A DNA stretch of 64,000 bases from Lentisphaera profundi. GTDB lineage: Bacteria; Verrucomicrobiota; Lentisphaeria; Lentisphaerales; Lentisphaeraceae. Numbering within the stretch: position 1 is the stretch's first letter; each line of letters starts with the position of its first letter. The notes under the pieces are model-generated. The model searched no databases. It was given only the letters and a program-made list of their open reading frames with translations, and was not told the origin of the DNA. The translations under genes and the position numbers were made by a program. This document shows, piece after piece, positions 1 through 64,000 of this stretch. The stretch covers positions 372,001 through 436,000 of the forward strand of contig NZ_CP117812.1 of assembly GCF_028728065.1 (NCBI RefSeq). Reading direction: 5' to 3'.

Positions 1-681
1 ATGTGTGAATTAGCAGGGGTTCATTTTTTTGATGCAGGCGTTGATCAAATTATGGTAGCTAATCGAAATGTTGAGCGTGCTGAAACCTTGGCAAAGAAAT
101 TTAAGGGCAAAGCATTTGGCTTAGATCAGTTAGAGGACGCTGTGTGGGGAGCCGATATCATATTGTCTTCCACAGGTTCACCCGATTACATTTTAGAAAA
201 AGATTTAATCAAGGGTGTGATGTCAAAACGTCGTGAACCAATGTTTTTAATTGATATTGCAGTTCCGCGAGATATTGATCCAAAGATTAATGATTTGACG
301 GATGTTTTTGTCTATAATATTGATGACCTCAATAAGATTGCGGAAGAAAACCGCAAGAAACGCGGTCGTGCCTTTGGCCGTGCAGAAGAGATTGTAGAAG
401 GGAAGTTACGAGAGTTTAAAGAGGAGCAGGCACTTTCCTCAGTGGGCCCTTTAATTAATTCTTTCCGTGAGCGTCTACATGGAATTAAAGATGAGGAGCA
501 GGCTAAGCTTTTTCGAAAATTGAATCATTTGAGCGATTCTGATAAAGAGGCTATTAATAAAAGTTTACATCAAATTGTGAACAAATTACTTCATGATCCA
601 ATTATCACTCTAAGGGATGAAGTAAAGCGAGATGACCCATCACGCTTAGTGAAAGTATTTAAAGATTTATTTAATTTATAA
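1..681 (+). CDS. hemA: Glutamyl-tRNA reductase, C-terminal part (5' end outside window)
   Basis: NADPH-dependent reduction of glutamyl-tRNA to glutamate-1-semialdehyde, first step of C5 tetrapyrrole synthesis. The visible 226 residues begin inside the NADPH-binding domain: the first ATG is the M of the family's GAGxMxELA nucleotide-binding motif, so it is not the true start. The next stretch (VANRNVERAETLA, then DIILSSTGSPDYIL and LIDIAVPRDIDP) is typical of the Rossmann domain, and residues from about 115 on form the long helical dimerisation domain. hemC follows after 15 nt, which makes a haem operon. Identification is strong; only the N-terminal catalytic domain is missing from view. Confidence 0.93.
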   Translation: MCELAGVHFFDAGVDQIMVANRNVERAETLAKKFKGKAFGLDQLEDAVWGADIILSSTGSPDYILEKDLIKGVMSKRREPMFLIDIAVPRDIDPKINDLTDVFVYNIDDLNKIAEENRKKRGRAFGRAEEIVEGKLREFKEEQALSSVGPLINSFRERLHGIKDEEQAKLFRKLNHLSDSDKEAINKSLHQIVNKLLHDPIITLRDEVKRDDPSRLVKVFKDLFNL

Positions 682-696
682 GATTTGGAGTCCGAA

Positions 697-1620
697 TTGA
701 AATTGAGAATTGCAACACGTGGATCACAGCTAGCTTTATGGCAAGCTGAGCATGTAAAAAGTCGTTTATTAGAAATGGATCCCAGCTTGGAAATTGAGCT
801 AAAAATAATCAAGACTCAGGGAGATATTATCCTGGATGTATCTTTAGCGAAAATTGGTGGCAAAGGTCTCTTTGTGAAAGAGATTGAGCAGGCAATGATG
901 GACGGTGAAGCTGATTTAGCTGTGCATTCCATGAAAGATGTTCCTGCAGAGTTACCAGAAGGGCTTATTTTACAGGCGATTTTAGAGCGTGAAGATCCTA
1001 GAGATGCATTTGTTTCAAATAAATATAAAAGTTTAGAAGAACTTCCCGATGGTGCGGTAGTAGGAACGAGCTCATTGCGAAGGGGTAGTCAGCTTTATAG
1101 ACAATATCCTGTGAAAACGGCGCTCTTACGCGGCAACGTCAACACTCGTTTAGCAAAGCTAGATGATGGACAGTATGATGCCATTATTTTGGCAGCAGCG
1201 GGGCTCATTCGTTTAGATTTTGGCGACAGAATAGCCTCGAGTCTAGATCCAGATAAATTCATTCCTAGTCCAGGTCAGGGGGCGGTAGGTGTTGAATGCA
1301 GAGAAGACGATGAGCAAGTTTGTGCATTGTTAGCCAAGCTAAATCATCAAGAGACTTCCTCGCGAGTAAGAGTTGAGAGAGAATTTAATTTAGCCATTGG
1401 TGGATCTTGTCAGGTGCCAGCAGGTTGTTATGCAACAATTGAAGGTGATAAGTATCAACTACGAGCCTTTGTTTCTTCCCCTGATGGTAAAGAGTATTAT
1501 CGTGAAGATATGTCCGGTGAGCTTAAAAACTTAGAGGGAAGTGGTACGGAAATCGCGAACAAATTAATTGCACGAGGCGCAGCCGTCATTATTAATGATT
1601 TGCTAGGAAAAGATATTTAA
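697..1620 (+). CDS. hemC: Porphobilinogen deaminase (hydroxymethylbilane synthase)
   Basis: Polymerises four porphobilinogen units into hydroxymethylbilane in the cytosol. The start chosen is TTG at 697, giving MKLRIATRGS as in the family, with GGAG at 687-690 six bases upstream; an in-frame TTG at 685 would only add four residues that overlap this ribosome-binding site. The catalytic aspartate lies in HSMKDVP (about residue 81). The cysteine that carries the dipyrromethane cofactor lies in GGSCQVPAG (about residue 238). Length of 307 residues is normal. It follows hemA directly and is probably co-transcribed with it. Confidence 0.95.
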   Translation: MKLRIATRGSQLALWQAEHVKSRLLEMDPSLEIELKIIKTQGDIILDVSLAKIGGKGLFVKEIEQAMMDGEADLAVHSMKDVPAELPEGLILQAILEREDPRDAFVSNKYKSLEELPDGAVVGTSSLRRGSQLYRQYPVKTALLRGNVNTRLAKLDDGQYDAIILAAAGLIRLDFGDRIASSLDPDKFIPSPGQGAVGVECREDDEQVCALLAKLNHQETSSRVRVEREFNLAIGGSCQVPAGCYATIEGDKYQLRAFVSSPDGKEYYREDMSGELKNLEGSGTEIANKLIARGAAVIINDLLGKDI

Positions 1621-1635
1621 TCAATGAGATGAGTG

Positions 1636-2568
1636 ATGAAACTACTCGTTAATTTATATAGCACGGTTCATTCATTCTCTGGACAAGCTGAGCATTTTCA
1701 AGAAATCTTCAGCCTTTTTGGCGAAGATCAATGTGTGTTTGCTCGGAGCAATGAAGAATTCTTAGAGCATTTACCTCAAGCAGAATGCCTTATTTGTTGG
1801 AGTTTTTCTACTGACTTATATGACTTGGCAAAGAACTTGACGCTAGTGGTGACGCCAGCCGCGGGTCGTGATTGGATTGAACAAGATCCTCGTCAGCAAG
1901 TCCAGGTCGAGTTTTCGAGTTTTCATGGGCCGATGATTGCTGAATCCTTTTTAGGCATGCTCACGTATTTCAATAATCAGTTCCCCAAGCAAGTAGTCTT
2001 CCAAAAAAGACAGCTCTGGAACCGCAATGCCTGTGAAGGTCGTCGCCTACTTAGAAATCAAAGTTTAATGATTCTTGGCTGCGGTAATATTGGCCTTCAC
2101 TGTGGTGAATTAGCCACAAGAATTGGAATGCGGGTTTGTGGTGCCAATCGTCTAGGAGTGGGAGAAGGTAACTTTCCTTGCCTACCTTTGAATGAGGCCA
2201 TGAAAGATTTACGAAGTTATGATCATGTGCTTTCTTTATTGCCGGGAAGTGAAGAGAATGAAAAAATCTTAGGAGATGAGTTTTTTAAGGTCATGAAAAG
2301 CGGGGCAAATTTTTATAATTTTGGTCGCGGTACAGTACTTGATGAAGATGAATTAATTCATTATTTAGATGAGTGCCCAACTGCATTTGCGGGTTTAGAT
2401 GTGGCTTTTGAAGAGCCTGCTCCCTTATCTTCGGATTTGTATACGCATGAGCAAGTTTTACTGACTCCGCATAACTCTTGTACCTATAAAGAATATTTAG
2501 ATCTCTTTATAGTAGAATTTAAAAGTCGTTTTGAACTCGGGCATTTCCCCTCTCTGGTGGCAAAGTAG
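1636..2568 (+). CDS. D-2-hydroxyacid dehydrogenase family protein, NAD-binding
   Basis: Related to NAD-dependent D-isomer 2-hydroxyacid dehydrogenases (glyoxylate, phosphoglycerate and similar). Around residues 148-154 there is a GxGxxG dinucleotide fold (ILGCGNIG). Equivalents of the catalytic triad are visible: Arg in NFGRGTVLDEDEL, Glu in FEEPAPL and His in LTPHNS. The catalytic domain is divergent, so the substrate cannot be named. Start is ATG 1636 or the GTG immediately before it at 1633; no strong ribosome-binding site decides. It lies 15 nt after hemC and may be read through from the haem genes, but nothing in its sequence links it to tetrapyrroles. Confidence 0.75.
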   Translation: MKLLVNLYSTVHSFSGQAEHFQEIFSLFGEDQCVFARSNEEFLEHLPQAECLICWSFSTDLYDLAKNLTLVVTPAAGRDWIEQDPRQQVQVEFSSFHGPMIAESFLGMLTYFNNQFPKQVVFQKRQLWNRNACEGRRLLRNQSLMILGCGNIGLHCGELATRIGMRVCGANRLGVGEGNFPCLPLNEAMKDLRSYDHVLSLLPGSEENEKILGDEFFKVMKSGANFYNFGRGTVLDEDELIHYLDECPTAFAGLDVAFEEPAPLSSDLYTHEQVLLTPHNSCTYKEYLDLFIVEFKSRFELGHFPSLVAK

Positions 2569-2626
2569 ATTGAAAAGCCTAGTCACGAGGTTAAACTTTG
2601 TAAGCATAAATTTTGGGATACTATAA

Positions 2627-3274
2627 ATGATAGATTTTGTTTTAAATTTAACTAAGCAGGGCGGACCATTTGTCTGGCTCATCATGGTCTTGGCACTTAT
2701 AATTGTTGTACTTGCGGTGGAGCGTTTTTACTATTTTCACAGTACCGATATTGATCGTACCGATTTTATGCAGGGTATCTGCTCTAATTTAAAGAAAGGC
2801 AATGTCATAGAATGCGTAAGTCATTGTGACGATACACCTGGAGCGATATCTCAAATTATTCGTGTGGCAATACTTCATAGAAAAGATGAGCCAGTGATTT
2901 TGGAAGGCGCAATTCAAGAAGTGGCAAGGAATGAGCAGTTTTTATTGGAAAAACGAATGGATGTATTAGCGACTTTTGCTCAAGGCTGTGGTGTGTTAGG
3001 GCTCTTGGGTACGGTAGCAAAACTCATTGAAGCTTTTCGCCAAATCGGTCAAGAAGGTAGTTTTGTGAATTTAAGTAATTTAGCACCTTATGTGGGCGGA
3101 GCCTTGGTGGCAGCTGCAACTGGTATGACGGTGTCTTTTGTTGCCTACATGATTTATAATATTTATTTATCCCGCATCCGTTCAATCTTACGGGATATGG
3201 AAAAGACTGCTTACGAAATGATGTATTTCATTCGTAGCGGGGAATTTATTAGCGATGATCGCGAGCTCAATTAA
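2627..3274 (+). CDS. ExbB/TolQ/MotA-family proton-channel-like protein
   Basis: Inner-membrane protein of the MotA/TolQ/ExbB family, which normally uses the proton gradient to drive TonB- or Tol-type energy transfer. Three membrane segments: residues about 14-33, 113-130 (with GVLGLLGTVAKLIEAF, the family signature) and 155-182. In the last helix the usual glutamate and threonines (EALvTTAxGL) are replaced: the sequence reads VGGALVAAATGM. The channel may therefore not conduct protons in the usual way. Its stop overlaps the ATG of the next gene (TAATG), showing tight coupling with the ExbD-like protein. Confidence 0.82.
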   Translation: MIDFVLNLTKQGGPFVWLIMVLALIIVVLAVERFYYFHSTDIDRTDFMQGICSNLKKGNVIECVSHCDDTPGAISQIIRVAILHRKDEPVILEGAIQEVARNEQFLLEKRMDVLATFAQGCGVLGLLGTVAKLIEAFRQIGQEGSFVNLSNLAPYVGGALVAAATGMTVSFVAYMIYNIYLSRIRSILRDMEKTAYEMMYFIRSGEFISDDRELN

Positions 3275-3741
3275 TGCGCTTTGAGACCAAGCTTGAATAT
3301 AGAAGTAAGCCTGTTTCGACAATGGGTTTATTGAGTGTGTTTAGCTTGATTCTGTTTTGTTTTCTAGTTTCGACTTCATTGGATTTTCAGCAGGGACTTA
3401 AAGCAACAATGCCACAATCGAGTAGCTCAGGGTTGGTGGCAACAGATAAACTTGCCGTTGTTATCGTTGATCATGAGGGGAAGTATTTGCCTTATTTTAA
3501 TAATAAGCCGGTCTCTTGGGACCGCTTAGAAGAGGAGCTGGTAGAGGTCGTACAAGAGAAGACTTTAACGACAGAAAAGAATGGTCATTCAGTTCAGCGT
3601 CGTCCAGTATTATCCTTAAAAGCGGATAAAGCGGTACCTTATGAATATGTGATCACAGTCCTAGATATAGTTCGCCATATGAATATAGAGGTGAATTTGG
3701 TGACCAGTCCTTTGAGCGAAGAAGTTCAAAAGAGTGAGTAA
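3274..3741 (+). CDS. ExbD/TolR-family protein lacking the usual membrane aspartate
   Basis: 155-residue protein with a short cytoplasmic N-terminus, one transmembrane helix (about 17-35) and a periplasmic domain ending in an ExbD-like fold (VLSLKADKAVPYEYVITVLDIVRHMNIEVNL matches the conserved C-terminal part of ExbD/TolR). ExbD and TolR carry an essential proton-accepting Asp at the start of the helix (PLIDVVFLLL); aligned here, the position is Ser21 (GLLSVFSLIL). It overlaps the ExbB-like gene by one base and the following gene by eight. Family assignment is good; an ordinary proton-driven mechanism is doubtful. Confidence 0.8.
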   Translation: MRFETKLEYRSKPVSTMGLLSVFSLILFCFLVSTSLDFQQGLKATMPQSSSSGLVATDKLAVVIVDHEGKYLPYFNNKPVSWDRLEEELVEVVQEKTLTTEKNGHSVQRRPVLSLKADKAVPYEYVITVLDIVRHMNIEVNLVTSPLSEEVQKSE

Positions 3742-4513
3742 TCCAATAAATTCTTTTAAGATACTGGGTTTTAGTGCATTGGTTTTAGTGCTATTTATAA
3801 GTCCTATTTTCTTCTTTGATTTTCAAGAATCCCTTGAGCCATCTACTATGGATAAGAATTTTGAAGATGAAAAAACATTTATGGTTTCGCCAGGTGAACT
3901 TGGTATTGAAGAATTAGATGAAGATCCTCGTATTATATACATGCCAGATCACACAGAAGGTTTCTCAACATGGATGAAGCAAGAAATTGATTTACCATCA
4001 CTTGAGCTACCGAATATGGAAATTGATGAAGCTGAATTTTATTTAGAAGAGGATTTTCCACTTCCTCAAAATTCGCTGAGCTTAAATCTAGAGGCTCAGA
4101 TTCGTGCGGATTGGCCTCTACCTGAATTAGAAGATGATTTGCCAGAGCTAGAACTAAAAAAAGGCTTAGGGGACTTGTTGATTTTTCTTGATGAAGAGCC
4201 AGTTGAAAATACCTACTACGACGACGAATCGCTTAAGTTATTATTTGAGAATCTCGAGGGGAAAGATATAAAGCAAGTTTCTATGTTGCGTGTTGTTGTA
4301 GAAAATGATGAGATGCAAGTAGATTTAGTTCACAGTTGCGGCGTCAGGGAATTAGAGAATGATTTTTCGAGACGACTACTAAAGGAATTTTATAAGGATA
4401 AAATCTTAAGTTCAATAACACATAAAAGGGGACAAAGAGGAGTGGAACGATCAGGATTTTATTTGATCGAATGGCGATTCTCTTTTTCCCGTTTAAAAAA
4501 CGAGGGATTATGA
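3734..4513 (+). CDS. Single-span acidic periplasmic protein, possible TonB/TolA-like partner
   Basis: 259 residues: one N-terminal membrane anchor (about 9-29, ILGFSALVLVLFISPIFFF), a long very acidic, leucine- and proline-containing stretch (about 35-175) and a C-terminal domain of roughly 80 residues ending in an aromatic beta strand (FYLIEWRFSF). The topology and position directly after ExbB/ExbD-like genes resemble TonB or TolA, but the linker is acidic instead of Pro/Lys-rich and no clear TonB_C signature is seen. The role as energy-transducing partner is inferred from operon context only. Confidence 0.6.
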   Translation: MSNPINSFKILGFSALVLVLFISPIFFFDFQESLEPSTMDKNFEDEKTFMVSPGELGIEELDEDPRIIYMPDHTEGFSTWMKQEIDLPSLELPNMEIDEAEFYLEEDFPLPQNSLSLNLEAQIRADWPLPELEDDLPELELKKGLGDLLIFLDEEPVENTYYDDESLKLLFENLEGKDIKQVSMLRVVVENDEMQVDLVHSCGVRELENDFSRRLLKEFYKDKILSSITHKRGQRGVERSGFYLIEWRFSFSRLKNEGL

Positions 4514-4572
4514 AGGCAAATGATTGTTTTTATATGATCTTCAATTACATTGGGTAAAAATTACGGTTATCT

Positions 4573-5187
4573 ATGACAAAAACACTTTTTAAAATATTTT
4601 TTATTTTCTTCATTACTAGCGCAGCCTTTGCACAAGATGTAAATCCAGAGATGACTTTTGATGATTCTGGGTACATCGATGACTTAGCAGGTGAACATGC
4701 TCCGGATATGGGAGTGCAAGTTGAAGCACCAGAATTAAGTGAGCTAAGAGCAGTTAAAAAAATCCCAAAGAAAAAGAAAGTCTTTAATCTAGGCGAAGCA
4801 CAATCTTTCCAAGGAAAAACGTATAGCACTGGTGGAGGCATGTCCACATTGACTATTTTAGCAATAGTTGCAGCAGTACTTCTAGTTATTATTGGTGGAC
4901 TAGCTTATTTCTTTATGGTCAGAAAACCCAAGTTCAAAGTAGAAGAAACACTCGAAGACTTTGATAAAGATGTTGTTCATAAAGATGATCAAGTACAGCC
5001 TCTGCCAGCAAAGGTAGCAGACCCAAGCTCTACAGTGGTTTATTCTAAACCTTCACTCGGTTCTGATCTAGCAGCAGCTACGCGAATTGATGATATGGGA
5101 CGAAATCCATCAGGTATTATTGTTGACGAAGATAAGTACTTCGCAGGATCAGAAGAGTTTGTCGACGAGGACTTGGCTTCTCAGTAA
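4573..5187 (+). CDS. Exported membrane protein of unknown function
   Basis: 204 residues with a cleavable-looking signal peptide (MTKTLFKIFFIFFITSAAFAQ), an acidic segment, a second hydrophobic helix (about 95-116, TLTILAIVAAVLLVIIGGLAYFF) followed by RKPK, and an acidic hydrophilic C-terminal tail of about 85 residues. By the positive-inside rule the tail should be cytoplasmic. It is last in the ExbB/ExbD-like gene set and is followed by a strong terminator, so it may be part of the same complex. I recognise no family. Confidence 0.65.
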   Translation: MTKTLFKIFFIFFITSAAFAQDVNPEMTFDDSGYIDDLAGEHAPDMGVQVEAPELSELRAVKKIPKKKKVFNLGEAQSFQGKTYSTGGGMSTLTILAIVAAVLLVIIGGLAYFFMVRKPKFKVEETLEDFDKDVVHKDDQVQPLPAKVADPSSTVVYSKPSLGSDLAAATRIDDMGRNPSGIIVDEDKYFAGSEEFVDEDLASQ

Positions 5188-5207
5188 TTCTTCATATGAA
5201 ATTTCTA

Positions 5208-5242
5208 AAAACGCGAAGCAGCTATTGCTTCGCGTTTTTTTT
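5208..5242 (+). terminator. Rho-independent terminator after the ExbB/ExbD-like operon
   Basis: Perfect 11-bp stem (AACGCGAAGCA at 5210-5220 with its complement at 5226-5236), five-base loop GCTAT, then a run of eight T. It lies 20 nt after the stop of the preceding gene. Confidence 0.93.
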
Positions 5243-5717
5243 GGTTTGCCCAGCAAAGCTGTAAAACCTGCTTGGTTGGAAACTGACACTAGAGGAACCA
5301 TAGAGACCTTACTATAAGCTAGCTAAGTCAGATCTATATGACCTAGTTTTGATTACTTGAATTTTACTATTTTAATTATTTTTCAAAAAAGTTTAAAAGT
5401 CGCGACAGATTAGTCTTTTTGCCTTCGTATTTAATATATAGACTTTACTGAGGAGTATGAAGAGAGCGTGACACGTGGAATTTGTTTATGTTCGTTTCTC
5501 TTAGAGGATTATGAAGCCCATGTCGCAAGACATGGGCTTTTTTTAGTTTACCCAGCTAAGCTAGGTAAAGCCGCTTGCTTGCAAGAAACCGAGTTTCAGC
5601 CCAAGGTGGAAGTCGATTCCATAGGCTAAAGTAGATTATAGTTATCTACGAGTGCTGAAGCAGGGGTGTCAACTCTTCAGTTGATTAGAGGCATAGAGCT
5701 ACTTGAAACTAAAATTG
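5243..5717. other. Intergenic stretch with an imperfect duplicated segment
   Basis: No convincing gene. Just after each of the two hairpin terminators there is a similar segment of about 45 nt: 5244-5287 and 5546-5593 share blocks such as CCCAGC, AAGCT, TAAA, CTTG and GAAAC in the same order and spacing. The rest of the interval is AT-rich and shows no open frame of note. It could hold a small RNA ending at the second terminator, but no promoter is clear. Confidence 0.4.
5514..5545. terminator. Hairpin terminator between convergent genes
   Basis: Perfect 11-bp stem AAGCCCATGTC (5514-5524) with its complement (5529-5539), loop GCAA, followed by T8 on the plus strand. It could end a short plus-strand transcript; on the minus strand only a short A/T tract follows, so it is a weaker terminator for the mur fusion gene. 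Confidence 0.85.
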
Positions 5718-8700
5718 TTATAGTGCATTTTTGGCAAGCGAGCAACAGAGTTCTGTGAAGGAAACTCCATCGTACTTTGCGGCTTTAGGCAATAGTGAAC
5801 TCGAAGTGAAGCCAGGCATGGTATTCGCTTCGAGAATAATGAACTTATCGCTCTCCTGATTCCAAATCATATCAACGCGCATGAGCTGTCTTCCTTTTAG
5901 AACTTTGAAAGTTTCTTCAGCACATTGTTTGAGGCGTTCACAGACTTCGCTAGGGATTTGCTTTGGTGGGCAATTGTACTGTGTTTGTCCTTTGCTGTAG
6001 GTATATTTAGCATCGTAGTCAAAGAAACCTTCAGGGGGAATTATTTCTACAAGGCTGAGGGCTTTGCCGTCAATGATGCCGACGGTGCATTCTATGCCTT
6101 GGAAAAAACTTTCTACTAAGACAGTGTCATCATTCTCAAAGGCCAGTTGAATAGCTTTTTCTAAGTCTTCTTCTTTTTCAACGAGACTCAAGCAGATACT
6201 TGATCCCTGGCGATTGGGTTTAACGACGACAGGAAGCTTGATATTACTGGGGATTAACTCTTCTTTGGAACGTAGGACGATGGATTCGCAGACTGGAAGT
6301 CCAGCTTTGCGGAGTGCGCAAACGGTAGCGTCTTTATCAATGCATAATTGACTGGAACTAATATCACAACCTACATAGGGAAAGCCTTGTTCTTCGATGA
6401 GTTTTTGAACTTGTCCGTCTTCGCCAAATTCGCCATGTAAAACCGGGAAAATCAAATCGCAATCTTTAGCGATTTGGGGTAGGGTAAAGTCATTTAGATC
6501 AATTTCTTCTACCTTATGGCCACCATCTCTGAGAGCCTTAGCAACGGCTTCTGCAGATTTTAAAGATATGGGACGTTCACTCGAAGGTCCTCCTTTGAGA
6601 ACTGTGATTTTTAGAGCTTTCACCGCATTAATTTTTCTTTGATCAGAAAAGACGACTTCTTGCTGGAGTCGAATGCCGCAAGCATTATAGATTCCGCTTT
6701 GTACGTACTCCATAAGTCTAGCGTATTCATCCGCGGAACATTTATCTTCGTTGATAAAGAAATTGGCGTGGATATCGGAAACTGCGCAATGTGGAAAACT
6801 CAAAGATTTGAAACCGTATTTTTCGATGAGTAAGCCAGCAGCTAGATAGCCGGGATTGCGGAAAGCGCAACCAGGATTGCGCCCACCCGGTTGAGTTTTT
6901 TTGCGAAATTCGCGAGTACTTTGAACGATGGCTTTTGAGCGTTGTGGAACCGCTCGTTGAAACTTCATTTTAATACTCGTTACAATAAAATCATCAGCTA
7001 ATGAACATGACCTATAAGACCATTGAATATCTTCACTTTTGAAGAATATGATTTTAGCGTCCATCGTGAGGCCGGTAACTTCAAGAACAAAACTTGCCGT
7101 TTCAAGGCCTTGAGCACCAGCGTTCATACGAACCCCGCCGCCAATAGATCCGGGTACAGCAGCAAGTGCTTCGATGCCGCCTAGATTATGTTCTTGGAGA
7201 GTCTTTATAAGGCGAAGCCATTTTACTCCAGCACCAACTTGAGCGTTTAATCCATCAATAGTGATTGCAGCAAAATCACCTAATCGTAGGCGAATGATGA
7301 TGCCATCAAAAAGTTGATCGCTGCCTACCATATTGGAGCCCGCACCAAGAATGAGAGTTTTGAGTGAGTAGCGCTTAGCAAACTTTATGAGTTCTTGTAG
7401 CTCTTCAAGTGATTGTGGTTCATAACAGGCGTGTTGTTTTATACCTGCGCCAAGAGTCGTGATTTCAGACCATTCGGGTTCATGGAGAATTTCAAGATCA
7501 GGAAGTCGCTCACTAAGACTATGTGAGATTAACTGATTCTTTAGCCAAGGAATAATGTCTTTAACTGTGGCAGCGCCAATTACGGTAATGATACAGTGTT
7601 CGGTAGTGGGGGTTTGCGCTAAAACTTTTTCAGCATTGTATTCCCAATTCTCACATTCGAAGATTTCTGCTTTGGGACTTAGCAGTACTCGTAATTGCTC
7701 AAGTGAAGGGGAATCATTTCTTTTTGACCATGCGGAGAAAGGTGGAGCTAGGAAAACTTTGTCAAATTCTTTGAGCTCGGCAGCAAATTCCTTCACATAG
7801 CTTTCGAGTCGCTCAAAGCGGTGTACCTGAAAAACAGCTATTTTATAGTAAGGGTCATATTGTTCCTCAAGGGCAGAGTTAAGAGCTTTGAGTTCTTTGG
7901 GATGATGAGCATAGTCTTCGAAAAGAGTGAGAAAAGCCGTTTCAAAATGAACTTGTGAACGCCGTTGAACACCACAGAAACTTTCAAGGTGTTTTTTGCA
8001 CGGATCTTTGTCTAGACCTTCATTGACACAAGCTTCAATAGCCAAGCTAGCGTTGAGGCGCATGAAGTCGCCTTTCTGGGGGAGTTGTAAGCTTCCATCG
8101 GTATTTACGAAATTGATACTATCAATACCTGATAGAACCGTACGGCATGAGTTTTCATCTGCGGCAAAAATAGTTTTACTTTGTCGACTAAATTTTCTGA
8201 AATTATCATAGAGCTGATTAACCCCGCCGACGCTCCAGGAATGATCGTCATCAGTGTTGACGAGCACGCCAGTACTAGCATGTAGAGCTGCAATAGTGCC
8301 ATCTGATTCATCAGCTTCAATAATTAAAGGTCCCGTTGGATCAAATTTCGCTGAAGGGAAGTCTATAGAATTAAGTTCTCCACCAATCATCCATGACGCA
8401 GCGGTGCCACTTTGCTGGAATAACCAAGCACACATAGATGTTACGGTAGTTTTTCCATGGGAACCACCGATAGCGATGACGCTTTCATAACAATCACAGA
8501 TCGCCTTTAGTAAGACTTGTCGTGAGACTACTTTTAGGCCGATGTTTTTTGCGTTCTCTAATTCTAGGTTATCGCTTGGGACAGCAGTGCTCATAACGAC
8601 GAGACTTATGCCGGCATTGATGAGCTCGCCTTCTTGATGGTAAGAAATGGCTATTCCCATGTCTTCTAAGCTACGCGTTTTTAAACTATGGGTGAGGTCT

Positions 8701-8801
8701 GAGCCGGTAACTTTGACGCCGGCTTGATGTAGTAAGGAAGCCATTGCAGAGAGTCCTGCGCCACCAATACCAATGAAATGAACATGCTTCCAGGGAAACA
8801 T
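5718..8801 (-). CDS. murC-murB-ddl: MurC-MurB-Ddl trifunctional fusion (peptidoglycan precursor synthesis)
   Basis: A single 1027-residue cytosolic protein with three complete enzymes. Residues about 1-425 are MurC, UDP-MurNAc:L-alanine ligase (GIGGAGLSAMA at 11-21; ATP loop GSHGKTT at 113-119). Residues about 433-722 are MurB, UDP-enolpyruvyl-GlcNAc reductase (FAD motif LGAGSNMV 485-492; AVPGSIGGGVRMNAGA 548-563; active-site Cys645 in NPGCAFRNP, where many MurB have Ser). Residues about 731-1027 are D-Ala-D-Ala ligase, an ATP-grasp enzyme (LHGEFGEDGQVQ; VVKPNRQGSS; EANTMPGFTSSSLLPK). No frameshift or stop separates them. MurC-Ddl fusions are known in chlamydiae; the MurB insertion between them is the odd part. 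It follows the DUF493 gene with zero spacing. Confidence 0.95.
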   Translation of the reverse strand: MFPWKHVHFIGIGGAGLSAMASLLHQAGVKVTGSDLTHSLKTRSLEDMGIAISYHQEGELINAGISLVVMSTAVPSDNLELENAKNIGLKVVSRQVLLKAICDCYESVIAIGGSHGKTTVTSMCAWLFQQSGTAASWMIGGELNSIDFPSAKFDPTGPLIIEADESDGTIAALHASTGVLVNTDDDHSWSVGGVNQLYDNFRKFSRQSKTIFAADENSCRTVLSGIDSINFVNTDGSLQLPQKGDFMRLNASLAIEACVNEGLDKDPCKKHLESFCGVQRRSQVHFETAFLTLFEDYAHHPKELKALNSALEEQYDPYYKIAVFQVHRFERLESYVKEFAAELKEFDKVFLAPPFSAWSKRNDSPSLEQLRVLLSPKAEIFECENWEYNAEKVLAQTPTTEHCIITVIGAATVKDIIPWLKNQLISHSLSERLPDLEILHEPEWSEITTLGAGIKQHACYEPQSLEELQELIKFAKRYSLKTLILGAGSNMVGSDQLFDGIIIRLRLGDFAAITIDGLNAQVGAGVKWLRLIKTLQEHNLGGIEALAAVPGSIGGGVRMNAGAQGLETASFVLEVTGLTMDAKIIFFKSEDIQWSYRSCSLADDFIVTSIKMKFQRAVPQRSKAIVQSTREFRKKTQPGGRNPGCAFRNPGYLAAGLLIEKYGFKSLSFPHCAVSDIHANFFINEDKCSADEYARLMEYVQSGIYNACGIRLQQEVVFSDQRKINAVKALKITVLKGGPSSERPISLKSAEAVAKALRDGGHKVEEIDLNDFTLPQIAKDCDLIFPVLHGEFGEDGQVQKLIEEQGFPYVGCDISSSQLCIDKDATVCALRKAGLPVCESIVLRSKEELIPSNIKLPVVVKPNRQGSSICLSLVEKEEDLEKAIQLAFENDDTVLVESFFQGIECTVGIIDGKALSLVEIIPPEGFFDYDAKYTYSKGQTQYNCPPKQIPSEVCERLKQCAEETFKVLKGRQLMRVDMIWNQESDKFIILEANTMPGFTSSSLLPKAAKYDGVSFTELCCSLAKNAL

Positions 8802-9068
8802 TTAGAGTACCATTTTTACGCCGTCAACTGCTGATATATCAGCTCCTACCGCACGTAGTGATTCAAGTGTTTGAATGGTGCATGAAAGAATCCATGTTTG
8901 GAAGGTGCCATTCTTGGAGAGAGAACCTTTATCAGCGTTCTTGCCGAGAGCGTGTTTTTCTGTTACAGCATCTAGATCATTTTTGATATTATTGGCATCA
9001 ACTCGACAGATGATACGAAATTGGCAATCTAAGGGGAATTCGAGTTGTTTTCCAGGGTCTTCTTGCAT
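8802..9068 (-). CDS. DUF493 (YbeD-like) small protein
   Basis: 88 residues with the YbeD/DUF493 pattern: an FPLDCQFRIICR beta strand near the N-terminus, a central WILSCTIQT strand, and the characteristic end VDGVKMVL. This is a small ACT-like regulatory fold found next to lipoate or cell-wall genes in other bacteria; its molecular role is unknown. GGAAGA precedes the ATG. Its stop abuts the start of the mur fusion, so the two are probably translated together. Confidence 0.75.
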   Translation of the reverse strand: MQEDPGKQLEFPLDCQFRIICRVDANNIKNDLDAVTEKHALGKNADKGSLSKNGTFQTWILSCTIQTLESLRAVGADISAVDGVKMVL

Positions 9069-9102
9069 GATTTGATCTTCCTAAGTTATTTCCCATCATT
9101 TT

Positions 9103-9119
9103 AACACCATAATAGTGTT
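9103..9119. promoter_or_regulatory. Near-palindrome upstream of the DUF493-mur operon
   Basis: AACACCAT and ATAGTGTT flank a single A, giving a 17-nt near-perfect inverted repeat 35-50 bases upstream of the DUF493 start. It overlaps a possible minus-strand TATTAT -10 box. It could be an operator; there is no second copy to support this. Confidence 0.25.
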
Positions 9120-9190
9120 TTATCACGGGTTACAGTAGGATAAGAAAGAGGATTTTATTCAGTAAAAGACTGAGAGTGACTAGATGGAGT

Positions 9191-9883
9191 CTAATATTTC
9201 TTGTTTTTGCTTAGTTGATGTAGCGGATGTGATTTCCATCGGCAGATTAATAAACCAAAAGAAGGGGGCGCGTCATTGCCAAAGTAGTAGTGAAGTATTT
9301 TTGTTAATCCGATTTCTTTAAAGATCTCATAATCTTCTTTTCTGCGCAGGATAGCCTTGAAATTTCTAAAGATTTGCACAATAGAAAGAGCTCGTTTATA
9401 GAATTGGATGTTGTCAATGTCAATCAAAGCGAATGAGCCATCTGTTTGAACAATAATATTTGCTAGATGTGCCGAGCGAAAGTAAATGCCTTTTTTGTGT
9501 AAGAGCTTGAAGAAGTTAAAAAAGTTTTTCAGAAGGGAATCTCTTGAATCTCTGCTAGCTTCTTTGTACGTATCATAAAAAGTTTCTCCCTCTAAATAAT
9601 TATAGACTAGGCCATATCTTTTTTCGGGAGATTTCAGTTTGAATTTTTTAATGACTTTCGCAGCAGCAATATTACATTTTTCTAGGGTTAGAGCATTATC
9701 CTGAAACTGCTTAGCTTTATTTTTCAGTCTTGAGGTACTAATGAGTTTGCGATGGCGAAAAATTTTTATGATATATTTGTTTTCGTATAAAAAAACTTTT
9801 TCGAATCCATTAGTTTCTTCAATTAATTTAGATTGTGATCTAAATTGTTGAAAATTCATTTCGCTAATTTCATTGATATTCAT
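9191..9883 (-). CDS. Lipopolysaccharide-kinase-like (WaaP/toluene-tolerance family) protein
   Basis: 230 residues with a protein-kinase-like fold of the bacterial LPS/Kdo kinase type. Seen: VFLYENKYIIKIFR (ATP-binding Lys), GLVYNYLEGET (hinge), the loop GIYFRSAHLANIIV where an Asn follows the catalytic segment, and ALIDIDN in place of DFG. The canonical HxD aspartate is not present in that loop; a similar FRSLHLGN form is known to me from the toluene-tolerance-type subfamily, so this may be normal for it. Probable substrate is envelope glycolipid or sugar. It stands alone between the mur operon and the next genes. Confidence 0.65.
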   Translation of the reverse strand: MNINEISEMNFQQFRSQSKLIEETNGFEKVFLYENKYIIKIFRHRKLISTSRLKNKAKQFQDNALTLEKCNIAAAKVIKKFKLKSPEKRYGLVYNYLEGETFYDTYKEASRDSRDSLLKNFFNFFKLLHKKGIYFRSAHLANIIVQTDGSFALIDIDNIQFYKRALSIVQIFRNFKAILRRKEDYEIFKEIGLTKILHYYFGNDAPPSFGLLICRWKSHPLHQLSKNKKY

Positions 9884-10028
9884 TGTTGTACGTTCTTCAT
9901 TAAATCCAATCTAATTAAATTTATCAAAATTTCCAATAAAAATATTCAAAAATAATAATTTTTCTGAATTAAGTAAAATATTGAACTCTTACTTAGTCTA
10001 TGAATTATAGATATCTATTTTATGTGAT

Positions 10029-10613
10029 TTAAGGAGCGATCCAGTTAGTGGTAATATTATTTTTATTGCATGTGCCTTGAGCTCGAATATTACCTTCGGT
10101 ATTGAGGTATAGAATATCGAAATCTAAAATATGAAATTTTAGGACAGTGAAATTCTCTGAAGGCAGTTCACAGGAGCCTTGGGTGCTGAATGAGAAGGGT
10201 TTTTCTAGTACGGTCCCTGGGCTGGGGCCTGCAGCGTAGCACAATCGGCTGGACTCACGGATTTGTTTCCAATAAGCGTCACAGATTAAATCCTGATGAT
10301 GGATTTTCACAGTGCAATGAGCCTGTAGTTGCAGGCCGATTTTTGGATCGTAAAAACATAGGCTAGCAAAAGGTTTTTGCTCAAATAGTTTAATTTTTGA
10401 GCTACGTGAATCGGTAAAAATCGTCGCTTCTTTATTTTCAAAGTCACGAAGAACAAGGGTCATATTAGTGGCTTGATTAAGTTCGTTGCTAAGGGCGAGG
10501 TTCACTAAGCGCCAGGGATGTTTATAATCTTTGCCTGCACTAGTGAGTTGCGCAAAACAGAACGTACTTAAATCTAATGCTGAGCTTAGGTGGGTTTCGA
10601 TATTTTCGGGCAT
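10029..10613 (-). CDS. Pyridoxamine 5'-phosphate oxidase-like FMN-binding protein
   Basis: 194 residues of the split-barrel flavin-binding fold: MTLVLRDFENKEATIFTDSRSSKIKLFEQ matches the FMN-contacting segment of the family (TxxRSxK), followed by PFASLCFYDPKIGLQLQAHCTVKI. It is shorter than PdxH and lacks its exact substrate motifs, so it is better called a PNPOx-related protein than PdxH. It lies 6 nt downstream of rdgB on the same strand. Confidence 0.7.
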   Translation of the reverse strand: MPENIETHLSSALDLSTFCFAQLTSAGKDYKHPWRLVNLALSNELNQATNMTLVLRDFENKEATIFTDSRSSKIKLFEQKPFASLCFYDPKIGLQLQAHCTVKIHHQDLICDAYWKQIRESSRLCYAAGPSPGTVLEKPFSFSTQGSCELPSENFTVLKFHILDFDILYLNTEGNIRAQGTCNKNNITTNWIAP

Positions 10614-10619
10614 GAGCGT

Positions 10620-11213
10620 TTATTTAAGTTTATCGAAAAGACCGTCAGCAATGGCATTTGCTAAGGCATTTTTACGGTGACTCAAGGAGTTTTTAGTTTC
10701 TTCACCAAGTTCAGCAAAGCTCTGCTCATAGCCATCGGGAATAAAAAGAGGGTCGTATCCAAAGCCTTCGTCACCGGTCATATTTTCGGCGATGTGACCT
10801 TGGCATTTACCCATGCTGGAGCCGAGGAAATTTCCTTTACCATCTGCTAAAGCAATGACGCAAGCAAAGTGAGCTTTGCGCTTGTCGCAATCTTTTAATT
10901 CTCCCAAGAGCTTATGGCAGCGGTCAGTATCATTGAGTCCAGCTCCACCGTAACGAGCACTGAAAACACCAGGGCGACCATCTAGTGAATCAACGCAAAG
11001 ACCTGAGTCATCAGAGAGGACTGGCATGCCTAAAAAAGTCGAAGACTCGATGGCTTTTTTACTGGCATTGCCGACAAAAGTATCGGCATCCTCTACAACA
11101 TCGGGTATTCCTCCTACGTCAGCGGCAGATAAAACCTCAATTCCTAGTTGCTTGAGGATTGCTCTTAGTTCGACAAGTTTATGTTTATTATTTGTTGCGG
11201 CAATGATTTTCAT
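10620..11213 (-). CDS. rdgB: dITP/XTP pyrophosphatase (HAM1/RdgB family)
   Basis: Removes non-canonical purine nucleotides (dITP, XTP) by hydrolysis to the monophosphate. 197 residues, standard length. The family start IIAATNNKHKLVELRAIL, the metal and base pocket motif VLSDDSGLCVDSLDGRPGVFSARYGG, and the C-terminal GFGYDPLFIPDGYEQSFAEL and SHRKNAL are all present. It sits 7 nt after the PhoH gene in a three-gene minus-strand run (PhoH, rdgB, PNPOx-like). Confidence 0.95.
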   Translation of the reverse strand: MKIIAATNNKHKLVELRAILKQLGIEVLSAADVGGIPDVVEDADTFVGNASKKAIESSTFLGMPVLSDDSGLCVDSLDGRPGVFSARYGGAGLNDTDRCHKLLGELKDCDKRKAHFACVIALADGKGNFLGSSMGKCQGHIAENMTGDEGFGYDPLFIPDGYEQSFAELGEETKNSLSHRKNALANAIADGLFDKLK

Positions 11214-11220
11214 TATTTTC

Positions 11221-12525
11221 CTAAAGTAGATTGACGGCGGCTTCAGCTAGTTCGCTTCTTTCGCCTTTTGAAAGTTTGATGTGTGCAGCCAAGGGACTGT
11301 CGCGGAAACGACCAGCAACATAAGCTAAACCATTTGAATAGCTATCCATATAGGGATGATCAATTTGTTGGACATCACCAGTCAGGACAATTTTTGAATT
11401 TTTTCCCATGCGGGTCACGATAGTCTTGAGCTCAAGAGGAGATAAATTTTGAGCTTCATCGATGACCATGTACTGATTGGGGATACTCCGACCACGTATG
11501 TAGGTGAGCGGTTCGATATGTAATTCTTCCATATCCATTAGGTTCGAAGGTAAAATAGGTTTCGAGCTTCTTCTGTCAATAGAGCGGATCAGCTCTACTG
11601 CATCAAAAATGGGTTGCATCCATGGACGTAATTTCTCGTCGATATCACCTGGGAGATAGCCAATATCTTTTCCCATTGGCATGATAGGGCGCGAAACAAG
11701 GATTTTGTTAAAGGTGAAATCACGTAGTACTTGTCTTAAACCTGCCGCGACAGCCAGGAGGGTTTTTCCTGTGCCGGCAACGCCCTGTAAACTCACGAGT
11801 TTAATATTTTCATCAAGCAGAGCTTCGAGGACAAAAGTTTGCTCCATGTTGAGGGGGCGGAGTCCTGAGATATCTTCAGACGAAAACCTTAGAGGGATAA
11901 TTATATTGGGAGCGTGGCTAGCGACGCGGGCTAGTGCACGGGTCTTTTCTTTTCCTTCAAGTTTGAAGTTAATGAATTCGTTGGAACGCAATTTAATATC
12001 ACCTTCGTAGTTGAAGCTACCAATAGCATTAAATTCGTCGAGTTCTTCTTGGGAAATGTAGAGTGTGTGCCAGCCTTTATAATCCATAATTTCTTCAAAA
12101 CGATCTTTTTCATAGCCCTCGGCGCGAAGGTCGAGTGCATTGGCTTTTAAACGTAGGTTAAGATCTTTCGATACAATGATGATTTTTTTTTCTGGCTGAT
12201 CATCCCGCATGTTTTTACCAATGGTTAATACGCTATCACTAGCAATATTGTCCGCATTTTGGTTTTTTGATGCACGGATAAGAATTTGTAGGGTACCCTT
12301 GTTTTCTAGTTGAATGCCTTCAGTGAGAGCTCCTTTTTTACGGAGTGTATCCATTGTGCGGTTGAATTCACGGGCGTTCTTGCCCAGATCATTCATCTCT
12401 CGCTTAAACTTATCCACTTTTTCTATAACACTAAGAGGGATGATGACATGCTCTTCAGGGAAAGCGAAAATAGCATTTGAGTCATTGAGGATTACGGTAG
12501 TGTCTAGGATATAGATTTTGTTCAT
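11221..12525 (-). CDS. PIN-PhoH family ATPase
   Basis: 434 residues. The N-terminal PIN-like nuclease domain (about 1-150) has ILDTTVILND with the acidic residues. The C-terminal PhoH ATPase has Walker A GVAGTGKT (248-255), Walker B VIDEAQ (354-359) and the motif VLTGDVQQID. This architecture is the YlaK/PhoH2 type, which acts on RNA. A strong ribosome-binding site AAAGGAG lies five bases before the ATG. It leads the operon with rdgB. Confidence 0.88.
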   Translation of the reverse strand: MNKIYILDTTVILNDSNAIFAFPEEHVIIPLSVIEKVDKFKREMNDLGKNAREFNRTMDTLRKKGALTEGIQLENKGTLQILIRASKNQNADNIASDSVLTIGKNMRDDQPEKKIIIVSKDLNLRLKANALDLRAEGYEKDRFEEIMDYKGWHTLYISQEELDEFNAIGSFNYEGDIKLRSNEFINFKLEGKEKTRALARVASHAPNIIIPLRFSSEDISGLRPLNMEQTFVLEALLDENIKLVSLQGVAGTGKTLLAVAAGLRQVLRDFTFNKILVSRPIMPMGKDIGYLPGDIDEKLRPWMQPIFDAVELIRSIDRRSSKPILPSNLMDMEELHIEPLTYIRGRSIPNQYMVIDEAQNLSPLELKTIVTRMGKNSKIVLTGDVQQIDHPYMDSYSNGLAYVAGRFRDSPLAAHIKLSKGERSELAEAAVNLL

Positions 12526-12842
12526 TGCGTCTCCTTTGTCAATTTTCCAGTGATTTAAATGTAGTGAGGTAAGGGTACTAAGTGCCTTGATTTAAAATGA
12601 CCTTTCAAGTTCAGGCTTACAAATGAAATTGACTTGAGAGTGAGATAAAAAACAATTTTTCTGGTGAACAAAGATATAAGTGATAGAAGGATTTTTTTAT
12701 AAATATCATCTGTGAGTCAGAAAAAGAGGCTTAGCTCGGTATTATAAACACTACACAAGTGAATCTGCGTAATAAATGCGACTTAAGAACTTGTTCTTAG
12801 AGGACTTTTGGTATAAGATGAGAAAAAATTTGAGGGTGTATT
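12526..12842. other. Divergent intergenic region, PhoH operon and kinase
   Basis: No gene or RNA recognised in these 317 bases. It must hold the promoters of the two divergent transcripts. The visible elements are the AAAGGAG site of the PhoH gene at its left end, a perfect inverted repeat at 12784-12799, and GAGGG at 12832-12836 before the kinase start. Confidence 0.5.
12784..12799. promoter_or_regulatory. Perfect inverted repeat upstream of the Ser/Thr kinase
   Basis: TAAGAAC and GTTCTTA separated by TT, a perfect 7-bp inverted repeat about 44 nt before the kinase start. The short loop makes a dyad operator more likely than a terminator. Function is inferred only. Confidence 0.35.
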
Positions 12843-14756
12843 TTGTTATTTAAATGTGAACAGTGTGACGGCATGGTTGATTCTGCCGGTTGTGATTATG
12901 GAGAAGAAATAATTTGCGGCCATTGCGAAAATGCTATAGCAGTGCCAGCCTCCCTTTTTTCAAAGAATGCAATAATCGATGATTTTATCATTGAGAAGTT
13001 TTTAGGGAAAGGTGGGATGGGCATGGTTTATCGTGCTCACCAGATTTCATTGGATAGAACGATTGCGCTTAAAATATTAACAATCTCAGAAGACATGGGT
13101 CCAGAGGCTGTTGACGATTTTGTGAAAGAAGCCAGGAGTGCTGCTAGTTTAAATCACCCACATATTGTACAAGCGTATGCCGTAGGTAAATATGAAGATA
13201 TCTACTATTTTGGTATGGAGTACGTTGAAGGACAGACAGTAAAAGAATTGATGGACAAAGAGCCTATCCTCGATGAGGATAGCACACTTGCAATAGGACT
13301 AAATATTGCAGAAGCTTTACGGGAAGCTTGGGATCGTAAAAAAATTATTCACCGCGATATAAAACCAGATAATATTATGCTCACTGATGAGGGCGTAGTG
13401 AAACTGATGGATTTGGGCCTTTCATGCACACACAATGAAAGTGCCAATGAATCGGACACTATCACAGGCACACCACAATACATATGTCCCGAGCAAATCA
13501 TGGGGTCTGAAATGGATATCCGTGGAGATCTCTACAGTTTAGGTGCGACTATGTACCACATGATGACTGGGGAGTTCTGTTTTAATGGCAATGGCTACAA
13601 TGAGATTTTACGAGGTCATTTAGAACGTGATCCTAAGCCTTTGACAGAGTTTGGGCGGAATATTTCAGAGGGCTCTTGGTTGGTTATCAAAAAGCTTCTT
13701 GAAAAAGATCCCAATGATCGTTATCAAAATGCTCAGGAATTGATTCAAGCCTTACATGATGCACGAGCAGGGAAAACGGCAGCACCTGTGACCTTAGCCC
13801 CTCCTCAAGGTCTAAAAAAGCCTGAAGGTTTAAAGGCTCCTCAAGCGAAAGTAGAAAAAAAAGAAAATACTGAAGCTCAAGAGGAAGTCACTTTTACCCC
13901 TAAGAAAAAATCCGCAGCTTCAAAGAAAAAGTTTATTATCATGGGTGCTATCCTCGGTGCGCTTATAATAATTAGAGTAATTGTCAGCGTATCCACTCTA
14001 TCAGAGGAAGATAAACTAAAACTTCAGCAGCAGGAAATTGCCGAGATTACGGCGAAAAATAAAGAAAAACAATTAGAAAAAAAGAAAGCTGCAGATGCAA
14101 GGAAAATTGCAGAGGCTGAAAAAGCGAAAAAAGCAGCACAGGCCAAAAAAGCAGAACGAGCTAAAAAAGCTGCCGAGGCTGCAAAGAAAGCAGAACTTAC
14201 CAAAAAAGCGGAGCAGCAAGCAAAGGCTCGATCAAAACCAGTTGATTTGATCGCCCCTGGTTTTCTATGGACGTATAACTATACGAGTAGTAAGATTTCT
14301 AGCTCTTGGATGAAGACGGACTATAATGATAAATCATGGAAAAAAGGCAGTGCGCCACTTTCCTATGGAACGAATAAGCATAAGGCAAAAACGTCTTTAA
14401 CTAAATCGAGAAATGGTGTAGGTATTTTATATCTACGAAGAAAATTCATCCTCCAGAAAGTAGATAAGAACTTAGACTACCGTGTCGTACATATGATGGA
14501 TGATGGTGGAGCTGTATGGATTAATGGAAATAGACTTTTCGTGGTTAATATGGATGCCAAGCAACTAAAACCGGGTGGTTTGGCGAAAAAAGAGAATACC
14601 GATACAGAGCATAAGTTTAAAGGCTGGAAAACAATACCTCATAACAAACTGAAAGCAGGAGTTAATGTGGTAGCAGTAGAAGTACATCCTGTCGCTAAAA
14701 GTCCCGATTTATTCTTTGACTTAAGGCTTGTTCAGAGACCTAAGAAAAAGAAATAA
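12843..14756 (+). CDS. Zinc-ribbon transmembrane Ser/Thr protein kinase with C-terminal sugar-binding-like domain
   Basis: 637 residues. A start at TTG 12843 (GAGGG six bases upstream) is chosen because it keeps a four-cysteine zinc ribbon, C5-x2-C8 and C25-x2-C28; the next Met (residue 11) would cut it. Residues about 46-306 are a PknB-type kinase: glycine loop GKGGMG, Lys77, HRDIKPDN at 170-177, DLG at 190-192, GTPQYICPE. A Lys-rich linker precedes one membrane helix (about 363-384), then an Ala/Lys coiled coil (about 395-463) and a beta-sandwich domain (about 470-632) with MMDDGGAVWINGNRLF and VVAVEVHP, a pattern common in planctomycete surface proteins. The outer domain may sense a ligand and signal to the kinase. 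Confidence 0.88.
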   Translation: MLFKCEQCDGMVDSAGCDYGEEIICGHCENAIAVPASLFSKNAIIDDFIIEKFLGKGGMGMVYRAHQISLDRTIALKILTISEDMGPEAVDDFVKEARSAASLNHPHIVQAYAVGKYEDIYYFGMEYVEGQTVKELMDKEPILDEDSTLAIGLNIAEALREAWDRKKIIHRDIKPDNIMLTDEGVVKLMDLGLSCTHNESANESDTITGTPQYICPEQIMGSEMDIRGDLYSLGATMYHMMTGEFCFNGNGYNEILRGHLERDPKPLTEFGRNISEGSWLVIKKLLEKDPNDRYQNAQELIQALHDARAGKTAAPVTLAPPQGLKKPEGLKAPQAKVEKKENTEAQEEVTFTPKKKSAASKKKFIIMGAILGALIIIRVIVSVSTLSEEDKLKLQQQEIAEITAKNKEKQLEKKKAADARKIAEAEKAKKAAQAKKAERAKKAAEAAKKAELTKKAEQQAKARSKPVDLIAPGFLWTYNYTSSKISSSWMKTDYNDKSWKKGSAPLSYGTNKHKAKTSLTKSRNGVGILYLRRKFILQKVDKNLDYRVVHMMDDGGAVWINGNRLFVVNMDAKQLKPGGLAKKENTDTEHKFKGWKTIPHNKLKAGVNVVAVEVHPVAKSPDLFFDLRLVQRPKKKK

Positions 14757-14783
14757 AAAGAAGTTAGTAGAACTGTAAGAACT

Positions 14784-15851
14784 TTAAATATTCACCAATA
14801 AATTTTTCAGACTCTTGCCATATTTTTCAATTAAAGAAATAAGACAGTATTCATTATCTTTGTGAGCTTGTGATGTGAGGCCCGGGCCAAAGTTAAAGCA
14901 GGGGACTCCCATAGCACTTAACTGTGCTACATCAGTCCAAGCTTGTTTAGCTTGGACAGGGAAGTCGAGTAAGTCACAAGCTTTGCTAAAGAGTTTAGTT
15001 TCGTGTACAGAACCTGATGGGGCGTTATCTTTAATACGAATTTCTAAGCCATCGACTTTTAAATCATTGACAAAATTTAATACATAATCTTCGGCTTCTT
15101 TAGCCGTTCTCACGGGAGCATAACGGAAGTTGACATTCGCTTCCCACTTTCCGGGGATGGAGGTCCGTCCTGGAGTACAGTTTTCTTCAGTAATGGAAAG
15201 CACATCGAAAAAGTCACAGCCAAAAACTTCGTGTTTTATGGGTTCGAGTTCAGCCATGGCCGTAATGAAGGGTAGAGCTTTGTAAAATGCATTTTCACCA
15301 TTCCAAGGGCGTGCCGAATGACAGGCCATGCCAGTACTTACGACACTGGCATGTAAACTGCCACAGCAACCAATTTGAATAGTGTTATCAGTGGGTTCAC
15401 CTACGATAGCTAAATCGATACTTTTGAAAAAATCTGGATACTCGCCAATGAGGTCATAGAGGCCGTTGTCTTCCATCTTGGTGCCCTCTTCGCGTGAGTA
15501 GATGACAATACTTATGCGAGCGCGCTTGAGGATGTCTTCGTGATTATCTGCAGTGATGCGAAAGAAGGCGGCTTCTGCGGCAAGCATGTCCGAGCCCCCT
15601 GCGCCGTAAAGTTTATCGCCTTCAGTATATGGTTTGAACCATTGAGGGACCACGTCCGAGTGGCCGACCATAGTGATGTGTGGCAAGTCGATGTTTTCCT
15701 TGCCTAGTTCAATAATGAGACAATCTTTGAATTCTCTGATTTCAGGATTTGGGAAATTATCCAAAGCAAACTTCTTGATGAAGGCAGTTAATTCCTGTTC
15801 ATGGAAAGTGGGAGAAGGGATAGAAAGCATTTCAGTAAGTAATTTAATCAT
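14784..15851 (-). CDS. dapE: M20 deacylase, probable succinyl-diaminopimelate desuccinylase
   Basis: Zinc peptidase of the M20 family; the DapE role is removal of succinate from N-succinyl-LL-DAP in lysine and peptidoglycan precursor synthesis. Metal ligands visible: H64 and D66 in VGHSDVV, D88 in GAGGSDML, the Glu pair in SREEGTK (about 121-122), and a GEPTD segment. A dimerisation lid domain lies between. The substrate is inferred from the next gene, an aminotransferase suited to the preceding DapC step. Acetylornithine deacetylase is the main alternative. Confidence 0.7.
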   Translation of the reverse strand: MIKLLTEMLSIPSPTFHEQELTAFIKKFALDNFPNPEIREFKDCLIIELGKENIDLPHITMVGHSDVVPQWFKPYTEGDKLYGAGGSDMLAAEAAFFRITADNHEDILKRARISIVIYSREEGTKMEDNGLYDLIGEYPDFFKSIDLAIVGEPTDNTIQIGCCGSLHASVVSTGMACHSARPWNGENAFYKALPFITAMAELEPIKHEVFGCDFFDVLSITEENCTPGRTSIPGKWEANVNFRYAPVRTAKEAEDYVLNFVNDLKVDGLEIRIKDNAPSGSVHETKLFSKACDLLDFPVQAKQAWTDVAQLSAMGVPCFNFGPGLTSQAHKDNEYCLISLIEKYGKSLKNLLVNI

Positions 15852-15860
15852 GAGTGAACC

Positions 15861-17015
15861 TTAAATGTTGAGTGAATTAATGCGATGAGCAATTTCTTCG
15901 CATTGATCGAGAGTAGAACAATAGACCATGCGAATGAATCCTTCGCCATCTTGCCCAAAAGCCGTTCCTGGAGTGAGAACTAAATGTTGCTCGATGAATA
16001 TTTGCATGAGTTCTTCTGAAGTGTTGAACTTAGGGTGGGAAAACCAAAGATAAAAACTGGCATCTCCACCAAAGATATCGAAACCTTTTGCGTTTAATGC
16101 CTCGCGAATAATTTTCTGTTTAACTTTGTATTCTTCAGAAAATACTTTGGGGTGTTGATCATCTTCCCAGGCAGCAATGGCGGCATCTTGAATGAAGTCT
16201 GGGGTGCCCACCCCGAGCGCGGGTCGCATAAGTAAAATCTTTTTCATGAGTTCAGTATTGGGACTAAGCAGGGCCCCAGAGCGAAAGCCAGTCATGTGCG
16301 AGCGCTTAGATAAAGAACGAATACAGAGCCAATGCTGACTTTCTGGAAAGTCGAGAATGGAAGTGGGAAGTTCACCATAGAAGATATCGTTGTAGCATTC
16401 ATCTGCACAAACTAAGAAATCGTGCTTTTCGGCGAGAGCTAAGAGTTTTGCTAAGTAAGCTTTAGAAGCAATCGCACTGGTGGGATTATGAGGGGAGTTG
16501 ATCCAGAACATTTGGCATTTATGCCAATCTTCTTCGGCAATAGTGTCGAGGTCTGGGAGGAAATTTGTTTCGCGTGAAACCGGTAATTCGCGATAGGGTA
16601 TATCAAAGAGCCCTGCACTCGAGGCATAAACGGGATAAGAAAGTGACGGAGCCCATATTTCTTGGCCTTCCGACCAATCGAATAAAAGTGCTAAGTGAAA
16701 GACCGCCTCTTTTGAACCATTAGTAGAACAGATTTGTGTATTGCTGTCGAGAACGATATCATGATTTCTTTTTGCCCAATCCGCAATACTCTGGCGGAGG
16801 CTAACTTTTCCTTTGAATGATGGGTACTGAGAAATACGACGGTTTTTTAAGCTTTCTTCTAAAGCGAGGTAAGCTTCGGGGTACGTTCTTTCTACGGGAT
16901 CACCAATCGTTAAATTAATCACTTGGTGTCCTTCGTCGCGAAGTTTATTGGCCAAGTTATGATACTTGCTCAAAGAGTATTCGTTTTTGCTACTGAGGTA
17001 AGAGTTATATTTCAT
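15861..17015 (-). CDS. Class I/II aminotransferase, possible succinyl-DAP aminotransferase
   Basis: 384-residue PLP-dependent fold-type I aminotransferase. The PLP lysine is Lys237 in SLSKRSHMTGFRSG, with the preceding NSPHNPT and ADECY motifs and the C-terminal Arg in GFIRMVY. Pairing with the dapE-like gene (9 nt apart, same strand) supports a role as N-succinyldiaminopimelate aminotransferase (DapC), although aspartate/aromatic aminotransferases of this class look alike by eye. Confidence 0.75.
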   Translation of the reverse strand: MKYNSYLSSKNEYSLSKYHNLANKLRDEGHQVINLTIGDPVERTYPEAYLALEESLKNRRISQYPSFKGKVSLRQSIADWAKRNHDIVLDSNTQICSTNGSKEAVFHLALLFDWSEGQEIWAPSLSYPVYASSAGLFDIPYRELPVSRETNFLPDLDTIAEEDWHKCQMFWINSPHNPTSAIASKAYLAKLLALAEKHDFLVCADECYNDIFYGELPTSILDFPESQHWLCIRSLSKRSHMTGFRSGALLSPNTELMKKILLMRPALGVGTPDFIQDAAIAAWEDDQHPKVFSEEYKVKQKIIREALNAKGFDIFGGDASFYLWFSHPKFNTSEELMQIFIEQHLVLTPGTAFGQDGEGFIRMVYCSTLDQCEEIAHRINSLNI

Positions 17016-17150
17016 AAATTGACTATGCCTGTAAAAACTAAAATTGATTACTTCAAACTTAGAGCGAACTGTGTTTTTTCAAGAAAATTATGACTTTTTC
17101 TTTAATCTTACTGGATAAGAAAAAGAGTCGGAGTATTATCCATCCCATAA

Positions 17151-17224
17151 GGCGCGATAGCCAAGCGGTTAGGCAGTGGTCTGCAACACCATCTAGATCG
17201 GTTCGACTCCGATTCGCGCCTCCA
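17151..17224 (+). tRNA. tRNA-Cys (anticodon GCA), CCA encoded
   Basis: Complete cloverleaf: acceptor GGCGCGA (17151-17157) pairs perfectly with TCGCGCC (17214-17220); anticodon arm GTGGT-CTGCAAC-ACCAT gives GCA; T arm ATCGG-TTCGACT-CCGAT; the discriminator T and a genomically encoded CCA follow. A strong terminator lies directly after it. Confidence 0.97.
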
Positions 17225-17228
17225 CTTT

Positions 17229-17262
17229 TAAAGCCTCAGAACTTACGTTCTGAGGCTTTTTT
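17229..17262 (+). terminator. Terminator of tRNA-Cys
   Basis: Perfect 12-bp stem AAGCCTCAGAAC (17231-17242) with its complement (17247-17258), loop TTAC, then T6. Confidence 0.93.
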
Positions 17263-17302
17263 CGGTTTCATTCAATAGCTTGTGACGGTTGATTGGATCC
17301 GC

Positions 17303-17331
17303 AAAAAAATGCGAGGCCTTAGCCTCGCATT
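17303..17331 (-). terminator. Terminator of the PQQ-propeller gene
   Basis: On the minus strand, AATGCGAGGC and its complement form a 10-bp stem (17308-17317 with 17322-17331) followed by T7. It lies about 37 nt beyond the stop of the gene ending at 17369. Confidence 0.9.
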
Positions 17332-17368
17332 AATGATTTGTACTGTTAAAGCGTAGACTTATTGAAAT

Positions 17369-19255
17369 TTATTCAACGCAGACAACAGCTTTAAGATCAC
17401 GGTGATAGATTTTACCATTAGCGTAGGTGAGTGAACCTACAGTCCAAGTTTTACCGCGTTCACCTAGGTCATTTACCGCAATAAGTGCTTTCTCGTTAAA
17501 AATAGCTGCATTGGCATCTAAGACATAAGTCAGGCCAAGTGCACTCGTGAAATAAACTTTGCCATTCACTGCAGTGGGAGAGCCGAGGAAACATTTTTGG
17601 AAGCCATCACCGCGGGTTCTTGAATCACCGGCATGGCGTTGACCTTTTGAGTTTAGGCCATCATTAGTTTCTTTTGTTTGGTAAAGCCATTGATCTTCTT
17701 TATCTTTTCCACGAATAAGTTCAGTGGGTAGTTCAAGAGTTTCTGTCTTACCAGATTTTGTGTTGTGACGTACGACAAAGGGAGAGTAGCGCATGAGGTA
17801 AAAGAGGTGGTCATCGACGATGATGTTACAATGGCGGGATTGATCTTGTCTTCTGATCTCAAACTGGGGTTCAGTTTTATATTGCTTACTTTCTTTGTCG
17901 TAAAGGTAGCGGTCCATTGTATTGAGCGGGAGCTCATTGATTTGTTTACCATTCGTGGAATCTACGGATATATGTGAAAGTTGTGCGCTGCCGTTAAACC
18001 AGTAAGCTTTCTCTTTGTCCCAATGTTGCGTCGAGAGTGCACCATTGCCAGAAGTTTTATTGTCGTCCTTGGGTTCCCAGCGCCAGAGTATTTCTCCTGC
18101 CTTGTCTTTTTGTAGATTGATCATACTCAGTCCAACAGGGCGCTCTGGGACTCCATGAGGTCCGCCACGTCCAATGAGGACGGATGGCGTGCCATCGGCC
18201 ATTTGGCCTAAGACAGGGGCGTTATAGTGAGTGATCGCATCTTTACATACCCATTGGGTTTTGCCAGTGTTTTTGTCAATGGCACGAAGGTAGTTCCATC
18301 CTTGGTCGCGACTTGTATCATCTTTGTCTGGTGGTTCGACATTAAGTAGAGAATCTCCTGAGAGGATAGAGTCAAACTGTTTATTAAAGGGGCGGCCACC
18401 TGTAGGCATCCAAGTACGTGACCAAATTTCCTTACCTTCAAAATCAAAGCAGGCCATTCCTCCACTGGAGTTGTTTGCCCACACATACGTGCCATCAGTC
18501 GCCGGGCAAGGAGTGGTAGAATCACTAAAGCCATAGTGATAGCCGCTAGACATGAGGCCCTTGATTGTTTTTTTCCAGAGAATTTCACCCTTATTGCTAT
18601 CGAGGCAGACGAGAACAATGTCAGCGCTGGCGCCAGTAGTTTTAAATAAGCGCAAGTATTTTGAAAGTTCCGCATCTAAAGATTTGAGTTTCTTATCTGA
18701 ATTATGGATGAAAACACGTAAGTTATGTTCAGCTTTTTTTAAGTGTTTCCCTTCGTCAGTTGAAGATAGTAGGCGTTTACGGCTACGTTCAATTTGGTTT
18801 GCGGGCATTTTTTTACTGCGTTTTGTAAAAAAATCGTTCCATGTTTTTAGGGAATTATTCAAAGCCTTGGACATTTCGATATAAGTAGAGTCATCTTTAA
18901 GTGTATTGACTACGTTGGATTTATAAGTGTCGTATGCTTTTTGGGCTAGTCCTAGTTGAGTTTTTATTTGAGCAAAAGCGGGGGTGTCTAATTCTGGGTT
19001 GATGGTTAAAAAAAGTTTATCGCCCCATACCGCAATGCCACTTTGCCCGCCTTCAGGAAGTTCCGTACGCCATTTTATGTTTTTACCTGTGCGCACAGAC
19101 CATTCAGTGGGCACATCTTGGTCTGTAGTCACTTGCCAATTTCCTTGAGGGCCGCCAGACATGGGCCAGCTTTGTTCGAATTTATCATTTGCGCTTAAAA
19201 ATAGCATCGATAAAGTACTAAATAATGTTAACTTTTTGATGAAGTGTTTGCCCAT
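17369..19255 (-). CDS. Exported PQQ-like beta-propeller protein
   Basis: 628 residues with a signal peptide (MGKHFIKKLTLFSTLSMLFLSAN) and beta-propeller repeats of the PQQ_2/BamB-like kind: WPMSGGPQGNWQVT, IKWRTELPEGGQSGIAVWGDKLFL, GEILWKKTIKG, GYHYGFSDSTTPCPATDGTYVW, LRAIDKNTGKTQWVCKD, NGKVYFTSALGLTYVLDA. A helical insert of about 100 residues sits in the first third. Such proteins are abundant in planctomycetes and verrucomicrobia; no quinone-binding enzyme motif is recognised, so it is not called a dehydrogenase. It has its own terminator. Confidence 0.8.
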   Translation of the reverse strand: MGKHFIKKLTLFSTLSMLFLSANDKFEQSWPMSGGPQGNWQVTTDQDVPTEWSVRTGKNIKWRTELPEGGQSGIAVWGDKLFLTINPELDTPAFAQIKTQLGLAQKAYDTYKSNVVNTLKDDSTYIEMSKALNNSLKTWNDFFTKRSKKMPANQIERSRKRLLSSTDEGKHLKKAEHNLRVFIHNSDKKLKSLDAELSKYLRLFKTTGASADIVLVCLDSNKGEILWKKTIKGLMSSGYHYGFSDSTTPCPATDGTYVWANNSSGGMACFDFEGKEIWSRTWMPTGGRPFNKQFDSILSGDSLLNVEPPDKDDTSRDQGWNYLRAIDKNTGKTQWVCKDAITHYNAPVLGQMADGTPSVLIGRGGPHGVPERPVGLSMINLQKDKAGEILWRWEPKDDNKTSGNGALSTQHWDKEKAYWFNGSAQLSHISVDSTNGKQINELPLNTMDRYLYDKESKQYKTEPQFEIRRQDQSRHCNIIVDDHLFYLMRYSPFVVRHNTKSGKTETLELPTELIRGKDKEDQWLYQTKETNDGLNSKGQRHAGDSRTRGDGFQKCFLGSPTAVNGKVYFTSALGLTYVLDANAAIFNEKALIAVNDLGERGKTWTVGSLTYANGKIYHRDLKAVVCVE

Positions 19256-19332
19256 GTTCAGCCTGCCTTTGATTAGATTAAGGTTTGTTCTTATCTAACA
19301 GTACCTATCAGAAAGCTACAAGTTTACACTTT

Positions 19333-19362
19333 AAGTAGATGAAAACAGATTTTTATCTACTT
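19333..19362. promoter_or_regulatory. Inverted repeat upstream of the propeller gene
   Basis: AAGTAGAT (19333-19340) and ATCTACTT (19355-19362) with 14 bases between, about 80-110 nt upstream of the minus-strand propeller gene. No T tract on either strand, so it is not a good terminator. It may be an operator or chance. Confidence 0.25.
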
Positions 19363-19417
19363 TGTATAATATTCGACTATTGAAGAGCTGAACTCTGTAC
19401 TTGGAAGGCATGGGGGG

Positions 19418-20722
19418 TTATGAAGCAGGGTATCCATCTAATGTTTCTAATAGGAGCTGATGAATCCTGGATCGACTTTTACGTAAGTGAATGAAGTTAA
19501 TGGGGATATCCTCGGCAGTCAATATTTGTTCGAGTTGCTTGAGGACTATTTTTTTGAGGTCAGGTTGTAAGCCTTTAAAAGCTTGTGAATAGATGAGCCA
19601 AGAACAAGGGAGCTCTGATATGCGTTCTTTGAAGCTCAGTTTATACAAGCTATCGCCATTTTTTCCAGATATTTTATCCTTTGCAAATTCTTCCTTAAAG
19701 TTGGCATTGCCTTCAATGGCTCGCAGGGGGATTTCATCAGTAAATAACATGTATTCCAAGATTTGATCACTCGCATTATGGAGGATTTTCTCAGTGAGTG
19801 GACGACGGCCACTTTCTCCAAGCGCACGATTGATCGACTTTTCTGCTTCAATCATTTTGATGGCTTGGAAATTCCGCTGGGTGAAAATATTATGCATTTG
19901 AACTTGATGCTCAAGGACCATGAGGGCTTCTATATCACTACTCTGCGCCAAATATTTATCCGGATTGAAAAATTTATTGAGGTCATGAGTTGTTAGGGCT
20001 TTATGTGGTTGAGCAATTCGTTTAGAATCTTTTGTATAAATGGTGTTGCCGCGATGTATTTCGGTTTTTTTACCCGTGACATACCATCCTCCCCAGCGCG
20101 AGCCGATGTCAGAACTGTGGTCAATTGTATCAGAACCTAATCGACTGATCGGCTCACCACTTTCGTCGGGAAAGACTGAGCGAATAAAAAAACCTGGCTC
20201 ATTTAAAGTTCTACTTGATACATGGCAGGAGAGGCAAGAGTCGTCGCGTTTAAATTGTATGGTCTCATTTTGTTTTTGTTCTAGAGTATAGAACACCGCT
20301 CCTAATTCTGGATCTGAAATCGCAATCTCTAAAAGTTTAGTGCCAGGTACCCAGCCCACGTAGATTTCATCATTAAAGTAGAGTGCCCGCGGATTGCTCG
20401 GATAAATTTGTTTACGATGAAAGCTCGTTTTAGAGAAAATGAGAGTTTGTGAATTAATAGGTATATCTAATTCTTTAAGTAGGGCATCTAAAAAGCCTCG
20501 TCGTGAGTGGAAATCAAGCTTAACTTTTTTTTCTAGAAGCGCTTTGTTAAGTGTTTCAATATCATTGTTCGCCTGACGGTTTTCATAATTAATGAGTGCC
20601 GTTTCATAGAGGTCGTTGGCCCTTGAAGAATTTGGGCTCACAAGTGAAAAAGCTAAAAGAGTGAAGCTAAAAAGCTTGATTGCGGAGAATGGAGATGAGA
20701 TGATAAGTTTCATATAATTCAC
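19418..20722 (-). CDS. Exported protein with one c-type haem site, unknown function
   Basis: 434 residues (431 if the second Met, MKLIISS, is the start). Signal-peptide-like N-terminus (KLFSFTLLAFSLVSPNSSRAND). One CxxCH haem-attachment motif, C163-LS-C166-H167, in the context RDDSCLSCHVSSRTLNEPGFFIRSVFP. The rest shows no recognised domain. It is likely a periplasmic redox or structural protein. Its neighbours on the same strand are also exported (5'-nucleotidase, PQQ propeller), but each seems to have its own promoter region. Confidence 0.65.
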   Translation of the reverse strand: MNYMKLIISSPFSAIKLFSFTLLAFSLVSPNSSRANDLYETALINYENRQANNDIETLNKALLEKKVKLDFHSRRGFLDALLKELDIPINSQTLIFSKTSFHRKQIYPSNPRALYFNDEIYVGWVPGTKLLEIAISDPELGAVFYTLEQKQNETIQFKRDDSCLSCHVSSRTLNEPGFFIRSVFPDESGEPISRLGSDTIDHSSDIGSRWGGWYVTGKKTEIHRGNTIYTKDSKRIAQPHKALTTHDLNKFFNPDKYLAQSSDIEALMVLEHQVQMHNIFTQRNFQAIKMIEAEKSINRALGESGRRPLTEKILHNASDQILEYMLFTDEIPLRAIEGNANFKEEFAKDKISGKNGDSLYKLSFKERISELPCSWLIYSQAFKGLQPDLKKIVLKQLEQILTAEDIPINFIHLRKSRSRIHQLLLETLDGYPAS

Positions 20723-20776
20723 TATACTTGATTATTATAGTCAACTTTAACTTCGCTAGTACATAAATCAAGTGAT

Positions 20777-22246
20777 TTATTTAAGTATCAGTGTTTTTTC
20801 AAAGGTAGGTAGCTTCATTTTTAGTTGATTTCGTACAGCATCTCGAGTTTTGATAGGCAGCTCAGTAAGTTTAGCAGATGCTTGAGAAATAATAGTTTTT
20901 AGAACGGGGAAACGATTCCCTCCACTTGCCGCGACTCGACTATTAATACATAGACTTAGTTTGTCTTTATGTAGATCTTTAGTTTTTAGAATGATGGTAT
21001 CGTTCTTCTGGTCATAAGTGAAGTTGATGGGTGCGTTAAAGCTGTATGATTTATAGTAGGACATTTGTTCCTGCATGATTTGTAGTAATTCAGAAGGGCT
21101 GACTTTTACGGTAAATAAATCATTTTCATATGGAATGATATCAAAGAGTTCACGCTCGCCTATGGGTCCTTGCTTGAGGCTTTTGCTACTTAAACGTCCG
21201 TGTATGGCAATATCTGCATCACTAGCATTAATGACGGCATGGCCAATGAGATGAGTGATTTCACAATTAAGGCCAATTTTCGCAGCCCGCAGGTCTTTCG
21301 AAAGGGTAGTTATAGGTTTAGCCAAATGTTGTTTGAGATCTTGATGAATATTCTTCATCAGTTCTTGTGCTTTTGCGTCAATGGGAGTGTTATGATCAAT
21401 TTTTATGAGTTCTGAACTGATTTTTAAGGGATTCTTTTTTGAGAAATTCACAATGATCTTGGCTAGGTGTTCAGTGTGAGCCCCCGCTTGAGTATAAAAA
21501 ACGCCACTCCTGCTGAGGTAAGCAGCGTGTTCTCGGTGGGTGTGACCTCCGAGGATTAAATTAATTTCGGGGTACAATTTAGCGATGTCAAGAACTTCAT
21601 TAACTTTGCGATCATCGCGAAAAGCGATCCCCTGATGAAGAGCTAAAATGATTAAGTCGGCCTTTTCTTTGATGATATTTGGCATGATCTGAGCGAGGGC
21701 TTCTTTTGCACTCCAAACGCGGCAGTTTGAGAATTGTGATCCAGTTGACCAGTATTCTAAAAAAGAAGCTTGCATGCCAATGACAATGATTTTTTTATTG
21801 GCGCGCTTATACGTTAGGTATGGTTTGAAGTGAAAGGCCTTTTTGGGGATGAACTCAAAATTTGCACTGAGTACGGGGATAGTGCTTTGCTTGCAGAGTT
21901 CAAGAAATCGAGCTGAGCCAAAATCGAGTTCATGGTTGCCAGGAATCCAGGCATCGTAGTCTTGGTAATTGAGCATCTTTATAGCAGCGGCGCCTCGAGT
22001 TAATGAAGCGGATAAACTGCCTTGGATAGTGTCGCCACAATCAATTAATAAAGTATTGCTCCTTCCCTGTTGAGTTCTTAGTTCATTGATTTTTGAAGAC
22101 ATCCTAAGCCAGTTTGCCTTATGATTAGAATCTTCGGCAAAAACATTACTATGGATATCAGTACTTTGTAAGATGAGCAAGCTTTGTTCAGCATGGCAAA
22201 AAAGACTGAGGAAAATCATTATGAAAGCACTATGTATGTATGGCAT
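20777..22246 (-). CDS. Exported 5'-nucleotidase / 2',3'-cyclic phosphodiesterase family protein
   Basis: 489 residues of the UshA/CpdB family: signal peptide (MPYIHSAFIMIFLSLFCHAEQ), a metallophosphatase domain with QSTDIHSNVF, DCGDTIQGS, PGNHELDFG and GGHTHREH carrying the two-metal ligands, then the C-terminal 5'-nucleotidase substrate domain (SSELIKIDHNTPIDAKAQ, DIAIHGRLSSKSLKQGPIGERELFDIIPYENDLFTV). It releases phosphate and nucleosides from nucleotides in the periplasm. The exact substrate is not readable. Confidence 0.9.
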   Translation of the reverse strand: MPYIHSAFIMIFLSLFCHAEQSLLILQSTDIHSNVFAEDSNHKANWLRMSSKINELRTQQGRSNTLLIDCGDTIQGSLSASLTRGAAAIKMLNYQDYDAWIPGNHELDFGSARFLELCKQSTIPVLSANFEFIPKKAFHFKPYLTYKRANKKIIVIGMQASFLEYWSTGSQFSNCRVWSAKEALAQIMPNIIKEKADLIILALHQGIAFRDDRKVNEVLDIAKLYPEINLILGGHTHREHAAYLSRSGVFYTQAGAHTEHLAKIIVNFSKKNPLKISSELIKIDHNTPIDAKAQELMKNIHQDLKQHLAKPITTLSKDLRAAKIGLNCEITHLIGHAVINASDADIAIHGRLSSKSLKQGPIGERELFDIIPYENDLFTVKVSPSELLQIMQEQMSYYKSYSFNAPINFTYDQKNDTIILKTKDLHKDKLSLCINSRVAASGGNRFPVLKTIISQASAKLTELPIKTRDAVRNQLKMKLPTFEKTLILK

Positions 22247-22302
22247 AAGCTCGTTTTCCCCTTAATTTAGTAGAATCTACAATCGCAAGGATAGAAAACC
22301 AA

Positions 22303-23322
22303 ATGACGGGCAATAAGATGAATGAAATGATGATCATTGGTTTAGGGGAACGGGCCGGTGATTTAATTAGTGACCTACCAAAGATGAATAATTTTGCAAA
22401 GCTTATTGCTCTTCGTGAACAGAAACGTTATTCGCGCGAGAGTCAGATTAAGACAATTAATTTAAAAGAGCGTATGCCGTGGCGCGAACTATGGATCCCA
22501 GAAGGTGGCATTGTCGTCCTCTCGGATTTAGACAATTTGGAACGAGGCGAAGATTTACTGAAGTTAAGTAAAAAATTGAATCATAAGAAAGTGATTTATC
22601 TACTCATTCGTCCTCACCGTTTAGAGGGGGACCTGAAGCTAAATCGAGCGAACAAAATCATTGAAAAGCTCGTAGAAAATAAATCGGCGGTACTCTGTCT
22701 GGATGATGAAGTCTTAATTTCAGATATGAGTTCTAGTCTCGATGAAGCGTTTACAAAGATGAAATCATTGATTGCTCAGAGTGTCGGCTTTTTTGTTGAT
22801 ATGTTGCGAGAAATGGGACCGGTAAAAATCAATTTAAATGATTTGCGTTATTTACTAAAAGATGATTATGGCGTTGTTAACTTTGCTCATGGTAAGGGCC
22901 GTAGGATCAATGATTCGGTAGAGGATTTATGGAGTTCAAAGCTCTTGGGGAAATCAAGAGACTTAGCAGATGTTGGCTTGCTCTATATGAGAATGGGTTC
23001 TGCTCATGGTGATCTAAACGTATTGCATGATTTGGGCACTACAGTGGAATTAGCATGTCCTGAAAATTGTCAGTTTTTACGAGCTTATGGCGAAGGATTC
23101 AGTGAACCTGAAGATATTGAATTGTGGGTGGCTTTGATACGGATAAATAAACTTGAGGCAACAAGGCCAAAGCCATCGAGAGCGCCTCGTGAGACCATGA
23201 AAAAATTGAGCTATGATGAAGATTTAATGCACATGTTTCTGAGGCATGAAAATACCGCAGGTCTGATGACGAAGCTCAAAGTCCCTACTTATAAGCGTCT
23301 AGGGATAAAGGTAGAGAAGTGA
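22303..23322 (+). CDS. Divergent FtsZ-fold protein lacking the GTPase motifs
   Basis: 339 residues that follow the FtsZ plan from end to end. N-terminal IIGLGERAGDLI (11-22) sits where FtsZ has IGVGGGG. KKVIYLLIRPHRLEG (95-109) matches the FtsZ strand TVGVVTRPFxFEG, followed by the paired helix and LDDEVL for NDRLL. GPVKINLNDLRYLLKDDYGVVNFAHGKG (172-199) matches PGLINVDFADVxxVMxxxGxAxMGxG. The end KVPTYKRLGIKVEK resembles the FtsZ C-terminal peptide (DVPTFLRRG). Missing: the GGGTGTG G-box (here VLSDLDN, 72-78) and both catalytic Asp of NxDxxD (here N177-x-N179-x-x-R182). So probably an FtsZ-like pseudo-GTPase, perhaps a division regulator. It overlaps the next gene by four bases. Confidence 0.7.
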   Translation: MTGNKMNEMMIIGLGERAGDLISDLPKMNNFAKLIALREQKRYSRESQIKTINLKERMPWRELWIPEGGIVVLSDLDNLERGEDLLKLSKKLNHKKVIYLLIRPHRLEGDLKLNRANKIIEKLVENKSAVLCLDDEVLISDMSSSLDEAFTKMKSLIAQSVGFFVDMLREMGPVKINLNDLRYLLKDDYGVVNFAHGKGRRINDSVEDLWSSKLLGKSRDLADVGLLYMRMGSAHGDLNVLHDLGTTVELACPENCQFLRAYGEGFSEPEDIELWVALIRINKLEATRPKPSRAPRETMKKLSYDEDLMHMFLRHENTAGLMTKLKVPTYKRLGIKVEK

Positions 23323-24191
23323 AAATATTTTTATTAGTATCAGTCATATTTTTCTGTAGTTGTGAAGCAGAAATAAAATCACGAATTAATGGGGAGCGCT
23401 GTATTGCCTTGGTCCAAAAACAAATTGATTTTGGACCACGTCTATTGAATTCACCTGCAGCCAAGCAGACGGCTGAATGGATTGCCGCAGAAGCGAAAAA
23501 ACACGGTTGGAGTGTCGTTATAGACGAATGGACTGAAAAGCACCGAGGTAAAGTGAATACCTATCGCAATGTAATATGTACCTTAGCAGGAGAGAGTGAT
23601 GATTTTATTCTCTTGGGTTCACACTATGACACAAAAACAATTTCAGGGAAGCCTAATTTTGTAAGTGCAAATGATGGTGGTTCAAGTACGGCTCTGTTAT
23701 TGGAATTGATGTCACATATTCCTAAAAATAAAATAGCCGTTCGAGCCGTTTTTTTTGATGGAGAAGAATGTGAAGTTAATTATTCGAATAATGATGGTTT
23801 ACATGGAAGCCGGCGCTACGCCACTCAGCTAGTTTTAGCTAATACGGTAAAACAGTGTAAAGCGATGATTCTTCTCGATATGATAGGAGATAAAGATTTA
23901 CACATTGCGATTCCCGCAAATGGTGACAAACCCTTGAAAGATTTACTTATGAAAGTGGCCAAGAAAAATGATTGGGGGCAGTATTTTTCTAAGGGAACTA
24001 ATTCGGTTTTGGATGATCACGTACCGTTCGTAGAATTGGGCGTGCCTGCGATTGATCTAATCGACTTTAGTTATGGTCCAGGGAACTCTTATTGGCATAC
24101 AGAAAAAGATACGATTGATAAATTATCGCCTAAGAGTTTTCAAATTGTGGGTGAGCTAACTTTACAAGTGCTGGAAAAATTACGTCCATAA
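23319..24191 (+). CDS. M28-family zinc peptidase / glutaminyl cyclase-like lipoprotein
   Basis: 290 residues. GTG start within GTGA overlapping the stop of the FtsZ-like gene. Lipoprotein signal with lipobox region VIFFCSC. Zinc ligands of the M28/QC fold are visible: His and Asp in GSHYDTK and ANDGGSS, the Glu pair in FDGEECE, LLDMIGD, and YWHTEKDTIDKL near the end. This arrangement (GSHYDTK, DGEE, WHTxxDT) resembles bacterial and animal glutaminyl-peptide cyclotransferases as much as aminopeptidases. Location: outer or inner membrane surface facing the periplasm. Confidence 0.82.
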   Translation: MKIFLLVSVIFFCSCEAEIKSRINGERCIALVQKQIDFGPRLLNSPAAKQTAEWIAAEAKKHGWSVVIDEWTEKHRGKVNTYRNVICTLAGESDDFILLGSHYDTKTISGKPNFVSANDGGSSTALLLELMSHIPKNKIAVRAVFFDGEECEVNYSNNDGLHGSRRYATQLVLANTVKQCKAMILLDMIGDKDLHIAIPANGDKPLKDLLMKVAKKNDWGQYFSKGTNSVLDDHVPFVELGVPAIDLIDFSYGPGNSYWHTEKDTIDKLSPKSFQIVGELTLQVLEKLRP

Positions 24192-24216
24192 GCTTGTCGT
24201 ATCTTTTAATTCTCGA

Positions 24217-25125
24217 TTAAAATTCGTCGAGGATGGTCTTAAAAACTAGCTCTCTTTCTTCAGAGTTTTGGTAAGTAAAGACTTCGGCACCAGGATGTTG
24301 GTTGCGAAACCAAGTGCGCTGGCGTTTGGCGTATTGACAGGTTTTAATGATGAGTCGTTCTTGAAGTTCATTTCTGTCTAAAGCACCTAGAAGAAACTGT
24401 TGAATCTCTTTGTAGCCGAGTGCTTGGCAAGCCGTTGGGCTTTCTAGTAGTCCTTGTTGGATGAGTTCTTGAGCCTCTTCTATCCATCCTTCACTTAACA
24501 TTTTAATGCAGCGTTTAGCAATGAGTTCACGGCTTAATTCAGCTGCAGGCATGAGGATGATCTGGCGACAATCAAAGCGAGGCTCTTGTGCAAAGCTTCT
24601 TTCCGGTAAAGGGCCATTTAATAGTTTCGCAGCTTCATAGGCGCGCAACATACGGCGATCGTTATCTTTGAGTTTTTCAGCACTCAGCGGATCAATTTTT
24701 GCGAGTTCAGCAAAAATGTGGGTAGATCCTTCTTGTTCATAGCGCTCACGAATTTCCTGTGCCAAAGTTTTATCGCTGGGCAGGGTGTCGGCGCCATAGA
24801 GAAACATTTTTGCATAGAGTCCGGTGCCGCCTGCCATGATCAGTGCTTGTTCATTTTTTTGATGCTCAAGTCTGATTTCCTCGGCTTGTTCGTAAAAGGC
24901 GGCAGCAGTCCATGATTGATTAATATCTAACTCATCAACCATGTGATGCTTAATTTGTTTTAATTCGTCGATGCTTGGTTTAGCACTGCCAATGTCAAGT
25001 TTGCGGTAATTCTGCATTGAATCACAAGAAATGATGGGGCACTGGAGTTTTTTTGCTAAAGCAAAGGCCAAGGAGCTCTTGCCACTAGCAGTAGGACCAA
25101 GGATACTAATCAGCTTTTTGTTCAT
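24217..25125 (-). CDS. miaA: tRNA dimethylallyltransferase
   Basis: Adds the isopentenyl group to A37 of tRNAs reading U-initial codons. 302 residues with the ATP/DMAPP loop GPTASGKS (10-17), CDSMQNYRKLDIGSAKPS, HHMVDELDI, AGGTGLYAK and the C-terminal RQRTWFRNQ. It overlaps the 3' end of lspA by 20 nt in the dksA-lspA-miaA minus-strand run. Confidence 0.96.
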   Translation of the reverse strand: MNKKLISILGPTASGKSSLAFALAKKLQCPIISCDSMQNYRKLDIGSAKPSIDELKQIKHHMVDELDINQSWTAAAFYEQAEEIRLEHQKNEQALIMAGGTGLYAKMFLYGADTLPSDKTLAQEIRERYEQEGSTHIFAELAKIDPLSAEKLKDNDRRMLRAYEAAKLLNGPLPERSFAQEPRFDCRQIILMPAAELSRELIAKRCIKMLSEGWIEEAQELIQQGLLESPTACQALGYKEIQQFLLGALDRNELQERLIIKTCQYAKRQRTWFRNQHPGAEVFTYQNSEERELVFKTILDEF

Positions 25126-25624
25126 CGGTCTTAGTTTTGGGGGCTCTTAGAGAGGCAATGATATAAATGAAAACGGATACACAGATTGCGCTATCCGCAA
25201 TATTAAAAGCAGGAAAGCGATACCAACCTTCTTTTATTACATAGGGTATAAAGACTTCAATCATATCGACTACGCCTGCAGGACGAAAGGCGCGATCAAT
25301 ACCATTTCCCATAATTCCGCCGAGCATCATTGAGATGGCTAGGAAGTTTATTTTGCGCTTTTCGCAAAGTTTAGGGAATTCAAAAAGGATGACAAAGAAA
25401 GCGACAAAAGAGACAATGGCGAGGATATTGGTATGTGAACTACCTATGCCCCATGCAGCACCTTTGTTTCTGTAGTGAACGAGATTGAAAAAACCAGGGA
25501 TGATTTCCTTGATCAAGCGAGGAGAGTAGGGCGTCGCTTGTATGGTCATCACTTTAGTGATTTGATCTAGAGCAATCAAAGTAACACATAAAAGAGAAGG
25601 CCAACCTATAAAGTCGACCTTCAA
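25106..25624 (-). CDS. lspA: Lipoprotein signal peptidase (signal peptidase II)
   Basis: Cleaves the signal peptide of diacylglyceryl-modified prolipoproteins in the inner membrane. Four membrane helices. Catalytic aspartates: GGIMGNGIDRAFRPAGVVDMIEV and FPAFNIADSAICV. The start is uncertain. TTG at 25624 gives MKVDFIGWPSLLCVTLIALDQITK, a normal LspA N-terminus and about 172 residues. The frame stays open to a GTG at 25738, but that would use 62 bases of dksA coding sequence and add a hydrophilic tail unlike LspA; a CTG at 25666 is another option. Confidence 0.9.
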   Translation of the reverse strand: MKVDFIGWPSLLCVTLIALDQITKVMTIQATPYSPRLIKEIIPGFFNLVHYRNKGAAWGIGSSHTNILAIVSFVAFFVILFEFPKLCEKRKINFLAISMMLGGIMGNGIDRAFRPAGVVDMIEVFIPYVIKEGWYRFPAFNIADSAICVSVFIYIIASLRAPKTKTDEQKAD

Positions 25625-25676
25625 ATCTTTGAATCGATCAAAGAATATTTTTTTAAGCTTATTCAGTGTAGTATCT

Positions 25677-26120
25677 CTACTCAGTGAAATCCGTGCCAAT
25701 TGTATTATTGGTAAAGTGAGCGACACCTTGAGATTCACGAGTACTCTTGCAGCCTACGCAAAGCTTAGCGTAAGGAAGGGCATCGAGACGTGCTTCAGCA
25801 ATATCTTCACGGCAGTCAACGCAACGACCATATTTGCCTTGATCTAATCTTTCGATAGCTTGCTGAACAAGTTGGACTTTAATGCCTTCGTCACTCATAA
25901 CATTGAGGTTGATTTCGCGCATGAAGTTATCTGAACCAACATCGCCACCGTCTTCGCCGGCATTTCTATCTACTTGGAGGTTGACGCCATTAAGCATTGA
26001 GACTTGATCAACGAGTTGAGCGCGGAGGTCAATAAGTTGCTCATAACGTTGTTTCTTGTTCCCACGGTATCTTGGCAGATCTAATTGAATATCAACTTGA
26101 GTAGGTTTGCGTGTAGACAT
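25677..26120 (-). CDS. DksA/TraR-type C4 zinc-finger protein
   Basis: 147 residues. An N-terminal coiled coil (RYEQLIDLRAQLVDQVSML) is followed by the DksA/TraR C4 zinc finger CVDC-x17-CVGC and the typical GKYGRCVDCREDIAEARLDALPYAKLC. Family members bind the RNA polymerase secondary channel with ppGpp. The coiled-coil tip here is short and acidic, so a DksA-like role is likely but not certain. It is first in the run with lspA and miaA. Confidence 0.85.
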   Translation of the reverse strand: MSTRKPTQVDIQLDLPRYRGNKKQRYEQLIDLRAQLVDQVSMLNGVNLQVDRNAGEDGGDVGSDNFMREINLNVMSDEGIKVQLVQQAIERLDQGKYGRCVDCREDIAEARLDALPYAKLCVGCKSTRESQGVAHFTNNTIGTDFTE

Positions 26121-26205
26121 ATGTGTATTTCCCAGTGTGCGAATCGTTTAGTGTTTTTAGATTTTGAAATAAAATGCAAAAGCTTAGCAATTCAAGACAT
26201 AACAA

Positions 26206-26233
26206 TTGAAATATCGGTCCTTAGCTTTAGATT
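26206..26233 (+). promoter_or_regulatory. Possible promoter of zwf
   Basis: TTGAAA at 26206-26211 and TAGATT at 26228-26233 with a 16-base spacer, about 33 nt upstream of the zwf ATG. The -35 fits sigma-70 consensus well, the -10 only partly. Confidence 0.35.
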
Positions 26234-26266
26234 CAGCAAAAATTAACAATATTTTAAGGTAAAAAG

Positions 26267-27694
26267 ATGAATAAGCCAGTTTCGGTAGTGATAATGGGTG
26301 CATCAGGTAATTTAGCATTGACTAAGTTATTGCCAAGTTTATATACACTATTTACTTCAGGAGCCCTTCCTGCGCAGTTTTCTATATCTGGTTATGCTCG
26401 TACAGCGATGAGTCACGATGAATTTCGTGCAAAAGTAAAAGCAAACCTCATGGATAGTGTTGAAGAAACTCAATTAGTAGAGGCTCTGGTCAAAAACTTC
26501 CTCGATAAGATTTATTATCATGCAGGGAATTATGATTCGGCAGAAGATTTTGTACAACTTAAAGCTGAATTAGACGACATTAATGCTGATTTTGGTGAGG
26601 ATATTAAGCGCGTCTTTTATCTATCTATTCCACCGGCAGTATTTGAGCCAGTCATTAATTCACTTCGCGAAAGTCAATTAGTAGAGAAAGGCAACCTCGA
26701 TCATTTTGTTGTTGTAGAAAAACCTTTTGGTTACGACACGGATTCGGCACGTGAGTTAAATGCTACGATTGGAAAAACTTTTGACGAGAGCCAAGTCTGT
26801 CGCATTGACCATTACTTGGGTAAAGAAGCCATTCAGAACCTGATGGTAATGCGTTTTGCGAATATTATTTTTGAGCCCGTTTGGAATAGAAACTACGTTG
26901 AGTCAGTAACAATTAGCTGGGAAGAAGATAAAGCTATTGGAGACCGCGGGGGCTATTTTGATGATGCGGGCATTATTCGAGATGTTATTCAAAATCATTT
27001 ATTACAGATCCTTGCACTTGTGGCAATGGAGCAACCAACTGAACTCACTTCAGATGATATTGCCAATGAAAAAAATCGAGTTCTTCGCGCAATGGAGCCT
27101 TTCAAGGACGAAGATGTGGTCATAGGTCAATATACCGATGGGGTATGTTCGGGACGTTCGGTTAATTCTTATAGAGATGAGCCAGGTGTCCCTAAAGATT
27201 CTAAACGTGATACTTTTGCAGCGATTCGTTGTGAGATCAATAATCAGCGTTGGAGTGGAGTACCGTTTATCGTTAAAGCTGGTAAGGCAATGACGAAAAG
27301 CATGACAGAAATCACTATTCAATTCAAAGATGTTGCTGGAAGTATTTTTGCCAATTCACCTCATCATCCCAATAAGTTGGTGATTCGTGTTCAGCCAGAA
27401 GCTGGTATGATTTTCAACATAACTAATAAAGTTCCAGGTAAGGGCATGGTCTTAAAAGATGTTAAGATGGACTTTACTTACAATAGTGGCTTTGATGTAG
27501 CAATGCCTGGCGCATACGAAAGGCTTTTACTTGACGCAATTAATGGTGATAAAAGTTTATTTATTTCTTATGAAGAACTGATTCAGTCTTGGGAACTATT
27601 TACTCCGATACTTAAAAAAATAGATAAGGGTGAAAAAGACGTTCACTTTTATCGTGCGGGAACGTCAGGACCTGATGCAGCTAATTTTGAATAG
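26267..27694 (+). CDS. zwf: Glucose-6-phosphate 1-dehydrogenase
   Basis: Oxidises glucose-6-phosphate to 6-phosphogluconolactone with NAD(P), the entry to the pentose phosphate pathway. 475 residues, standard length. NAD(P) fold GASGNLALTK (11-20), VVVEKPFGYD, active-site RIDHYLGKE (179-187, His182 and Lys186), and C-terminal GAYERLLLDAINGD. Single gene with a ribosome-binding site AAGG before the ATG and a terminator after it. Confidence 0.97.
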   Translation: MNKPVSVVIMGASGNLALTKLLPSLYTLFTSGALPAQFSISGYARTAMSHDEFRAKVKANLMDSVEETQLVEALVKNFLDKIYYHAGNYDSAEDFVQLKAELDDINADFGEDIKRVFYLSIPPAVFEPVINSLRESQLVEKGNLDHFVVVEKPFGYDTDSARELNATIGKTFDESQVCRIDHYLGKEAIQNLMVMRFANIIFEPVWNRNYVESVTISWEEDKAIGDRGGYFDDAGIIRDVIQNHLLQILALVAMEQPTELTSDDIANEKNRVLRAMEPFKDEDVVIGQYTDGVCSGRSVNSYRDEPGVPKDSKRDTFAAIRCEINNQRWSGVPFIVKAGKAMTKSMTEITIQFKDVAGSIFANSPHHPNKLVIRVQPEAGMIFNITNKVPGKGMVLKDVKMDFTYNSGFDVAMPGAYERLLLDAINGDKSLFISYEELIQSWELFTPILKKIDKGEKDVHFYRAGTSGPDAANFE

Positions 27695-27715
27695 AAGTAT
27701 TTAAAATCTAAAAAA

Positions 27716-27745
27716 AAAAGGCTCGTGTTTACACGGGCCTTTTTT
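27716..27745. terminator. Bidirectional terminator after zwf
   Basis: AAGGCTCGTG (27718-27727) pairs with CACGGGCCTT (27732-27741) with one G-T pair; A9 before and T6 after, so it can end zwf on the plus strand and the small gene at 27779-28155 on the minus strand. Confidence 0.88.
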
Positions 27746-27778
27746 GTGTATTAATACTAGCGCTTAAATTTTGCGATT

Positions 27779-28155
27779 TTAAAAATCCCGTAAGGTGGCT
27801 TTGATGATGCGCTTCATTGTATGTTTCAGTTGTTCACTGAGTGAAGCTACTTGGGCATGGATGAATAAGCGATCAAGGCTCGTGCCACCCGGATAATCGG
27901 AGCGCATTAATTTTATTAGCATGCGATGTGCACGCTTTTGGCAATTGAGAAAAATTAACATTTGCGCTTCTTTGCGAGCAGCACGAAATAATGAGTAGTT
28001 AAAAATTTCATTGTAGATAATTTTTGTTCTGCAAGCATACGGCATTCTTCAAAGCAGAGCATTGCCCGTAGATGCTTGCCGTCTTTATATTCTGCTTCTC
28101 CTGTAAAGAGTAAAGCATAACAGTGCGTCAAGTCTTTAGGTAGAGTGTAAGTCAT
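27779..28155 (-). pseudogene. Small helical protein gene with an apparent frameshift
   Basis: Two overlapping minus-strand frames make one sensible product if joined. The upstream part, 27955-28155 (66 residues, starting MTYTLPKDL), runs through FEECRMLAEQK. The downstream part, ending at 27779, continues as IIYNEIFNYSLFRAARKEAQMLIFLNCQKRAH to a normal end and terminator. The join falls at the A5 run of CAAAAATTA near 28015-28020: one extra A, or a -1 slip there, gives a single protein of about 125 residues. This may be a sequencing error, a true mutation or programmed slippage. No family is recognised. Confidence 0.5.
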
Positions 28156-28280
28156 AAGTAAACCCTAGATTAATTGAAAATACTTTAATTAGGAAATGAA
28201 TGAATTCAATAATAAGATTAAATCTCAATTAAAGATATATTTGAGGGTTGTGTAGTATTAGAGAGTTTATTTAGAGCCCA

Positions 28281-28880
28281 TTAGTTGGCTAGGAATGTGG
28301 CGATTTCTCTGAGTTCTTCCATAGAAACTTGCTTGATGCGTTCAGCCATTTTTCGACCTTTTTTGTCATCTGGATGATTTCCGCGTCGACCTTCCATGAA
28401 GTCTTGGCATTGCTTAACGATATACCAGGACTCAAGGTGCTGAAGCGAGGGGCTGCCAGTAAAGAATTTCCCAATGCTACCTTCGTGGCAGCCATAACAT
28501 TTTTGCTCATAAAGTTCTTGACCCACCTTGTGGGTAACTTTTATCTCACTCGATTTCAGAGCTTGTTGGTGAGCAAACCATCTATTGATTTGCTTTAGTT
28601 CATATTCATCAATATGGAGGATGGCTTTACCCATAGCTATGGCTTCTTTTGAAGAGCTAGAATTTCCTCGAATTCCCAGTTTATATTTTTTGACTTGGGC
28701 ATTTATATATTTTTCCTCTAATCCTAGTAAACTAGGGGCTCCGACGGACTGGCCCTTTGAGTGACAGTTATTGCATTGCTGTATCTGATTTTGAGTATTT
28801 TGGCTGAGTTGATTGAATTCCTGTGGGCTTTGACAGGAGCTTAGGAGGAAAAATGTTAATGCAATGAATGTTTGTTTCAT
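28281..28880 (-). CDS. Diheme cytochrome c lipoprotein
   Basis: 199 residues. Lipoprotein signal with lipobox LSSC16, then two cytochrome c domains of about 85 residues each with haem sites C36-NN-C39-H40 and C128-YG-C131-H132. It looks like the c4/c553 family that shuttles electrons to terminal oxidases. The axial Met candidates are in GKAILHIDE and KKGRKMAERI. Isolated gene; a periplasmic, membrane-anchored electron carrier. Confidence 0.85.
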   Translation of the reverse strand: MKQTFIALTFFLLSSCQSPQEFNQLSQNTQNQIQQCNNCHSKGQSVGAPSLLGLEEKYINAQVKKYKLGIRGNSSSSKEAIAMGKAILHIDEYELKQINRWFAHQQALKSSEIKVTHKVGQELYEQKCYGCHEGSIGKFFTGSPSLQHLESWYIVKQCQDFMEGRRGNHPDDKKGRKMAERIKQVSMEELREIATFLAN

Positions 28881-29197
28881 GAAAGACCTGGTGCTTAGTG
28901 TTTTACAGTTCTTTAATGTGGCACGAAACTCTTAGGATGAAAATGTTTTTTTGATTTTAAATCAGGTAAATTTTTGATTTTGTAGGTATTGCTGTGAGTC
29001 CGCTAATGGATTTATTTATCGTTCTGGCTTCTCGATTTGAATTCAGCATATTTGTCGATGTCTAGGGAGAAGATTTTTGAATTGAAAATAGAACTTAGCA
29101 ACAGACGTAAATAAGTGCCTCTCAAGCCTCTTCGTTAGTTGATTTTTTTACTTACTAAGGCAATATAGGAGTTATTAAAAAATAATAAGGTGACAAG
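28881..29197. other. Intergenic region with no recognised feature
   Basis: 317 bases between the divergent cytochrome and Dabb genes. No open frame, tRNA or hairpin of note. AAGGTGAC at about 29187-29194 is the ribosome-binding site of the gene starting at 29198. Confidence 0.5.
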
Positions 29198-29497
29198 ATG
29201 TTAGTCCATACAGTATTTTTCTGGTTAAAAGAAGATTTAAATGAAGAGCAAAAAGCCGCTTTTTTTACGGGCTTAGAAACTTTGAAAGAAATCCCTTGTT
29301 CAGGTCCAGTGATGACAGGGACTCCATCTGCCACAAATAAACGTCCTGTTATTGATGATAGCTATGATTTTGGATTGACTTGTGTTTTCAATAGTGTTGA
29401 AGAACACGATGTCTATCAAACGCACGATATTCATCAGAAATTTATTTCAGGATGTGCACAGTATTGGTCTCAGGTAAAAGTTTATGACTACGATTAA
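29198..29497 (+). CDS. Dabb-family (stress-responsive alpha/beta barrel) protein
   Basis: 99 residues with the ferredoxin-like Dabb pattern: LVHTVFFWLKEDLNEEQKAAF at the start, the central YDFGLTCVFNSVEEHDVYQTHDIHQKF, and a closing aromatic strand. Members are small cytosolic dimers of unclear or varied enzymatic function. It overlaps the next lipoprotein gene by 14 nt. Confidence 0.85.
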   Translation: MLVHTVFFWLKEDLNEEQKAAFFTGLETLKEIPCSGPVMTGTPSATNKRPVIDDSYDFGLTCVFNSVEEHDVYQTHDIHQKFISGCAQYWSQVKVYDYD

Positions 29498-29984
29498 AGT
29501 ACTTTTAATCTTAGGTTTAGGATTCTTTTTCACTTCATGTGAAAGCCATGACTGGGATAAAGATGATGCTCTGCAGGAAATGGTACAGCTCTTTGCGATA
29601 TTACCTGATAACGCTCCTGATAGTCAGTTGACTCGCACCGTTCCTGGAGCCAATGGCAGACCGATTAAAGTGAATCGTATTCCCATGCTAACTAACCTTG
29701 AATTAGCCCACGCAGAGACTCGTTATCACGATAACAATGATGATATGATGGTTATCAAAGTTAATCTCAGTGGTATGGGTGAAAATAAATGGAGAATAGC
29801 GAGCGCTAATTATGCCGGTTATCGCGCGGTTATGATGGTCGGCGACGAATTTAAATGTTTCATGAAATTTGATCCCTATTTTCAAAAGGGTCCCGTAAGA
29901 TTTTATTGTTATTTAACCTCTGCAGAAGCAGATGAAGTCTGTAGTTTGATTAAGAAAAATTATAAAGCTTTAGTAAGGAAATAA
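29484..29984 (+). CDS. Lipoprotein of unknown function
   Basis: 166 residues. Lipoprotein signal MTTIKVLLILGLGFFFTSCES (lipobox FTSC). The mature part is mixed alpha/beta with three cysteines and no recognised domain. It overlaps the Dabb gene and lies 10 nt before the greA-like gene, so it is likely co-transcribed with both. Confidence 0.6.
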   Translation: MTTIKVLLILGLGFFFTSCESHDWDKDDALQEMVQLFAILPDNAPDSQLTRTVPGANGRPIKVNRIPMLTNLELAHAETRYHDNNDDMMVIKVNLSGMGENKWRIASANYAGYRAVMMVGDEFKCFMKFDPYFQKGPVRFYCYLTSAEADEVCSLIKKNYKALVRK

Positions 29985-29994
29985 GAAGGTACAT

Positions 29995-32076
29995 ATGTCA
30001 GTAGACAAATTAGAATCATTAATTTCAAGCGCCAGTGATGAAGGCAAAGCCAGTGAAGAAGTTGTAGCTTGCGCACGCGCAATCAAAGCAGATGATTTGT
30101 CATCTAGCCAACGTACAAGCGTAGGACAAGCCATTGAGTTGTTTTGTGCTAATGGCGCAACGGATCAACATAGTGTTGAATTAGTCATTGCAGTGGGACT
30201 CCTCAAACCCGTAGCGGAATTATCAGCAGCATACGGTAGTTTAGCTCGCGAAGTTTTCTCAGCATACCCAGATCCGAGTGCAGTACAAGAAGCCTTGGGC
30301 GAAGGTACAGTAGCTGAACTCGCTAATAGATTCCAGGTTTTACTCATTATCCTCGGTGATTTCAGTTCAGTCAAAGCTTTTGGTAAAATTAAGCTCTCTG
30401 AGCTTTCAGTCTATCACGTAGATTTTGGTTTTGGTCAAGTTGAGTCAGTAGATAAAGTGACTAGCCAAGTTTCTGTGAAATTCAAAGTTGTGCAGAAAGT
30501 TCCATTAAAATTCTTTGCTAAAAAATCTCATATTCTTTTGCCTGGAACACTTGGTTCCAAGTTGGTAAAGGGTGAGAAAATGGTTATTAAAAATGTGCTC
30601 TCCAAAGAGTTAGTTAGCCAAATTGAAGCTGAAACAGTGCCGAGTCTCAAAGTTAGTCAGGCAATGATTACAAGACTGGTAATGCCAGCATATATCAAAA
30701 CAGCCAAAGCTTTTGACGAATGGTACCGTCGTCGCGTATTAGCCGACAGTAATAAAAAATCGACATCAGCCAGTGGTCGCTCATGGGAAATGAGCCGTAG
30801 TTTGGACGAGCTCAAAGTTGCTTTGAGAGATACAGAAGAATTGAGCTTTGGTGAAGAAGAGAAAAATACTTTAATTAAAGCATTTAGATTTGCTGCTGCT
30901 AGACCAGCTCAAAATAAAATATTTGCAGAGTCACTAGCAGTTATTTGGGAACTTATCGACGAGAAAGAATACCTCGTTGACATGATTCAAGAGCTTGCAG
31001 AAACGGCTTCGATTTGGAAAGACACAGCGGACTTTGTCAAAGTTTCGACTCCAATGAATGTAAAAACAATTGCCGCTTGGTTTGCAGTAACTTTAGAAGC
31101 TAAAGGCATTGGATATTTTGCAAAAGATGTAATGCACATGCCAATCAAATTCCTCAATGCTATTGATAAAATTGGCGACGAGAAAAATGCAATTGCTTTA
31201 GAGGCCTCAGCAAAAACGGAAGTTGTCTTAGGTAACTTAAGTGCTGCAGTAGCTTGTTGGTTATGGAATAAATTGGGTAAAAAACCAGCTGAACTAGCTG
31301 AGATTATTACGACGCCAATTCAAGTTTTTCGTGCTTTAGCTAATGCAGAGACTGCAGATAAATCAGGTAAAGACCTACGTAAGCTTATTATGACAAACGA
31401 GGACTACCTCGAGTTTTTACTCGGTACAGGTTCTGATGAGAATGTTAAAAGTTTAGTGAGCACAGTAAAAACTTTCCCCGGTTTAGATAATGGCGAACGT
31501 CAAAGCTTATTAGTTAAAATTGTTCGTATCAAGCCAGATGCACTCAATCAAGTACAAGAAAGAAAAGTTGAAGTGAAAGTGGGTAAATTACCACAAGTAA
31601 CTTCTCAGCGTTCTTACAAAACTCTTCAAGAAGAGCATGCTAAACTTATCAGTACTGATATCCCCGAAAATTCAAAAGCTATTGCGGCAGCCCGTGAACA
31701 CGGTGACTTACGTGAGAACTTCGAATTTAGAGCTGCGAAAGATCGTCAAAAATATCTTCAATTACGCGTTGGTGAACTCGATGCTTTGTTGAATAAAATT
31801 GGCCCTACAGATTTCTCTGAGTTCAAAGTTAAAACTCGTGTAATCCCAGCATCAAAGGTTATGATCAAAACTTCTGAAGGTGATGCTGAGTACTCTATTG
31901 TGGGTGTGCTTGATGGTGATCCAGATAAGAATTGGCTCTCATTCGAGACTCCTTTAGCTAAATCAATGCTTGGTCATCAAGCAGGTGATAAAATAGCTAT
32001 GCCTGATGGTGGTGAAGCTGAAATTTTAGCTGTTGCGCCTTTAGACGAAGATACGCTTAGCTTTTTTGTAAATTAA
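29995..32076 (+). CDS. greA: GreA-type transcription elongation factor with a long N-terminal extension
   Basis: 693 residues. The last about 160 are GreA-like: a coiled coil whose acidic tip is AREHGDLRENFEFRAAKDRQ (GreA: GDLSENAEY, with the Asp/Glu that stimulate transcript cleavage by RNA polymerase) and the FKBP-like C-terminal domain (YSIVGVLDGDPDKNWLSFETPLAKSMLGHQAGD). The first about 530 residues are a mostly helical extension with VYHVDFGFGQVESVDKVTSQVSVKF (a Tudor/KOW-like strand set). Greatly lengthened GreA proteins are known in chlamydiae, so this may be a PVC trait. Usual GreA is about 158 residues. Confidence 0.85.
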   Translation: MSVDKLESLISSASDEGKASEEVVACARAIKADDLSSSQRTSVGQAIELFCANGATDQHSVELVIAVGLLKPVAELSAAYGSLAREVFSAYPDPSAVQEALGEGTVAELANRFQVLLIILGDFSSVKAFGKIKLSELSVYHVDFGFGQVESVDKVTSQVSVKFKVVQKVPLKFFAKKSHILLPGTLGSKLVKGEKMVIKNVLSKELVSQIEAETVPSLKVSQAMITRLVMPAYIKTAKAFDEWYRRRVLADSNKKSTSASGRSWEMSRSLDELKVALRDTEELSFGEEEKNTLIKAFRFAAARPAQNKIFAESLAVIWELIDEKEYLVDMIQELAETASIWKDTADFVKVSTPMNVKTIAAWFAVTLEAKGIGYFAKDVMHMPIKFLNAIDKIGDEKNAIALEASAKTEVVLGNLSAAVACWLWNKLGKKPAELAEIITTPIQVFRALANAETADKSGKDLRKLIMTNEDYLEFLLGTGSDENVKSLVSTVKTFPGLDNGERQSLLVKIVRIKPDALNQVQERKVEVKVGKLPQVTSQRSYKTLQEEHAKLISTDIPENSKAIAAAREHGDLRENFEFRAAKDRQKYLQLRVGELDALLNKIGPTDFSEFKVKTRVIPASKVMIKTSEGDAEYSIVGVLDGDPDKNWLSFETPLAKSMLGHQAGDKIAMPDGGEAEILAVAPLDEDTLSFFVN

Positions 32077-32085
32077 GGAACGAAA

Positions 32086-32928
32086 ATGTCTACTGCTTAT
32101 ATATTTCCTGGCCAAGGTTCACAGAAAAAAGGTATGGGTGCGGAACTGTTTGATAAATTCTCTGATTTAGTTGCAATAGCAGATCAGGTTTTGGGTTATT
32201 CAATTGTTGAACTCTGTACTGAAGATCCACGTGAAGAGCTTAATAAAACTCAGTTTACGCAACCCGCGCTCTATGTAGTAAATGCTTTGACTTATCTTGA
32301 TAAGATTGAGTCAGGAGAGACGGCACCAGCTTATTTAGCAGGTCATAGCTTAGGTGAGTATAATGCTTTATTTGCGGCCGGTGCCTATGATTTTGAAACG
32401 GGTCTTAAGCTCGTTCAAAAACGTGGCGAAATTATGAGCAAAGTTGAGGGCGGTGGTATGGCTGCCGTACTCGGCTTAGATGGCGAGAAGATCAAAGAAA
32501 CTCTTGTTGAAAGTGGTGTCGAAGGTGTTGATGTGGCGAATTTTAATTCTCCAAGTCAAACGGTATTGTCTGGTATGAAAGATGATATTGTCGCCGCCGA
32601 GCAAGCCTTCAAAGATGCTGGAGCTAAACGCTATGTCGTTTTGCCCGTAAGTGGAGCGTTTCACTCGCGTTACATGGAAGGTCCACGTGAGGAATTTCGT
32701 CAATTTGTTGAGTCTTTTAATTTCGCAGAGATTAAAACTCCGGTTATTTCAAACTTTGAAGCGGCACCTTATGAGAGCGCACGTATTTCTGATCTACTCT
32801 GTAGTCAAATTGCGGGTTCTGTTCGTTGGGTGGAGTCTATCAGGCTGATGAAAGATCTTGGTGTTGAAGAATTTGTTGAATGTGGCCCTGGTCGCGTTTT
32901 AGCAGGTTTGATTCGTCAGATTGGCTAA
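32086..32928 (+). CDS. fabD: Malonyl-CoA:ACP transacylase
   Basis: Transfers malonyl from CoA to acyl carrier protein for fatty-acid synthesis. 280 residues. FPGQGSQKKGMG at the start, nucleophile in AGHSLGEYNAL (Ser88), catalytic His in SGAFHSRYM, and C-terminal VEFVECGPGRVLAGLIRQI. It lies 9 nt after the greA-like gene and is followed by a terminator. A role in secondary lipid synthesis cannot be excluded, as no other fab gene is near. Confidence 0.93.
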   Translation: MSTAYIFPGQGSQKKGMGAELFDKFSDLVAIADQVLGYSIVELCTEDPREELNKTQFTQPALYVVNALTYLDKIESGETAPAYLAGHSLGEYNALFAAGAYDFETGLKLVQKRGEIMSKVEGGGMAAVLGLDGEKIKETLVESGVEGVDVANFNSPSQTVLSGMKDDIVAAEQAFKDAGAKRYVVLPVSGAFHSRYMEGPREEFRQFVESFNFAEIKTPVISNFEAAPYESARISDLLCSQIAGSVRWVESIRLMKDLGVEEFVECGPGRVLAGLIRQIG

Positions 32929-32950
32929 ATAATCACTCGATTATTTTAAA

Positions 32951-32990
32951 AATGCGGAGTTCGCGAATTGCGAAGTCCGCATTTTTTTTG
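32951..32990 (+). terminator. Terminator after fabD
   Basis: 14-bp stem with one mismatch (32951-32964 with 32970-32983), loop GAATT, then T8. Confidence 0.9.
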
Positions 32991-33032
32991 TTAAAATTCG
33001 ATGACTTAAGCTTAGGGAAATAGCGGGTTCTA

Positions 33033-33061
33033 TTGGGGATAGGGCAGGCGTGTAGTATAAT
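33033..33061 (+). promoter_or_regulatory. Sigma-70-like promoter before the lipoprotein at 33086
   Basis: TTGGGG (33033-33038), 17-base spacer, perfect TATAAT (33056-33061), then GAGG at about 33075-33078 before the ATG at 33086. The transcript would have a short leader. Confidence 0.55.
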
Positions 33062-33085
33062 CTCTATAGCTTTAGAGGATGTTTT

Positions 33086-33967
33086 ATGACGTGTAAAATT
33101 TTGTTCGTTGTTTTTGTTTGGTGTATTTCCTGTACCAGTACGAGTAATTCGACCAAGCTCTTTGATCTGCCCGAGATGCAGACGGTGAGTTTAACTCCTG
33201 TTTCTTTTATTCAAAAAGAGATATCGGAATCTTCCGGATTGGTGAAAAGTCGTAGCTATCCAAATTTATACTGGACGCATAATGATTCAGGGGGAAAAAC
33301 CCGTCTTTATGCGCTTAGATTTGAAGATAATGCGCAATCAAGTATTGAGGCAGTTTTAGATTTAAAGGGTGTTAAGAATCAAGATTGGGAAGATATTAGC
33401 ATAGATATTAACGGGAATTTGTATGTTAGCGATACGGGCAACAATAGTCAGAAACGGAAATTCCTGCACTTTTATGTCATTTCTGAAAAGTCCAAGACTG
33501 GTCATGCTAAAGAGTATAGTTTTCGTTTCCCAGATTATCAGAAGCCCGTGAAACATAAAAATTTCGATTGTGAAGCAATGTTCCATTTTCAAAATAAATT
33601 ATACGTACTGACTAAGCATCGAGATGATGCAAAAACGAAACTTTATCGTTTTAATGAATTGATAGAAGGTAAAATTCTAGAGCCTGAAAAATTACATACC
33701 TTTGATATTGGTGGACAAGTAACGAGTGCAGATATGTCTCAAAGTGAAAGTCAATTGGCAGTTTTGACTTACAATAGTGTGTGGCTATTTAAAAATTTTA
33801 AAGGAGATAACTTTTTTTCGGGTGATGTTTATTTTTTGCCCATCTCCGCAAAGCAATGCGAGGCAATTTGTTTTGATAATGAAGAAGAGCTTATTATTAC
33901 CAATGAGCAACGCGAAATTTTCCGTGTAGCGGTACATGACTTTATAAAAATCAATAAACGCAAGTAA
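33086..33967 (+). CDS. Beta-propeller lipoprotein of unknown function
   Basis: 293 residues. Signal with lipobox region WCISC. Repeated strands of propeller type: GLVKSRSYPNLYWTHNDSG, DWEDISIDINGNLYVSDTGNN, FDCEAMFHFQNKLYVLTKH, VTSADMSQSESQLAVLTYN, CEAICFDNEEELIITNEQ. The pattern (HNDSG, DWEDI, SDTGNN, DCEAM, EAICF) recurs in a secreted esterase-like/SMP-30-like propeller group. It has its own promoter. Confidence 0.65.
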   Translation: MTCKILFVVFVWCISCTSTSNSTKLFDLPEMQTVSLTPVSFIQKEISESSGLVKSRSYPNLYWTHNDSGGKTRLYALRFEDNAQSSIEAVLDLKGVKNQDWEDISIDINGNLYVSDTGNNSQKRKFLHFYVISEKSKTGHAKEYSFRFPDYQKPVKHKNFDCEAMFHFQNKLYVLTKHRDDAKTKLYRFNELIEGKILEPEKLHTFDIGGQVTSADMSQSESQLAVLTYNSVWLFKNFKGDNFFSGDVYFLPISAKQCEAICFDNEEELIITNEQREIFRVAVHDFIKINKRK

Positions 33968-34038
33968 ATAAAGACTTCAAGCTGTCAAAAAAGCTGCTCT
34001 CATGAACATATATAAGAAAAAAGTTTAGCGGAGCCAAA

Positions 34039-35535
34039 ATGAATAAAATTATCAGCCTATTAATTTTTTGTATATGTGGAGCAGTTTTCTCTGAAGAGAA
34101 GCCGAATATTATTTTTATTGAAGTCGATGATTTACCTGCCCATTATGTTGGGGTCATGGGAGCTGATTTTGCTCAGACACCTACTTTAGATACAATCGCC
34201 GATCAAGGTGTATTATTTACAAATGCAGTGTGCCAGGGCACGATGTGTGGACCCTCGAGGAATTCTCTCATGGCGGGTGTGTATCCTCATAATATAGGGA
34301 TGTACCAGAATGGCCCTTTCAAAGGTTTGGGTGCGGATATTTGGACTTTGCCGAAAGCCCTACAGCGAGCGGGCTATACTACGGCTCATATAGGAAAAAG
34401 TCATCTTCATCCAAGTAAGGAAGGTTTAACAGGTACGAAAGAAGAAATTCGTACGGAAGGCCATAGGCGCTTAGGTTTTGATTATGTATGGCAGTCTTTG
34501 GGGCGTGCAGTTGTGGGTGGCAAGGAGCCCGAGAAGGGGGTAGATAGTTATGTAGATTTCTTGATAGATGAAGGCTATTTTGAGCAGATGAAAAATGATC
34601 GAGGTAAAGCCACTACTTTACCTGATGATATATATTTGGATGGCTTGTTTACCAAGCTCTCCGAGAAGTTCATTTCAGAGCAAGAAGACCCCTATTTTTT
34701 GTGGTTGAACTACTCAGTTCCCCATGGTCCTTACGACGTAAAACAAGCTTACCATGACCGTTTTGAAAAAACTCAAATTCCAAAACCAAATGCTATGGAT
34801 GATAAAGGTGAAAATATTCCTTCATTATTACGGCCAAGTCCATTAAAAGATTTTTCTAAATTAGAGAGTAGTCAGAAAGGGAATTGTGCGAGTATAGCTT
34901 TTATGGATGATCAAATTAAAGCTATTTTAAATGCTGTAGAGCTTACGGGAGAAAAAGATAATACGATTATCGTGTTCTTTAGTGATCATGGCATATTGGT
35001 GGGTGAACATGGTTTACATCATAAAAGTACTCTTTACAAAGAAGTTCTTAATCCAGCGTTAGTTATTTATGATCCTCGTCAATCGCAGGCTAAAGTTGTC
35101 AGTGCTCCCGTACAATTGTTAGATTTACTTAAAACCACCCTCGATTGGGCTGGAGCCTCTGATGAGGATAAAGCTCAGCCTTATGGGGATAGTTTAATGC
35201 CTTTGCTTACTGGCCAAGGTGAATTCAATAGAGATTTTGCAGTAGGAGAATCACCGGGATATTTCGCAATCGTAACGGAGAAATATAAATATATTGCTCC
35301 CTTTGATTATCAAAAAGATGGCAAGATTGTCTTGTTTGATCTAACAAATGATCCCGATGAAATCAAGAATATTGCCGATCAAAACCCCGAGCTAGTCGCT
35401 ATGTTTAAAGAAAAAGCGAAAAAGTGGTTGGCGGAGTCAGGAGAAGTTTTGGTTCAGGATGCACCACCAAGTAAAGAAGAGAAGCGCCGTAAAAAAGCTG
35501 AAAAAAAGGCAAAAGAAGCCAAGAAGAAGAAATAA
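34039..35535 (+). CDS. Exported sulfatase
   Basis: 498 residues with signal peptide (MNKIISLLIFCICGAVFSEE). Type I sulfatase: metal site EVDDLP (Asp30, Asp31), formylglycine motif C70-GPSR inside MCGPSRNSLMAG, and FFSDHGILVGEHGLHHKSTLYKE with the metal Asp/His and substrate Lys. It hydrolyses sulfate esters, probably of marine algal polysaccharides. A lysine-rich tail ends the protein. The maturation enzyme is not in this window. GGAG precedes the ATG. Confidence 0.92.
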   Translation: MNKIISLLIFCICGAVFSEEKPNIIFIEVDDLPAHYVGVMGADFAQTPTLDTIADQGVLFTNAVCQGTMCGPSRNSLMAGVYPHNIGMYQNGPFKGLGADIWTLPKALQRAGYTTAHIGKSHLHPSKEGLTGTKEEIRTEGHRRLGFDYVWQSLGRAVVGGKEPEKGVDSYVDFLIDEGYFEQMKNDRGKATTLPDDIYLDGLFTKLSEKFISEQEDPYFLWLNYSVPHGPYDVKQAYHDRFEKTQIPKPNAMDDKGENIPSLLRPSPLKDFSKLESSQKGNCASIAFMDDQIKAILNAVELTGEKDNTIIVFFSDHGILVGEHGLHHKSTLYKEVLNPALVIYDPRQSQAKVVSAPVQLLDLLKTTLDWAGASDEDKAQPYGDSLMPLLTGQGEFNRDFAVGESPGYFAIVTEKYKYIAPFDYQKDGKIVLFDLTNDPDEIKNIADQNPELVAMFKEKAKKWLAESGEVLVQDAPPSKEEKRRKKAEKKAKEAKKKK

Positions 35536-35630
35536 AACGCATATGAAGTCATAGCATTTACTTTCGTTTATATTTTGCCTTTAATGATGTGGTGTTTTAT
35601 ATTCTGTGTACTTTGGAAAGGAGAAATATT

Positions 35631-36584
35631 ATGGCTCATAATCGAGTTAAAGAAAGTTGTTCAGATCAATCTGTTTATTATCTTGTAACTAATCGCATTG
35701 CTGGCGGGCGAATGTTATTCAGAGATCAGGAAAAACAGAAGCTCAAAGATTTGTTATTTAAGGGATGCGCAAGATTCAGTTATCAGCTAATTGATTATGT
35801 TTTCATGGATAATCATTTTCATTTATTGATCAAAATCCCTCCTACTTCTCAGATGGATGACGTGGAGCTCTTACAGCGTTTTCGACTTCATAAACAAAAT
35901 GAAGAAATCACTTTTATTAACTCAGCGCAGAAGGATGATTTTCGAGATCAAATCCATGACATTTCTTTTGTCATTGGAAACTTTGAACAGCGATTCGTTC
36001 AGTGGTTCAATAAGGAGCATAGCTCCTGGGGGCGTTTGTTTGGTCAGAGATTTGATTCGGAAATGATTGAAGTTTCAGCTCAATCAGATTCTTTACTTCG
36101 GGTCATGGCTTATATCTCTTTGAATCCAGTTCGAGCCGGAATTGTTTCTGATCCAAAAAACTTTCATTTCTGTGGATATTCAGATCGTTTGGCAGGCGGC
36201 GATATTGGTAAATCAGACGATGAGTTCTTTGATCTCTTTTGTCGTGGGATCGAAGCTAATGACATCAGAGATAAACAAAAGAATTTCAGAGAGGTTTTTA
36301 GGGCGTATATGCTCGGCTTAAGGCGTTATGAAAACGCCGATTCACAAACTTTGGCGGAATTCTTCAGAGAAGTGAATTTATCTGAGGAGCTCGCTTGGGA
36401 TGATCTTTTTATTCATAAATGCCGATTCTTCACTAAATGCCTTGTGATTGGGTCTGAGGCTTTCGTTCGGGAGAAGTTGGTCAAATTCTCAGCTAAGATG
36501 AAATGGAAAAAGATTCATGAACCCTACACTGAGGATGAATGGAATGATATTTATTCGCTCAAACCTCGTAGGAAATCGGGATAA
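35631..36584 (+). CDS. REP-associated tyrosine transposase (Y1/HUH family)
   Basis: 317 residues. The start at 35631 is set by AAAGGAG at 35617-35623; an in-frame ATG at 35589 lacks such a site. The N-terminal Y1 transposase domain carries YFLV-like strand YYLVTNRIAGG, the HUH motif in DNHFHLLIKI and, further on, VMAYISLNPVRAGIV with the Tyr that attacks DNA. These single-strand DNA endonucleases (RAYT) are linked to short palindromic REP sequences. Matching palindromic repeats occur near 41.7 and 60.8 kb. It marks the left edge of the accessory region. Confidence 0.88.
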   Translation: MAHNRVKESCSDQSVYYLVTNRIAGGRMLFRDQEKQKLKDLLFKGCARFSYQLIDYVFMDNHFHLLIKIPPTSQMDDVELLQRFRLHKQNEEITFINSAQKDDFRDQIHDISFVIGNFEQRFVQWFNKEHSSWGRLFGQRFDSEMIEVSAQSDSLLRVMAYISLNPVRAGIVSDPKNFHFCGYSDRLAGGDIGKSDDEFFDLFCRGIEANDIRDKQKNFREVFRAYMLGLRRYENADSQTLAEFFREVNLSEELAWDDLFIHKCRFFTKCLVIGSEAFVREKLVKFSAKMKWKKIHEPYTEDEWNDIYSLKPRRKSG

Positions 36585-36620
36585 ATCACCCACACAATAA
36601 CCTTCAATATATCAGATTTA

Positions 36621-36660
36621 ATCAAGACGACTTTTCAGACGTCTTGATAATCTTATTTTT
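36621..36660 (+). terminator. Probable terminator after the transposase
   Basis: ATCAAGACG (36621-36629) with its complement (36640-36648), ten-base loop, followed by a T-rich but interrupted tract. Weaker than the other terminators in the window. Confidence 0.5.
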
Positions 36661-36798
36661 ATTTTAGACGCTGTTGTACTCAGTCGACTAATAATTTGAT
36701 CAGTTTTCTTCTCCCATTAGCAGCTAAAAGAAAAAGTGGATTTTTACATACAATTTGACCCCTTAAAACGCAAAAAAGAGCCTCGATTTGAGAATCTT

Positions 36799-37680
36799 TT
36801 AAATCGTCTCTTCCGTAAGGCCTGCCCTTTGTCTTTCTTCCTCACATAAAAAAACAACTACAAGATCTGAATTATTTCTATAAATCTGTTGTAATAACGT
36901 ATCCAAGTCAGGTTTTGCTAATTGAGACTGGTAGTCATAGTCATAAAACACCTGATCATTCCCAAGCGCTACTCTCAATGAATCCATGACCTTTGAAACA
37001 TAGTGCCTTTTTTCACCTGGAAATGACATTGCTACTTTGAACTTAATATCTTCAATTTTATTCAATGACTTATCTACCTTTTTGATTGTTGGATTTTTGT
37101 ACAAATTTTCCAGTGCTAATAATGACAATGTAAACGGTTCAGGTTCAATAAACTCAGCTTTCGCCCTTATGGGGTTTACTAAAGACAGATGATAGAGCAA
37201 ATAGTGTAGCCACACTGCAATCGTATGGTGATTTAATGCTTTCACAGTCTTTACTTTTTCCCCTTCATCATTTCCTTGAGGCTCTGGAAGTTGAATTGAA
37301 GTCTCAAATAAGGTTCGTATTTTACGAGATTCTTTTTCATTAAAAAGACTACCTGCTCGCCTCGCCATTCGTATAAACAAATCTACTTCTTCGCCTTCAA
37401 CTACTGCGAAACATGAAGATTCTGCACCACGAAGTCCCCACTTTAAATCACTACTCCTCAAGTCTTCAATTAATTGTTCACGGCTTTCCTCTGTCCCGAT
37501 TTTACCGTAGTACTGCCAAAGCATTATTGTATGGTTCTTTTTATGGTAGCGTCTATTATTTAGGGCTTTATCCTCAACTATAAAGCTGAGGCTGAATTTC
37601 AAGTCGTGAAACTTATCTGCTTCCTTTTCAAACGCCTTTATCAATCGGTTAATTTCTGATTTTTGTTGAGGTAGTGACAT
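36799..37680 (-). CDS. TIR-domain protein, apparently truncated at the C-terminus
   Basis: 293 residues. The N-terminal about 200 residues are not recognised (helical, with two WLHYLLYHL-like stretches). Residues about 213-281 match a bacterial TIR domain: FKVAMSFPGEKRHYVSKVMDSLR, then VFYDYDYQSQLAKPDLDTLLQQIYRNNSDLVVVFL. The family normally continues with a WxxxE-type segment bearing the catalytic glutamate; here it ends abruptly (EEERQRAGLTEETI). Bacterial TIR proteins are often NAD-consuming defence effectors, and the setting is accessory DNA, but loss of the last part suggests an inactive remnant. Confidence 0.65.
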   Translation of the reverse strand: MSLPQQKSEINRLIKAFEKEADKFHDLKFSLSFIVEDKALNNRRYHKKNHTIMLWQYYGKIGTEESREQLIEDLRSSDLKWGLRGAESSCFAVVEGEEVDLFIRMARRAGSLFNEKESRKIRTLFETSIQLPEPQGNDEGEKVKTVKALNHHTIAVWLHYLLYHLSLVNPIRAKAEFIEPEPFTLSLLALENLYKNPTIKKVDKSLNKIEDIKFKVAMSFPGEKRHYVSKVMDSLRVALGNDQVFYDYDYQSQLAKPDLDTLLQQIYRNNSDLVVVFLCEEERQRAGLTEETI

Positions 37681-37722
37681 GTAAAAAATCCATTGTATTA
37701 TTAATCCCGTACAAATCTACAC

Positions 37723-37770
37723 CAATAAAAAAGCGATGCCATTAAGCACCGCCTCTTTAGTTCTTTACTT
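37723..37770 (-). terminator. Terminator-like repeat, copy 1
   Basis: On the minus strand, GCGGTGC and GCATCGC pair around TTAATG, followed by T6. The whole 48 nt recurs at 38270-38317 with one base difference. Confidence 0.7.
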
Positions 37771-37900
37771 GACCCATATCATCCGCTCAAACCAATGTGT
37801 ATATTACGGTCTTAACCACAATATAGCTCCTTTCAATCTTAAATGGTGCGGAGGAAAGGAATCGCACCTTTCTTGTTTCTTCTGGTTCGGGTAAAGTCAT

Positions 37901-38002
37901 TCATAAATGCGCTCTGCTCTCATTTGGATTGAAAGTGCCCACTAGGCTCCGCAGAAACATCACTCCGCACCAAATACTTGATTTAACGATTTTCATATCC
38001 AT
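37901..38002 (-). CDS. Possible 33-residue peptide
   Basis: ATG at 38002 is preceded six bases upstream by AAGGAG (38009-38014). The product begins MDMKIVKSSIWCGVMFLRSL and ends NESRAHL. A good ribosome-binding site is the only support; no relative is known to me. It lies between the two terminator-like repeats. Confidence 0.25.
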   Translation of the reverse strand: MDMKIVKSSIWCGVMFLRSLVGTFNPNESRAHL

Positions 38003-38130
38003 AAGCATCTCCTTGATGTTTAAAATCATATCAACAAAACCTACTTCCAATCCAAACAAGATTCTCACATTTATTTCAAAAGTTACCGTCAATCCCAAAT
38101 TCTTTAAATTATCATTACCAACTAACCGTA

Positions 38131-38202
38131 CTACCCTCTCACCAATTCCACAATCACACTCACAAGTATCAAACTAATCACACTCATTAAAAATATAAAC
38201 AT
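38131..38202 (-). CDS. Possible 23-residue hydrophobic peptide
   Basis: ATG at 38202 with GGTGGGAG just upstream. The product starts MFIFLMSVISLILVSVIVEL and is a single membrane-spanning helix ending in a basic residue, a shape typical of type I toxin peptides and other tiny membrane proteins. No antisense RNA is demonstrated. It lies just downstream of a terminator-like repeat. Confidence 0.3.
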   Translation of the reverse strand: MFIFLMSVISLILVSVIVELVRG

Positions 38203-38269
38203 GCTCCCACCTATTCACTTTCATCGATATGTATTATACGGAACTGAATGCAGTGTTCTGTCTTCTAGA

Positions 38270-38317
38270 CAATAAAAAAGCGATGCCATTAAGCACCGCC
38301 TTTTTAGTTCTTTACTT
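38270..38317 (-). terminator. Terminator-like repeat, copy 2
   Basis: Same minus-strand hairpin plus T tract as 37723-37770, one mismatch over 48 nt. It lies about 160 nt beyond the stop of the immunity-like gene at 38480. Confidence 0.7.
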
Positions 38318-38479
38318 AATCGCCATTAAAAGGCTCTAGGTGTACAGACTATCAGAGATTAGTTTTTTGTAAGGTGAGCTTGGTTAGAAGTGCCACTACA
38401 CCGACAGTTTATTGAGTCTTTATAGAATCTTGTGTGAGTTTATGAGCGTTGACACGCAGGGTTCTGTCTTAGTGATTAA

Positions 38480-38992
38480 TCACGCCCATGTTTGAACCCA
38501 GTCATTAAATCGTTGATACTCTAATTGATTATTTAAGTATTTTATTGATGCTGACATTTCTTTTTCTAGATCTCCATCTGTCACACAAACCATTAACAAA
38601 ACTTCTTTGCCAACAACTTTACGGAGAGAACTTAACAGCTTCAAGTATTTTTTAAATAATTGATCTTTATCTAAAGAACTATCTGATAAAGCTTGATTGA
38701 ATTTATCTATAGATTCTACCTCAAGATCAATTGCCCATTCATGACAATTAAACTCGAAATATTCTTCATCTTCGGCTTCCCAATCATCTTCTTCATCAAC
38801 TTCTTCATCAAATACATCCTCTGAAATTTTTTGTTGTAAATTAGATTTTGTATTTAAGAATACGCTTAGCGTTCTAAAATCTTCATCTACAACCAAAGCT
38901 AATGCAATTAGTTTTTGTTGCCTTGATACTGATTCCCAATGAGATCTGATATCTAAGCATATTTCCTGTAATTCTTTTGTAACATTACTCAT
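38480..38992 (-). CDS. Probable immunity protein for the AHH toxin cassette
   Basis: 170 residues, strongly acidic (DVFDEEVDEEDDWEAEDEEYFEF), no signal peptide or membrane helix, so cytosolic. Small acidic proteins directly after Rhs or contact-toxin tips usually bind and neutralise nuclease toxins. It starts 9 nt after the stop of the AHH-domain toxin, on the same strand. No immunity family is recognised by eye; the role is inferred from position and charge. Confidence 0.55.
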   Translation of the reverse strand: MSNVTKELQEICLDIRSHWESVSRQQKLIALALVVDEDFRTLSVFLNTKSNLQQKISEDVFDEEVDEEDDWEAEDEEYFEFNCHEWAIDLEVESIDKFNQALSDSSLDKDQLFKKYLKLLSSLRKVVGKEVLLMVCVTDGDLEKEMSASIKYLNNQLEYQRFNDWVQTWA

Positions 38993-39001
38993 AATAGACT
39001 A

Positions 39002-39901
39002 TTATTTAAATTTACTTAATGACATAAATAAAGCTTCCACTTCTGTGTTTAAGGCTCTGACAACTGCCGATCTACCACCTGTGGCATCAGCTCTCTTTAA
39101 AATAGCGTATACCTGTTTAGCAACATCCGTTGTATGCACACCTTTCACATTAGAAGCCCACATCAAATTATCTTTTCCTTTCTTCCAATCTATTCCATAT
39201 TTCTCTAAAATTTCCTGTGATTTTTTAGCATATCTTTGCATCTTCTTGCCAATACCTTTCTTAAAGACCTTATGGTGGCCATGCGGACGAATCATCCCTT
39301 GAGGTGCTGAGCCATGATGTTTTTCAGTTAAATCGGCCCAATCCATAAACGAAGCATCAAGACCAATCATACCAAGAGGTCTTGTACTCGCAGAAACAGT
39401 TGTCCCCGATATTGCCATCGCAGGCATAGGTCCATGTACAGGTAACATTGGAACTTGCCACTTAGGTATTGTCATATTGACGTTACCGCCCTTCTTAGAG
39501 ATAGCCCACAACATGCCTTGTTGTGCACCAACACCTACATATTTACCATTATGGTAATCTTCATAATTACCATATAAAGGAACACGGTCATCCATACCAC
39601 CAAGTGATGTATAAAAGCCCATTAGACTATCAATAGATTTACCACTTGAAAGACTATCCGAGATGTCTCCAGTCGTTACATGGGGTATTGCGCTAACGTA
39701 CTCACTAGTTGTGACAACTGCATCGGTTACGGTAGATATTTTCTGTTTAGCTTTCATAACAGTAGTATCTACTTCTGATCGTATCAAAGATTTTCCTAGT
39801 CCCCAAAAAAGCCCTAGCCCATCGCCTACAACCTCAAGACCAGTACCTGTATCATCCCACCAACTTTTTATACTTGCCCCAGTAGGATCTCTCCAATCCA
39901 T
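39002..39901 (-). CDS. Orphan Rhs C-terminal toxin with AHH-type nuclease domain
   Basis: The frame is open from 40033 (right after an in-frame TAA) to 39002; the first ATG is at 39901. Residues before that ATG encode the conserved end of an Rhs core (FTGLYHTHYRDYDPIHNRWL, then SEDPFGYQDGQNLYANYSG). After MDWRDPTGA the variable tip begins. The last about 95 residues carry RPHGHHKVFKK followed by KDNLMWASNVKGVHTTDVAKQVYAIL, the pattern of the HNH/Endo VII AHH nuclease family. The Rhs body is missing, so this is a displaced toxin cassette, expressed only if recombined or internally initiated. Confidence 0.7.
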   Translation of the reverse strand: MDWRDPTGASIKSWWDDTGTGLEVVGDGLGLFWGLGKSLIRSEVDTTVMKAKQKISTVTDAVVTTSEYVSAIPHVTTGDISDSLSSGKSIDSLMGFYTSLGGMDDRVPLYGNYEDYHNGKYVGVGAQQGMLWAISKKGGNVNMTIPKWQVPMLPVHGPMPAMAISGTTVSASTRPLGMIGLDASFMDWADLTEKHHGSAPQGMIRPHGHHKVFKKGIGKKMQRYAKKSQEILEKYGIDWKKGKDNLMWASNVKGVHTTDVAKQVYAILKRADATGGRSAVVRALNTEVEALFMSLSKFK

Positions 39902-40028
39902 CCCAGAATAGTTAGCATATAGATTCTGACCGTCTTGGTAACCAAATGGATCTTCAGAGAGCCAACGGTTGTGAATGGGGTCGTAATCCCTGTAGTGTGT
40001 GTGGTAAAGACCTGTGAATGGGTCTTTG
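39879..40028 (-). repeat. Rhs core-end direct repeat, copy 1
   Basis: 150 nt closely matching 41477-41626 (roughly nine bases in ten by eye). It encodes the conserved Rhs core end up to DPTGA, the usual crossover point between Rhs cores and variable tips. Confidence 0.85.
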
Positions 40029-40045
40029 TAATCTTATGTGAATGA

Positions 40046-40077
40046 ACTAAAAAGCTCACCACGCATTCGGGTGAGCT
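40046..40077 (-). terminator. Terminator between the two Rhs cassettes
   Basis: AGCTCACC (40053-40060) pairs with GGTGAGCT (40070-40077) around a nine-base loop; on the minus strand T5 follows. It lies 29 nt beyond the stop of the membrane immunity-like gene. Confidence 0.75.
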
Positions 40078-40105
40078 ATCTAAATTGATATTGCGAAATC
40101 AGAAA

Positions 40106-40552
40106 TTAATGTTTCCCCCACTTGTTCCACTTCTCTTCTGATAGGTGCATAAACTTTGATGCAGGCTCTTTCCTATCTACAACAAGGTAGCATATGCCCT
40201 TTTCATACTCTTCTTTATCATCATCTTTGGAGATATTTACTGTGTAGCTTTTACCTTCATACTCAAAGCTTACATATAAATCTACATTTCCAAGGATCTT
40301 CATGCCACTTGCATCAAATTTCCCTTCTAAATACTTTCCATGATTAATTAACCTAAGGTACTTCCTATACAACCAAATCTGTAATACGACTAAAATAATA
40401 ATACATATATATGATTGTATAAAAAAACCATTAGATATTTTTGGAGCGCCATCTAAATAAAGCGGTAATGTCACGATACAAATTCCAAGCATTACTCCAA
40501 AAGCAATTTTTATAGAAATCTGATTCCAAAATACGTATAGCAATTTGTACAT
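40106..40552 (-). CDS. Membrane protein, probable immunity protein of the second Rhs cassette
   Basis: 148 residues: two hydrophobic helices (about 14-33 and 45-61) and a C-terminal domain of about 80 residues with VSFEYEGKSYTVNIS and CYLVVDRKEPASKF, like DUF3592-type proteins. It starts 5 nt after the stop of the Rhs tip protein on the same strand, the usual immunity position. A membrane immunity protein fits a toxin that acts on membranes. The function is inferred. Confidence 0.55.
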   Translation of the reverse strand: MYKLLYVFWNQISIKIAFGVMLGICIVTLPLYLDGAPKISNGFFIQSYICIIILVVLQIWLYRKYLRLINHGKYLEGKFDASGMKILGNVDLYVSFEYEGKSYTVNISKDDDKEEYEKGICYLVVDRKEPASKFMHLSEEKWNKWGKH

Positions 40553-40557
40553 ATGTG

Positions 40558-41631
40558 CTATTCCTTAGTAAAATAATCTTTGTACGAGAATATATGTAAA
40601 TTCATAAAATCTGCTATACGTGGTTCTACAGGATTACCGACTTTTTGACTTGCTATATTTTGAGAAGTTTGCCAAACTCTATCATGAAATACTTTTCCAA
40701 ATGCATTTCGTTGTTTTGTTGTATAATTACCCATAATTCCATTATAAAAGTCAGTTGCTATACCATTATGTTTATTCCAATGTGTTAAATATTCTAGCCT
40801 AGTCCTATCAAATCTTGGTGATATTCTATTTCGAAGTTCTTCTCTAGCCTCTAACACTGGATATGACATTAATTGCCAGTCGGGGAAATCTATAAATACA
40901 GATGCTAATTTTATATTAGATTTTTCGAGTGTTTCCTCATCCGACTTTAGGTGCCAGTATTCCCTATTAAGTTTAAATACTTCGACTGCTCCGAAAACTG
41001 CTCCCACAACTGGATTCGCTCTTTTTGCCATTTGATTACCAACAAGTTCTAAGCCTATTCCACTTACTGTCGCTGCAGTCGCTCCTAATTCTAATGATGT
41101 TGTTACTTTACCATAAGTAGATCCATTCACTAAGTTATCTGCATAATAGTCTTTCTGCTGATAGACTTGGTATAATGAGAAAGCTCCCGCAGTTCCATTA
41201 AATGCATTCCCTATACTGTTACGAATAAAGACACTCTCACCCCAAGGAACACGAGGGCTAGAGACGGTCACTTTAGGAAAGTTCTTAGTTAATGAATTAA
41301 AGAATTTAGCTTTATTGAAAATATTAATTGCATTAGCTTTCTTTAAGCGTCTCCAGCCTTGGCCATTAACTTCTCGCCATAAATGCCCATTGCCACCAAT
41401 AATGTAATTGCCAATTTTACCATTTGCCCCTGCCATCTGTAAAGAAGTACCTCTTGGTGGTGTTTCAATTGCCGCACCAGTAGGATCTCTCCAATCCATT
41501 CCCGAGTAGTTAGCATATAGATTCTGACCATCTTGGTATCCGAATGGATCTTCACTTAACCAACGGTTGTGAATGGGGTCGTAATCACGGTAGTGAGTGT
41601 GGTAAAGACCTGTGAATGGGTCTTTGAACAT
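40558..41631 (-). CDS. Orphan Rhs C-terminal toxin, unrecognised tip
   Basis: 357 residues. The conserved Rhs core end is at the start (FKDPFTGLYHTHYRDYDPIH, then RWLSEDPFGYQDGQNLYANYSG and MDWRDPTGA). In-frame sequence continues a few codons upstream of the ATG (HNVGWTG) and then meets TAG near 41657, so the Rhs body is missing. The tip (about 60-357) has a glycine/alanine-rich hydrophobic central part (SLELGATAATVSGIGLELVG, then VVGAVFGAVEVF) and a polar C-terminus with no recognised nuclease motif. With a membrane immunity neighbour it could be a membrane-active toxin. Confidence 0.65.
   Translation of the reverse strand: MFKDPFTGLYHTHYRDYDPIHNRWLSEDPFGYQDGQNLYANYSGMDWRDPTGAAIETPPRGTSLQMAGANGKIGNYIIGGNGHLWREVNGQGWRRLKKANAINIFNKAKFFNSLTKNFPKVTVSSPRVPWGESVFIRNSIGNAFNGTAGAFSLYQVYQQKDYYADNLVNGSTYGKVTTSLELGATAATVSGIGLELVGNQMAKRANPVVGAVFGAVEVFKLNREYWHLKSDEETLEKSNIKLASVFIDFPDWQLMSYPVLEAREELRNRISPRFDRTRLEYLTHWNKHNGIATDFYNGIMGNYTTKQRNAFGKVFHDRVWQTSQNIASQKVGNPVEPRIADFMNLHIFSYKDYFTKE
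41477..41626 (-). repeat. Rhs core-end direct repeat, copy 2
   Basis: Same 150-nt unit as 39879-40028, about 1.6 kb apart and in the same orientation. Confidence 0.85.
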
Positions 41632-41694
41632 GCCAGTCCAGCCGACATTATGTTTCTAGGGACGCGATCCCTCTCGAGCTCTCCCCGGAAGATA

Positions 41695-41742
41695 CTGCCG
41701 TATGGGCAGATGCTTTTTATCCGCCTGTCTGGCAAGACCCTT
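41695..41742. repeat. Half copy of a palindromic repeat
   Basis: Contains CTGCCGTA, GGGC, TTTTTATCCGCCTGT and TGGCAA in the order and spacing of 60853-60901, the right half of a large inverted repeat. The left arm is not present here. It sits directly between the Rhs remnant and the conserved flavoprotein gene. Confidence 0.6.
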
Positions 41743-41771
41743 GACCAGGCGACTAAGGGACTTTGCCCCGC

Positions 41772-42962
41772 TTAAAGGCTCTCAGCGCAAGCAGCGGCAG
41801 AACTCCATGCCCATTGGAAGTTGTAGCCGCCTAACCATCCAGTAACATCGACGGCTTCGCCAATGAAGTAGAGTCCTGGGACTTGTTTAACTTCCATAGT
41901 TTTGCTAGAGAGTTCTTTGGTATCGAGTCCGCCTAAAGTAACTTCGGCAGTACGATATCCTTCGGTTCCCGATGGGATGATGGCGCAGCGAAAGAGTCTA
42001 TCATTGATTTGAGCAAGTTCTTTTTTAGAGAGTTGAGCAATAGCTTTTTCCGGAGGGCACAAAAATAATGCAATAAATTTTTTCGGGAGTAGAGGCTTTA
42101 GAACTTGTCCAAGGGTCTCTTTCGGATTGTTTTTGCGAAGATCTTGCAGGAAGGTTTCGGGATTCTGATCCGGAAGAAAGTTAAAAAAGACTTCCTGGCT
42201 CTCGCGCCAATAGGAGGAGATTTGCAGGATGGCGGGTCCAGAGAGACCTCTGTGAGTGAAAAGCATGTTTTCTCTAAAGGAAGTTTTTTTGTCGAGAAAA
42301 ACGTTGCAGTCTAATGCGGTTCCCGCAAGGCTTATGGCAAGGTCAAGTTTGTCCCCGCTGAGCGTGAGTGGCACTAATCCGGGCTGTGTTGGGATGAGAG
42401 ATAGATTAAACTGTTTAGCTATGTTATAGGCAAAGTTAGTGGCGCCAATTTTGGGCATAGATAAGCCGCCACTGGCAATGACAATCTTTGAGCTTGTGAC
42501 TGTTCCGCTAGAGGTCTTGACTTCAAAACCGCTAGAGAGCTTATGAACATAGCTAATTTCGCATTGGTACTGCATGGTGACATCATCGGAGCGACATTCT
42601 TCTTGAAGCATAGCAAGTATTGCAGGTGATTTCTGGTCACAAAAAAGTTGGCCAAGAGTTTTCTCGTTATAAGTAAGTCCGTGGCTTTTGACTAGCTTGA
42701 TGAAGTCGTGCTGAGTGTAGCGCTTAAGAGCAGAAATACAGAATCTTGGGTTTTGTGAGATGTAGCGATCGGGCTGAATATTTAAGTTAGTAAAATTGCA
42801 GCGTCCGCCACCCGAGATGATGATTTTGCGGCCCGGTTTAGCGTTGTGGTCAATGAGCAAGACTTTTTTGCCACGTTTAGCGGCGAGGCTAGTACACATG
42901 AGTCCGGCGGCACCGCCACCAATAACAATGAGGTCGTAGTTAGGCTTAGGATTCGAGTTCAT
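41772..42962 (-). CDS. HI0933/BaiN-family FAD-dependent oxidoreductase
   Basis: 396 residues from ATG 42962, chosen because GGAG lies seven bases upstream; a longer frame to 43019 would overlap the previous gene deeply. FAD fold DLIVIGGGAAGLM, LLIDHNAKPGRKIIISGGGRCNFTN (the family signature), and C-terminal GLYFIGEAVDVTGWLGGYNFQWAWSSA. Members (YhiN/HI0933) are flavoproteins of poorly known substrate. It is last in the menaquinone-gene operon, overlapping the small membrane protein gene by 17 nt. Confidence 0.85.
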   Translation of the reverse strand: MNSNPKPNYDLIVIGGGAAGLMCTSLAAKRGKKVLLIDHNAKPGRKIIISGGGRCNFTNLNIQPDRYISQNPRFCISALKRYTQHDFIKLVKSHGLTYNEKTLGQLFCDQKSPAILAMLQEECRSDDVTMQYQCEISYVHKLSSGFEVKTSSGTVTSSKIVIASGGLSMPKIGATNFAYNIAKQFNLSLIPTQPGLVPLTLSGDKLDLAISLAGTALDCNVFLDKKTSFRENMLFTHRGLSGPAILQISSYWRESQEVFFNFLPDQNPETFLQDLRKNNPKETLGQVLKPLLPKKFIALFLCPPEKAIAQLSKKELAQINDRLFRCAIIPSGTEGYRTAEVTLGGLDTKELSSKTMEVKQVPGLYFIGEAVDVTGWLGGYNFQWAWSSAAACAESL

Positions 42963-43179
42963 TTTTATTCTCCGGTTCTTTGAGCATGAAAATGAAATAG
43001 ACGAAGCCAATCGCGCCAAGTAGAAGTGTTAGCAGAAATCTTTTTCCAATAGAAGGGCCCGATTTAGGTGGGTTTTTCATGAAGTGAAAGAGTACGGCAA
43101 GTGCACAGGCCGTATGGACGACAAGTGTGAGCCCTGCGAAAAGCATAAAGGCAAGTTTGATATCAATTGCAAGAAGCAT
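42946..43179 (-). CDS. Small two-helix membrane protein
   Basis: 77 residues from ATG 43179 (AAAGGA upstream); an in-frame ATG at 43224 lacks a ribosome-binding site and lies in menG. Two membrane helices (about 9-33 and 46-65) and a charged tail (EPENKNELES). No family is recognised. It lies 2 nt after menG and overlaps the flavoprotein gene, so it belongs to the same operon. Confidence 0.6.
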   Translation of the reverse strand: MLLAIDIKLAFMLFAGLTLVVHTACALAVLFHFMKNPPKSGPSIGKRFLLTLLLGAIGFVYFIFMLKEPENKNELES

Positions 43180-43181
43180 GT

Positions 43182-43904
43182 TTATTCCTTTACGGCAGTG
43201 TAAATCGTTACTGTTCCAAGACACAAGCTATCGGTATGTTTGACCGTGAAGCCACATTTTTCTAATAGGGCATTCATATCTTGGGGAGCTAAACAGTTTT
43301 TAATAGAGCGATCGAGGTATTCGTATGCTTCGATACGAGAACCGTAGATTTTTGCTCCTAGTGGAAGGGCAAGCGCCATGTATAGCGAGTGAAAAAAACT
43401 AATTGGTTTGAACTTGGGTTGAGTTAAATCCAGCATGGCGATGACTCCGCCTGGACGAAGGATTCTGTAGCATTCTTTATAAAAGCGTTCCAAGTCAGGT
43501 AAATTTCTTAAAACAAAAGCTGAAGTCACTGCACTCGTACATTCATTTTTGAAAGGTAAATCAGAGGCTGAAAGCCTGAGTACGTCTTGAGCATTGCCTG
43601 AATTGGCAGCAATCTCTAAGAACCTAGGGCAGATATCTGAGCTGAGGAAACGAGCTTCAGGGAGGTGTTTTTTAGCTAAGGCAGAGAGTGAGCCGGGGCC
43701 ACAGCCAATGTCTAAGACAGGGTGACTAGGGTCGTAGTAATGCTTTAAACGTTTAAGAAGTTTAAGGCGCCATCCTTTGTCCATGCCCATAGAGATGAAA
43801 GTATTGATTTTCTCATAAGTATCAGCGATTTCCTGGAACATATCTTCGACATCTTTCCGCCATTTATCGGCATCGCTTTTGTTGATTGGTGTAAGTTTAT
43901 CCAT
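43182..43904 (-). CDS. menG: Demethylmenaquinone methyltransferase-like (MenG/UbiE family)
   Basis: About 240 residues from ATG 43904 (MDKLTPINKSDADKW); the frame is open to 44129 but the extra 75 residues are a shadow of mqnA. SAM-binding motif VLDIGCGPGSLSALAKK, FLSSDICPRFL, ASDLPFKNECTSAVTSAFVLRNLPD and ILRPGGVIAMLDLTQP are the UbiE/MenG signatures. It would methylate demethylmenaquinone as the last step of menaquinone synthesis, in keeping with mqnA and ubiX upstream. Confidence 0.88.
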   Translation of the reverse strand: MDKLTPINKSDADKWRKDVEDMFQEIADTYEKINTFISMGMDKGWRLKLLKRLKHYYDPSHPVLDIGCGPGSLSALAKKHLPEARFLSSDICPRFLEIAANSGNAQDVLRLSASDLPFKNECTSAVTSAFVLRNLPDLERFYKECYRILRPGGVIAMLDLTQPKFKPISFFHSLYMALALPLGAKIYGSRIEAYEYLDRSIKNCLAPQDMNALLEKCGFTVKHTDSLCLGTVTIYTAVKE

Positions 43905-44733
43905 GCTGATATCCGGGTTGATTCGTGTAGTATTGAGCTTTGAAGACGTGATCAATGAGTTTGTGTTTGGCACAAAGTTCGATGTAGAAGTTAAAGTTAG
44001 AGATTTCCGTTTCGCCACATTCAAAATGGAGGTTGTGTAAGTAAGACATAGGCTTCGTAATTTCGGGGTAAGTTTTGCGGCAGGCCTTAGCGAAAGTTTC
44101 TTCGCAGGCAAAGGATTCGGAGGGTGCATTTTGAAGTTTGTTAACCAGTAAGTCTATCTCAGAGGCGTACTCTACTAGGGCGTCTTTGCGAATGGCGCAA
44201 AGCGCAAAGACAATGTCGCGATTAAAACTTTCTCGCCAAGCAGCACCGAGATCCCATGAGTGAGTGAAAGTGGAAAAATCTTCTGTTAAGGCTTCGTCGC
44301 CAATGGTGAGTGCGGCAATGGCGTCCTGAGGGACTCCTTGGTGGCAGTCATAATTAATGAGCTGTTTTACTTTAATATTTCTTTCGCCTAAAAGAATACT
44401 AAGTATAGAGATGGATGTAGCCGAAGCGGAAGTGGTGTGGATCGTTTTGCCATCAAGTTCATCAATAGGAACTTTTGAGACCAATTTCACAGAGTTTACA
44501 TAGCCTTTGGATGATAGTGAAATACCAGGAGCAATGACATAATCTTGCTGATTTCTTAGGTACTCAAAGGCTGAGACGAGACTCATCTGCAGTTCGCCTT
44601 GAGCAAGGAGTTGGTTGAGCTTTCCTGGGCGGGCTAAAATAAACTGCCAGTTTTTTGCCGGATTTTGGTCTCGGGTAATGGGCCAGGAAAATGGAAAGGC
44701 ATTTAAATAATTGATTAAACCCAGTTTAAGCAT
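43897..44733 (-). CDS. mqnA: Chorismate dehydratase, futalosine pathway
   Basis: 278 residues. Converts chorismate to 3-enolpyruvyl-benzoate, the first committed step of futalosine-dependent menaquinone synthesis. Periplasmic-binding-protein-like fold without signal peptide: LGLINYLNAFPFSWPI, LVSAFEYL, IAPGISLSSKGYVNSVKLVSKVP, TTSASATSISILSILLGE and IGDEALTE match MqnA. It overlaps ubiX by 8 nt and menG by 8 nt. Confidence 0.9.
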   Translation of the reverse strand: MLKLGLINYLNAFPFSWPITRDQNPAKNWQFILARPGKLNQLLAQGELQMSLVSAFEYLRNQQDYVIAPGISLSSKGYVNSVKLVSKVPIDELDGKTIHTTSASATSISILSILLGERNIKVKQLINYDCHQGVPQDAIAALTIGDEALTEDFSTFTHSWDLGAAWRESFNRDIVFALCAIRKDALVEYASEIDLLVNKLQNAPSESFACEETFAKACRKTYPEITKPMSYLHNLHFECGETEISNFNFYIELCAKHKLIDHVFKAQYYTNQPGYQHG

Positions 44734-45325
44734 GATCGTCTTCTTTCCAGCGTTTAAAGAGCTTGTGGTCTATATTAATTTGATCGAGTGCTTTTCCCGC
44801 AACAAAATTAACCATGCCTTCAAAGCTGTTGTCGCCATGATAAAAACCTGGTATGCAAGGCACGATTTGTGCTCCAATTCGTGAAAGCTTGAGGGCGTTC
44901 TCTAGATGAATGGCACTTAAAGGAGTTTCGCGTAAGCCGATCACTAGGGGGAAGCGTTCTTTGAGGCAGACATCGGCCGCACGTTCAATGAGATTTGATG
45001 AAAAGCCATTTGCGATCGCCGCAAGACACTTTGCAGAGCAGGGCATGATAATCATGCCATCATGACGAAAGCTCCCGGATGAAATAGCGGCACTGAGGTT
45101 TTTTATATTCTCATGTTGTATGAGTGCTTGTTCATCAGGGGAGAAAGTTTTAATGAAGTCTTCTAGGCTTCCTTCATTCATTTCTTCGAGCCAAATTTGC
45201 TTGGCAGTAGGAGATGCGACGAGAAAGACTTTGGCTCCAGTCTGGACCATAGATTTCAGGCAAGTTTTGGCAAAGTAGGAGCCCGAGGCGCCACTAATGG
45301 CAAGGATGTAGGTTTTTTGGCTCAT
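44726..45325 (-). CDS. ubiX: UbiX-family flavin prenyltransferase
   Basis: 199 residues. Prenylates FMN to make the cofactor of UbiD-type decarboxylases. FMN-binding start LAISGASGSYFAK, ISSGSFRHDGMIIMPCSAKCLAAIANG, LVIGLRETPLSAIHLENALKLSRIGAQIVPCIPGFY: all UbiX signatures. In a futalosine operon its partner would be a UbiD-like decarboxylase, which is not in this window. Confidence 0.92.
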   Translation of the reverse strand: MSQKTYILAISGASGSYFAKTCLKSMVQTGAKVFLVASPTAKQIWLEEMNEGSLEDFIKTFSPDEQALIQHENIKNLSAAISSGSFRHDGMIIMPCSAKCLAAIANGFSSNLIERAADVCLKERFPLVIGLRETPLSAIHLENALKLSRIGAQIVPCIPGFYHGDNSFEGMVNFVAGKALDQINIDHKLFKRWKEDDHA

Positions 45326-46302
45326 TTTTGAAAAGTACTCAAGGCAGTGTTGAGGTAAACTTCGAGTTCATCAATAGGCATCGACGAACTCATGTTTTGA
45401 AGTGCTTGGCGTGCTTGTCTTTCGAGCGTATCAATTTCTAGTTGCATTTTTTTATCGACTTGGATGAGGGTGAAGATTTCTTGAACTAAGGGGTGATTAA
45501 GACCACAGCGTTGTTGGCTCGTGATTAAATCAACAAGTTTTATTTTTAGCTCAGGGGGTGCGTGCTCGAGCATTAAAATCCAAGGGAGAGTAATAAAGCC
45601 ATTGCCAATATCAGCCCCACGATCTTTGTTGTCTTGTTCGCCAGCTTTGCAGAAATCAGCCCAGTCGTCGGCAATTTGGAAGATAAGGCCGAAGCTATCG
45701 GCGTATTCACCAACAAGTTTGATATCATTTGGAGTTTTATTAGCCAATCGAGACGCTGCTTTGGTGCATAGACTTAGAAGTGCGCCGGTTTTTTTCTGTA
45801 AAACAGTAAAGTATTGTTGCTTAGTAACTTCGATATTACCTTTGTAGGCTTGTTGAAGCAGTTCGCCTTCGATTAATTCTTTGACAGTAGAGGCAGCGTC
45901 AGCCGTAACCCAAGAAGACAATCGGGAAGATAAAGAAAAAATAGAGGTGAAGAGTAGGTCGCCGAGAAGTAAAGCAATGGAGTTGCCATGTACGGCATTC
46001 ATAGTGGGTAAATTACGTCGCAGTGCGCAGTCATCAATGAGGTCATCGTGAACTAAGCTCGCACAATGAATACTTTCACATACGGCAGCAAGGATTGGAG
46101 CCTCAGCGTGCTTATCTAAGAGTGTGAAAACGAGTAGGGGACGAAGCTGCTTTCCGCGTGAATTTTTTAAAGCATGAGACAGATCACTAGTCTGGGGGGC
46201 GCTTGAATGCAGGGTGTCCTGGATAAGGTCATTACATTTGGCCAAGGATGAGGTATGAGATTCGGTGATTTGTTTGAGGCTTTTTAGTGTATCAGACTGC
46301 AT
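45322..46302 (-). CDS. Long-chain polyprenyl diphosphate synthase
   Basis: 326 residues from ATG 46302; an ATG at 46407 in frame would add 35 residues unlike the family. Two aspartate-rich Mg sites: SLVHDDLIDDCALRRNLPTMNAVHG and FQIADDWADF. It makes the isoprenoid side chain, presumably for menaquinone given the operon (next gene ubiX, overlap 4 nt). In FARM position there is a small residue (CESIHCASLVHDD), which favours a long product; chain length is not readable. Confidence 0.9.
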   Translation of the reverse strand: MQSDTLKSLKQITESHTSSLAKCNDLIQDTLHSSAPQTSDLSHALKNSRGKQLRPLLVFTLLDKHAEAPILAAVCESIHCASLVHDDLIDDCALRRNLPTMNAVHGNSIALLLGDLLFTSIFSLSSRLSSWVTADAASTVKELIEGELLQQAYKGNIEVTKQQYFTVLQKKTGALLSLCTKAASRLANKTPNDIKLVGEYADSFGLIFQIADDWADFCKAGEQDNKDRGADIGNGFITLPWILMLEHAPPELKIKLVDLITSQQRCGLNHPLVQEIFTLIQVDKKMQLEIDTLERQARQALQNMSSSMPIDELEVYLNTALSTFQK

Positions 46303-46437
46303 AAAAATTCCGTAAAAATTAATATAACTCAAAAAATAGTCCGGATTAGCTGTTGCGCAAAGTTGAGCACTGGAAAAATTGAACTTATCTACTAATTTGG
46401 CGGACATGTATATAAAATGAATTTTTTGGGGTAAGCA

Positions 46438-47076
46438 ATGGCAAAAAGAAGTCTTAATTCGATCTGGCAGAATGTAGAGAAGTTTTATCAGTCGTATAAA
46501 AATGATAAAACAAGCCTAACACAAGCTGAAGATAAGCTTAATGAGTTACTAGCAAAAGAAGATGTACAGACAATTATCAACGATTTGGGTCGTGTACTTT
46601 TATCTGAATTTGATACTTTTGCTCAATCAAAATTCAAATTAGCTTTAGCGGGAGATGACCCCAAGTTTGTTCGACCTACGTCGTATGACGCAAAATCGAA
46701 GGTTTTATCCGTCGACCCCTTCCGCGTATTAGAATTTTATGATCAATGTAAATTATACTCAGAAGATCCTCTTAGTTTAGGTGGTGGAGATTTTGATTCC
46801 TACCGCAAAAATGCTTTTATGGCAGAGCTCTGCAAGTTACCAACTAAAGCGATGTTGTTTTTGAAAATCTTACAACAGTCTGCAATTACGGATGGTTTAA
46901 CACATATTGGTCTTTCTGAAGTTCCACAAGGTATTTTAGATGATGTGTCTTATTACCAAACTTTACTTTGGGCACTTGCACAACTCGAAAGAAAAATGTA
47001 TGCAATGAATGGTATCCACCTTCGTACTGAATATACTTTGGTATGGCACGAAGCTGAATGGACATCAGGAGCTTAA
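46438..47076 (+). CDS. Conserved-looking cytosolic protein of unknown function
   Basis: 212 residues, no signal peptide or membrane helix. The N-terminal about 60 residues look coiled (SIWQNVEKFYQSYKNDKTSLTQAEDKLNELL). The remainder is mixed, with aromatic and acidic residues (VWHEAEWTSGA at the end). Codon use resembles the neighbours, and it has a terminator of its own, so it is likely a real gene. No family is recognised. Confidence 0.6.
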   Translation: MAKRSLNSIWQNVEKFYQSYKNDKTSLTQAEDKLNELLAKEDVQTIINDLGRVLLSEFDTFAQSKFKLALAGDDPKFVRPTSYDAKSKVLSVDPFRVLEFYDQCKLYSEDPLSLGGGDFDSYRKNAFMAELCKLPTKAMLFLKILQQSAITDGLTHIGLSEVPQGILDDVSYYQTLLWALAQLERKMYAMNGIHLRTEYTLVWHEAEWTSGA

Positions 47077-47110
47077 TAAGATTTAGTAAAATCTTTTAGC
47101 AAATGTCTTC

Positions 47111-47163
47111 AAAAAACTCTGGGAAAGCTTATTGTAATAAATAAGTTTATCCAGAGTTTTTTA
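47111..47163 (+). terminator. Terminator after the 212-residue protein gene
   Basis: Outer stem AAAAACTCTGG (47112-47122) with its complement (47151-47161), a second internal pairing CTTATT/AATAAG, then a T run. Confidence 0.8.
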
Positions 47164-47197
47164 GTTTGTAGGCAAACGGTGGGATCAGGAGTGAAGC

Positions 47198-48727
47198 ATG
47201 AGAAAAAATAATAGTCTTTCCGCCGTGATAGATTTAGGTTCTAGCGGCATTCGTTTATTAATTGCAGAGAAACGAGCAACTAAATGGAAGTCTTTAGAGA
47301 CCTTAGAGAAAAAAAGTTCTCTTGGGAGAGACGTCTTTAATAGTGAAGAGATTTCTGAGCAATCCTTTCAACAAGTCGTTGAAATTTTAAGGTTATTTCG
47401 CGAATATATTGATTCATGGAATATTCCTTCCTCGCGTATCCGTTGTGTTGCGACCTCTGCAGTAAGAGAAGCCCATAATCGCGACATGTTTATCGAGCGC
47501 GTCGAATTACACACAGGATTTGTCTTTCAAGTCCTGGAGGCCATGGAGGCCAACTTACTTACTTATAGATCAGTGGATCACGCTTTACGTGGCCATTTAC
47601 GGATTAAAAAATCGAATGCTTTGATCGTTGAGACTTCTGGTGGAGGCACGAATGTGCTGATGCTGAACAAAGGTTTGATGGTAGGAGCCCACTCTTTAAA
47701 TTTAGGTTCCATTCGTTTTGAAAAAGAATTAAAGTCAGGTGTGGGAACGAGTAATTATTTAGAAAAACTTTTAGATCAGAAAACACTTGTGGCGACTCGC
47801 CAGTTTGAAATGGAATTCCCTTTAAATAAAGTCAAATATTTCATTGCTTTAGGTAGTGATATTCGCCGTGTTTCAGGTCAAATTGGAGAAAAGAAAAAAG
47901 GCTATTATCTCATCCAAAAAGATAGTTTCTTAGAGTTGCTAGAGAAGATATCGGGGATGGAGAGTGTAGAAGTCGCCAGTGAATACGGCGTTCCATTTTC
48001 TGAATCGGGGGCCTTTTTTGCGACCTTACAAATCTATGGAGCTTTTTTTAAGCAATGTGCAGCGATAAGTGTAATTGTCCCCAAAGTCAGTATCCGTGAG
48101 GGCGTTTTACAGGCGAGTAAACGCATTTCGAATCTGGCAAGTTTAGAAGATGAAATTGCTGGGGCTTGTTATTCCTTAGCGGCAAAATTTGGTGTGGATA
48201 AAAAACACTCAGATAACGTAGCCTTAAATGCCTTAAAGATATTTGATGCCTTGGCAAAAGTTGGAAATTTGGATAAAGATCATAGAATCTATTTAAGGTC
48301 GGCAGCAGTATTGATGGACGTGGGCTTGTTTATACATCACCATCATAGTCAACGTCATGGTTTATACTTAATTCGGCATTCAGAGATTTTTGGTTTAAAT
48401 GAGCTCGATCGAATTATCGTTGGTTTAATTGTGCGTTATCACGGAAAAACTCTCCCCAAGCATACACATAGTGAATTTTCTTCCTTAAGAAGGAGTGATC
48501 GTCTTACGGTCTTTAAATTATCAGCTATTTTACGTGTCGCTCGAGCTTTGGATATACGTTTGGTTCAAAGATTAAAAGTAGAGGGTGTAGAAACCGATGC
48601 CAATCGTTTACAATTAAAGATGAATATTGCCAGTATAAGTCCCTTAGAAATAGCAAGTTTAGAAGATTCCTCAGAAATATTTCAGGATGTCTTTGGATTA
48701 AAAATCGAATTCGCAGAAAGGAGTTAG
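47198..48727 (+). CDS. ppx: Ppx/GppA phosphatase family protein
   Basis: 509 residues. Exopolyphosphatase or pppGpp phosphatase of the actin-like ATPase fold: AVIDLGSSGIRLLIAE, RCVATSAVREAHNRDMFI, ALIVETSGGGTNVLML with SLNLGSIR, then a C-terminal HD-type helical region (LMDVGLFIHHHHSQRHGLYLIRHSEIFGL). Coupled to ppk by a 3-nt gap, which favours polyphosphate hydrolysis as the role. Confidence 0.9.
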   Translation: MRKNNSLSAVIDLGSSGIRLLIAEKRATKWKSLETLEKKSSLGRDVFNSEEISEQSFQQVVEILRLFREYIDSWNIPSSRIRCVATSAVREAHNRDMFIERVELHTGFVFQVLEAMEANLLTYRSVDHALRGHLRIKKSNALIVETSGGGTNVLMLNKGLMVGAHSLNLGSIRFEKELKSGVGTSNYLEKLLDQKTLVATRQFEMEFPLNKVKYFIALGSDIRRVSGQIGEKKKGYYLIQKDSFLELLEKISGMESVEVASEYGVPFSESGAFFATLQIYGAFFKQCAAISVIVPKVSIREGVLQASKRISNLASLEDEIAGACYSLAAKFGVDKKHSDNVALNALKIFDALAKVGNLDKDHRIYLRSAAVLMDVGLFIHHHHSQRHGLYLIRHSEIFGLNELDRIIVGLIVRYHGKTLPKHTHSEFSSLRRSDRLTVFKLSAILRVARALDIRLVQRLKVEGVETDANRLQLKMNIASISPLEIASLEDSSEIFQDVFGLKIEFAERS

Positions 48728-48730
48728 TCG

Positions 48731-50803
48731 ATGTCAAATTATTTTAATCGTGAACTTTCTTGGATGGAGTTCAATTATCGCGTTTTAAATGAAGCAAAAA
48801 CCGAGAGCGTTCCGCTTTTGGAGCGGCTCCTGTTTTTAGGAATAACGAGTACCAATTTTGATGAATTTTTTATGGTTCGTGTGGCAACAACTATTCGTGC
48901 TATGCGAGATAACTTAAAACCTAGCGTCGCGCAAATTTCCTATTTTGATGTATTGAACGGCATTAATGAAAAAGCTCACGAGATGTGTAAAGAACAATAC
49001 AGGATTTTAAACAGGGATATCCTGCCCGCTTTGAAAAAAGAAGGCCTAGAATTTGTCAAAGAATTTGATGAGGCGGAATTGCAGTACCTCAATCAAGTTT
49101 ATGAGCAAGAAATCTTTTCAGTTCTTACTCCATTGCGCGTCGACACCAATAAATCGATTCACAACTTTGTGAATTTGCAGATGTACCTGGCGGTTACTTT
49201 AGATAAAAAATCAACAGAGGAAGTGGAACGAGAATTTGCAGTAATCCCCATGCCTTCAAGTTTGAAACGGCTGTGGGAATTGCCTGGTGTTACAGGTAAG
49301 AAGCGTAAGTTTGTCTTTTTAGAGGATTTAGTTCGCATGTTTGCGGAGCGTTTATTTCCAGGTTTTAGAGTTGTGGAAAGTTCTTGTTTCCGCCTTACCA
49401 AAGATGCAGATTTGGCTGTGGATGAAGATGACGATACGAACCTCTTGACCGCAATGGAAGAATTAATTGTTCAACGTGGACAAAGTTTCCCGATTCGCTT
49501 AGAGATTGATACCCAGAGTGAAGATATACGCGAGCGTTTAAAAGCTCTTTTTCAGATCAATTCTGCGGGGGTTTACATGGTGGATGGCCCTGTGAATCTC
49601 AAAGGCTTGATGGAGATATGTTTCAGAAGTGGCTATGATCACCTGCACTACGATACGAGGAAGCCTAAATTCCCGAGAGACTTAAAGCAGGGAGAAAACA
49701 TTTTTGAGGCCGTAAGTCAAAGGGATATACTCATGCATCATCCTTATGAGTCCTTTGATCCCGTATTGGAATTGTTAAATCAAGCCGTGGATGATCCCGA
49801 TGTTTTATCCATCAAGATGACGCTGTATAGAACTTCCGGTTCAAAATCTCCAGTGGCAGATGCACTTTTGCGAGCTGCGCGAAATGGCAAGCAAGTCACT
49901 GCACTAGTCGAGTTAAAAGCTAGGTTTGACGAGCAACAAAATATTCGCTGGGCGACACAGCTTGAGAAAGTGGGTGCCACGGTAATTTATGGATTAGCAC
50001 AGTTAAAAGTCCACTGTAAATTTTTGATGGTGACTCGTCGCGAAAAATCAGGTGTTCGTCGTTACGTTCATTTGGGTACGGGTAACTACAATGAGAAGAC
50101 TGCCACTCTGTATACAGATATGGGCTTCATGACGAGTCGTGATGAACTCACTTATGAAGCGGCACTTTTCTTTAATTCGATTACGGGTTATTCCGACTTG
50201 CCACAAATGGACTATATCTTTATGGCACCAACGACCATGAAACCCAAGTTTTTACAGCTTGTTAATCGCGAAACCAAGATTGCTGAGAATGGTGGAAAGG
50301 GTGCCATTCGCGCCCAGTTTAATTCACTCTCGGATCCAGATATGATTGAAGCCCTTTATAAAGCATCGCAAGCGGGGGTAAAAATCAGTTTGAATATTCG
50401 TGGTATCTGTATGCTAAAACCAGGTCTAGAAGGTTTAAGTGACAATATTACAGTCGTATCAGTTATAGGTCGATATTTGGAGCATAGTCGTATTTATTAT
50501 TTCTCTAACGGTGGTAAAGAGGAGATGTACTTAGCGTCCGCAGATTGGATGACACGTAATCTAAACCGCCGTGTAGAATTGATGTTTCCAGTATTTGAAA
50601 ATAAGCACAAAGAACGAATTAAGCATATTTTAGATACGATGTTGGGGGATAATCGCAAGGCTCATGTCCTGCAGCAAGATGGTACCTATACAAAGCGTAA
50701 TCGCGGTAAAAATAATGCACAAGATCTCTTTTATAAAGAGGCAGTAGAAGCCAGTAAAGAAGATATTTCAGAAGGCTTAAAAGTCCGTCGTAAACCTGAA
50801 TAA
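48731..50803 (+). CDS. ppk: Polyphosphate kinase 1
   Basis: 690 residues. Reversibly transfers ATP gamma-phosphate onto polyphosphate. N-terminal YFNRELSWMEFNYRVLNEA, FDEFFMVRVA; the phosphohistidine and partner motifs are in KVHCKFLMV, YVHLGTGNYNEKTATLYTD, EHSRIYYFSNGG and ASADWMTRNLNRRVELMFPV. AAGGAG, located at the 3' end of ppx, serves as its ribosome-binding site. The C-terminal tail is extended and hydrophilic. Confidence 0.97.
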   Translation: MSNYFNRELSWMEFNYRVLNEAKTESVPLLERLLFLGITSTNFDEFFMVRVATTIRAMRDNLKPSVAQISYFDVLNGINEKAHEMCKEQYRILNRDILPALKKEGLEFVKEFDEAELQYLNQVYEQEIFSVLTPLRVDTNKSIHNFVNLQMYLAVTLDKKSTEEVEREFAVIPMPSSLKRLWELPGVTGKKRKFVFLEDLVRMFAERLFPGFRVVESSCFRLTKDADLAVDEDDDTNLLTAMEELIVQRGQSFPIRLEIDTQSEDIRERLKALFQINSAGVYMVDGPVNLKGLMEICFRSGYDHLHYDTRKPKFPRDLKQGENIFEAVSQRDILMHHPYESFDPVLELLNQAVDDPDVLSIKMTLYRTSGSKSPVADALLRAARNGKQVTALVELKARFDEQQNIRWATQLEKVGATVIYGLAQLKVHCKFLMVTRREKSGVRRYVHLGTGNYNEKTATLYTDMGFMTSRDELTYEAALFFNSITGYSDLPQMDYIFMAPTTMKPKFLQLVNRETKIAENGGKGAIRAQFNSLSDPDMIEALYKASQAGVKISLNIRGICMLKPGLEGLSDNITVVSVIGRYLEHSRIYYFSNGGKEEMYLASADWMTRNLNRRVELMFPVFENKHKERIKHILDTMLGDNRKAHVLQQDGTYTKRNRGKNNAQDLFYKEAVEASKEDISEGLKVRRKPE

Positions 50804-50804
50804 G

Positions 50805-51314
50805 CTAATCGTCTGATTTTATAAGGTTTTCCATTTCCACTTGTGCTTCTTGGTAGTTTGAGAAGAGCTCAAATAAGACAATAGCGCGTTCACCATCTTT
50901 GAGACCTTTTTTAAAGATAGCTTCAATCCCTTTCAAAGGGCCATCAAGCACGGTGACTTTATCGCCGTTTTTGAGGTCATGCATATCGTGTTTATAAACA
51001 TTGTCATCGAGGAAAGTCGATAGCGTTTCTAAGATGATTGCAGGGATAGGTAGTGATGAGCCATCTCTTCCGAAACCGATGATGCGGTTGACTCCTCTGA
51101 GAAAGCGCGCTTTGTCTAAGCTATCTTCATCTGCTTGAATGAAAATATAAGAAGGGAATAATGGCATATTTACATACGAGGCTTTGCCGCGAAGTACTTT
51201 ACGTGTTTCAATCTGTGGATTAAAAGTGGGAAAGCCTTCATCTGTAGCTGACCGTGCAGCGAGGTTCTCTTGTCTAGGTTTGGTATAGAGACAATACCAA
51301 TCGCCATCGAACAT
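50805..51314 (-). CDS. NusG/RfaH-type transcription factor
   Basis: 169 residues: NGN domain (WYCLYTKPRQENLAARSATDEGFPTF, then MPLFPSYIFIQ) and a C-terminal KOW domain (NGDKVTVLDGPLKGIEAIFKKG). The length and the YTKPRQE start are those of specialised NusG paralogues (RfaH/UpxY/LoaP-like) that act on particular operons, not of housekeeping NusG, which usually neighbours secE and rplK. AAAGGA lies before the ATG. The target operon is not evident. Confidence 0.85.
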   Translation of the reverse strand: MFDGDWYCLYTKPRQENLAARSATDEGFPTFNPQIETRKVLRGKASYVNMPLFPSYIFIQADEDSLDKARFLRGVNRIIGFGRDGSSLPIPAIILETLSTFLDDNVYKHDMHDLKNGDKVTVLDGPLKGIEAIFKKGLKDGERAIVLFELFSNYQEAQVEMENLIKSDD

Positions 51315-51436
51315 GTTTTATATCCTTTAATCTTAAAAATCACGATTCACATTCTACTTAGAAGTGGATGATTTTCAAGTAGCAGAATGAGTTCACTTGC
51401 TTCATTTATCTAAAGAAGATTTTTTGGGACAGAAGT

Positions 51437-51463
51437 CTAGAGTGCTTTTGATACACACTCTAG
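51437..51463. terminator. Weak hairpin downstream of the CBM-like genes
   Basis: CTAGAGTG (51437-51444) and CACTCTAG (51456-51463) with an 11-base loop, just beyond the minus-strand stop at 51485. No clear T tract follows, so intrinsic termination is doubtful. Confidence 0.35.
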
Positions 51464-51484
51464 CTAAAAGTTGAAGGCTTGCTT

Positions 51485-52072
51485 CTAGTCTACATTTTCA
51501 ACTGAAGTTGTTTTTCCTACTTTACCTAATGGTTTGGGAGCATCAGTCGCTTCCTTTAATGAGAGCTTTCGTAAATTGATTTTCCCTTGAAACTCACCCA
51601 TCATAATAATGATGTACTCTTCAAAATCAGAAACAGGGTTCTTGATGGATTCGAAGTAAAGAGTCGCTTTCTGCCAATCACTGGAGGGTTTTAATATTTG
51701 AGCAAGTCCAAGGTTGCTATACTTGTTGTTCTTGGAGTTTTTCTTCTTTTTGAATACATTATTATGATTGCGATAATTGACTTTGATAGTGCCTTCACCT
51801 TCACCTTTAAACTCCATGGTGAGCTTGTAAGTTTTTCCTGCTTTTAAAGATGCGGGAGTGAGAAGAGAAAGATAATAGACTTCCGATGTATGGCTGATAT
51901 CTAATGAAAATACTTCTTTTTTAAACTCTGCTTTGAGTTTATTATACTCATTCCCTTTTCTAAGGTACCAATACTTATCGTCTTTCTTGAATGAAGGATC
52001 TTCGAGGATTTCTCTCTGCGCAAAGGCAGATGCAGTGATAAAGAATAATAATAAAAGGCTACGCACTATCAT
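51485..52072 (-). CDS. Exported carbohydrate-binding-like protein, paralogue A
   Basis: 195 residues with signal peptide (MIVRSLLLLFFITASAFAQ). The mature part is a predicted beta-sandwich resembling CBM4/9: ILEDPSFKKDDKYWYLRKG, FSLDISHTSEVYYLSLLTPASLKAGKTYKLTMEFKGEG, SSDWQKATLYFES. It is a clear duplicate of the gene at 52152-52730 (shared DPSFKK/DPTFKK, DISHTSE/DITHTSE, GEGEGTIKVNY/GDGQGEVIINH). Probable periplasmic or surface sugar binder. Confidence 0.65.
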   Translation of the reverse strand: MIVRSLLLLFFITASAFAQREILEDPSFKKDDKYWYLRKGNEYNKLKAEFKKEVFSLDISHTSEVYYLSLLTPASLKAGKTYKLTMEFKGEGEGTIKVNYRNHNNVFKKKKNSKNNKYSNLGLAQILKPSSDWQKATLYFESIKNPVSDFEEYIIIMMGEFQGKINLRKLSLKEATDAPKPLGKVGKTTSVENVD

Positions 52073-52151
52073 ATTTCAGACTCCTAATTTGTTTGTGTTA
52101 ATATAATAGTACTGAGTGCCTCAAAGTGACAGTGAATGATAAAATTTATAT

Positions 52152-52730
52152 TTATTTTTTAGATATGGCAATACTTCCGTGAGCGGGGAGAGCCGACTCT
52201 GACTTATCTTTTGCCTCAGTTACGGAAACTTCACTAATACTAAGTTTACCTTGATATAAACCCATCATGAAAACGAGTGATTTCATATAATTTTTTTCAG
52301 GATTGTTGTTAGATTTGAGATAACATGTTGCCGTTTGCCATTCAGCCTTTGGCTCAAACCTTTGATGAAGTCCCATATTGCTTAATGGACTTCCTTGAAC
52401 ATAAGGCTTACCTTTATAGAAATTGGGGTAGGATATGTGATTAATGATGACTTCACCTTGCCCATCACCTTTGAATTTGAATTGAACTTTATAGATTTTG
52501 TCATCTTTTGTATCAGCTTCAGTGATAAAGGAAATATAGGCGAATTCGGAAGTATGTGTGATATCAAATTCAACAGTTTTTCTTTTGTATTTAGGTTCAA
52601 CATTTTCGTATTCTTCTAAAGCAGTGAATTTCCAATATTTATTTTTCTTTTTAAAAGTAGGGTCTTTAATAAGTTCTGCGGCACTTAGGGTAATACAAAA
52701 GAAAGTCAGGATAAGTAATAATTTTTTCAT
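52152..52730 (-). CDS. Exported carbohydrate-binding-like protein, paralogue B
   Basis: 192 residues with signal peptide (MKKLLLILTFFCITLSAAE). Beta-sandwich pattern as in paralogue A: LIKDPTFKKKNKYWKFTALEEY, VEFDITHTSEFAYISFITEADTKDDKIYKVQFKFKGDGQGEV, EWQTATCYLKS. It lies at the 3' end of the PSCyt/DUF1501/propeller run on the same strand, 60 nt after the propeller gene, so it may belong to that surface system. Confidence 0.65.
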   Translation of the reverse strand: MKKLLLILTFFCITLSAAELIKDPTFKKKNKYWKFTALEEYENVEPKYKRKTVEFDITHTSEFAYISFITEADTKDDKIYKVQFKFKGDGQGEVIINHISYPNFYKGKPYVQGSPLSNMGLHQRFEPKAEWQTATCYLKSNNNPEKNYMKSLVFMMGLYQGKLSISEVSVTEAKDKSESALPAHGSIAISKK

Positions 52731-52791
52731 AAAGTCTCCATGGTTGATTTCTTATATAAAACCCCATTGATCTGGCCGCGTTACAAAAAAA

Positions 52792-53901
52792 TCATTTTTT
52801 TATGATTTCCAATTTTATAGGGTAAGCACCTTTTGCCTTCCATTGCACCACAAAAATATTTCCTTGGGTATCGACACAGAGGTCGTGCACATGATAGAAA
52901 GTCTTAGTTGTTTGATACATAGGTTGAATTTCACCATCGACATATTGAGGCTCGCTGCCACCGGGACAAGAAATGACTTTGTTATCTTTATCCAGAATCG
53001 CTACAAAACCTGATTCATTTAGTTTTTTGCCTGTACCATCTTTTTTTGACCAACAAACGCCGACATAGAGATTTTCGCCATGGACAACGGCCTGGCCACC
53101 AAAAGCGCCAGGGAGATCAATATTTTCGATGAATTTACCGTCCATAGTGAAGACTTTGATCTTATTTTCGCCACGAGAACTGACTAAAAGTTTCGGGTTT
53201 TGCGGATCTCGCAAATCAATAGAGATACCGTGGGAGTTACGTAAGATAGCATTTTTATCGGGATCACTAGCGCCACCAAATTTACTGATGAAGCGACCAT
53301 TTTTATCATACTGTAAAACCCACTGTGAGCCGTAGCCGTCAGCAACATAAATATCGCCATTTGGAGCGACTGCCGCATCACAAGGCATGTATTTTTGTCC
53401 GGGTTCATAGGCACCGACTGTTTGCGGATGACCGAGAGCAAAGACTAGCTGTCCTGCTGCGGTAGTAATAGCGACGCGACCCGTTTCTCGGTATTGCTTA
53501 CCATTTCGTACGGCCCAACCACTATCGACCACAACAAAATGGTCCTTTCCATCTTTTTCAAAAACTTCGATGCCGTGAGCACCAGGGTATTCTTTGATCC
53601 ATGCCTTCAATAATTTTCCTTCGGGGCTGTACTTAAGGAAGTTGTGTTTATTATCATCGCAGAGAGCTACAAAATTTCCATCTTTGAGTTGAATCATAGC
53701 ATGGCAATTTTTGATCGGATACTTAGTTTTGTCTAGCTTGCCCCAATCCTTGTGAACTTTGTACTGGTGTGAGCCATGACCGATTATTTCATCTTGCTGT
53801 ACTTGTTGATGGTCGGGCGCGGCTTTGTGTTTATGGTCATCATTCGGGGCATGTGCAAAGATTGAGAGTGAACTAAGTGCGATAAAGGTGAAGGTTTTCA
53901 T
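52792..53901 (-). CDS. Exported NHL/six-bladed beta-propeller protein
   Basis: 369 residues with signal peptide (MKTFTFIALSSLSIFAHA) and a His-rich segment after it (NDDHKHKAAPDHQQ). NHL-type propeller repeats: GNFVALCDDNKHNFLKYSPEGKLLKAW, AVAPNGDIYVADGYGSQWVLQYDKNGRFISKFG, LLVSSRGENKIKVFTMDGKFIENI, VDTQGNIFVVQWKAKG. Similar propellers occur beside PSCyt/DUF1501 genes in related bacteria. It lies 15 nt after the DUF1501 gene. Confidence 0.8.
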   Translation of the reverse strand: MKTFTFIALSSLSIFAHAPNDDHKHKAAPDHQQVQQDEIIGHGSHQYKVHKDWGKLDKTKYPIKNCHAMIQLKDGNFVALCDDNKHNFLKYSPEGKLLKAWIKEYPGAHGIEVFEKDGKDHFVVVDSGWAVRNGKQYRETGRVAITTAAGQLVFALGHPQTVGAYEPGQKYMPCDAAVAPNGDIYVADGYGSQWVLQYDKNGRFISKFGGASDPDKNAILRNSHGISIDLRDPQNPKLLVSSRGENKIKVFTMDGKFIENIDLPGAFGGQAVVHGENLYVGVCWSKKDGTGKKLNESGFVAILDKDNKVISCPGGSEPQYVDGEIQPMYQTTKTFYHVHDLCVDTQGNIFVVQWKAKGAYPIKLEIIKK

Positions 53902-53916
53902 GTTTTGATCCTGATA

Positions 53917-55323
53917 TTAGGCTAATATTTTTTTAATGATGTGGCCGTGAACGTCCGTGAGTCGGAAGTTACGTCCTTGAAAACGATAGGTGAGGCGCGT
54001 GTGATCAATGCCTAGTAAATGCATGATGGTAGCGTGAAAATCATGGACATGCATTTTGTCATTGCCAACGATGTTATAGGAGAACTCATCTGTCTGACCA
54101 AAAGTAGTTCCGCCTTTAATTCCTCCGCCAGCAAACCAAGTCGGGAAGCAAGCAGGGTGATGGTCACGACCATAATTCGTCTCAGTCATCTTGCCTTGTG
54201 AGTAAGCCGTACGACCAAATTCACCGCCAAAAATGACAAGAGTATCATCCAATAAACCACGTTGCTTAAGATCCATTACTAAACCCGCCGCAGCTTGGTC
54301 AGTGTCGCGACATTGACCTTTAACTCCACCAGGACAACCACCATGAGCATCCCAGCCTTGATGGTAGAGCTGAATGAACTTCACATCGCGTTCTGCTAAG
54401 CGACGTGCCATAAGACAGTTGTTTGCAAAGCTTCCGGGTTTCTTGACGTCAGGACCATAGAGTGCCAGCGTTTCTTCGTCTTCATCACTCATGTCTACAG
54501 CATTAGGGACTGACTTTTGCATGCGATAAGCCATTTCATATTGCGCTAAACGCGAATCAATGGCAGGGTCAAAAATCTTATTCTTTTTCAAGGCTTCTAA
54601 TTCTTGAATAGAGTCGAGCACGCTACGTCGAGAATTACGGGCAATTCCGCCGGGGTTATTCAAATATAAGACAGGATCATCTTCTGGTCGAAACATCACA
54701 CCTTGATACTCGGATGGTAAGAAACCATTGCCCCAAAGTCCTGCAAATAGTGGTTGACCACCTTTGCCTTTAGTCCGCATCACAACAAAGGGAGGCATAT
54801 CAGGGTTATCAGTTCCCAAACCATAATTTAACCAAGCACCCATAGATGGTCGGCCCGCAAGTTGTGAACCAGTCTGTAAAAAAGTTTTAGCAGGACCATG
54901 ATTGATGGCCTCGGTATACATGGTTTTTACCAGTGCAATATCATCCACGATTTTAGCTGTATGAGGAAGTAGTTCACTGAGCTCCATTCCACATTCACCA
55001 TGTTGAGAGAACTTGTAGGGGCTAGCTGCTACAGGTAAGGAAGATTGATTGCCCGACATACCCGTAAGTCGTGTTTCACCAATGATTGACTTGGGCAATT
55101 CTTTACCATGCATTTTTTTCATCAGTGGTTTATTATCAAAGGTCTCAAATTGAGAAGGTCCGCCACCCATGAAGAGATAAATAACACGCTTTGCTTTAGC
55201 GGCATGATGAGGGGCACCTAAAATGCCTTTTGAGGGATCAAATGTATTTTCGGCAGCACTTAAATTTAAGCCTGCGGAACTGCCTAGTGCGGCGGCCATT
55301 TTTAAAAAGTTTCTTCTATCCAT
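53917..55323 (-). CDS. DUF1501 family protein, Tat-exported
   Basis: 468 residues. Twin-arginine signal DRRNFLKMAAALGSSAG. The sulfatase-like DUF1501 fold: VIYLFMGGGPSQFETFDNKP, NHGPAKTFLQTGSQLAGRPSMGAWLNYGLG, FIQLYHQGWDAHGG, VIFGGEFGRTAYSQG, HHPACFPTWFAGGGIKGG, MHLLGIDHTRLTYRFQGR. DUF1501 is nearly always paired with DUF1549/DUF1553 proteins, as here (10 nt downstream). It is presumed to act with the PSCyt1 protein on an extracellular substrate; the biochemical role is unknown. Confidence 0.93.
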   Translation of the reverse strand: MDRRNFLKMAAALGSSAGLNLSAAENTFDPSKGILGAPHHAAKAKRVIYLFMGGGPSQFETFDNKPLMKKMHGKELPKSIIGETRLTGMSGNQSSLPVAASPYKFSQHGECGMELSELLPHTAKIVDDIALVKTMYTEAINHGPAKTFLQTGSQLAGRPSMGAWLNYGLGTDNPDMPPFVVMRTKGKGGQPLFAGLWGNGFLPSEYQGVMFRPEDDPVLYLNNPGGIARNSRRSVLDSIQELEALKKNKIFDPAIDSRLAQYEMAYRMQKSVPNAVDMSDEDEETLALYGPDVKKPGSFANNCLMARRLAERDVKFIQLYHQGWDAHGGCPGGVKGQCRDTDQAAAGLVMDLKQRGLLDDTLVIFGGEFGRTAYSQGKMTETNYGRDHHPACFPTWFAGGGIKGGTTFGQTDEFSYNIVGNDKMHVHDFHATIMHLLGIDHTRLTYRFQGRNFRLTDVHGHIIKKILA

Positions 55324-55333
55324 AATAATCTCC

Positions 55334-58300
55334 TTATCTCAACATGTAGTAGGAATCGAGGTTCAAAATAGTATTGGCCATCACGGTCCAAGCGGCGAGT
55401 GTAATATCATCTTTATCTTTCACAGTACTTTTGCCCACTTTGCGTAAGTTCTTGGCAACATCGGGTGAATTCTGAAAATAAGTCTCTTGTTCATTGAGTA
55501 ATTTTTCCAAAATCTGAAGTTGCTCTTTATTCACCTCAGAACCCGTTAAGCGCTTGTACATACTTTTGAGTTTACTTTTTGAATCACCGTCTTCTTTTAA
55601 TACCTGACTAGCGAGTGACCGTGCACTCTCGATCACTTGTGGGCTATTCATGAGTACGAGGGGTTGCAGTGGCGTCGATGTTTTTTCACGCTTCACGGAA
55701 CAGATCTGACGACGCGGAGCACCGAAAATCAACATTTCAGGTGATGGTTCACTACGTCTCCATTGGGTATATAAACTACGACGATATTTATTATTTTGAG
55801 GATTATAAGGTTTTGCACTAGCGCCACCAAGTTTATCGCTTAATAAACCTGCGGTATAGAGTGCATTATCACGCAACATCTCAGCAGTCATATAATAAGA
55901 GGGACCGCGTGCCAAGAGTTTGTTGTCGGGATCTTTTTCGTGAAGTTCCTTAGTCATACTTGAATCCTGACGGAAAGTTGCGGACATCACCATTTTTTTG
56001 AATAAGGCACGAACATCCCATCCTGTATCTATAAAATCACGAGATAGATAGTCGAGTAAGTGTGGATGGCTTGGGAAAGCACCTTGTGAACCAAAATCAT
56101 TTGTCGTTGTTACTAAGCCTTGGCTAAAGACCATTTGCCAATAACGGTTCACAGTCACACGAGCCGTGAGCGGGTGCTCGGGGTGCGTAAGCCATTGAGC
56201 AAAGCCCAAACGATCTCTTGAATACTCTTTACCAAAAGGAAAAATTTTACTCGGTGGACCTGGTTCCACTTCTCTTTCTAAATCCGGTGTACTATAAAGC
56301 CCGCGCTTAAGGACATAAGTTTTACGACGCTCAGGCATCTCTTTCATAACCATCATATGAAAACGCGATCTATAATATTCGTTGTAATCACCACGTTTAG
56401 CCATCAGATCACTGTAAGCTTCTTGATACTTCTGGTTCACTTGACTTAGGTAGTATTCATAGAGCTCGTCATCGTTGATGGCTTTAGTTCCTGCTTGAAA
56501 ATTTTCACGTACTTCAAGACTCGTTAAGCGACGATCAAAAATTTTCAGTTCATCAACTTTTGAGTTTTTGAAACCCATGTCCCGCATACGTGCACCAATA
56601 GCTAATTGCTTGCCATTATTTTTCTTCTTCTTTTTAGCCTTGGGGTCTTTTTTGTCGGCTTCAGCTTTTTTTGCTTGTGCGAGTATTTGCTTTTCAGTAA
56701 GTGGTTTTTTATACCAAATTTCTTTCGTTAAGTTATCTTTAATGACTTCAGTCTCGAGCAAAGTACCATCGATATAGAGTTTCAGTCCTTTAGCCTTAGA
56801 TGAACCATCATAAGTCATGGTCACTTGTTGCCAATCATCGAGTTTTAAATTTTCTTTAGCACGGATACGAATTTCATTGCCTGGGGAATAGTGAACGAGA
56901 GCAAAACTTAATTTTCCTTCGTCGACTAAGAGTTCATAACCACGACTAGCGGCATCTGTCCAAGCTTGTGATCGGTGTAAAATCACTGCGCGTTGGTGTT
57001 CTATGGGGGTGTTTATCCAAAGACTAAAGGAGAAGTCGCGATGGCGTTCGTAGGGGCCAATGGGGCCAAACTTAAGTTCACTATCGCCATCTAATAAAAT
57101 AGCTTTGCCTTTTTTGCCGTCAACAATTTTAGAATAAGAAGCATTAAAGGAACCTGCTTTTGTCTTATCTACTGCGTTAGGAATTTTATTCTTTAAGGCA
57201 TCATCAAAACTAAAATCACCAACAAGGCCCTTGATTCCAACTTTTTGATTCCAGGTTTTTTTCCAAGTCGTGAAATTTTTGGCTTCATCTTTTTTAATTT
57301 GATGAAGTTTCGCTAAGGCATGGGTCCGGGTGTTTTCTTTTGTCTTCAAAAGCTTGCGTTCGTCATCCTTTAATATGGGCATGCTCGGACTGGGGATTGA
57401 GCTCGTAAAGAATGAATAAAGTCCGGCTTCATCAATGTTATTAAATAAAGCAAAAGTCTTGAAGTAATCTTCTTGTGAAATGGGGTCATATTTATGGTCG
57501 TGACAACGGCAGCACTCCATGGTTAGCCCAAGAAAAACTGTCGCTGCGGTTTGCGAACGGTCAGCTACATATTCAGTACGGAATTCTTCGGGTACTGAAC
57601 CTCCTTCTTTCTTCTGCATGTGCAGGCGGTTGAAAGCAGTTGCCAATTTCATCTGATCATCGCTATTGGGCAATAAATCACCTGCGAGTTGCTGCTTAAT
57701 GAATTCGTCATAGGGCATGTTTTTTTGAAAGGCATTCAAAACCCAGTCACGCCAAGGCCAGACATGGCGATTGCCATCAGTCTGGTATCCGTAGGAATCC
57801 GCATAGCGTGCGGCATCCATCCAGTCAACAGCTAAATGTTCGGAAAATTGCTGTGAGCTAAGAAGCTTATCGACTAAGTTCTCATAAGCTTTGCCACTCT
57901 GGTCATTTTTGAATTCCGAAATCTGTTCTGGACTAGGGACCAATCCTGTTAGAGTTAAATAAACACGACGGAGCAATAATTCGGGGTCGGCTTCTTTTGC
58001 TGGGTGAAGGCCTTCTTTTTTTAGAGCAGCACCAACAAAATGATCGATTGCATTTTTTGCGGAGGGCGCAGACTGTGCGGGGATCGCAACTTCTTTAGGT
58101 AGCGGTTTGAGGGACCAGAGTTCTTCGTATTCCGCTCCTTGCTCAATCCATTTCTTGATGCTCGCGAGTTCTTTCTCAGTGACTTTGCTGTGACGCTTGG
58201 GCGGTGGCATGATTTCGTCGGGGTCGTCAGTGGTGAGACGTTCCCAGAGTAAGCTATCTTCTGCATTGCCTGGAATGATCGCAGGATCGAGCTTCTTGAT

Positions 58301-58510
58301 TTTGCCACTACGACTCTTATGAAGGCGTTCTTGTGTTGCAAGATCAAAAGTGTGTAGCTGAAGTTTGCCCTTGATGTCTTCGGCGTCAGGGCCGTGACAA
58401 AAATAGCATTTCTCGGAGAGTATGGGACGAATCTCTTGGTTGAAGGATACTTTTTCTTCTGCCGCTAAGAAAGTGGCGCTGAACAGAAGGAGTGATGGAA
58501 ATAACTTCAT
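55334..58510 (-). CDS. PSCyt1-DUF1549-LamG-DUF1553 surface cytochrome protein
   Basis: About 1058 residues from ATG 58510 (a TTG two codons upstream is less likely). Signal peptide, then a planctomycete-type cytochrome domain with CYFCHG haem site (about Cys35-Cys38-His39) and IMPPPKRHSKVT; DUF1549 (LLRRVYLTLTGLVPSPEQISEF, WMDAARYADSYGYQTDGNRHVWPWRDWV, CCRCHDHKYDPISQEDYF with a second CxxCH); a LamG/concanavalin-like domain (about 445-670); DUF1553 (RLGFAQWLTHPEHPLTARVTVNRYW, GSQGAFPSHPHLLDYLSRDF, LMNSPQVIESARSLA). A shared promoter-like motif lies upstream at 58558-58586. Confidence 0.95.
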   Translation of the reverse strand: MKLFPSLLLFSATFLAAEEKVSFNQEIRPILSEKCYFCHGPDAEDIKGKLQLHTFDLATQERLHKSRSGKIKKLDPAIIPGNAEDSLLWERLTTDDPDEIMPPPKRHSKVTEKELASIKKWIEQGAEYEELWSLKPLPKEVAIPAQSAPSAKNAIDHFVGAALKKEGLHPAKEADPELLLRRVYLTLTGLVPSPEQISEFKNDQSGKAYENLVDKLLSSQQFSEHLAVDWMDAARYADSYGYQTDGNRHVWPWRDWVLNAFQKNMPYDEFIKQQLAGDLLPNSDDQMKLATAFNRLHMQKKEGGSVPEEFRTEYVADRSQTAATVFLGLTMECCRCHDHKYDPISQEDYFKTFALFNNIDEAGLYSFFTSSIPSPSMPILKDDERKLLKTKENTRTHALAKLHQIKKDEAKNFTTWKKTWNQKVGIKGLVGDFSFDDALKNKIPNAVDKTKAGSFNASYSKIVDGKKGKAILLDGDSELKFGPIGPYERHRDFSFSLWINTPIEHQRAVILHRSQAWTDAASRGYELLVDEGKLSFALVHYSPGNEIRIRAKENLKLDDWQQVTMTYDGSSKAKGLKLYIDGTLLETEVIKDNLTKEIWYKKPLTEKQILAQAKKAEADKKDPKAKKKKKNNGKQLAIGARMRDMGFKNSKVDELKIFDRRLTSLEVRENFQAGTKAINDDELYEYYLSQVNQKYQEAYSDLMAKRGDYNEYYRSRFHMMVMKEMPERRKTYVLKRGLYSTPDLEREVEPGPPSKIFPFGKEYSRDRLGFAQWLTHPEHPLTARVTVNRYWQMVFSQGLVTTTNDFGSQGAFPSHPHLLDYLSRDFIDTGWDVRALFKKMVMSATFRQDSSMTKELHEKDPDNKLLARGPSYYMTAEMLRDNALYTAGLLSDKLGGASAKPYNPQNNKYRRSLYTQWRRSEPSPEMLIFGAPRRQICSVKREKTSTPLQPLVLMNSPQVIESARSLASQVLKEDGDSKSKLKSMYKRLTGSEVNKEQLQILEKLLNEQETYFQNSPDVAKNLRKVGKSTVKDKDDITLAAWTVMANTILNLDSYYMLR

Positions 58511-58557
58511 AGGCAAAATCTCTTGTTTTTAAAAGTTTATTATATGTATTACCAGTA

Positions 58558-58586
58558 ATACTCCCGCTCGCTTACAGATTGCCCGC
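58558..58586 (-). promoter_or_regulatory. Putative ECF-sigma promoter before the PSCyt1 gene
   Basis: On the minus strand: GCGGGCAAT, 11 bases, CGGGAGTAT, 47 nt upstream of the ATG. The same two blocks with identical spacing occur before the ECF sigma gene at 63257-63285. The intervening 11 bases differ, as expected of a promoter spacer. Confidence 0.65.
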
Positions 58587-58594
58587 ACTTTTTT

Positions 58595-58608
58595 GAAAAA
58601 ACTTTAAG
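58595..58608. repeat. 14-nt direct repeat, left copy
   Basis: GAAAAAACTTTAAG, identical to 61123-61136. The two copies bracket the 2.5-kb block that holds the IS110 transposase and palindromic repeats. Confidence 0.55.
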
Positions 58609-59080
58609 TTTAAGCAGCTGACGCCGTAAGATGAATGCGAGCACTCAAATCGCCGAGTTAAGGGCCGGCAGGTCCTTACGGGGAGCTCTACTGAGTGGGA
58701 ACTTAAGAGCTTCCCTGAGTTTCAAGCTCTTTTTGGAAAAATATGAATTCGACAATAGACTAGCCTCCCAAAATCTAAATTTTTTGAAATTTCAGGATGG
58801 TGATTCGTTTTTTATCATAATCGTTTTAGAAATGAGTGAAGATCGAAAACCTGTGACTTCACTATTGTTTTAACTGCGACCTTGTTGGTTTATGACGAAT
58901 TCTCGGCTATTAAAAGTAACTTATCTTCTGAGCCGGAATGAAGCTTCCAGAGCATTTTAGTCAAAACTCGAAATCCGTATTCTTAAGTGATCAGTATTCG
59001 TATTTTCAGTACGAAGCCGAGGGGTACAAATAGACGTTTTCCTTTAGTTCAACTCACGTCTAAAACGCGCAGAAGATAAA

Positions 59081-60550
59081 TTACAAATTGATGTCTGAGT
59101 CTTTTTGTTCTAATGACTCAATTAGGTGTTTCCATTCCACTTCCATTTGTGTGAGGCAGTTGTTTTCGGGTTTTATGGAATCAAGATCAATCCCTTTAAG
59201 GTTATTATGCATTTTCTCAAAAGTACTCATTACGTAAATTTTAAGTTCATAGACACTTAATTCCTTGGCGGGTAAATAGATTGTTTCTCCTCGGACCATG
59301 CCTCTCATTTTACGAATAATCATTCGTGCAGTACTTAAACCACTCTTTCCATTGCGAGCGCTGACTGTTTTATAATGCCTCATAAGCTTATGCTCTTTAA
59401 GTTGAGGCAATAGCGATCCCGCAGTATGAGGGGTAAGTGCGGTTTGATGTGCGGCTTGGAGTAATGCATCTTTGAGACGACGGTTACATTTCTTTGACAA
59501 GCCTAGTACAATCGCTGGTTTATCTGGTCCGCCACTTTGCATAGTGCGAGGTGCAATTCCAGCATAAGAACACATTTGGTTCAAACTACTCCAAGTATCT
59601 GGATGACCAAATTCAGCGGCGCATGTTGTGGCTCGCACAACCCCGACACCTGGGAGGGAATGCATACTGCTGTAGGGTGTCTGAACTAAGCTAATAGCCA
59701 GTTGCTCCCATTCAGAATCACAGACAGCCTCCAAGGCTTTATAGAGTTGGATAGCATGTTCTAGTGACCGACTTAATGAATCAACAATTAGTTTTGACGG
59801 TGCGATACTAGCCGCCGCGTGCGCTTGTAGTTTGATAGCTTTTTGAACAGGGTGATATTTCCTCATTTTCACAACTAAGGTAGCTTGCTTCATATTGCGA
59901 ATTTTATAGATTGAACAACCTTTGCTCATCAACTCGATACTAAACCTGCTATACGGTTTTATACCACTTTTTCGAATATTCAAAAACCCAGGAAATACCT
60001 CGTCAATCAGTTTTCCTATACGGTTCTTCTGACGTGAAAAATCTTTTTTATAACGTTTATAATAACGTGAACTACGCTTAAGGTTGGAGTAGATCTGTTG
60101 CTCTTCACCTAAAGGTCTTGCACGACGATTGAGCACGGCATTTGCGATGCCATCCAAGTCAATGGTGTCACTGGATGCAATTGAATTCTTACGAAATTTC
60201 TTGGCTTCTGCTGCATTGACTCGTAAGACAATATATCCTTTATGTTGTAACTCATGCATAAAATGGAGGCAATAACTATGGGGGCTCTCAGTTGCTATTA
60301 ATACATGTTTTTTCTGAATACCTTTACGCCCGCAAGCAGAATCAATACGCTGGCATAAATAGTCTAAGCCAGCCTGGTTATTAGTCACATCGAAGGATTT
60401 CTTATGTAAGTAATCTCCTGTCGCATCACAGATACGTACGACATGCTTTTCCTTTGCAAAATCGAGTGGAACCAATAAGATTTTCACCGCATCTACTTCT
60501 TTAAGAATTTGCGTTACAACTTGACTTCGGTTAGTGTAAATAGAGTTCAT
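59081..60550 (-). CDS. IS110-family transposase (RNA-guided recombinase type)
   Basis: 489 residues. N-terminal RuvC-like DEDD domain: Asp30 in VPLDFAKEKH, Glu88 in IATESPHSY, Asp128 and Asp131 in ASSDTIDLDGIAN. C-terminal Transposase_20 domain: LPGVGVVRATTCAAEFGHPDTW, MCSYAGIAPRTMQSGGPDKPAI, KKCNRRLKDALLQAAHQ, with the serine expected of this family in the SGG region. It is longer than typical IS110 transposases (about 340-430). It is intact, so possibly active. The enzymes of this family are guided by a bridge RNA encoded in the element's non-coding end. Confidence 0.93.
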   Translation of the reverse strand: MNSIYTNRSQVVTQILKEVDAVKILLVPLDFAKEKHVVRICDATGDYLHKKSFDVTNNQAGLDYLCQRIDSACGRKGIQKKHVLIATESPHSYCLHFMHELQHKGYIVLRVNAAEAKKFRKNSIASSDTIDLDGIANAVLNRRARPLGEEQQIYSNLKRSSRYYKRYKKDFSRQKNRIGKLIDEVFPGFLNIRKSGIKPYSRFSIELMSKGCSIYKIRNMKQATLVVKMRKYHPVQKAIKLQAHAAASIAPSKLIVDSLSRSLEHAIQLYKALEAVCDSEWEQLAISLVQTPYSSMHSLPGVGVVRATTCAAEFGHPDTWSSLNQMCSYAGIAPRTMQSGGPDKPAIVLGLSKKCNRRLKDALLQAAHQTALTPHTAGSLLPQLKEHKLMRHYKTVSARNGKSGLSTARMIIRKMRGMVRGETIYLPAKELSVYELKIYVMSTFEKMHNNLKGIDLDSIKPENNCLTQMEVEWKHLIESLEQKDSDINL

Positions 60551-60658
60551 TGGACTCTCCCTGTTTGATGTTTATTAACTCTCAGGCTCAACGGCTCATG
60601 CTGTTGATCGCACTGATCATTACCTTAAACAGGGATTTTTATTTTATCTTCTTCGTTC
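60551..60658 (-). ncRNA. Candidate bridge-RNA region of the IS110 element
   Basis: Non-coding sequence directly 5' of the transposase, the place where IS110-group elements encode their bridge RNA. CCCTGTTT and AAACAGGG at about 60560 and 60637 could close a stem-loop structure of about 85 nt. Only position and one long-range pairing support this. Confidence 0.35.
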
Positions 60659-60709
60659 TTTAAAAGCATGGATTAGATTTATCGCTGCGCTCTAATCCAT
60701 CCTTTTAAA
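60659..60709. repeat. Long hairpin upstream of the IS110 transposase
   Basis: TTTAAAAG-C-ATGGATTAGA (60659-60677) pairs with TCTAATCCAT-C-CTTTTAAA (60691-60709): 18 base pairs, one internal mismatch, 13-base loop. It may be part of the IS end or a separate REP-like palindrome. Confidence 0.6.
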
Positions 60710-60790
60710 ATCCCTTGAAGTACAGTACAAGGGTATTTATAGCTGCGGTTAACTTTTTTAGTAGGGCCCCGAGGGCTCCTCGGCCACCGG

Positions 60791-60900
60791 AGGGTGCTGC
60801 CACACAGGCGATAAAAATATCTGGGGCTCCGCCCCAAACTTCACTTAAGGTTCTGCCGTACGGGCCAATAATTTTTATCCGCCTGTGTGGCAACACCCCT
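60791..60900. repeat. REP/MITE-like large inverted repeat
   Basis: Left arm 60791-60820 (GGGTGCTGCCACACAGGCG then ATAAAAATAT) is the near-perfect reverse complement of 60868-60900; the centre holds a second hairpin GGGGC-TCC-GCCCC and a unique part. The right half is also found at 41695-41742. It is probably a non-autonomous element, possibly mobilised by the Y1 transposase type found at 35631. Confidence 0.7.
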
Positions 60901-60976
60901 TAAGAATCCCTACACTCGGAGCTTCGCTCCAAGGCTTTACCGTCATACCTTCGGCATGAATATCATTTTTTAACAA

Positions 60977-61002
60977 TAGCCACCGGATAAATCCGGTGGC
61001 TA
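60977..61002. repeat. Perfect 12-bp palindrome
   Basis: TAGCCACCGGAT, AA, ATCCGGTGGCTA. No T tract follows, so it resembles a REP hairpin, not a terminator. Confidence 0.6.
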
Positions 61003-61122
61003 CCCTACTACATACCTTCGGCATGTGCTTAAGTTCCCACCCAATACGGGGAGCTCGAAGGGCAGCGCTGCCTCGTGTGCGAAGCAACAATAAAACAGTT
61101 AACGACGGAATCGAGAGCCGAG

Positions 61123-61136
61123 GAAAAAACTTTAAG
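61123..61136. repeat. 14-nt direct repeat, right copy
   Basis: GAAAAAACTTTAAG, identical to 58595-58608. It overlaps the last codons of the FecR-LamG gene. Confidence 0.55.
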
Positions 61137-62709
61137 GTTTACCACTTTCGTAGAGATTTTTAATTTCTTCTGAAGCGAGGGCGGAGGAAAAAATAATAAA
61201 TTCATCCATGCGTCCATTAAAGCTACGTATGTCTTTATTGTTCTTTGGATTATTACTCCAGTTAGCGATCTCGCTATTGCCCAATTTTATTGTTTGGGAT
61301 TTGATGATTTCACCGGAGTCAATTAATGCTCCATTGAGGTACTGACGTATTGCTTGATTCTTCGAATCATAAACCATCGCTAAGTGAGCCCATTCGCCCA
61401 TGGCATCCAGTTTTATGACTTGTGGTGAAAAAACGTTGTAAGCAGAATCATAATAGTTGCCAGAGCGGTTTGCTGAATGTTTGGCACCAAGGATCATTTC
61501 TCCAGAATCACTCAATTGCCAATGCAGTGCCCCCGCCTTGAATCCGTCAGTGAGTAAGAGCGAACTGAGCCAACGATCAAAACTATCTATTTTGACCCAG
61601 CAAGTCATGGTCATAGCGTCGTATTGGCCAGGAATATGAAGGCGAATGCGATCGTTAATGGATTTGAAATCGAGTGATGATTTACCTTTCCAGCGTCCCT
61701 CAGACCATTGAGCACCAATGATAGCGCCTTCCATTTCTCCATGGCTAGCTTGGTTTTGTAGGCTTCGTTGCCAATCATTTTCTTTGCGGAAATCATAGAG
61801 CAAGACCAAGTCATTGCGATTCTTGAGTTCTTCTATATGGCTTTGCCACTCAGCTTGGCGAGCTTGAAAATGATCTTCTTTTAAATTACCAATTTGGCGG
61901 TAGGAGATGAAGTCATCACGTGATGCGATTTCCGAAAGTAATTGATTCTGATTATCCCAAGAAATAGAGTCGTCTTTCAGTAGAGTTTTGAGTTTTTTGT
62001 TGTCATGATGGATTTCAACTTCGCCATCAAGAACATGGACTTCGGGGGAAGGGCTATTCATATCAATAGCAAATTCAGTACCGAGGTCGTGGACTTGCAT
62101 ATTTCCCGTGTCTACGATAAAGCCTTGAGCGGTCTCAGGGACTTTAACGTGCATTTTTCCCGAGAGGCAGGCAACTTCCATGGCACTCTTGACATTGATT
62201 TCTGCGGGGCCTTCTAAAACCATGGTAGCACCCGAGAAAAATTCGATTTGGAGAATACCGGATTTGAGTGTTATCAAGCCAGGATTAAGGGCTTTAGTTT
62301 TCTGAATATCCTTGCCAAAATCAACATTGATCATCTTGGTGATTTTAGCCACAGCATTATGTTTAAAGTCAAGAGTTTTTTCTTCCGTTAACTCAGGAAT
62401 ATTATTTTCTTCAAGAAGTACTTCTTGATTTTCGCTAGGCTGAAATACGAGCGCAAGATTAATGATAAAAAGCGCTGCTGCAGCATAGATCCATTTATTG
62501 GCTTTCTTCTTTACTTTTGATTGGGGAAAAGCAATGATATCATTTTCAGCATCGGCAATCTCTTTTAAGCCTGCATCAATATTTATATACTCGATCAGTT
62601 TTTGGCGAGCGTCTGCGGAATCCGCAAGAATTTGCTCGAGTTCAATGGATTCTTTATCGCTGATGAGGCCATCGCAGTAGGAGGCAATAAGTTTGTCGCG
62701 TTTATCCAT
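61132..62709 (-). CDS. FecR-LamG transmembrane protein, probable ECF sigma partner
   Basis: 525 residues from ATG 62709 (an ATG five codons upstream also exists; GGAG lies 9 bases before 62709). N-terminal short cytosolic part typical of such regulators (SYCDGLISDKESIELEQILADSADARQKLIEYI), one membrane helix (about 74-90), a FecR domain (about 145-240, with FIVDTGNMQVHDLGTEFAIDM and VHVLDGEVEI), and a C-terminal LamG/concanavalin-like domain (about 305-520). It overlaps the sigma gene by 8 nt. By analogy with FecR it would relay an outside signal, perhaps a glycan, to the sigma factor. Confidence 0.9.
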   Translation of the reverse strand: MDKRDKLIASYCDGLISDKESIELEQILADSADARQKLIEYINIDAGLKEIADAENDIIAFPQSKVKKKANKWIYAAAALFIINLALVFQPSENQEVLLEENNIPELTEEKTLDFKHNAVAKITKMINVDFGKDIQKTKALNPGLITLKSGILQIEFFSGATMVLEGPAEINVKSAMEVACLSGKMHVKVPETAQGFIVDTGNMQVHDLGTEFAIDMNSPSPEVHVLDGEVEIHHDNKKLKTLLKDDSISWDNQNQLLSEIASRDDFISYRQIGNLKEDHFQARQAEWQSHIEELKNRNDLVLLYDFRKENDWQRSLQNQASHGEMEGAIIGAQWSEGRWKGKSSLDFKSINDRIRLHIPGQYDAMTMTCWVKIDSFDRWLSSLLLTDGFKAGALHWQLSDSGEMILGAKHSANRSGNYYDSAYNVFSPQVIKLDAMGEWAHLAMVYDSKNQAIRQYLNGALIDSGEIIKSQTIKLGNSEIANWSNNPKNNKDIRSFNGRMDEFIIFSSALASEEIKNLYESGKP

Positions 62710-63226
62710 GACTAGGAGCTCCATTTTCTTTGACGCATTGCATCAGCTTAATACGAAGGCGGTCAAGCACTTTGTAAAGAGATCCCGGTGAGCGCCCTTC
62801 ATTCTCGGCGAGTTCTTTGATACTAAGGTCTCGAGAGTAAGACTGGATGAGTAAATCCTGCTGCTTTTGTTCAAGTTTAGCCACACAAGTTTTAAGGGAG
62901 AGGCGTTGTTCGCTGAGTTGATCTTCCATGTTTAAACATTCTTCTGCAAGTAGCTCTAGAGTTGCATCGGAGAAGACGTGGCGATCACGACTTTTTTTAC
63001 GACGATATTTTAGGACTTCAAAGCGTGCGACCATACTGGCCCAAGCTGAGAAACTGCTGCCAGGCTCAAACTGATCAAATTTCTTCCAAAGCACCATACT
63101 AGTTTCTTGAATGACTTCATCGACATCAAACCAAGTGGGCAAAAGTTGACGCAAGAAGGCGCGCAAAGCGGGCAATGCTTTGCCGTACTCAGCAATAAAT
63201 AATCCATAATTATCTTTATCAGTCAT
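62702..63226 (-). CDS. ECF-type RNA polymerase sigma factor
   Basis: 174 residues. Sigma region 2: FDVDEVIQETSMVLWKKFDQF and FSAWASMVARFEVLKYRRKKSRD. Sigma region 4: LEQKQQDLLIQSYSRDLSIKELAENEGRSPGSLYKVLDRLRIKL. This is the Rhodopirellula/Verrucomicrobium-type subfamily. It is followed by, and overlaps, its FecR-LamG partner. A two-block motif upstream (63257-63285) is repeated before the PSCyt1 gene, suggesting autoregulation and control of the surface module. Confidence 0.95.
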   Translation of the reverse strand: MTDKDNYGLFIAEYGKALPALRAFLRQLLPTWFDVDEVIQETSMVLWKKFDQFEPGSSFSAWASMVARFEVLKYRRKKSRDRHVFSDATLELLAEECLNMEDQLSEQRLSLKTCVAKLEQKQQDLLIQSYSRDLSIKELAENEGRSPGSLYKVLDRLRIKLMQCVKENGAPSHG

Positions 63227-63256
63227 AATTGTATCCAGATGATTCTTTTTACTATT

Positions 63257-63285
63257 ATACTCCCGCCTAAATCGAAATTGCCCGC
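63257..63285 (-). promoter_or_regulatory. Putative ECF-sigma promoter before the sigma gene
   Basis: On the minus strand: GCGGGCAAT, 11 bases, CGGGAGTAT, 30 nt upstream of the ATG at 63226. Identical blocks and spacing at 58558-58586. Confidence 0.65.
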
Positions 63286-63376
63286 TCTTTTTAACTTTTT
63301 TTTTAATTCATGAGCTAAAGAAGCTTTTTTTTTAATCATTTGAACTAAGGTAAGTGAAATTACCTTGAGGATAAAA

Positions 63377-63844
63377 GTGAATTCACGAGCATTAGAATTA
63401 ATCAAGAAGCTAGAATTAAGCGAGCACCCCGAGGGGGGCTTTTTTAAAGAGACCTGCCGGTCGGACCTAAATGTGTTTTCTCCCACTGCAGAATCCGAAA
63501 GATCTGCAGTGACTGAGATTTACTTTCTTTTATGCAAAGGACAAGTCAGTCGCTTTCACAAAGTTCTTCACGATGAGTTTTGGCATTTCTTCGAGGGCGC
63601 CCCCTTGCGACTGATTGATGGTGATATGGAAAGTTTTGAAGAAGTTATTTTAGATCCAGCAAACTGTCAGTATCAGCATTGTATCCGCGGTGGACGTTGG
63701 CAAGCAGCGGAAAGCACCGGAGATTACACTCTTGTAGGCTGTACAGTAGCACCCGGCTTCGATTTTGCCGACTTTTCCTTTTTATCGGAAGACGAATCCG
63801 AAATAATACAGAATGATTTTGCGCAATACGCAAGATTTATTTAA
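63377..63844 (+). CDS. DUF985 cupin-family protein
   Basis: 155 residues from GTG 63377 (GAGG six bases upstream; a TTG at 63365 would overlap that site). Cupin_5/DUF985 pattern: ELIKKLELSEHPEGGFFKETCRS, VTEIYFLLCKGQVSRFHKVLHDEFWHFFEGAPL, then GDYTLVGCTVAPGFDFADFSFL. Small cytosolic beta-barrel that probably binds a metal or small ligand; function unknown. It is followed after 15 nt by the HPr-kinase-like gene. Confidence 0.88.
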   Translation: MNSRALELIKKLELSEHPEGGFFKETCRSDLNVFSPTAESERSAVTEIYFLLCKGQVSRFHKVLHDEFWHFFEGAPLRLIDGDMESFEEVILDPANCQYQHCIRGGRWQAAESTGDYTLVGCTVAPGFDFADFSFLSEDESEIIQNDFAQYARFI

Positions 63845-63859
63845 AGGGCCTCTGCTAAG

Positions 63860-64000
63860 GTGTATAAATACTTTGCTTATGGCTTAAATATCAGCTCAGA
63901 AATCGAGCTTAATGAACTCATTGCTAAAGATTTCTCTGAGGATGCTGTTCTTGAGATCGTTTTAGCTGAAGTTCCCGAGCAAATCACGGGTCAAGATTGG
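63860..64000 (+). CDS. HPr-kinase-related protein, N-terminal fragment (runs off the window)
   Basis: GTG at 63860 opens a frame of 47 codons to the window end (starts MYKYFAYGLNISSEIELNEL). The opening YGLxISSEIxLxEL followed by a beta strand ending EVPEQI is typical of the HPr-kinase-like proteins that accompany PqqD-type peptide or glycan systems. Only the N-terminal region is visible and the kinase P-loop would lie beyond the window, so the call is tentative. Confidence 0.5.
   Translation, partial: MYKYFAYGLNISSEIELNELIAKDFSEDAVLEIVLAEVPEQITGQDW

Follow-up and report, generated by a model that had tools for sequence, protein, structure and literature searches.

Our analysis indicates that the genus Lentisphaera has one FtsZ, encoded at the orthologous ftsZ locus, that has lost its GTP site as judged from sequence and has kept its C-terminal tail. 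The gene lies in a window of 64,000 nucleotides (G000:C2:372001-436000) from a 5.46 Mb, two-contig genome of the genus (G000). The features discussed below are, in window coordinates:

22303..23322, + strand: degenerate FtsZ, 339 aa, the sole FtsZ of the genome
22339..22362, + strand: T1 loop remnant GLGERAGD (canonical GxGGxGxN; glycines 1 and 3 kept, later ones changed), from alignment
22411..22520, + strand: T2-to-T4 stretch, with LRE in place of NTD/DTD and the T3 loop (GxGxGGDxxxG) deleted, from alignment
22522..22560, + strand: position of the G-box (GGGTGTG), here SDLDNLERGEDLL, with every G-box glycine gone, from alignment
22609..22638, + strand: T5 motif RPHRLEGDLK, with P and E139 retained and R143 changed to K, from alignment
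22738..22806, + strand: core helix H7 (residues 146-168), with the guanine-contact residue D187 changed to K/Q/R, from the AlphaFold2 model and alignment
22816..22848, + strand: T7 loop GPVKINLNDLR, from alignment
22849..23157, + strand: activation (C-terminal) domain, retained as a fold in the model, with the block ADVGLLYMRMGSAHGDLNVLHDLGTTVELACPE invariant in the genus (three-species comparison)
23158..23217, + strand: variable disordered linker, 20% invariant over three species
23218..23319, + strand: C-terminal module with the putative FtsA-docking peptide KVPTYKRLGIK at its end, 85% invariant in the genus, from alignment
20777..22246, - strand: upstream neighbour, divergent, 5'-nucleotidase-like
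23319..24191, + strand: downstream neighbour, overlapping, M28 peptidase

Elsewhere on the same contig, two adjoining ORFs (L192:16271-17911 and 18074-19501) are identical over their first 70 residues, an apparent tandem duplication.

Homology and predicted fold

Neither Pfam Tubulin nor FtsZ_C matched the Lentisphaera protein, and no other Pfam family did. TIGR00065 (ftsZ) matched it with an E value of 5.4e-7, at 29 bits against a family cut-off of 295 bits. When the protein was used as a phmmer query against the PDB, the best matches were all FtsZ (1.3e-4). Profile-profile comparison with 12 FtsZs from other classes of the phylum gave 97.7% probability (E 1.5e-12), and the same FtsZ profile recovered the protein in a whole-genome search (E 2.8e-14). 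Significant homology spans residues about 95-258, the N-terminal third being too diverged. A search of plasmids yielded no relative, and PHROGs had no match to this protein.

We modeled the protein with AlphaFold2 from a 30-sequence alignment that included true FtsZs (pLDDT 80.7, pTM 0.77). The elements of the model follow the order of FtsZ: a Rossmann part, core helix H7, an activation domain extending to about residue 282, a disordered linker, and a tail helix. In a Foldseek comparison with the PDB, the 50 matches listed were all FtsZ (best E 1.9e-18, TM 0.58-0.71). The support for the fold depends on the FtsZ-containing alignment, since a model made from the three congeners only was uninformative (pLDDT 38.8). 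A preliminary description of this DNA had proposed an FtsZ fold and named profile-profile searching and superposition of a predicted structure as checks; both favor FtsZ. On sequence and model together, the protein is FtsZ by descent, as it combines FtsZ homology, a Rossmann part with H7 and activation domain, and an orthologous locus.

A single gene at the ftsZ locus

FtsZ-profile and tubulin searches found no second FtsZ or tubulin in the three Lentisphaera genomes (G000, G001, and G002), and Pfam Tubulin_2 had no match in them. Two other weak FtsZ-profile matches in G000 (L002 and L003) were read as a TcdA-like E1 protein, which is the next-best match after this gene, and an alcohol dehydrogenase. 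A true FtsZ hidden by an assembly gap is unlikely, given that the three genomes are independent and that one is assembled in just two contigs; the G002 assembly comprises 6.0 Mb in 80 contigs.

The neighborhood is that of ftsZ in a sister genus (G004 and G005), where the G-box is intact. Canonical ftsZ is flanked there by a divergent upstream 5'-nucleotidase gene (40% identity to the Lentisphaera neighbor), and in G004 it is followed by an M28 peptidase gene (50% identity). Constraining the FtsZs of family f1 to a single clade raised the likelihood by 7.4 relative to the unconstrained tree (p-AU 0.78). As no other FtsZ was found, and given this synteny and clade likelihood, we conclude that the gene is ftsZ itself, changed: the sequences show it to be orthologous to ftsZ by position and single copy in three genomes.

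These results bear on the earlier proposal that the protein is a paralogue that caps, modulates, or competes with a true FtsZ. A precedent is ARC3, a chloroplast division protein derived from FtsZ that has a degenerate GTPase domain. The Lentisphaera protein resembles ARC3 in both respects, and a pseudo-GTPase with an FtsZ fold and an intact tail is what a capping or inhibitory paralogue would look like. However, ARC3 acts beside true FtsZ1 and FtsZ2. In Lentisphaera there appears to be no true FtsZ to modulate, because none was found in the three genomes, including the one in which the preliminary description had advised looking for a normal FtsZ, and because the gene itself occupies the ftsZ locus. 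A canonical ftsZ would have to be missing from all three separate assemblies, each time within the few percent left unassembled. We therefore consider a regulatory paralogue very improbable.

The preliminary description had also advised looking for orthologues in other Lentisphaerae; the gene is present in all three Lentisphaera species. Within the genus, pN was 0.13-0.16 and pS was 0.73-0.80, similar to nearby miaA; we claim no exact ratio because synonymous sites are near saturation. Thus, the sequences show purifying selection on ftsZ, and the open frame, this selection, and conservation in three species rule out a pseudogene. The stem branch leading to Lentisphaera is very long (5.77 changes per site, versus 0.09-0.16 for the tips). 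Such a branch would fit a vestige: division would be independent of FtsZ and driven by FtsA, MreB, or peptidoglycan, with the protein in a non-division role, such as regulation of FtsA, or on its way to disappearing. Complete loss of FtsZ in other PVC lineages (PMC5147048, PMC12283558) lends this some plausibility. Against it, the gene is strongly constrained, is present in every species of the three, and has short branches within the genus. We judge a vestige quite unlikely.

Loss of the GTP site

We tallied residues in an alignment of 126 FtsZs of the phylum (E. coli numbering), divided into 3 Lentisphaera, 79 other class members outside family f3, 11 f3 members, and 33 outgroups. The roles of the tallied residues in GTP binding or catalysis are well established for FtsZ. 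In all three Lentisphaera species, G104 is replaced by D, G105 by S or N, G106 by L, T107 by E, and G110 by E, such that no G-box glycine is retained, as had been noticed at the outset for the single sequence. Elsewhere, glycine occupies position 104 in every class member outside f3 with data (78/78), in 11/11 f3 members, and in 33/33 outgroups. The three species also have G or Q for D46 of T2, lack T3, and have D for N166 and K, Q, or R for D187. Among the 79 class members outside Lentisphaera and f3, D46 is D in 76 and E139 is E in all 79. What Lentisphaera retains is two T1 glycines, the T5 proline, E139, and F183.

The T7 loop reads K-I-N-L-N-D, with GPVKINLNDLR aligning to GLINLDFADLR. 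N207 corresponds to K175, D209 to N177, and D212 to D180. Thus, the NxDxxD catalytic motif is not intact, and one of its two aspartates remains. The preliminary description had reported no catalytic aspartates; it was right about D209, which is Asn, but it had mis-registered the loop and so missed the retained D212. A non-canonical T7 is widespread, also among sequences with an intact G-box: N207 is found in 7/79 class members and D212 in 31/79, and D212 is Asp in 16/33 outgroup FtsZs, making T7 loose across the whole phylum. With D212 in so few class and outgroup sequences, T7 is not diagnostic of a functional GTPase here.

The sequences show that Lentisphaera FtsZ has lost its GTP site, and the protein presumably does not bind GTP. 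The loss of the G-box, T2, T3, and guanine contacts supports its initial classification as a pseudo-GTPase.

A true Z-ring could also form without GTP, if the protein assembled protofilaments like those of FtsZ, either constitutively or with a different ligand bound in a reshaped pocket. The presence of both the N- and C-domains and of H7 in the model, retention of D212 and of the T5 Pro and Glu, and the strong conservation of the activation domain in the genus are all in keeping with such filaments. On the other hand, most of the longitudinal interface on the nucleotide side is gone with T3, the G-box, and T2, and several f3 species keep the gene without any activation domain (see below). We regard these protofilaments as conceivable but on the whole unlikely.

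The C-terminal tail and FtsA

The tail sequence VPTYKR is at the expected place near the C terminus, after a variable linker, and it retains the P, T, and R that are invariant across FtsZs. KVPTYKR also fits the pattern (D/L)(I/V)P(T/A)(F/Y)xR, so the earlier claim of a preserved C-terminal peptide holds. P and R are present in every class sequence with data, and T in nearly all. FtsA docking could be altered in Lentisphaera, since Lys replaces the Asp of LDIP, which is invariant elsewhere.

FtsA, the type of partner that had been named for this peptide, was found in 95/95 class genomes, although a few short matches among these could represent other actin-like proteins. The ftsA gene of G000 is an orphan (G000:C2:241025-242056). 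Its product matches solved FtsA structures, has a likely amphipathic helix at its C terminus, and retains Arg and Glu at the positions of R301 and E304 in T. maritima FtsA, a pair that we take to contact the FtsZ tail. Lentisphaera FtsA is divergent, scoring 150 bits versus 233-278 in sister genera. Median FtsA scores were 145 bits in Lentisphaera, 157 in f3, and 220 in the rest of the class (Mann-Whitney p 1e-8, uncorrected for kinship). Within the family, MreB differs very little (477 versus 500 bits). Also present are FtsW, encoded next to MurG, as well as a MurA-like gene and MreB.

A second decay of FtsZ in family f3

In family f3, six genomes carry an FtsZ that lacks the whole activation domain, has an intact tail, and adjoins ftsA. 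These are:

G011, L068:4098-4997
G022, L065:2056-2844, - strand
G039, L064:2774-3553, - strand
G047, L066
G048, L158
G027, L156

In four others (G029, G033, G045, and G049), the activation domain is kept and T3 and the G-box are eroded. The gene of G035 (L178:1012-1710, + strand) encodes a 233-aa product with a worn Rossmann part, an FtsZ tail, and little else; its downstream gene is shared with G027, and it is apparently the end point of this erosion. Progressive decay down to such a remnant is another observation that would favor a vestige. Throughout f3, decay always spares the tail, and a longer module (GIF...N.D.P...R) is kept with it. Since G104 is still glycine in all f3 members, Lentisphaera decayed by a different route, and f3 decay is independent of it. 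Several f3 species have lost the activation domain yet keep the gene, so the function conserved in f3 is not filament formation.

Other unusual tubulin-like proteins were seen in these genomes. Family f27 (G110 L171 and G132 L172) has very long-branched FtsZs with an altered G-box (GGAMGSAG in G132) and no T7. Family f17 has a second tubulin-like protein of 367 aa (G053 L077:2336-3436; G051 L078:1290-2390, - strand) that matches Pfam Tubulin (8.9e-10) and PHROG PhuZ (2e-4) and is perhaps of phage or plasmid origin.

Discussion

Because the tail is kept, the nucleotide pocket is lost, and FtsA is kept, the constrained function of Lentisphaera FtsZ is most simply FtsA docking, to recruit or organize the divisome without treadmilling driven by GTP. 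The explanation we prefer, and hold to be fairly probable, is that the sole ftsZ orthologue has been reduced to a nucleotide-independent, FtsA-docked adaptor or scaffold, with FtsA and peptidoglycan synthesis driving division. On the branch to Lentisphaera, ftsZ would have lost the G-box, T2, T3, and guanine contacts, with T7 altered, and this new form would then have been fixed under purifying selection. Its FtsZ-shaped core may assemble or bind partners without GTP, while the C-terminal peptide would dock on membrane-bound FtsA and so connect to the synthases of the septal wall. There would be no treadmilling powered by GTP hydrolysis, and constriction would be driven by FtsA filaments, peptidoglycan synthesis (FtsW, MreB), or both. 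FtsA docking, the adaptor role, and the mode of division are what we infer from these genomes. The wall-making cells of Lentisphaera thus probably divide without a GTP-driven Z-ring. A wholly different, unrecognized division filament may also exist in the genus.

Lentisphaera FtsZ resembles canonical FtsZ in domain order, H7, activation domain, T5 P/E, linker, tail, locus, and fold by Foldseek, and differs from it in lacking the G-box and T2/T3, in its replaced guanine contacts and T7 changes (N207K, D209N), and in having no Pfam match. With other FtsZs of the class Lentisphaeria it shares a single copy, a long C-terminal module ending NLDIPTFQRRGI, and a loose T7, but the 79 sequences outside Lentisphaera and f3 retain a glycine-rich G-box and E139; f3 alone decays similarly. 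The FtsZ-less PVC lineages (Planctomycetes, Chlamydiae) likewise have peptidoglycan machinery and no working FtsZ GTPase; however, they have lost ftsZ and mostly ftsA, while Lentisphaera retains ftsA and a remodeled ftsZ. FtsZl-1 and FtsZl-2 (PMC2875224) are also divergent bacterial FtsZ/tubulin relatives, but the Lentisphaera protein is an ftsZ orthologue and belongs to neither family.

Lentisphaerae divide by binary fission, and L. araneosa is recorded as encoding FtsZ (PMC5147048); the dcw genes of Lentisphaerota are counted as highly conserved (PMC12283558). Because surveys score the gene and cluster in this way, the degenerate site has probably gone unnoticed. Our literature search, which did not extend to the original PVC dcw paper (Pilhofer 2008), found no report of it.

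The essential task of FtsZ is debated, being either treadmilling and force production driven by GTP or simply the recruitment of wall synthases, and the transition from FtsZ-based to FtsZ-free division in the PVC group is an open question. The balance of evidence tips slightly toward a free-living, peptidoglycan-making genus that relies on a sole FtsZ unable to bind GTP, in which the conserved role is that of the tail in recruiting or organizing FtsA. Together with f3, independently stripped to part of the Rossmann domain and the tail, it would be a case in which the scaffold is naturally separated from GTPase activity and treadmilling. In the class Lentisphaeria, FtsZs grade from forms that bear the G-box to ones that are almost dismantled, and drugs and concepts directed at the nucleotide site of FtsZ should not be applicable to Lentisphaera. 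The cultured Lentisphaera species, with FtsA, FtsW, and MreB intact, look like an experiment of nature on "FtsZ without GTPase."
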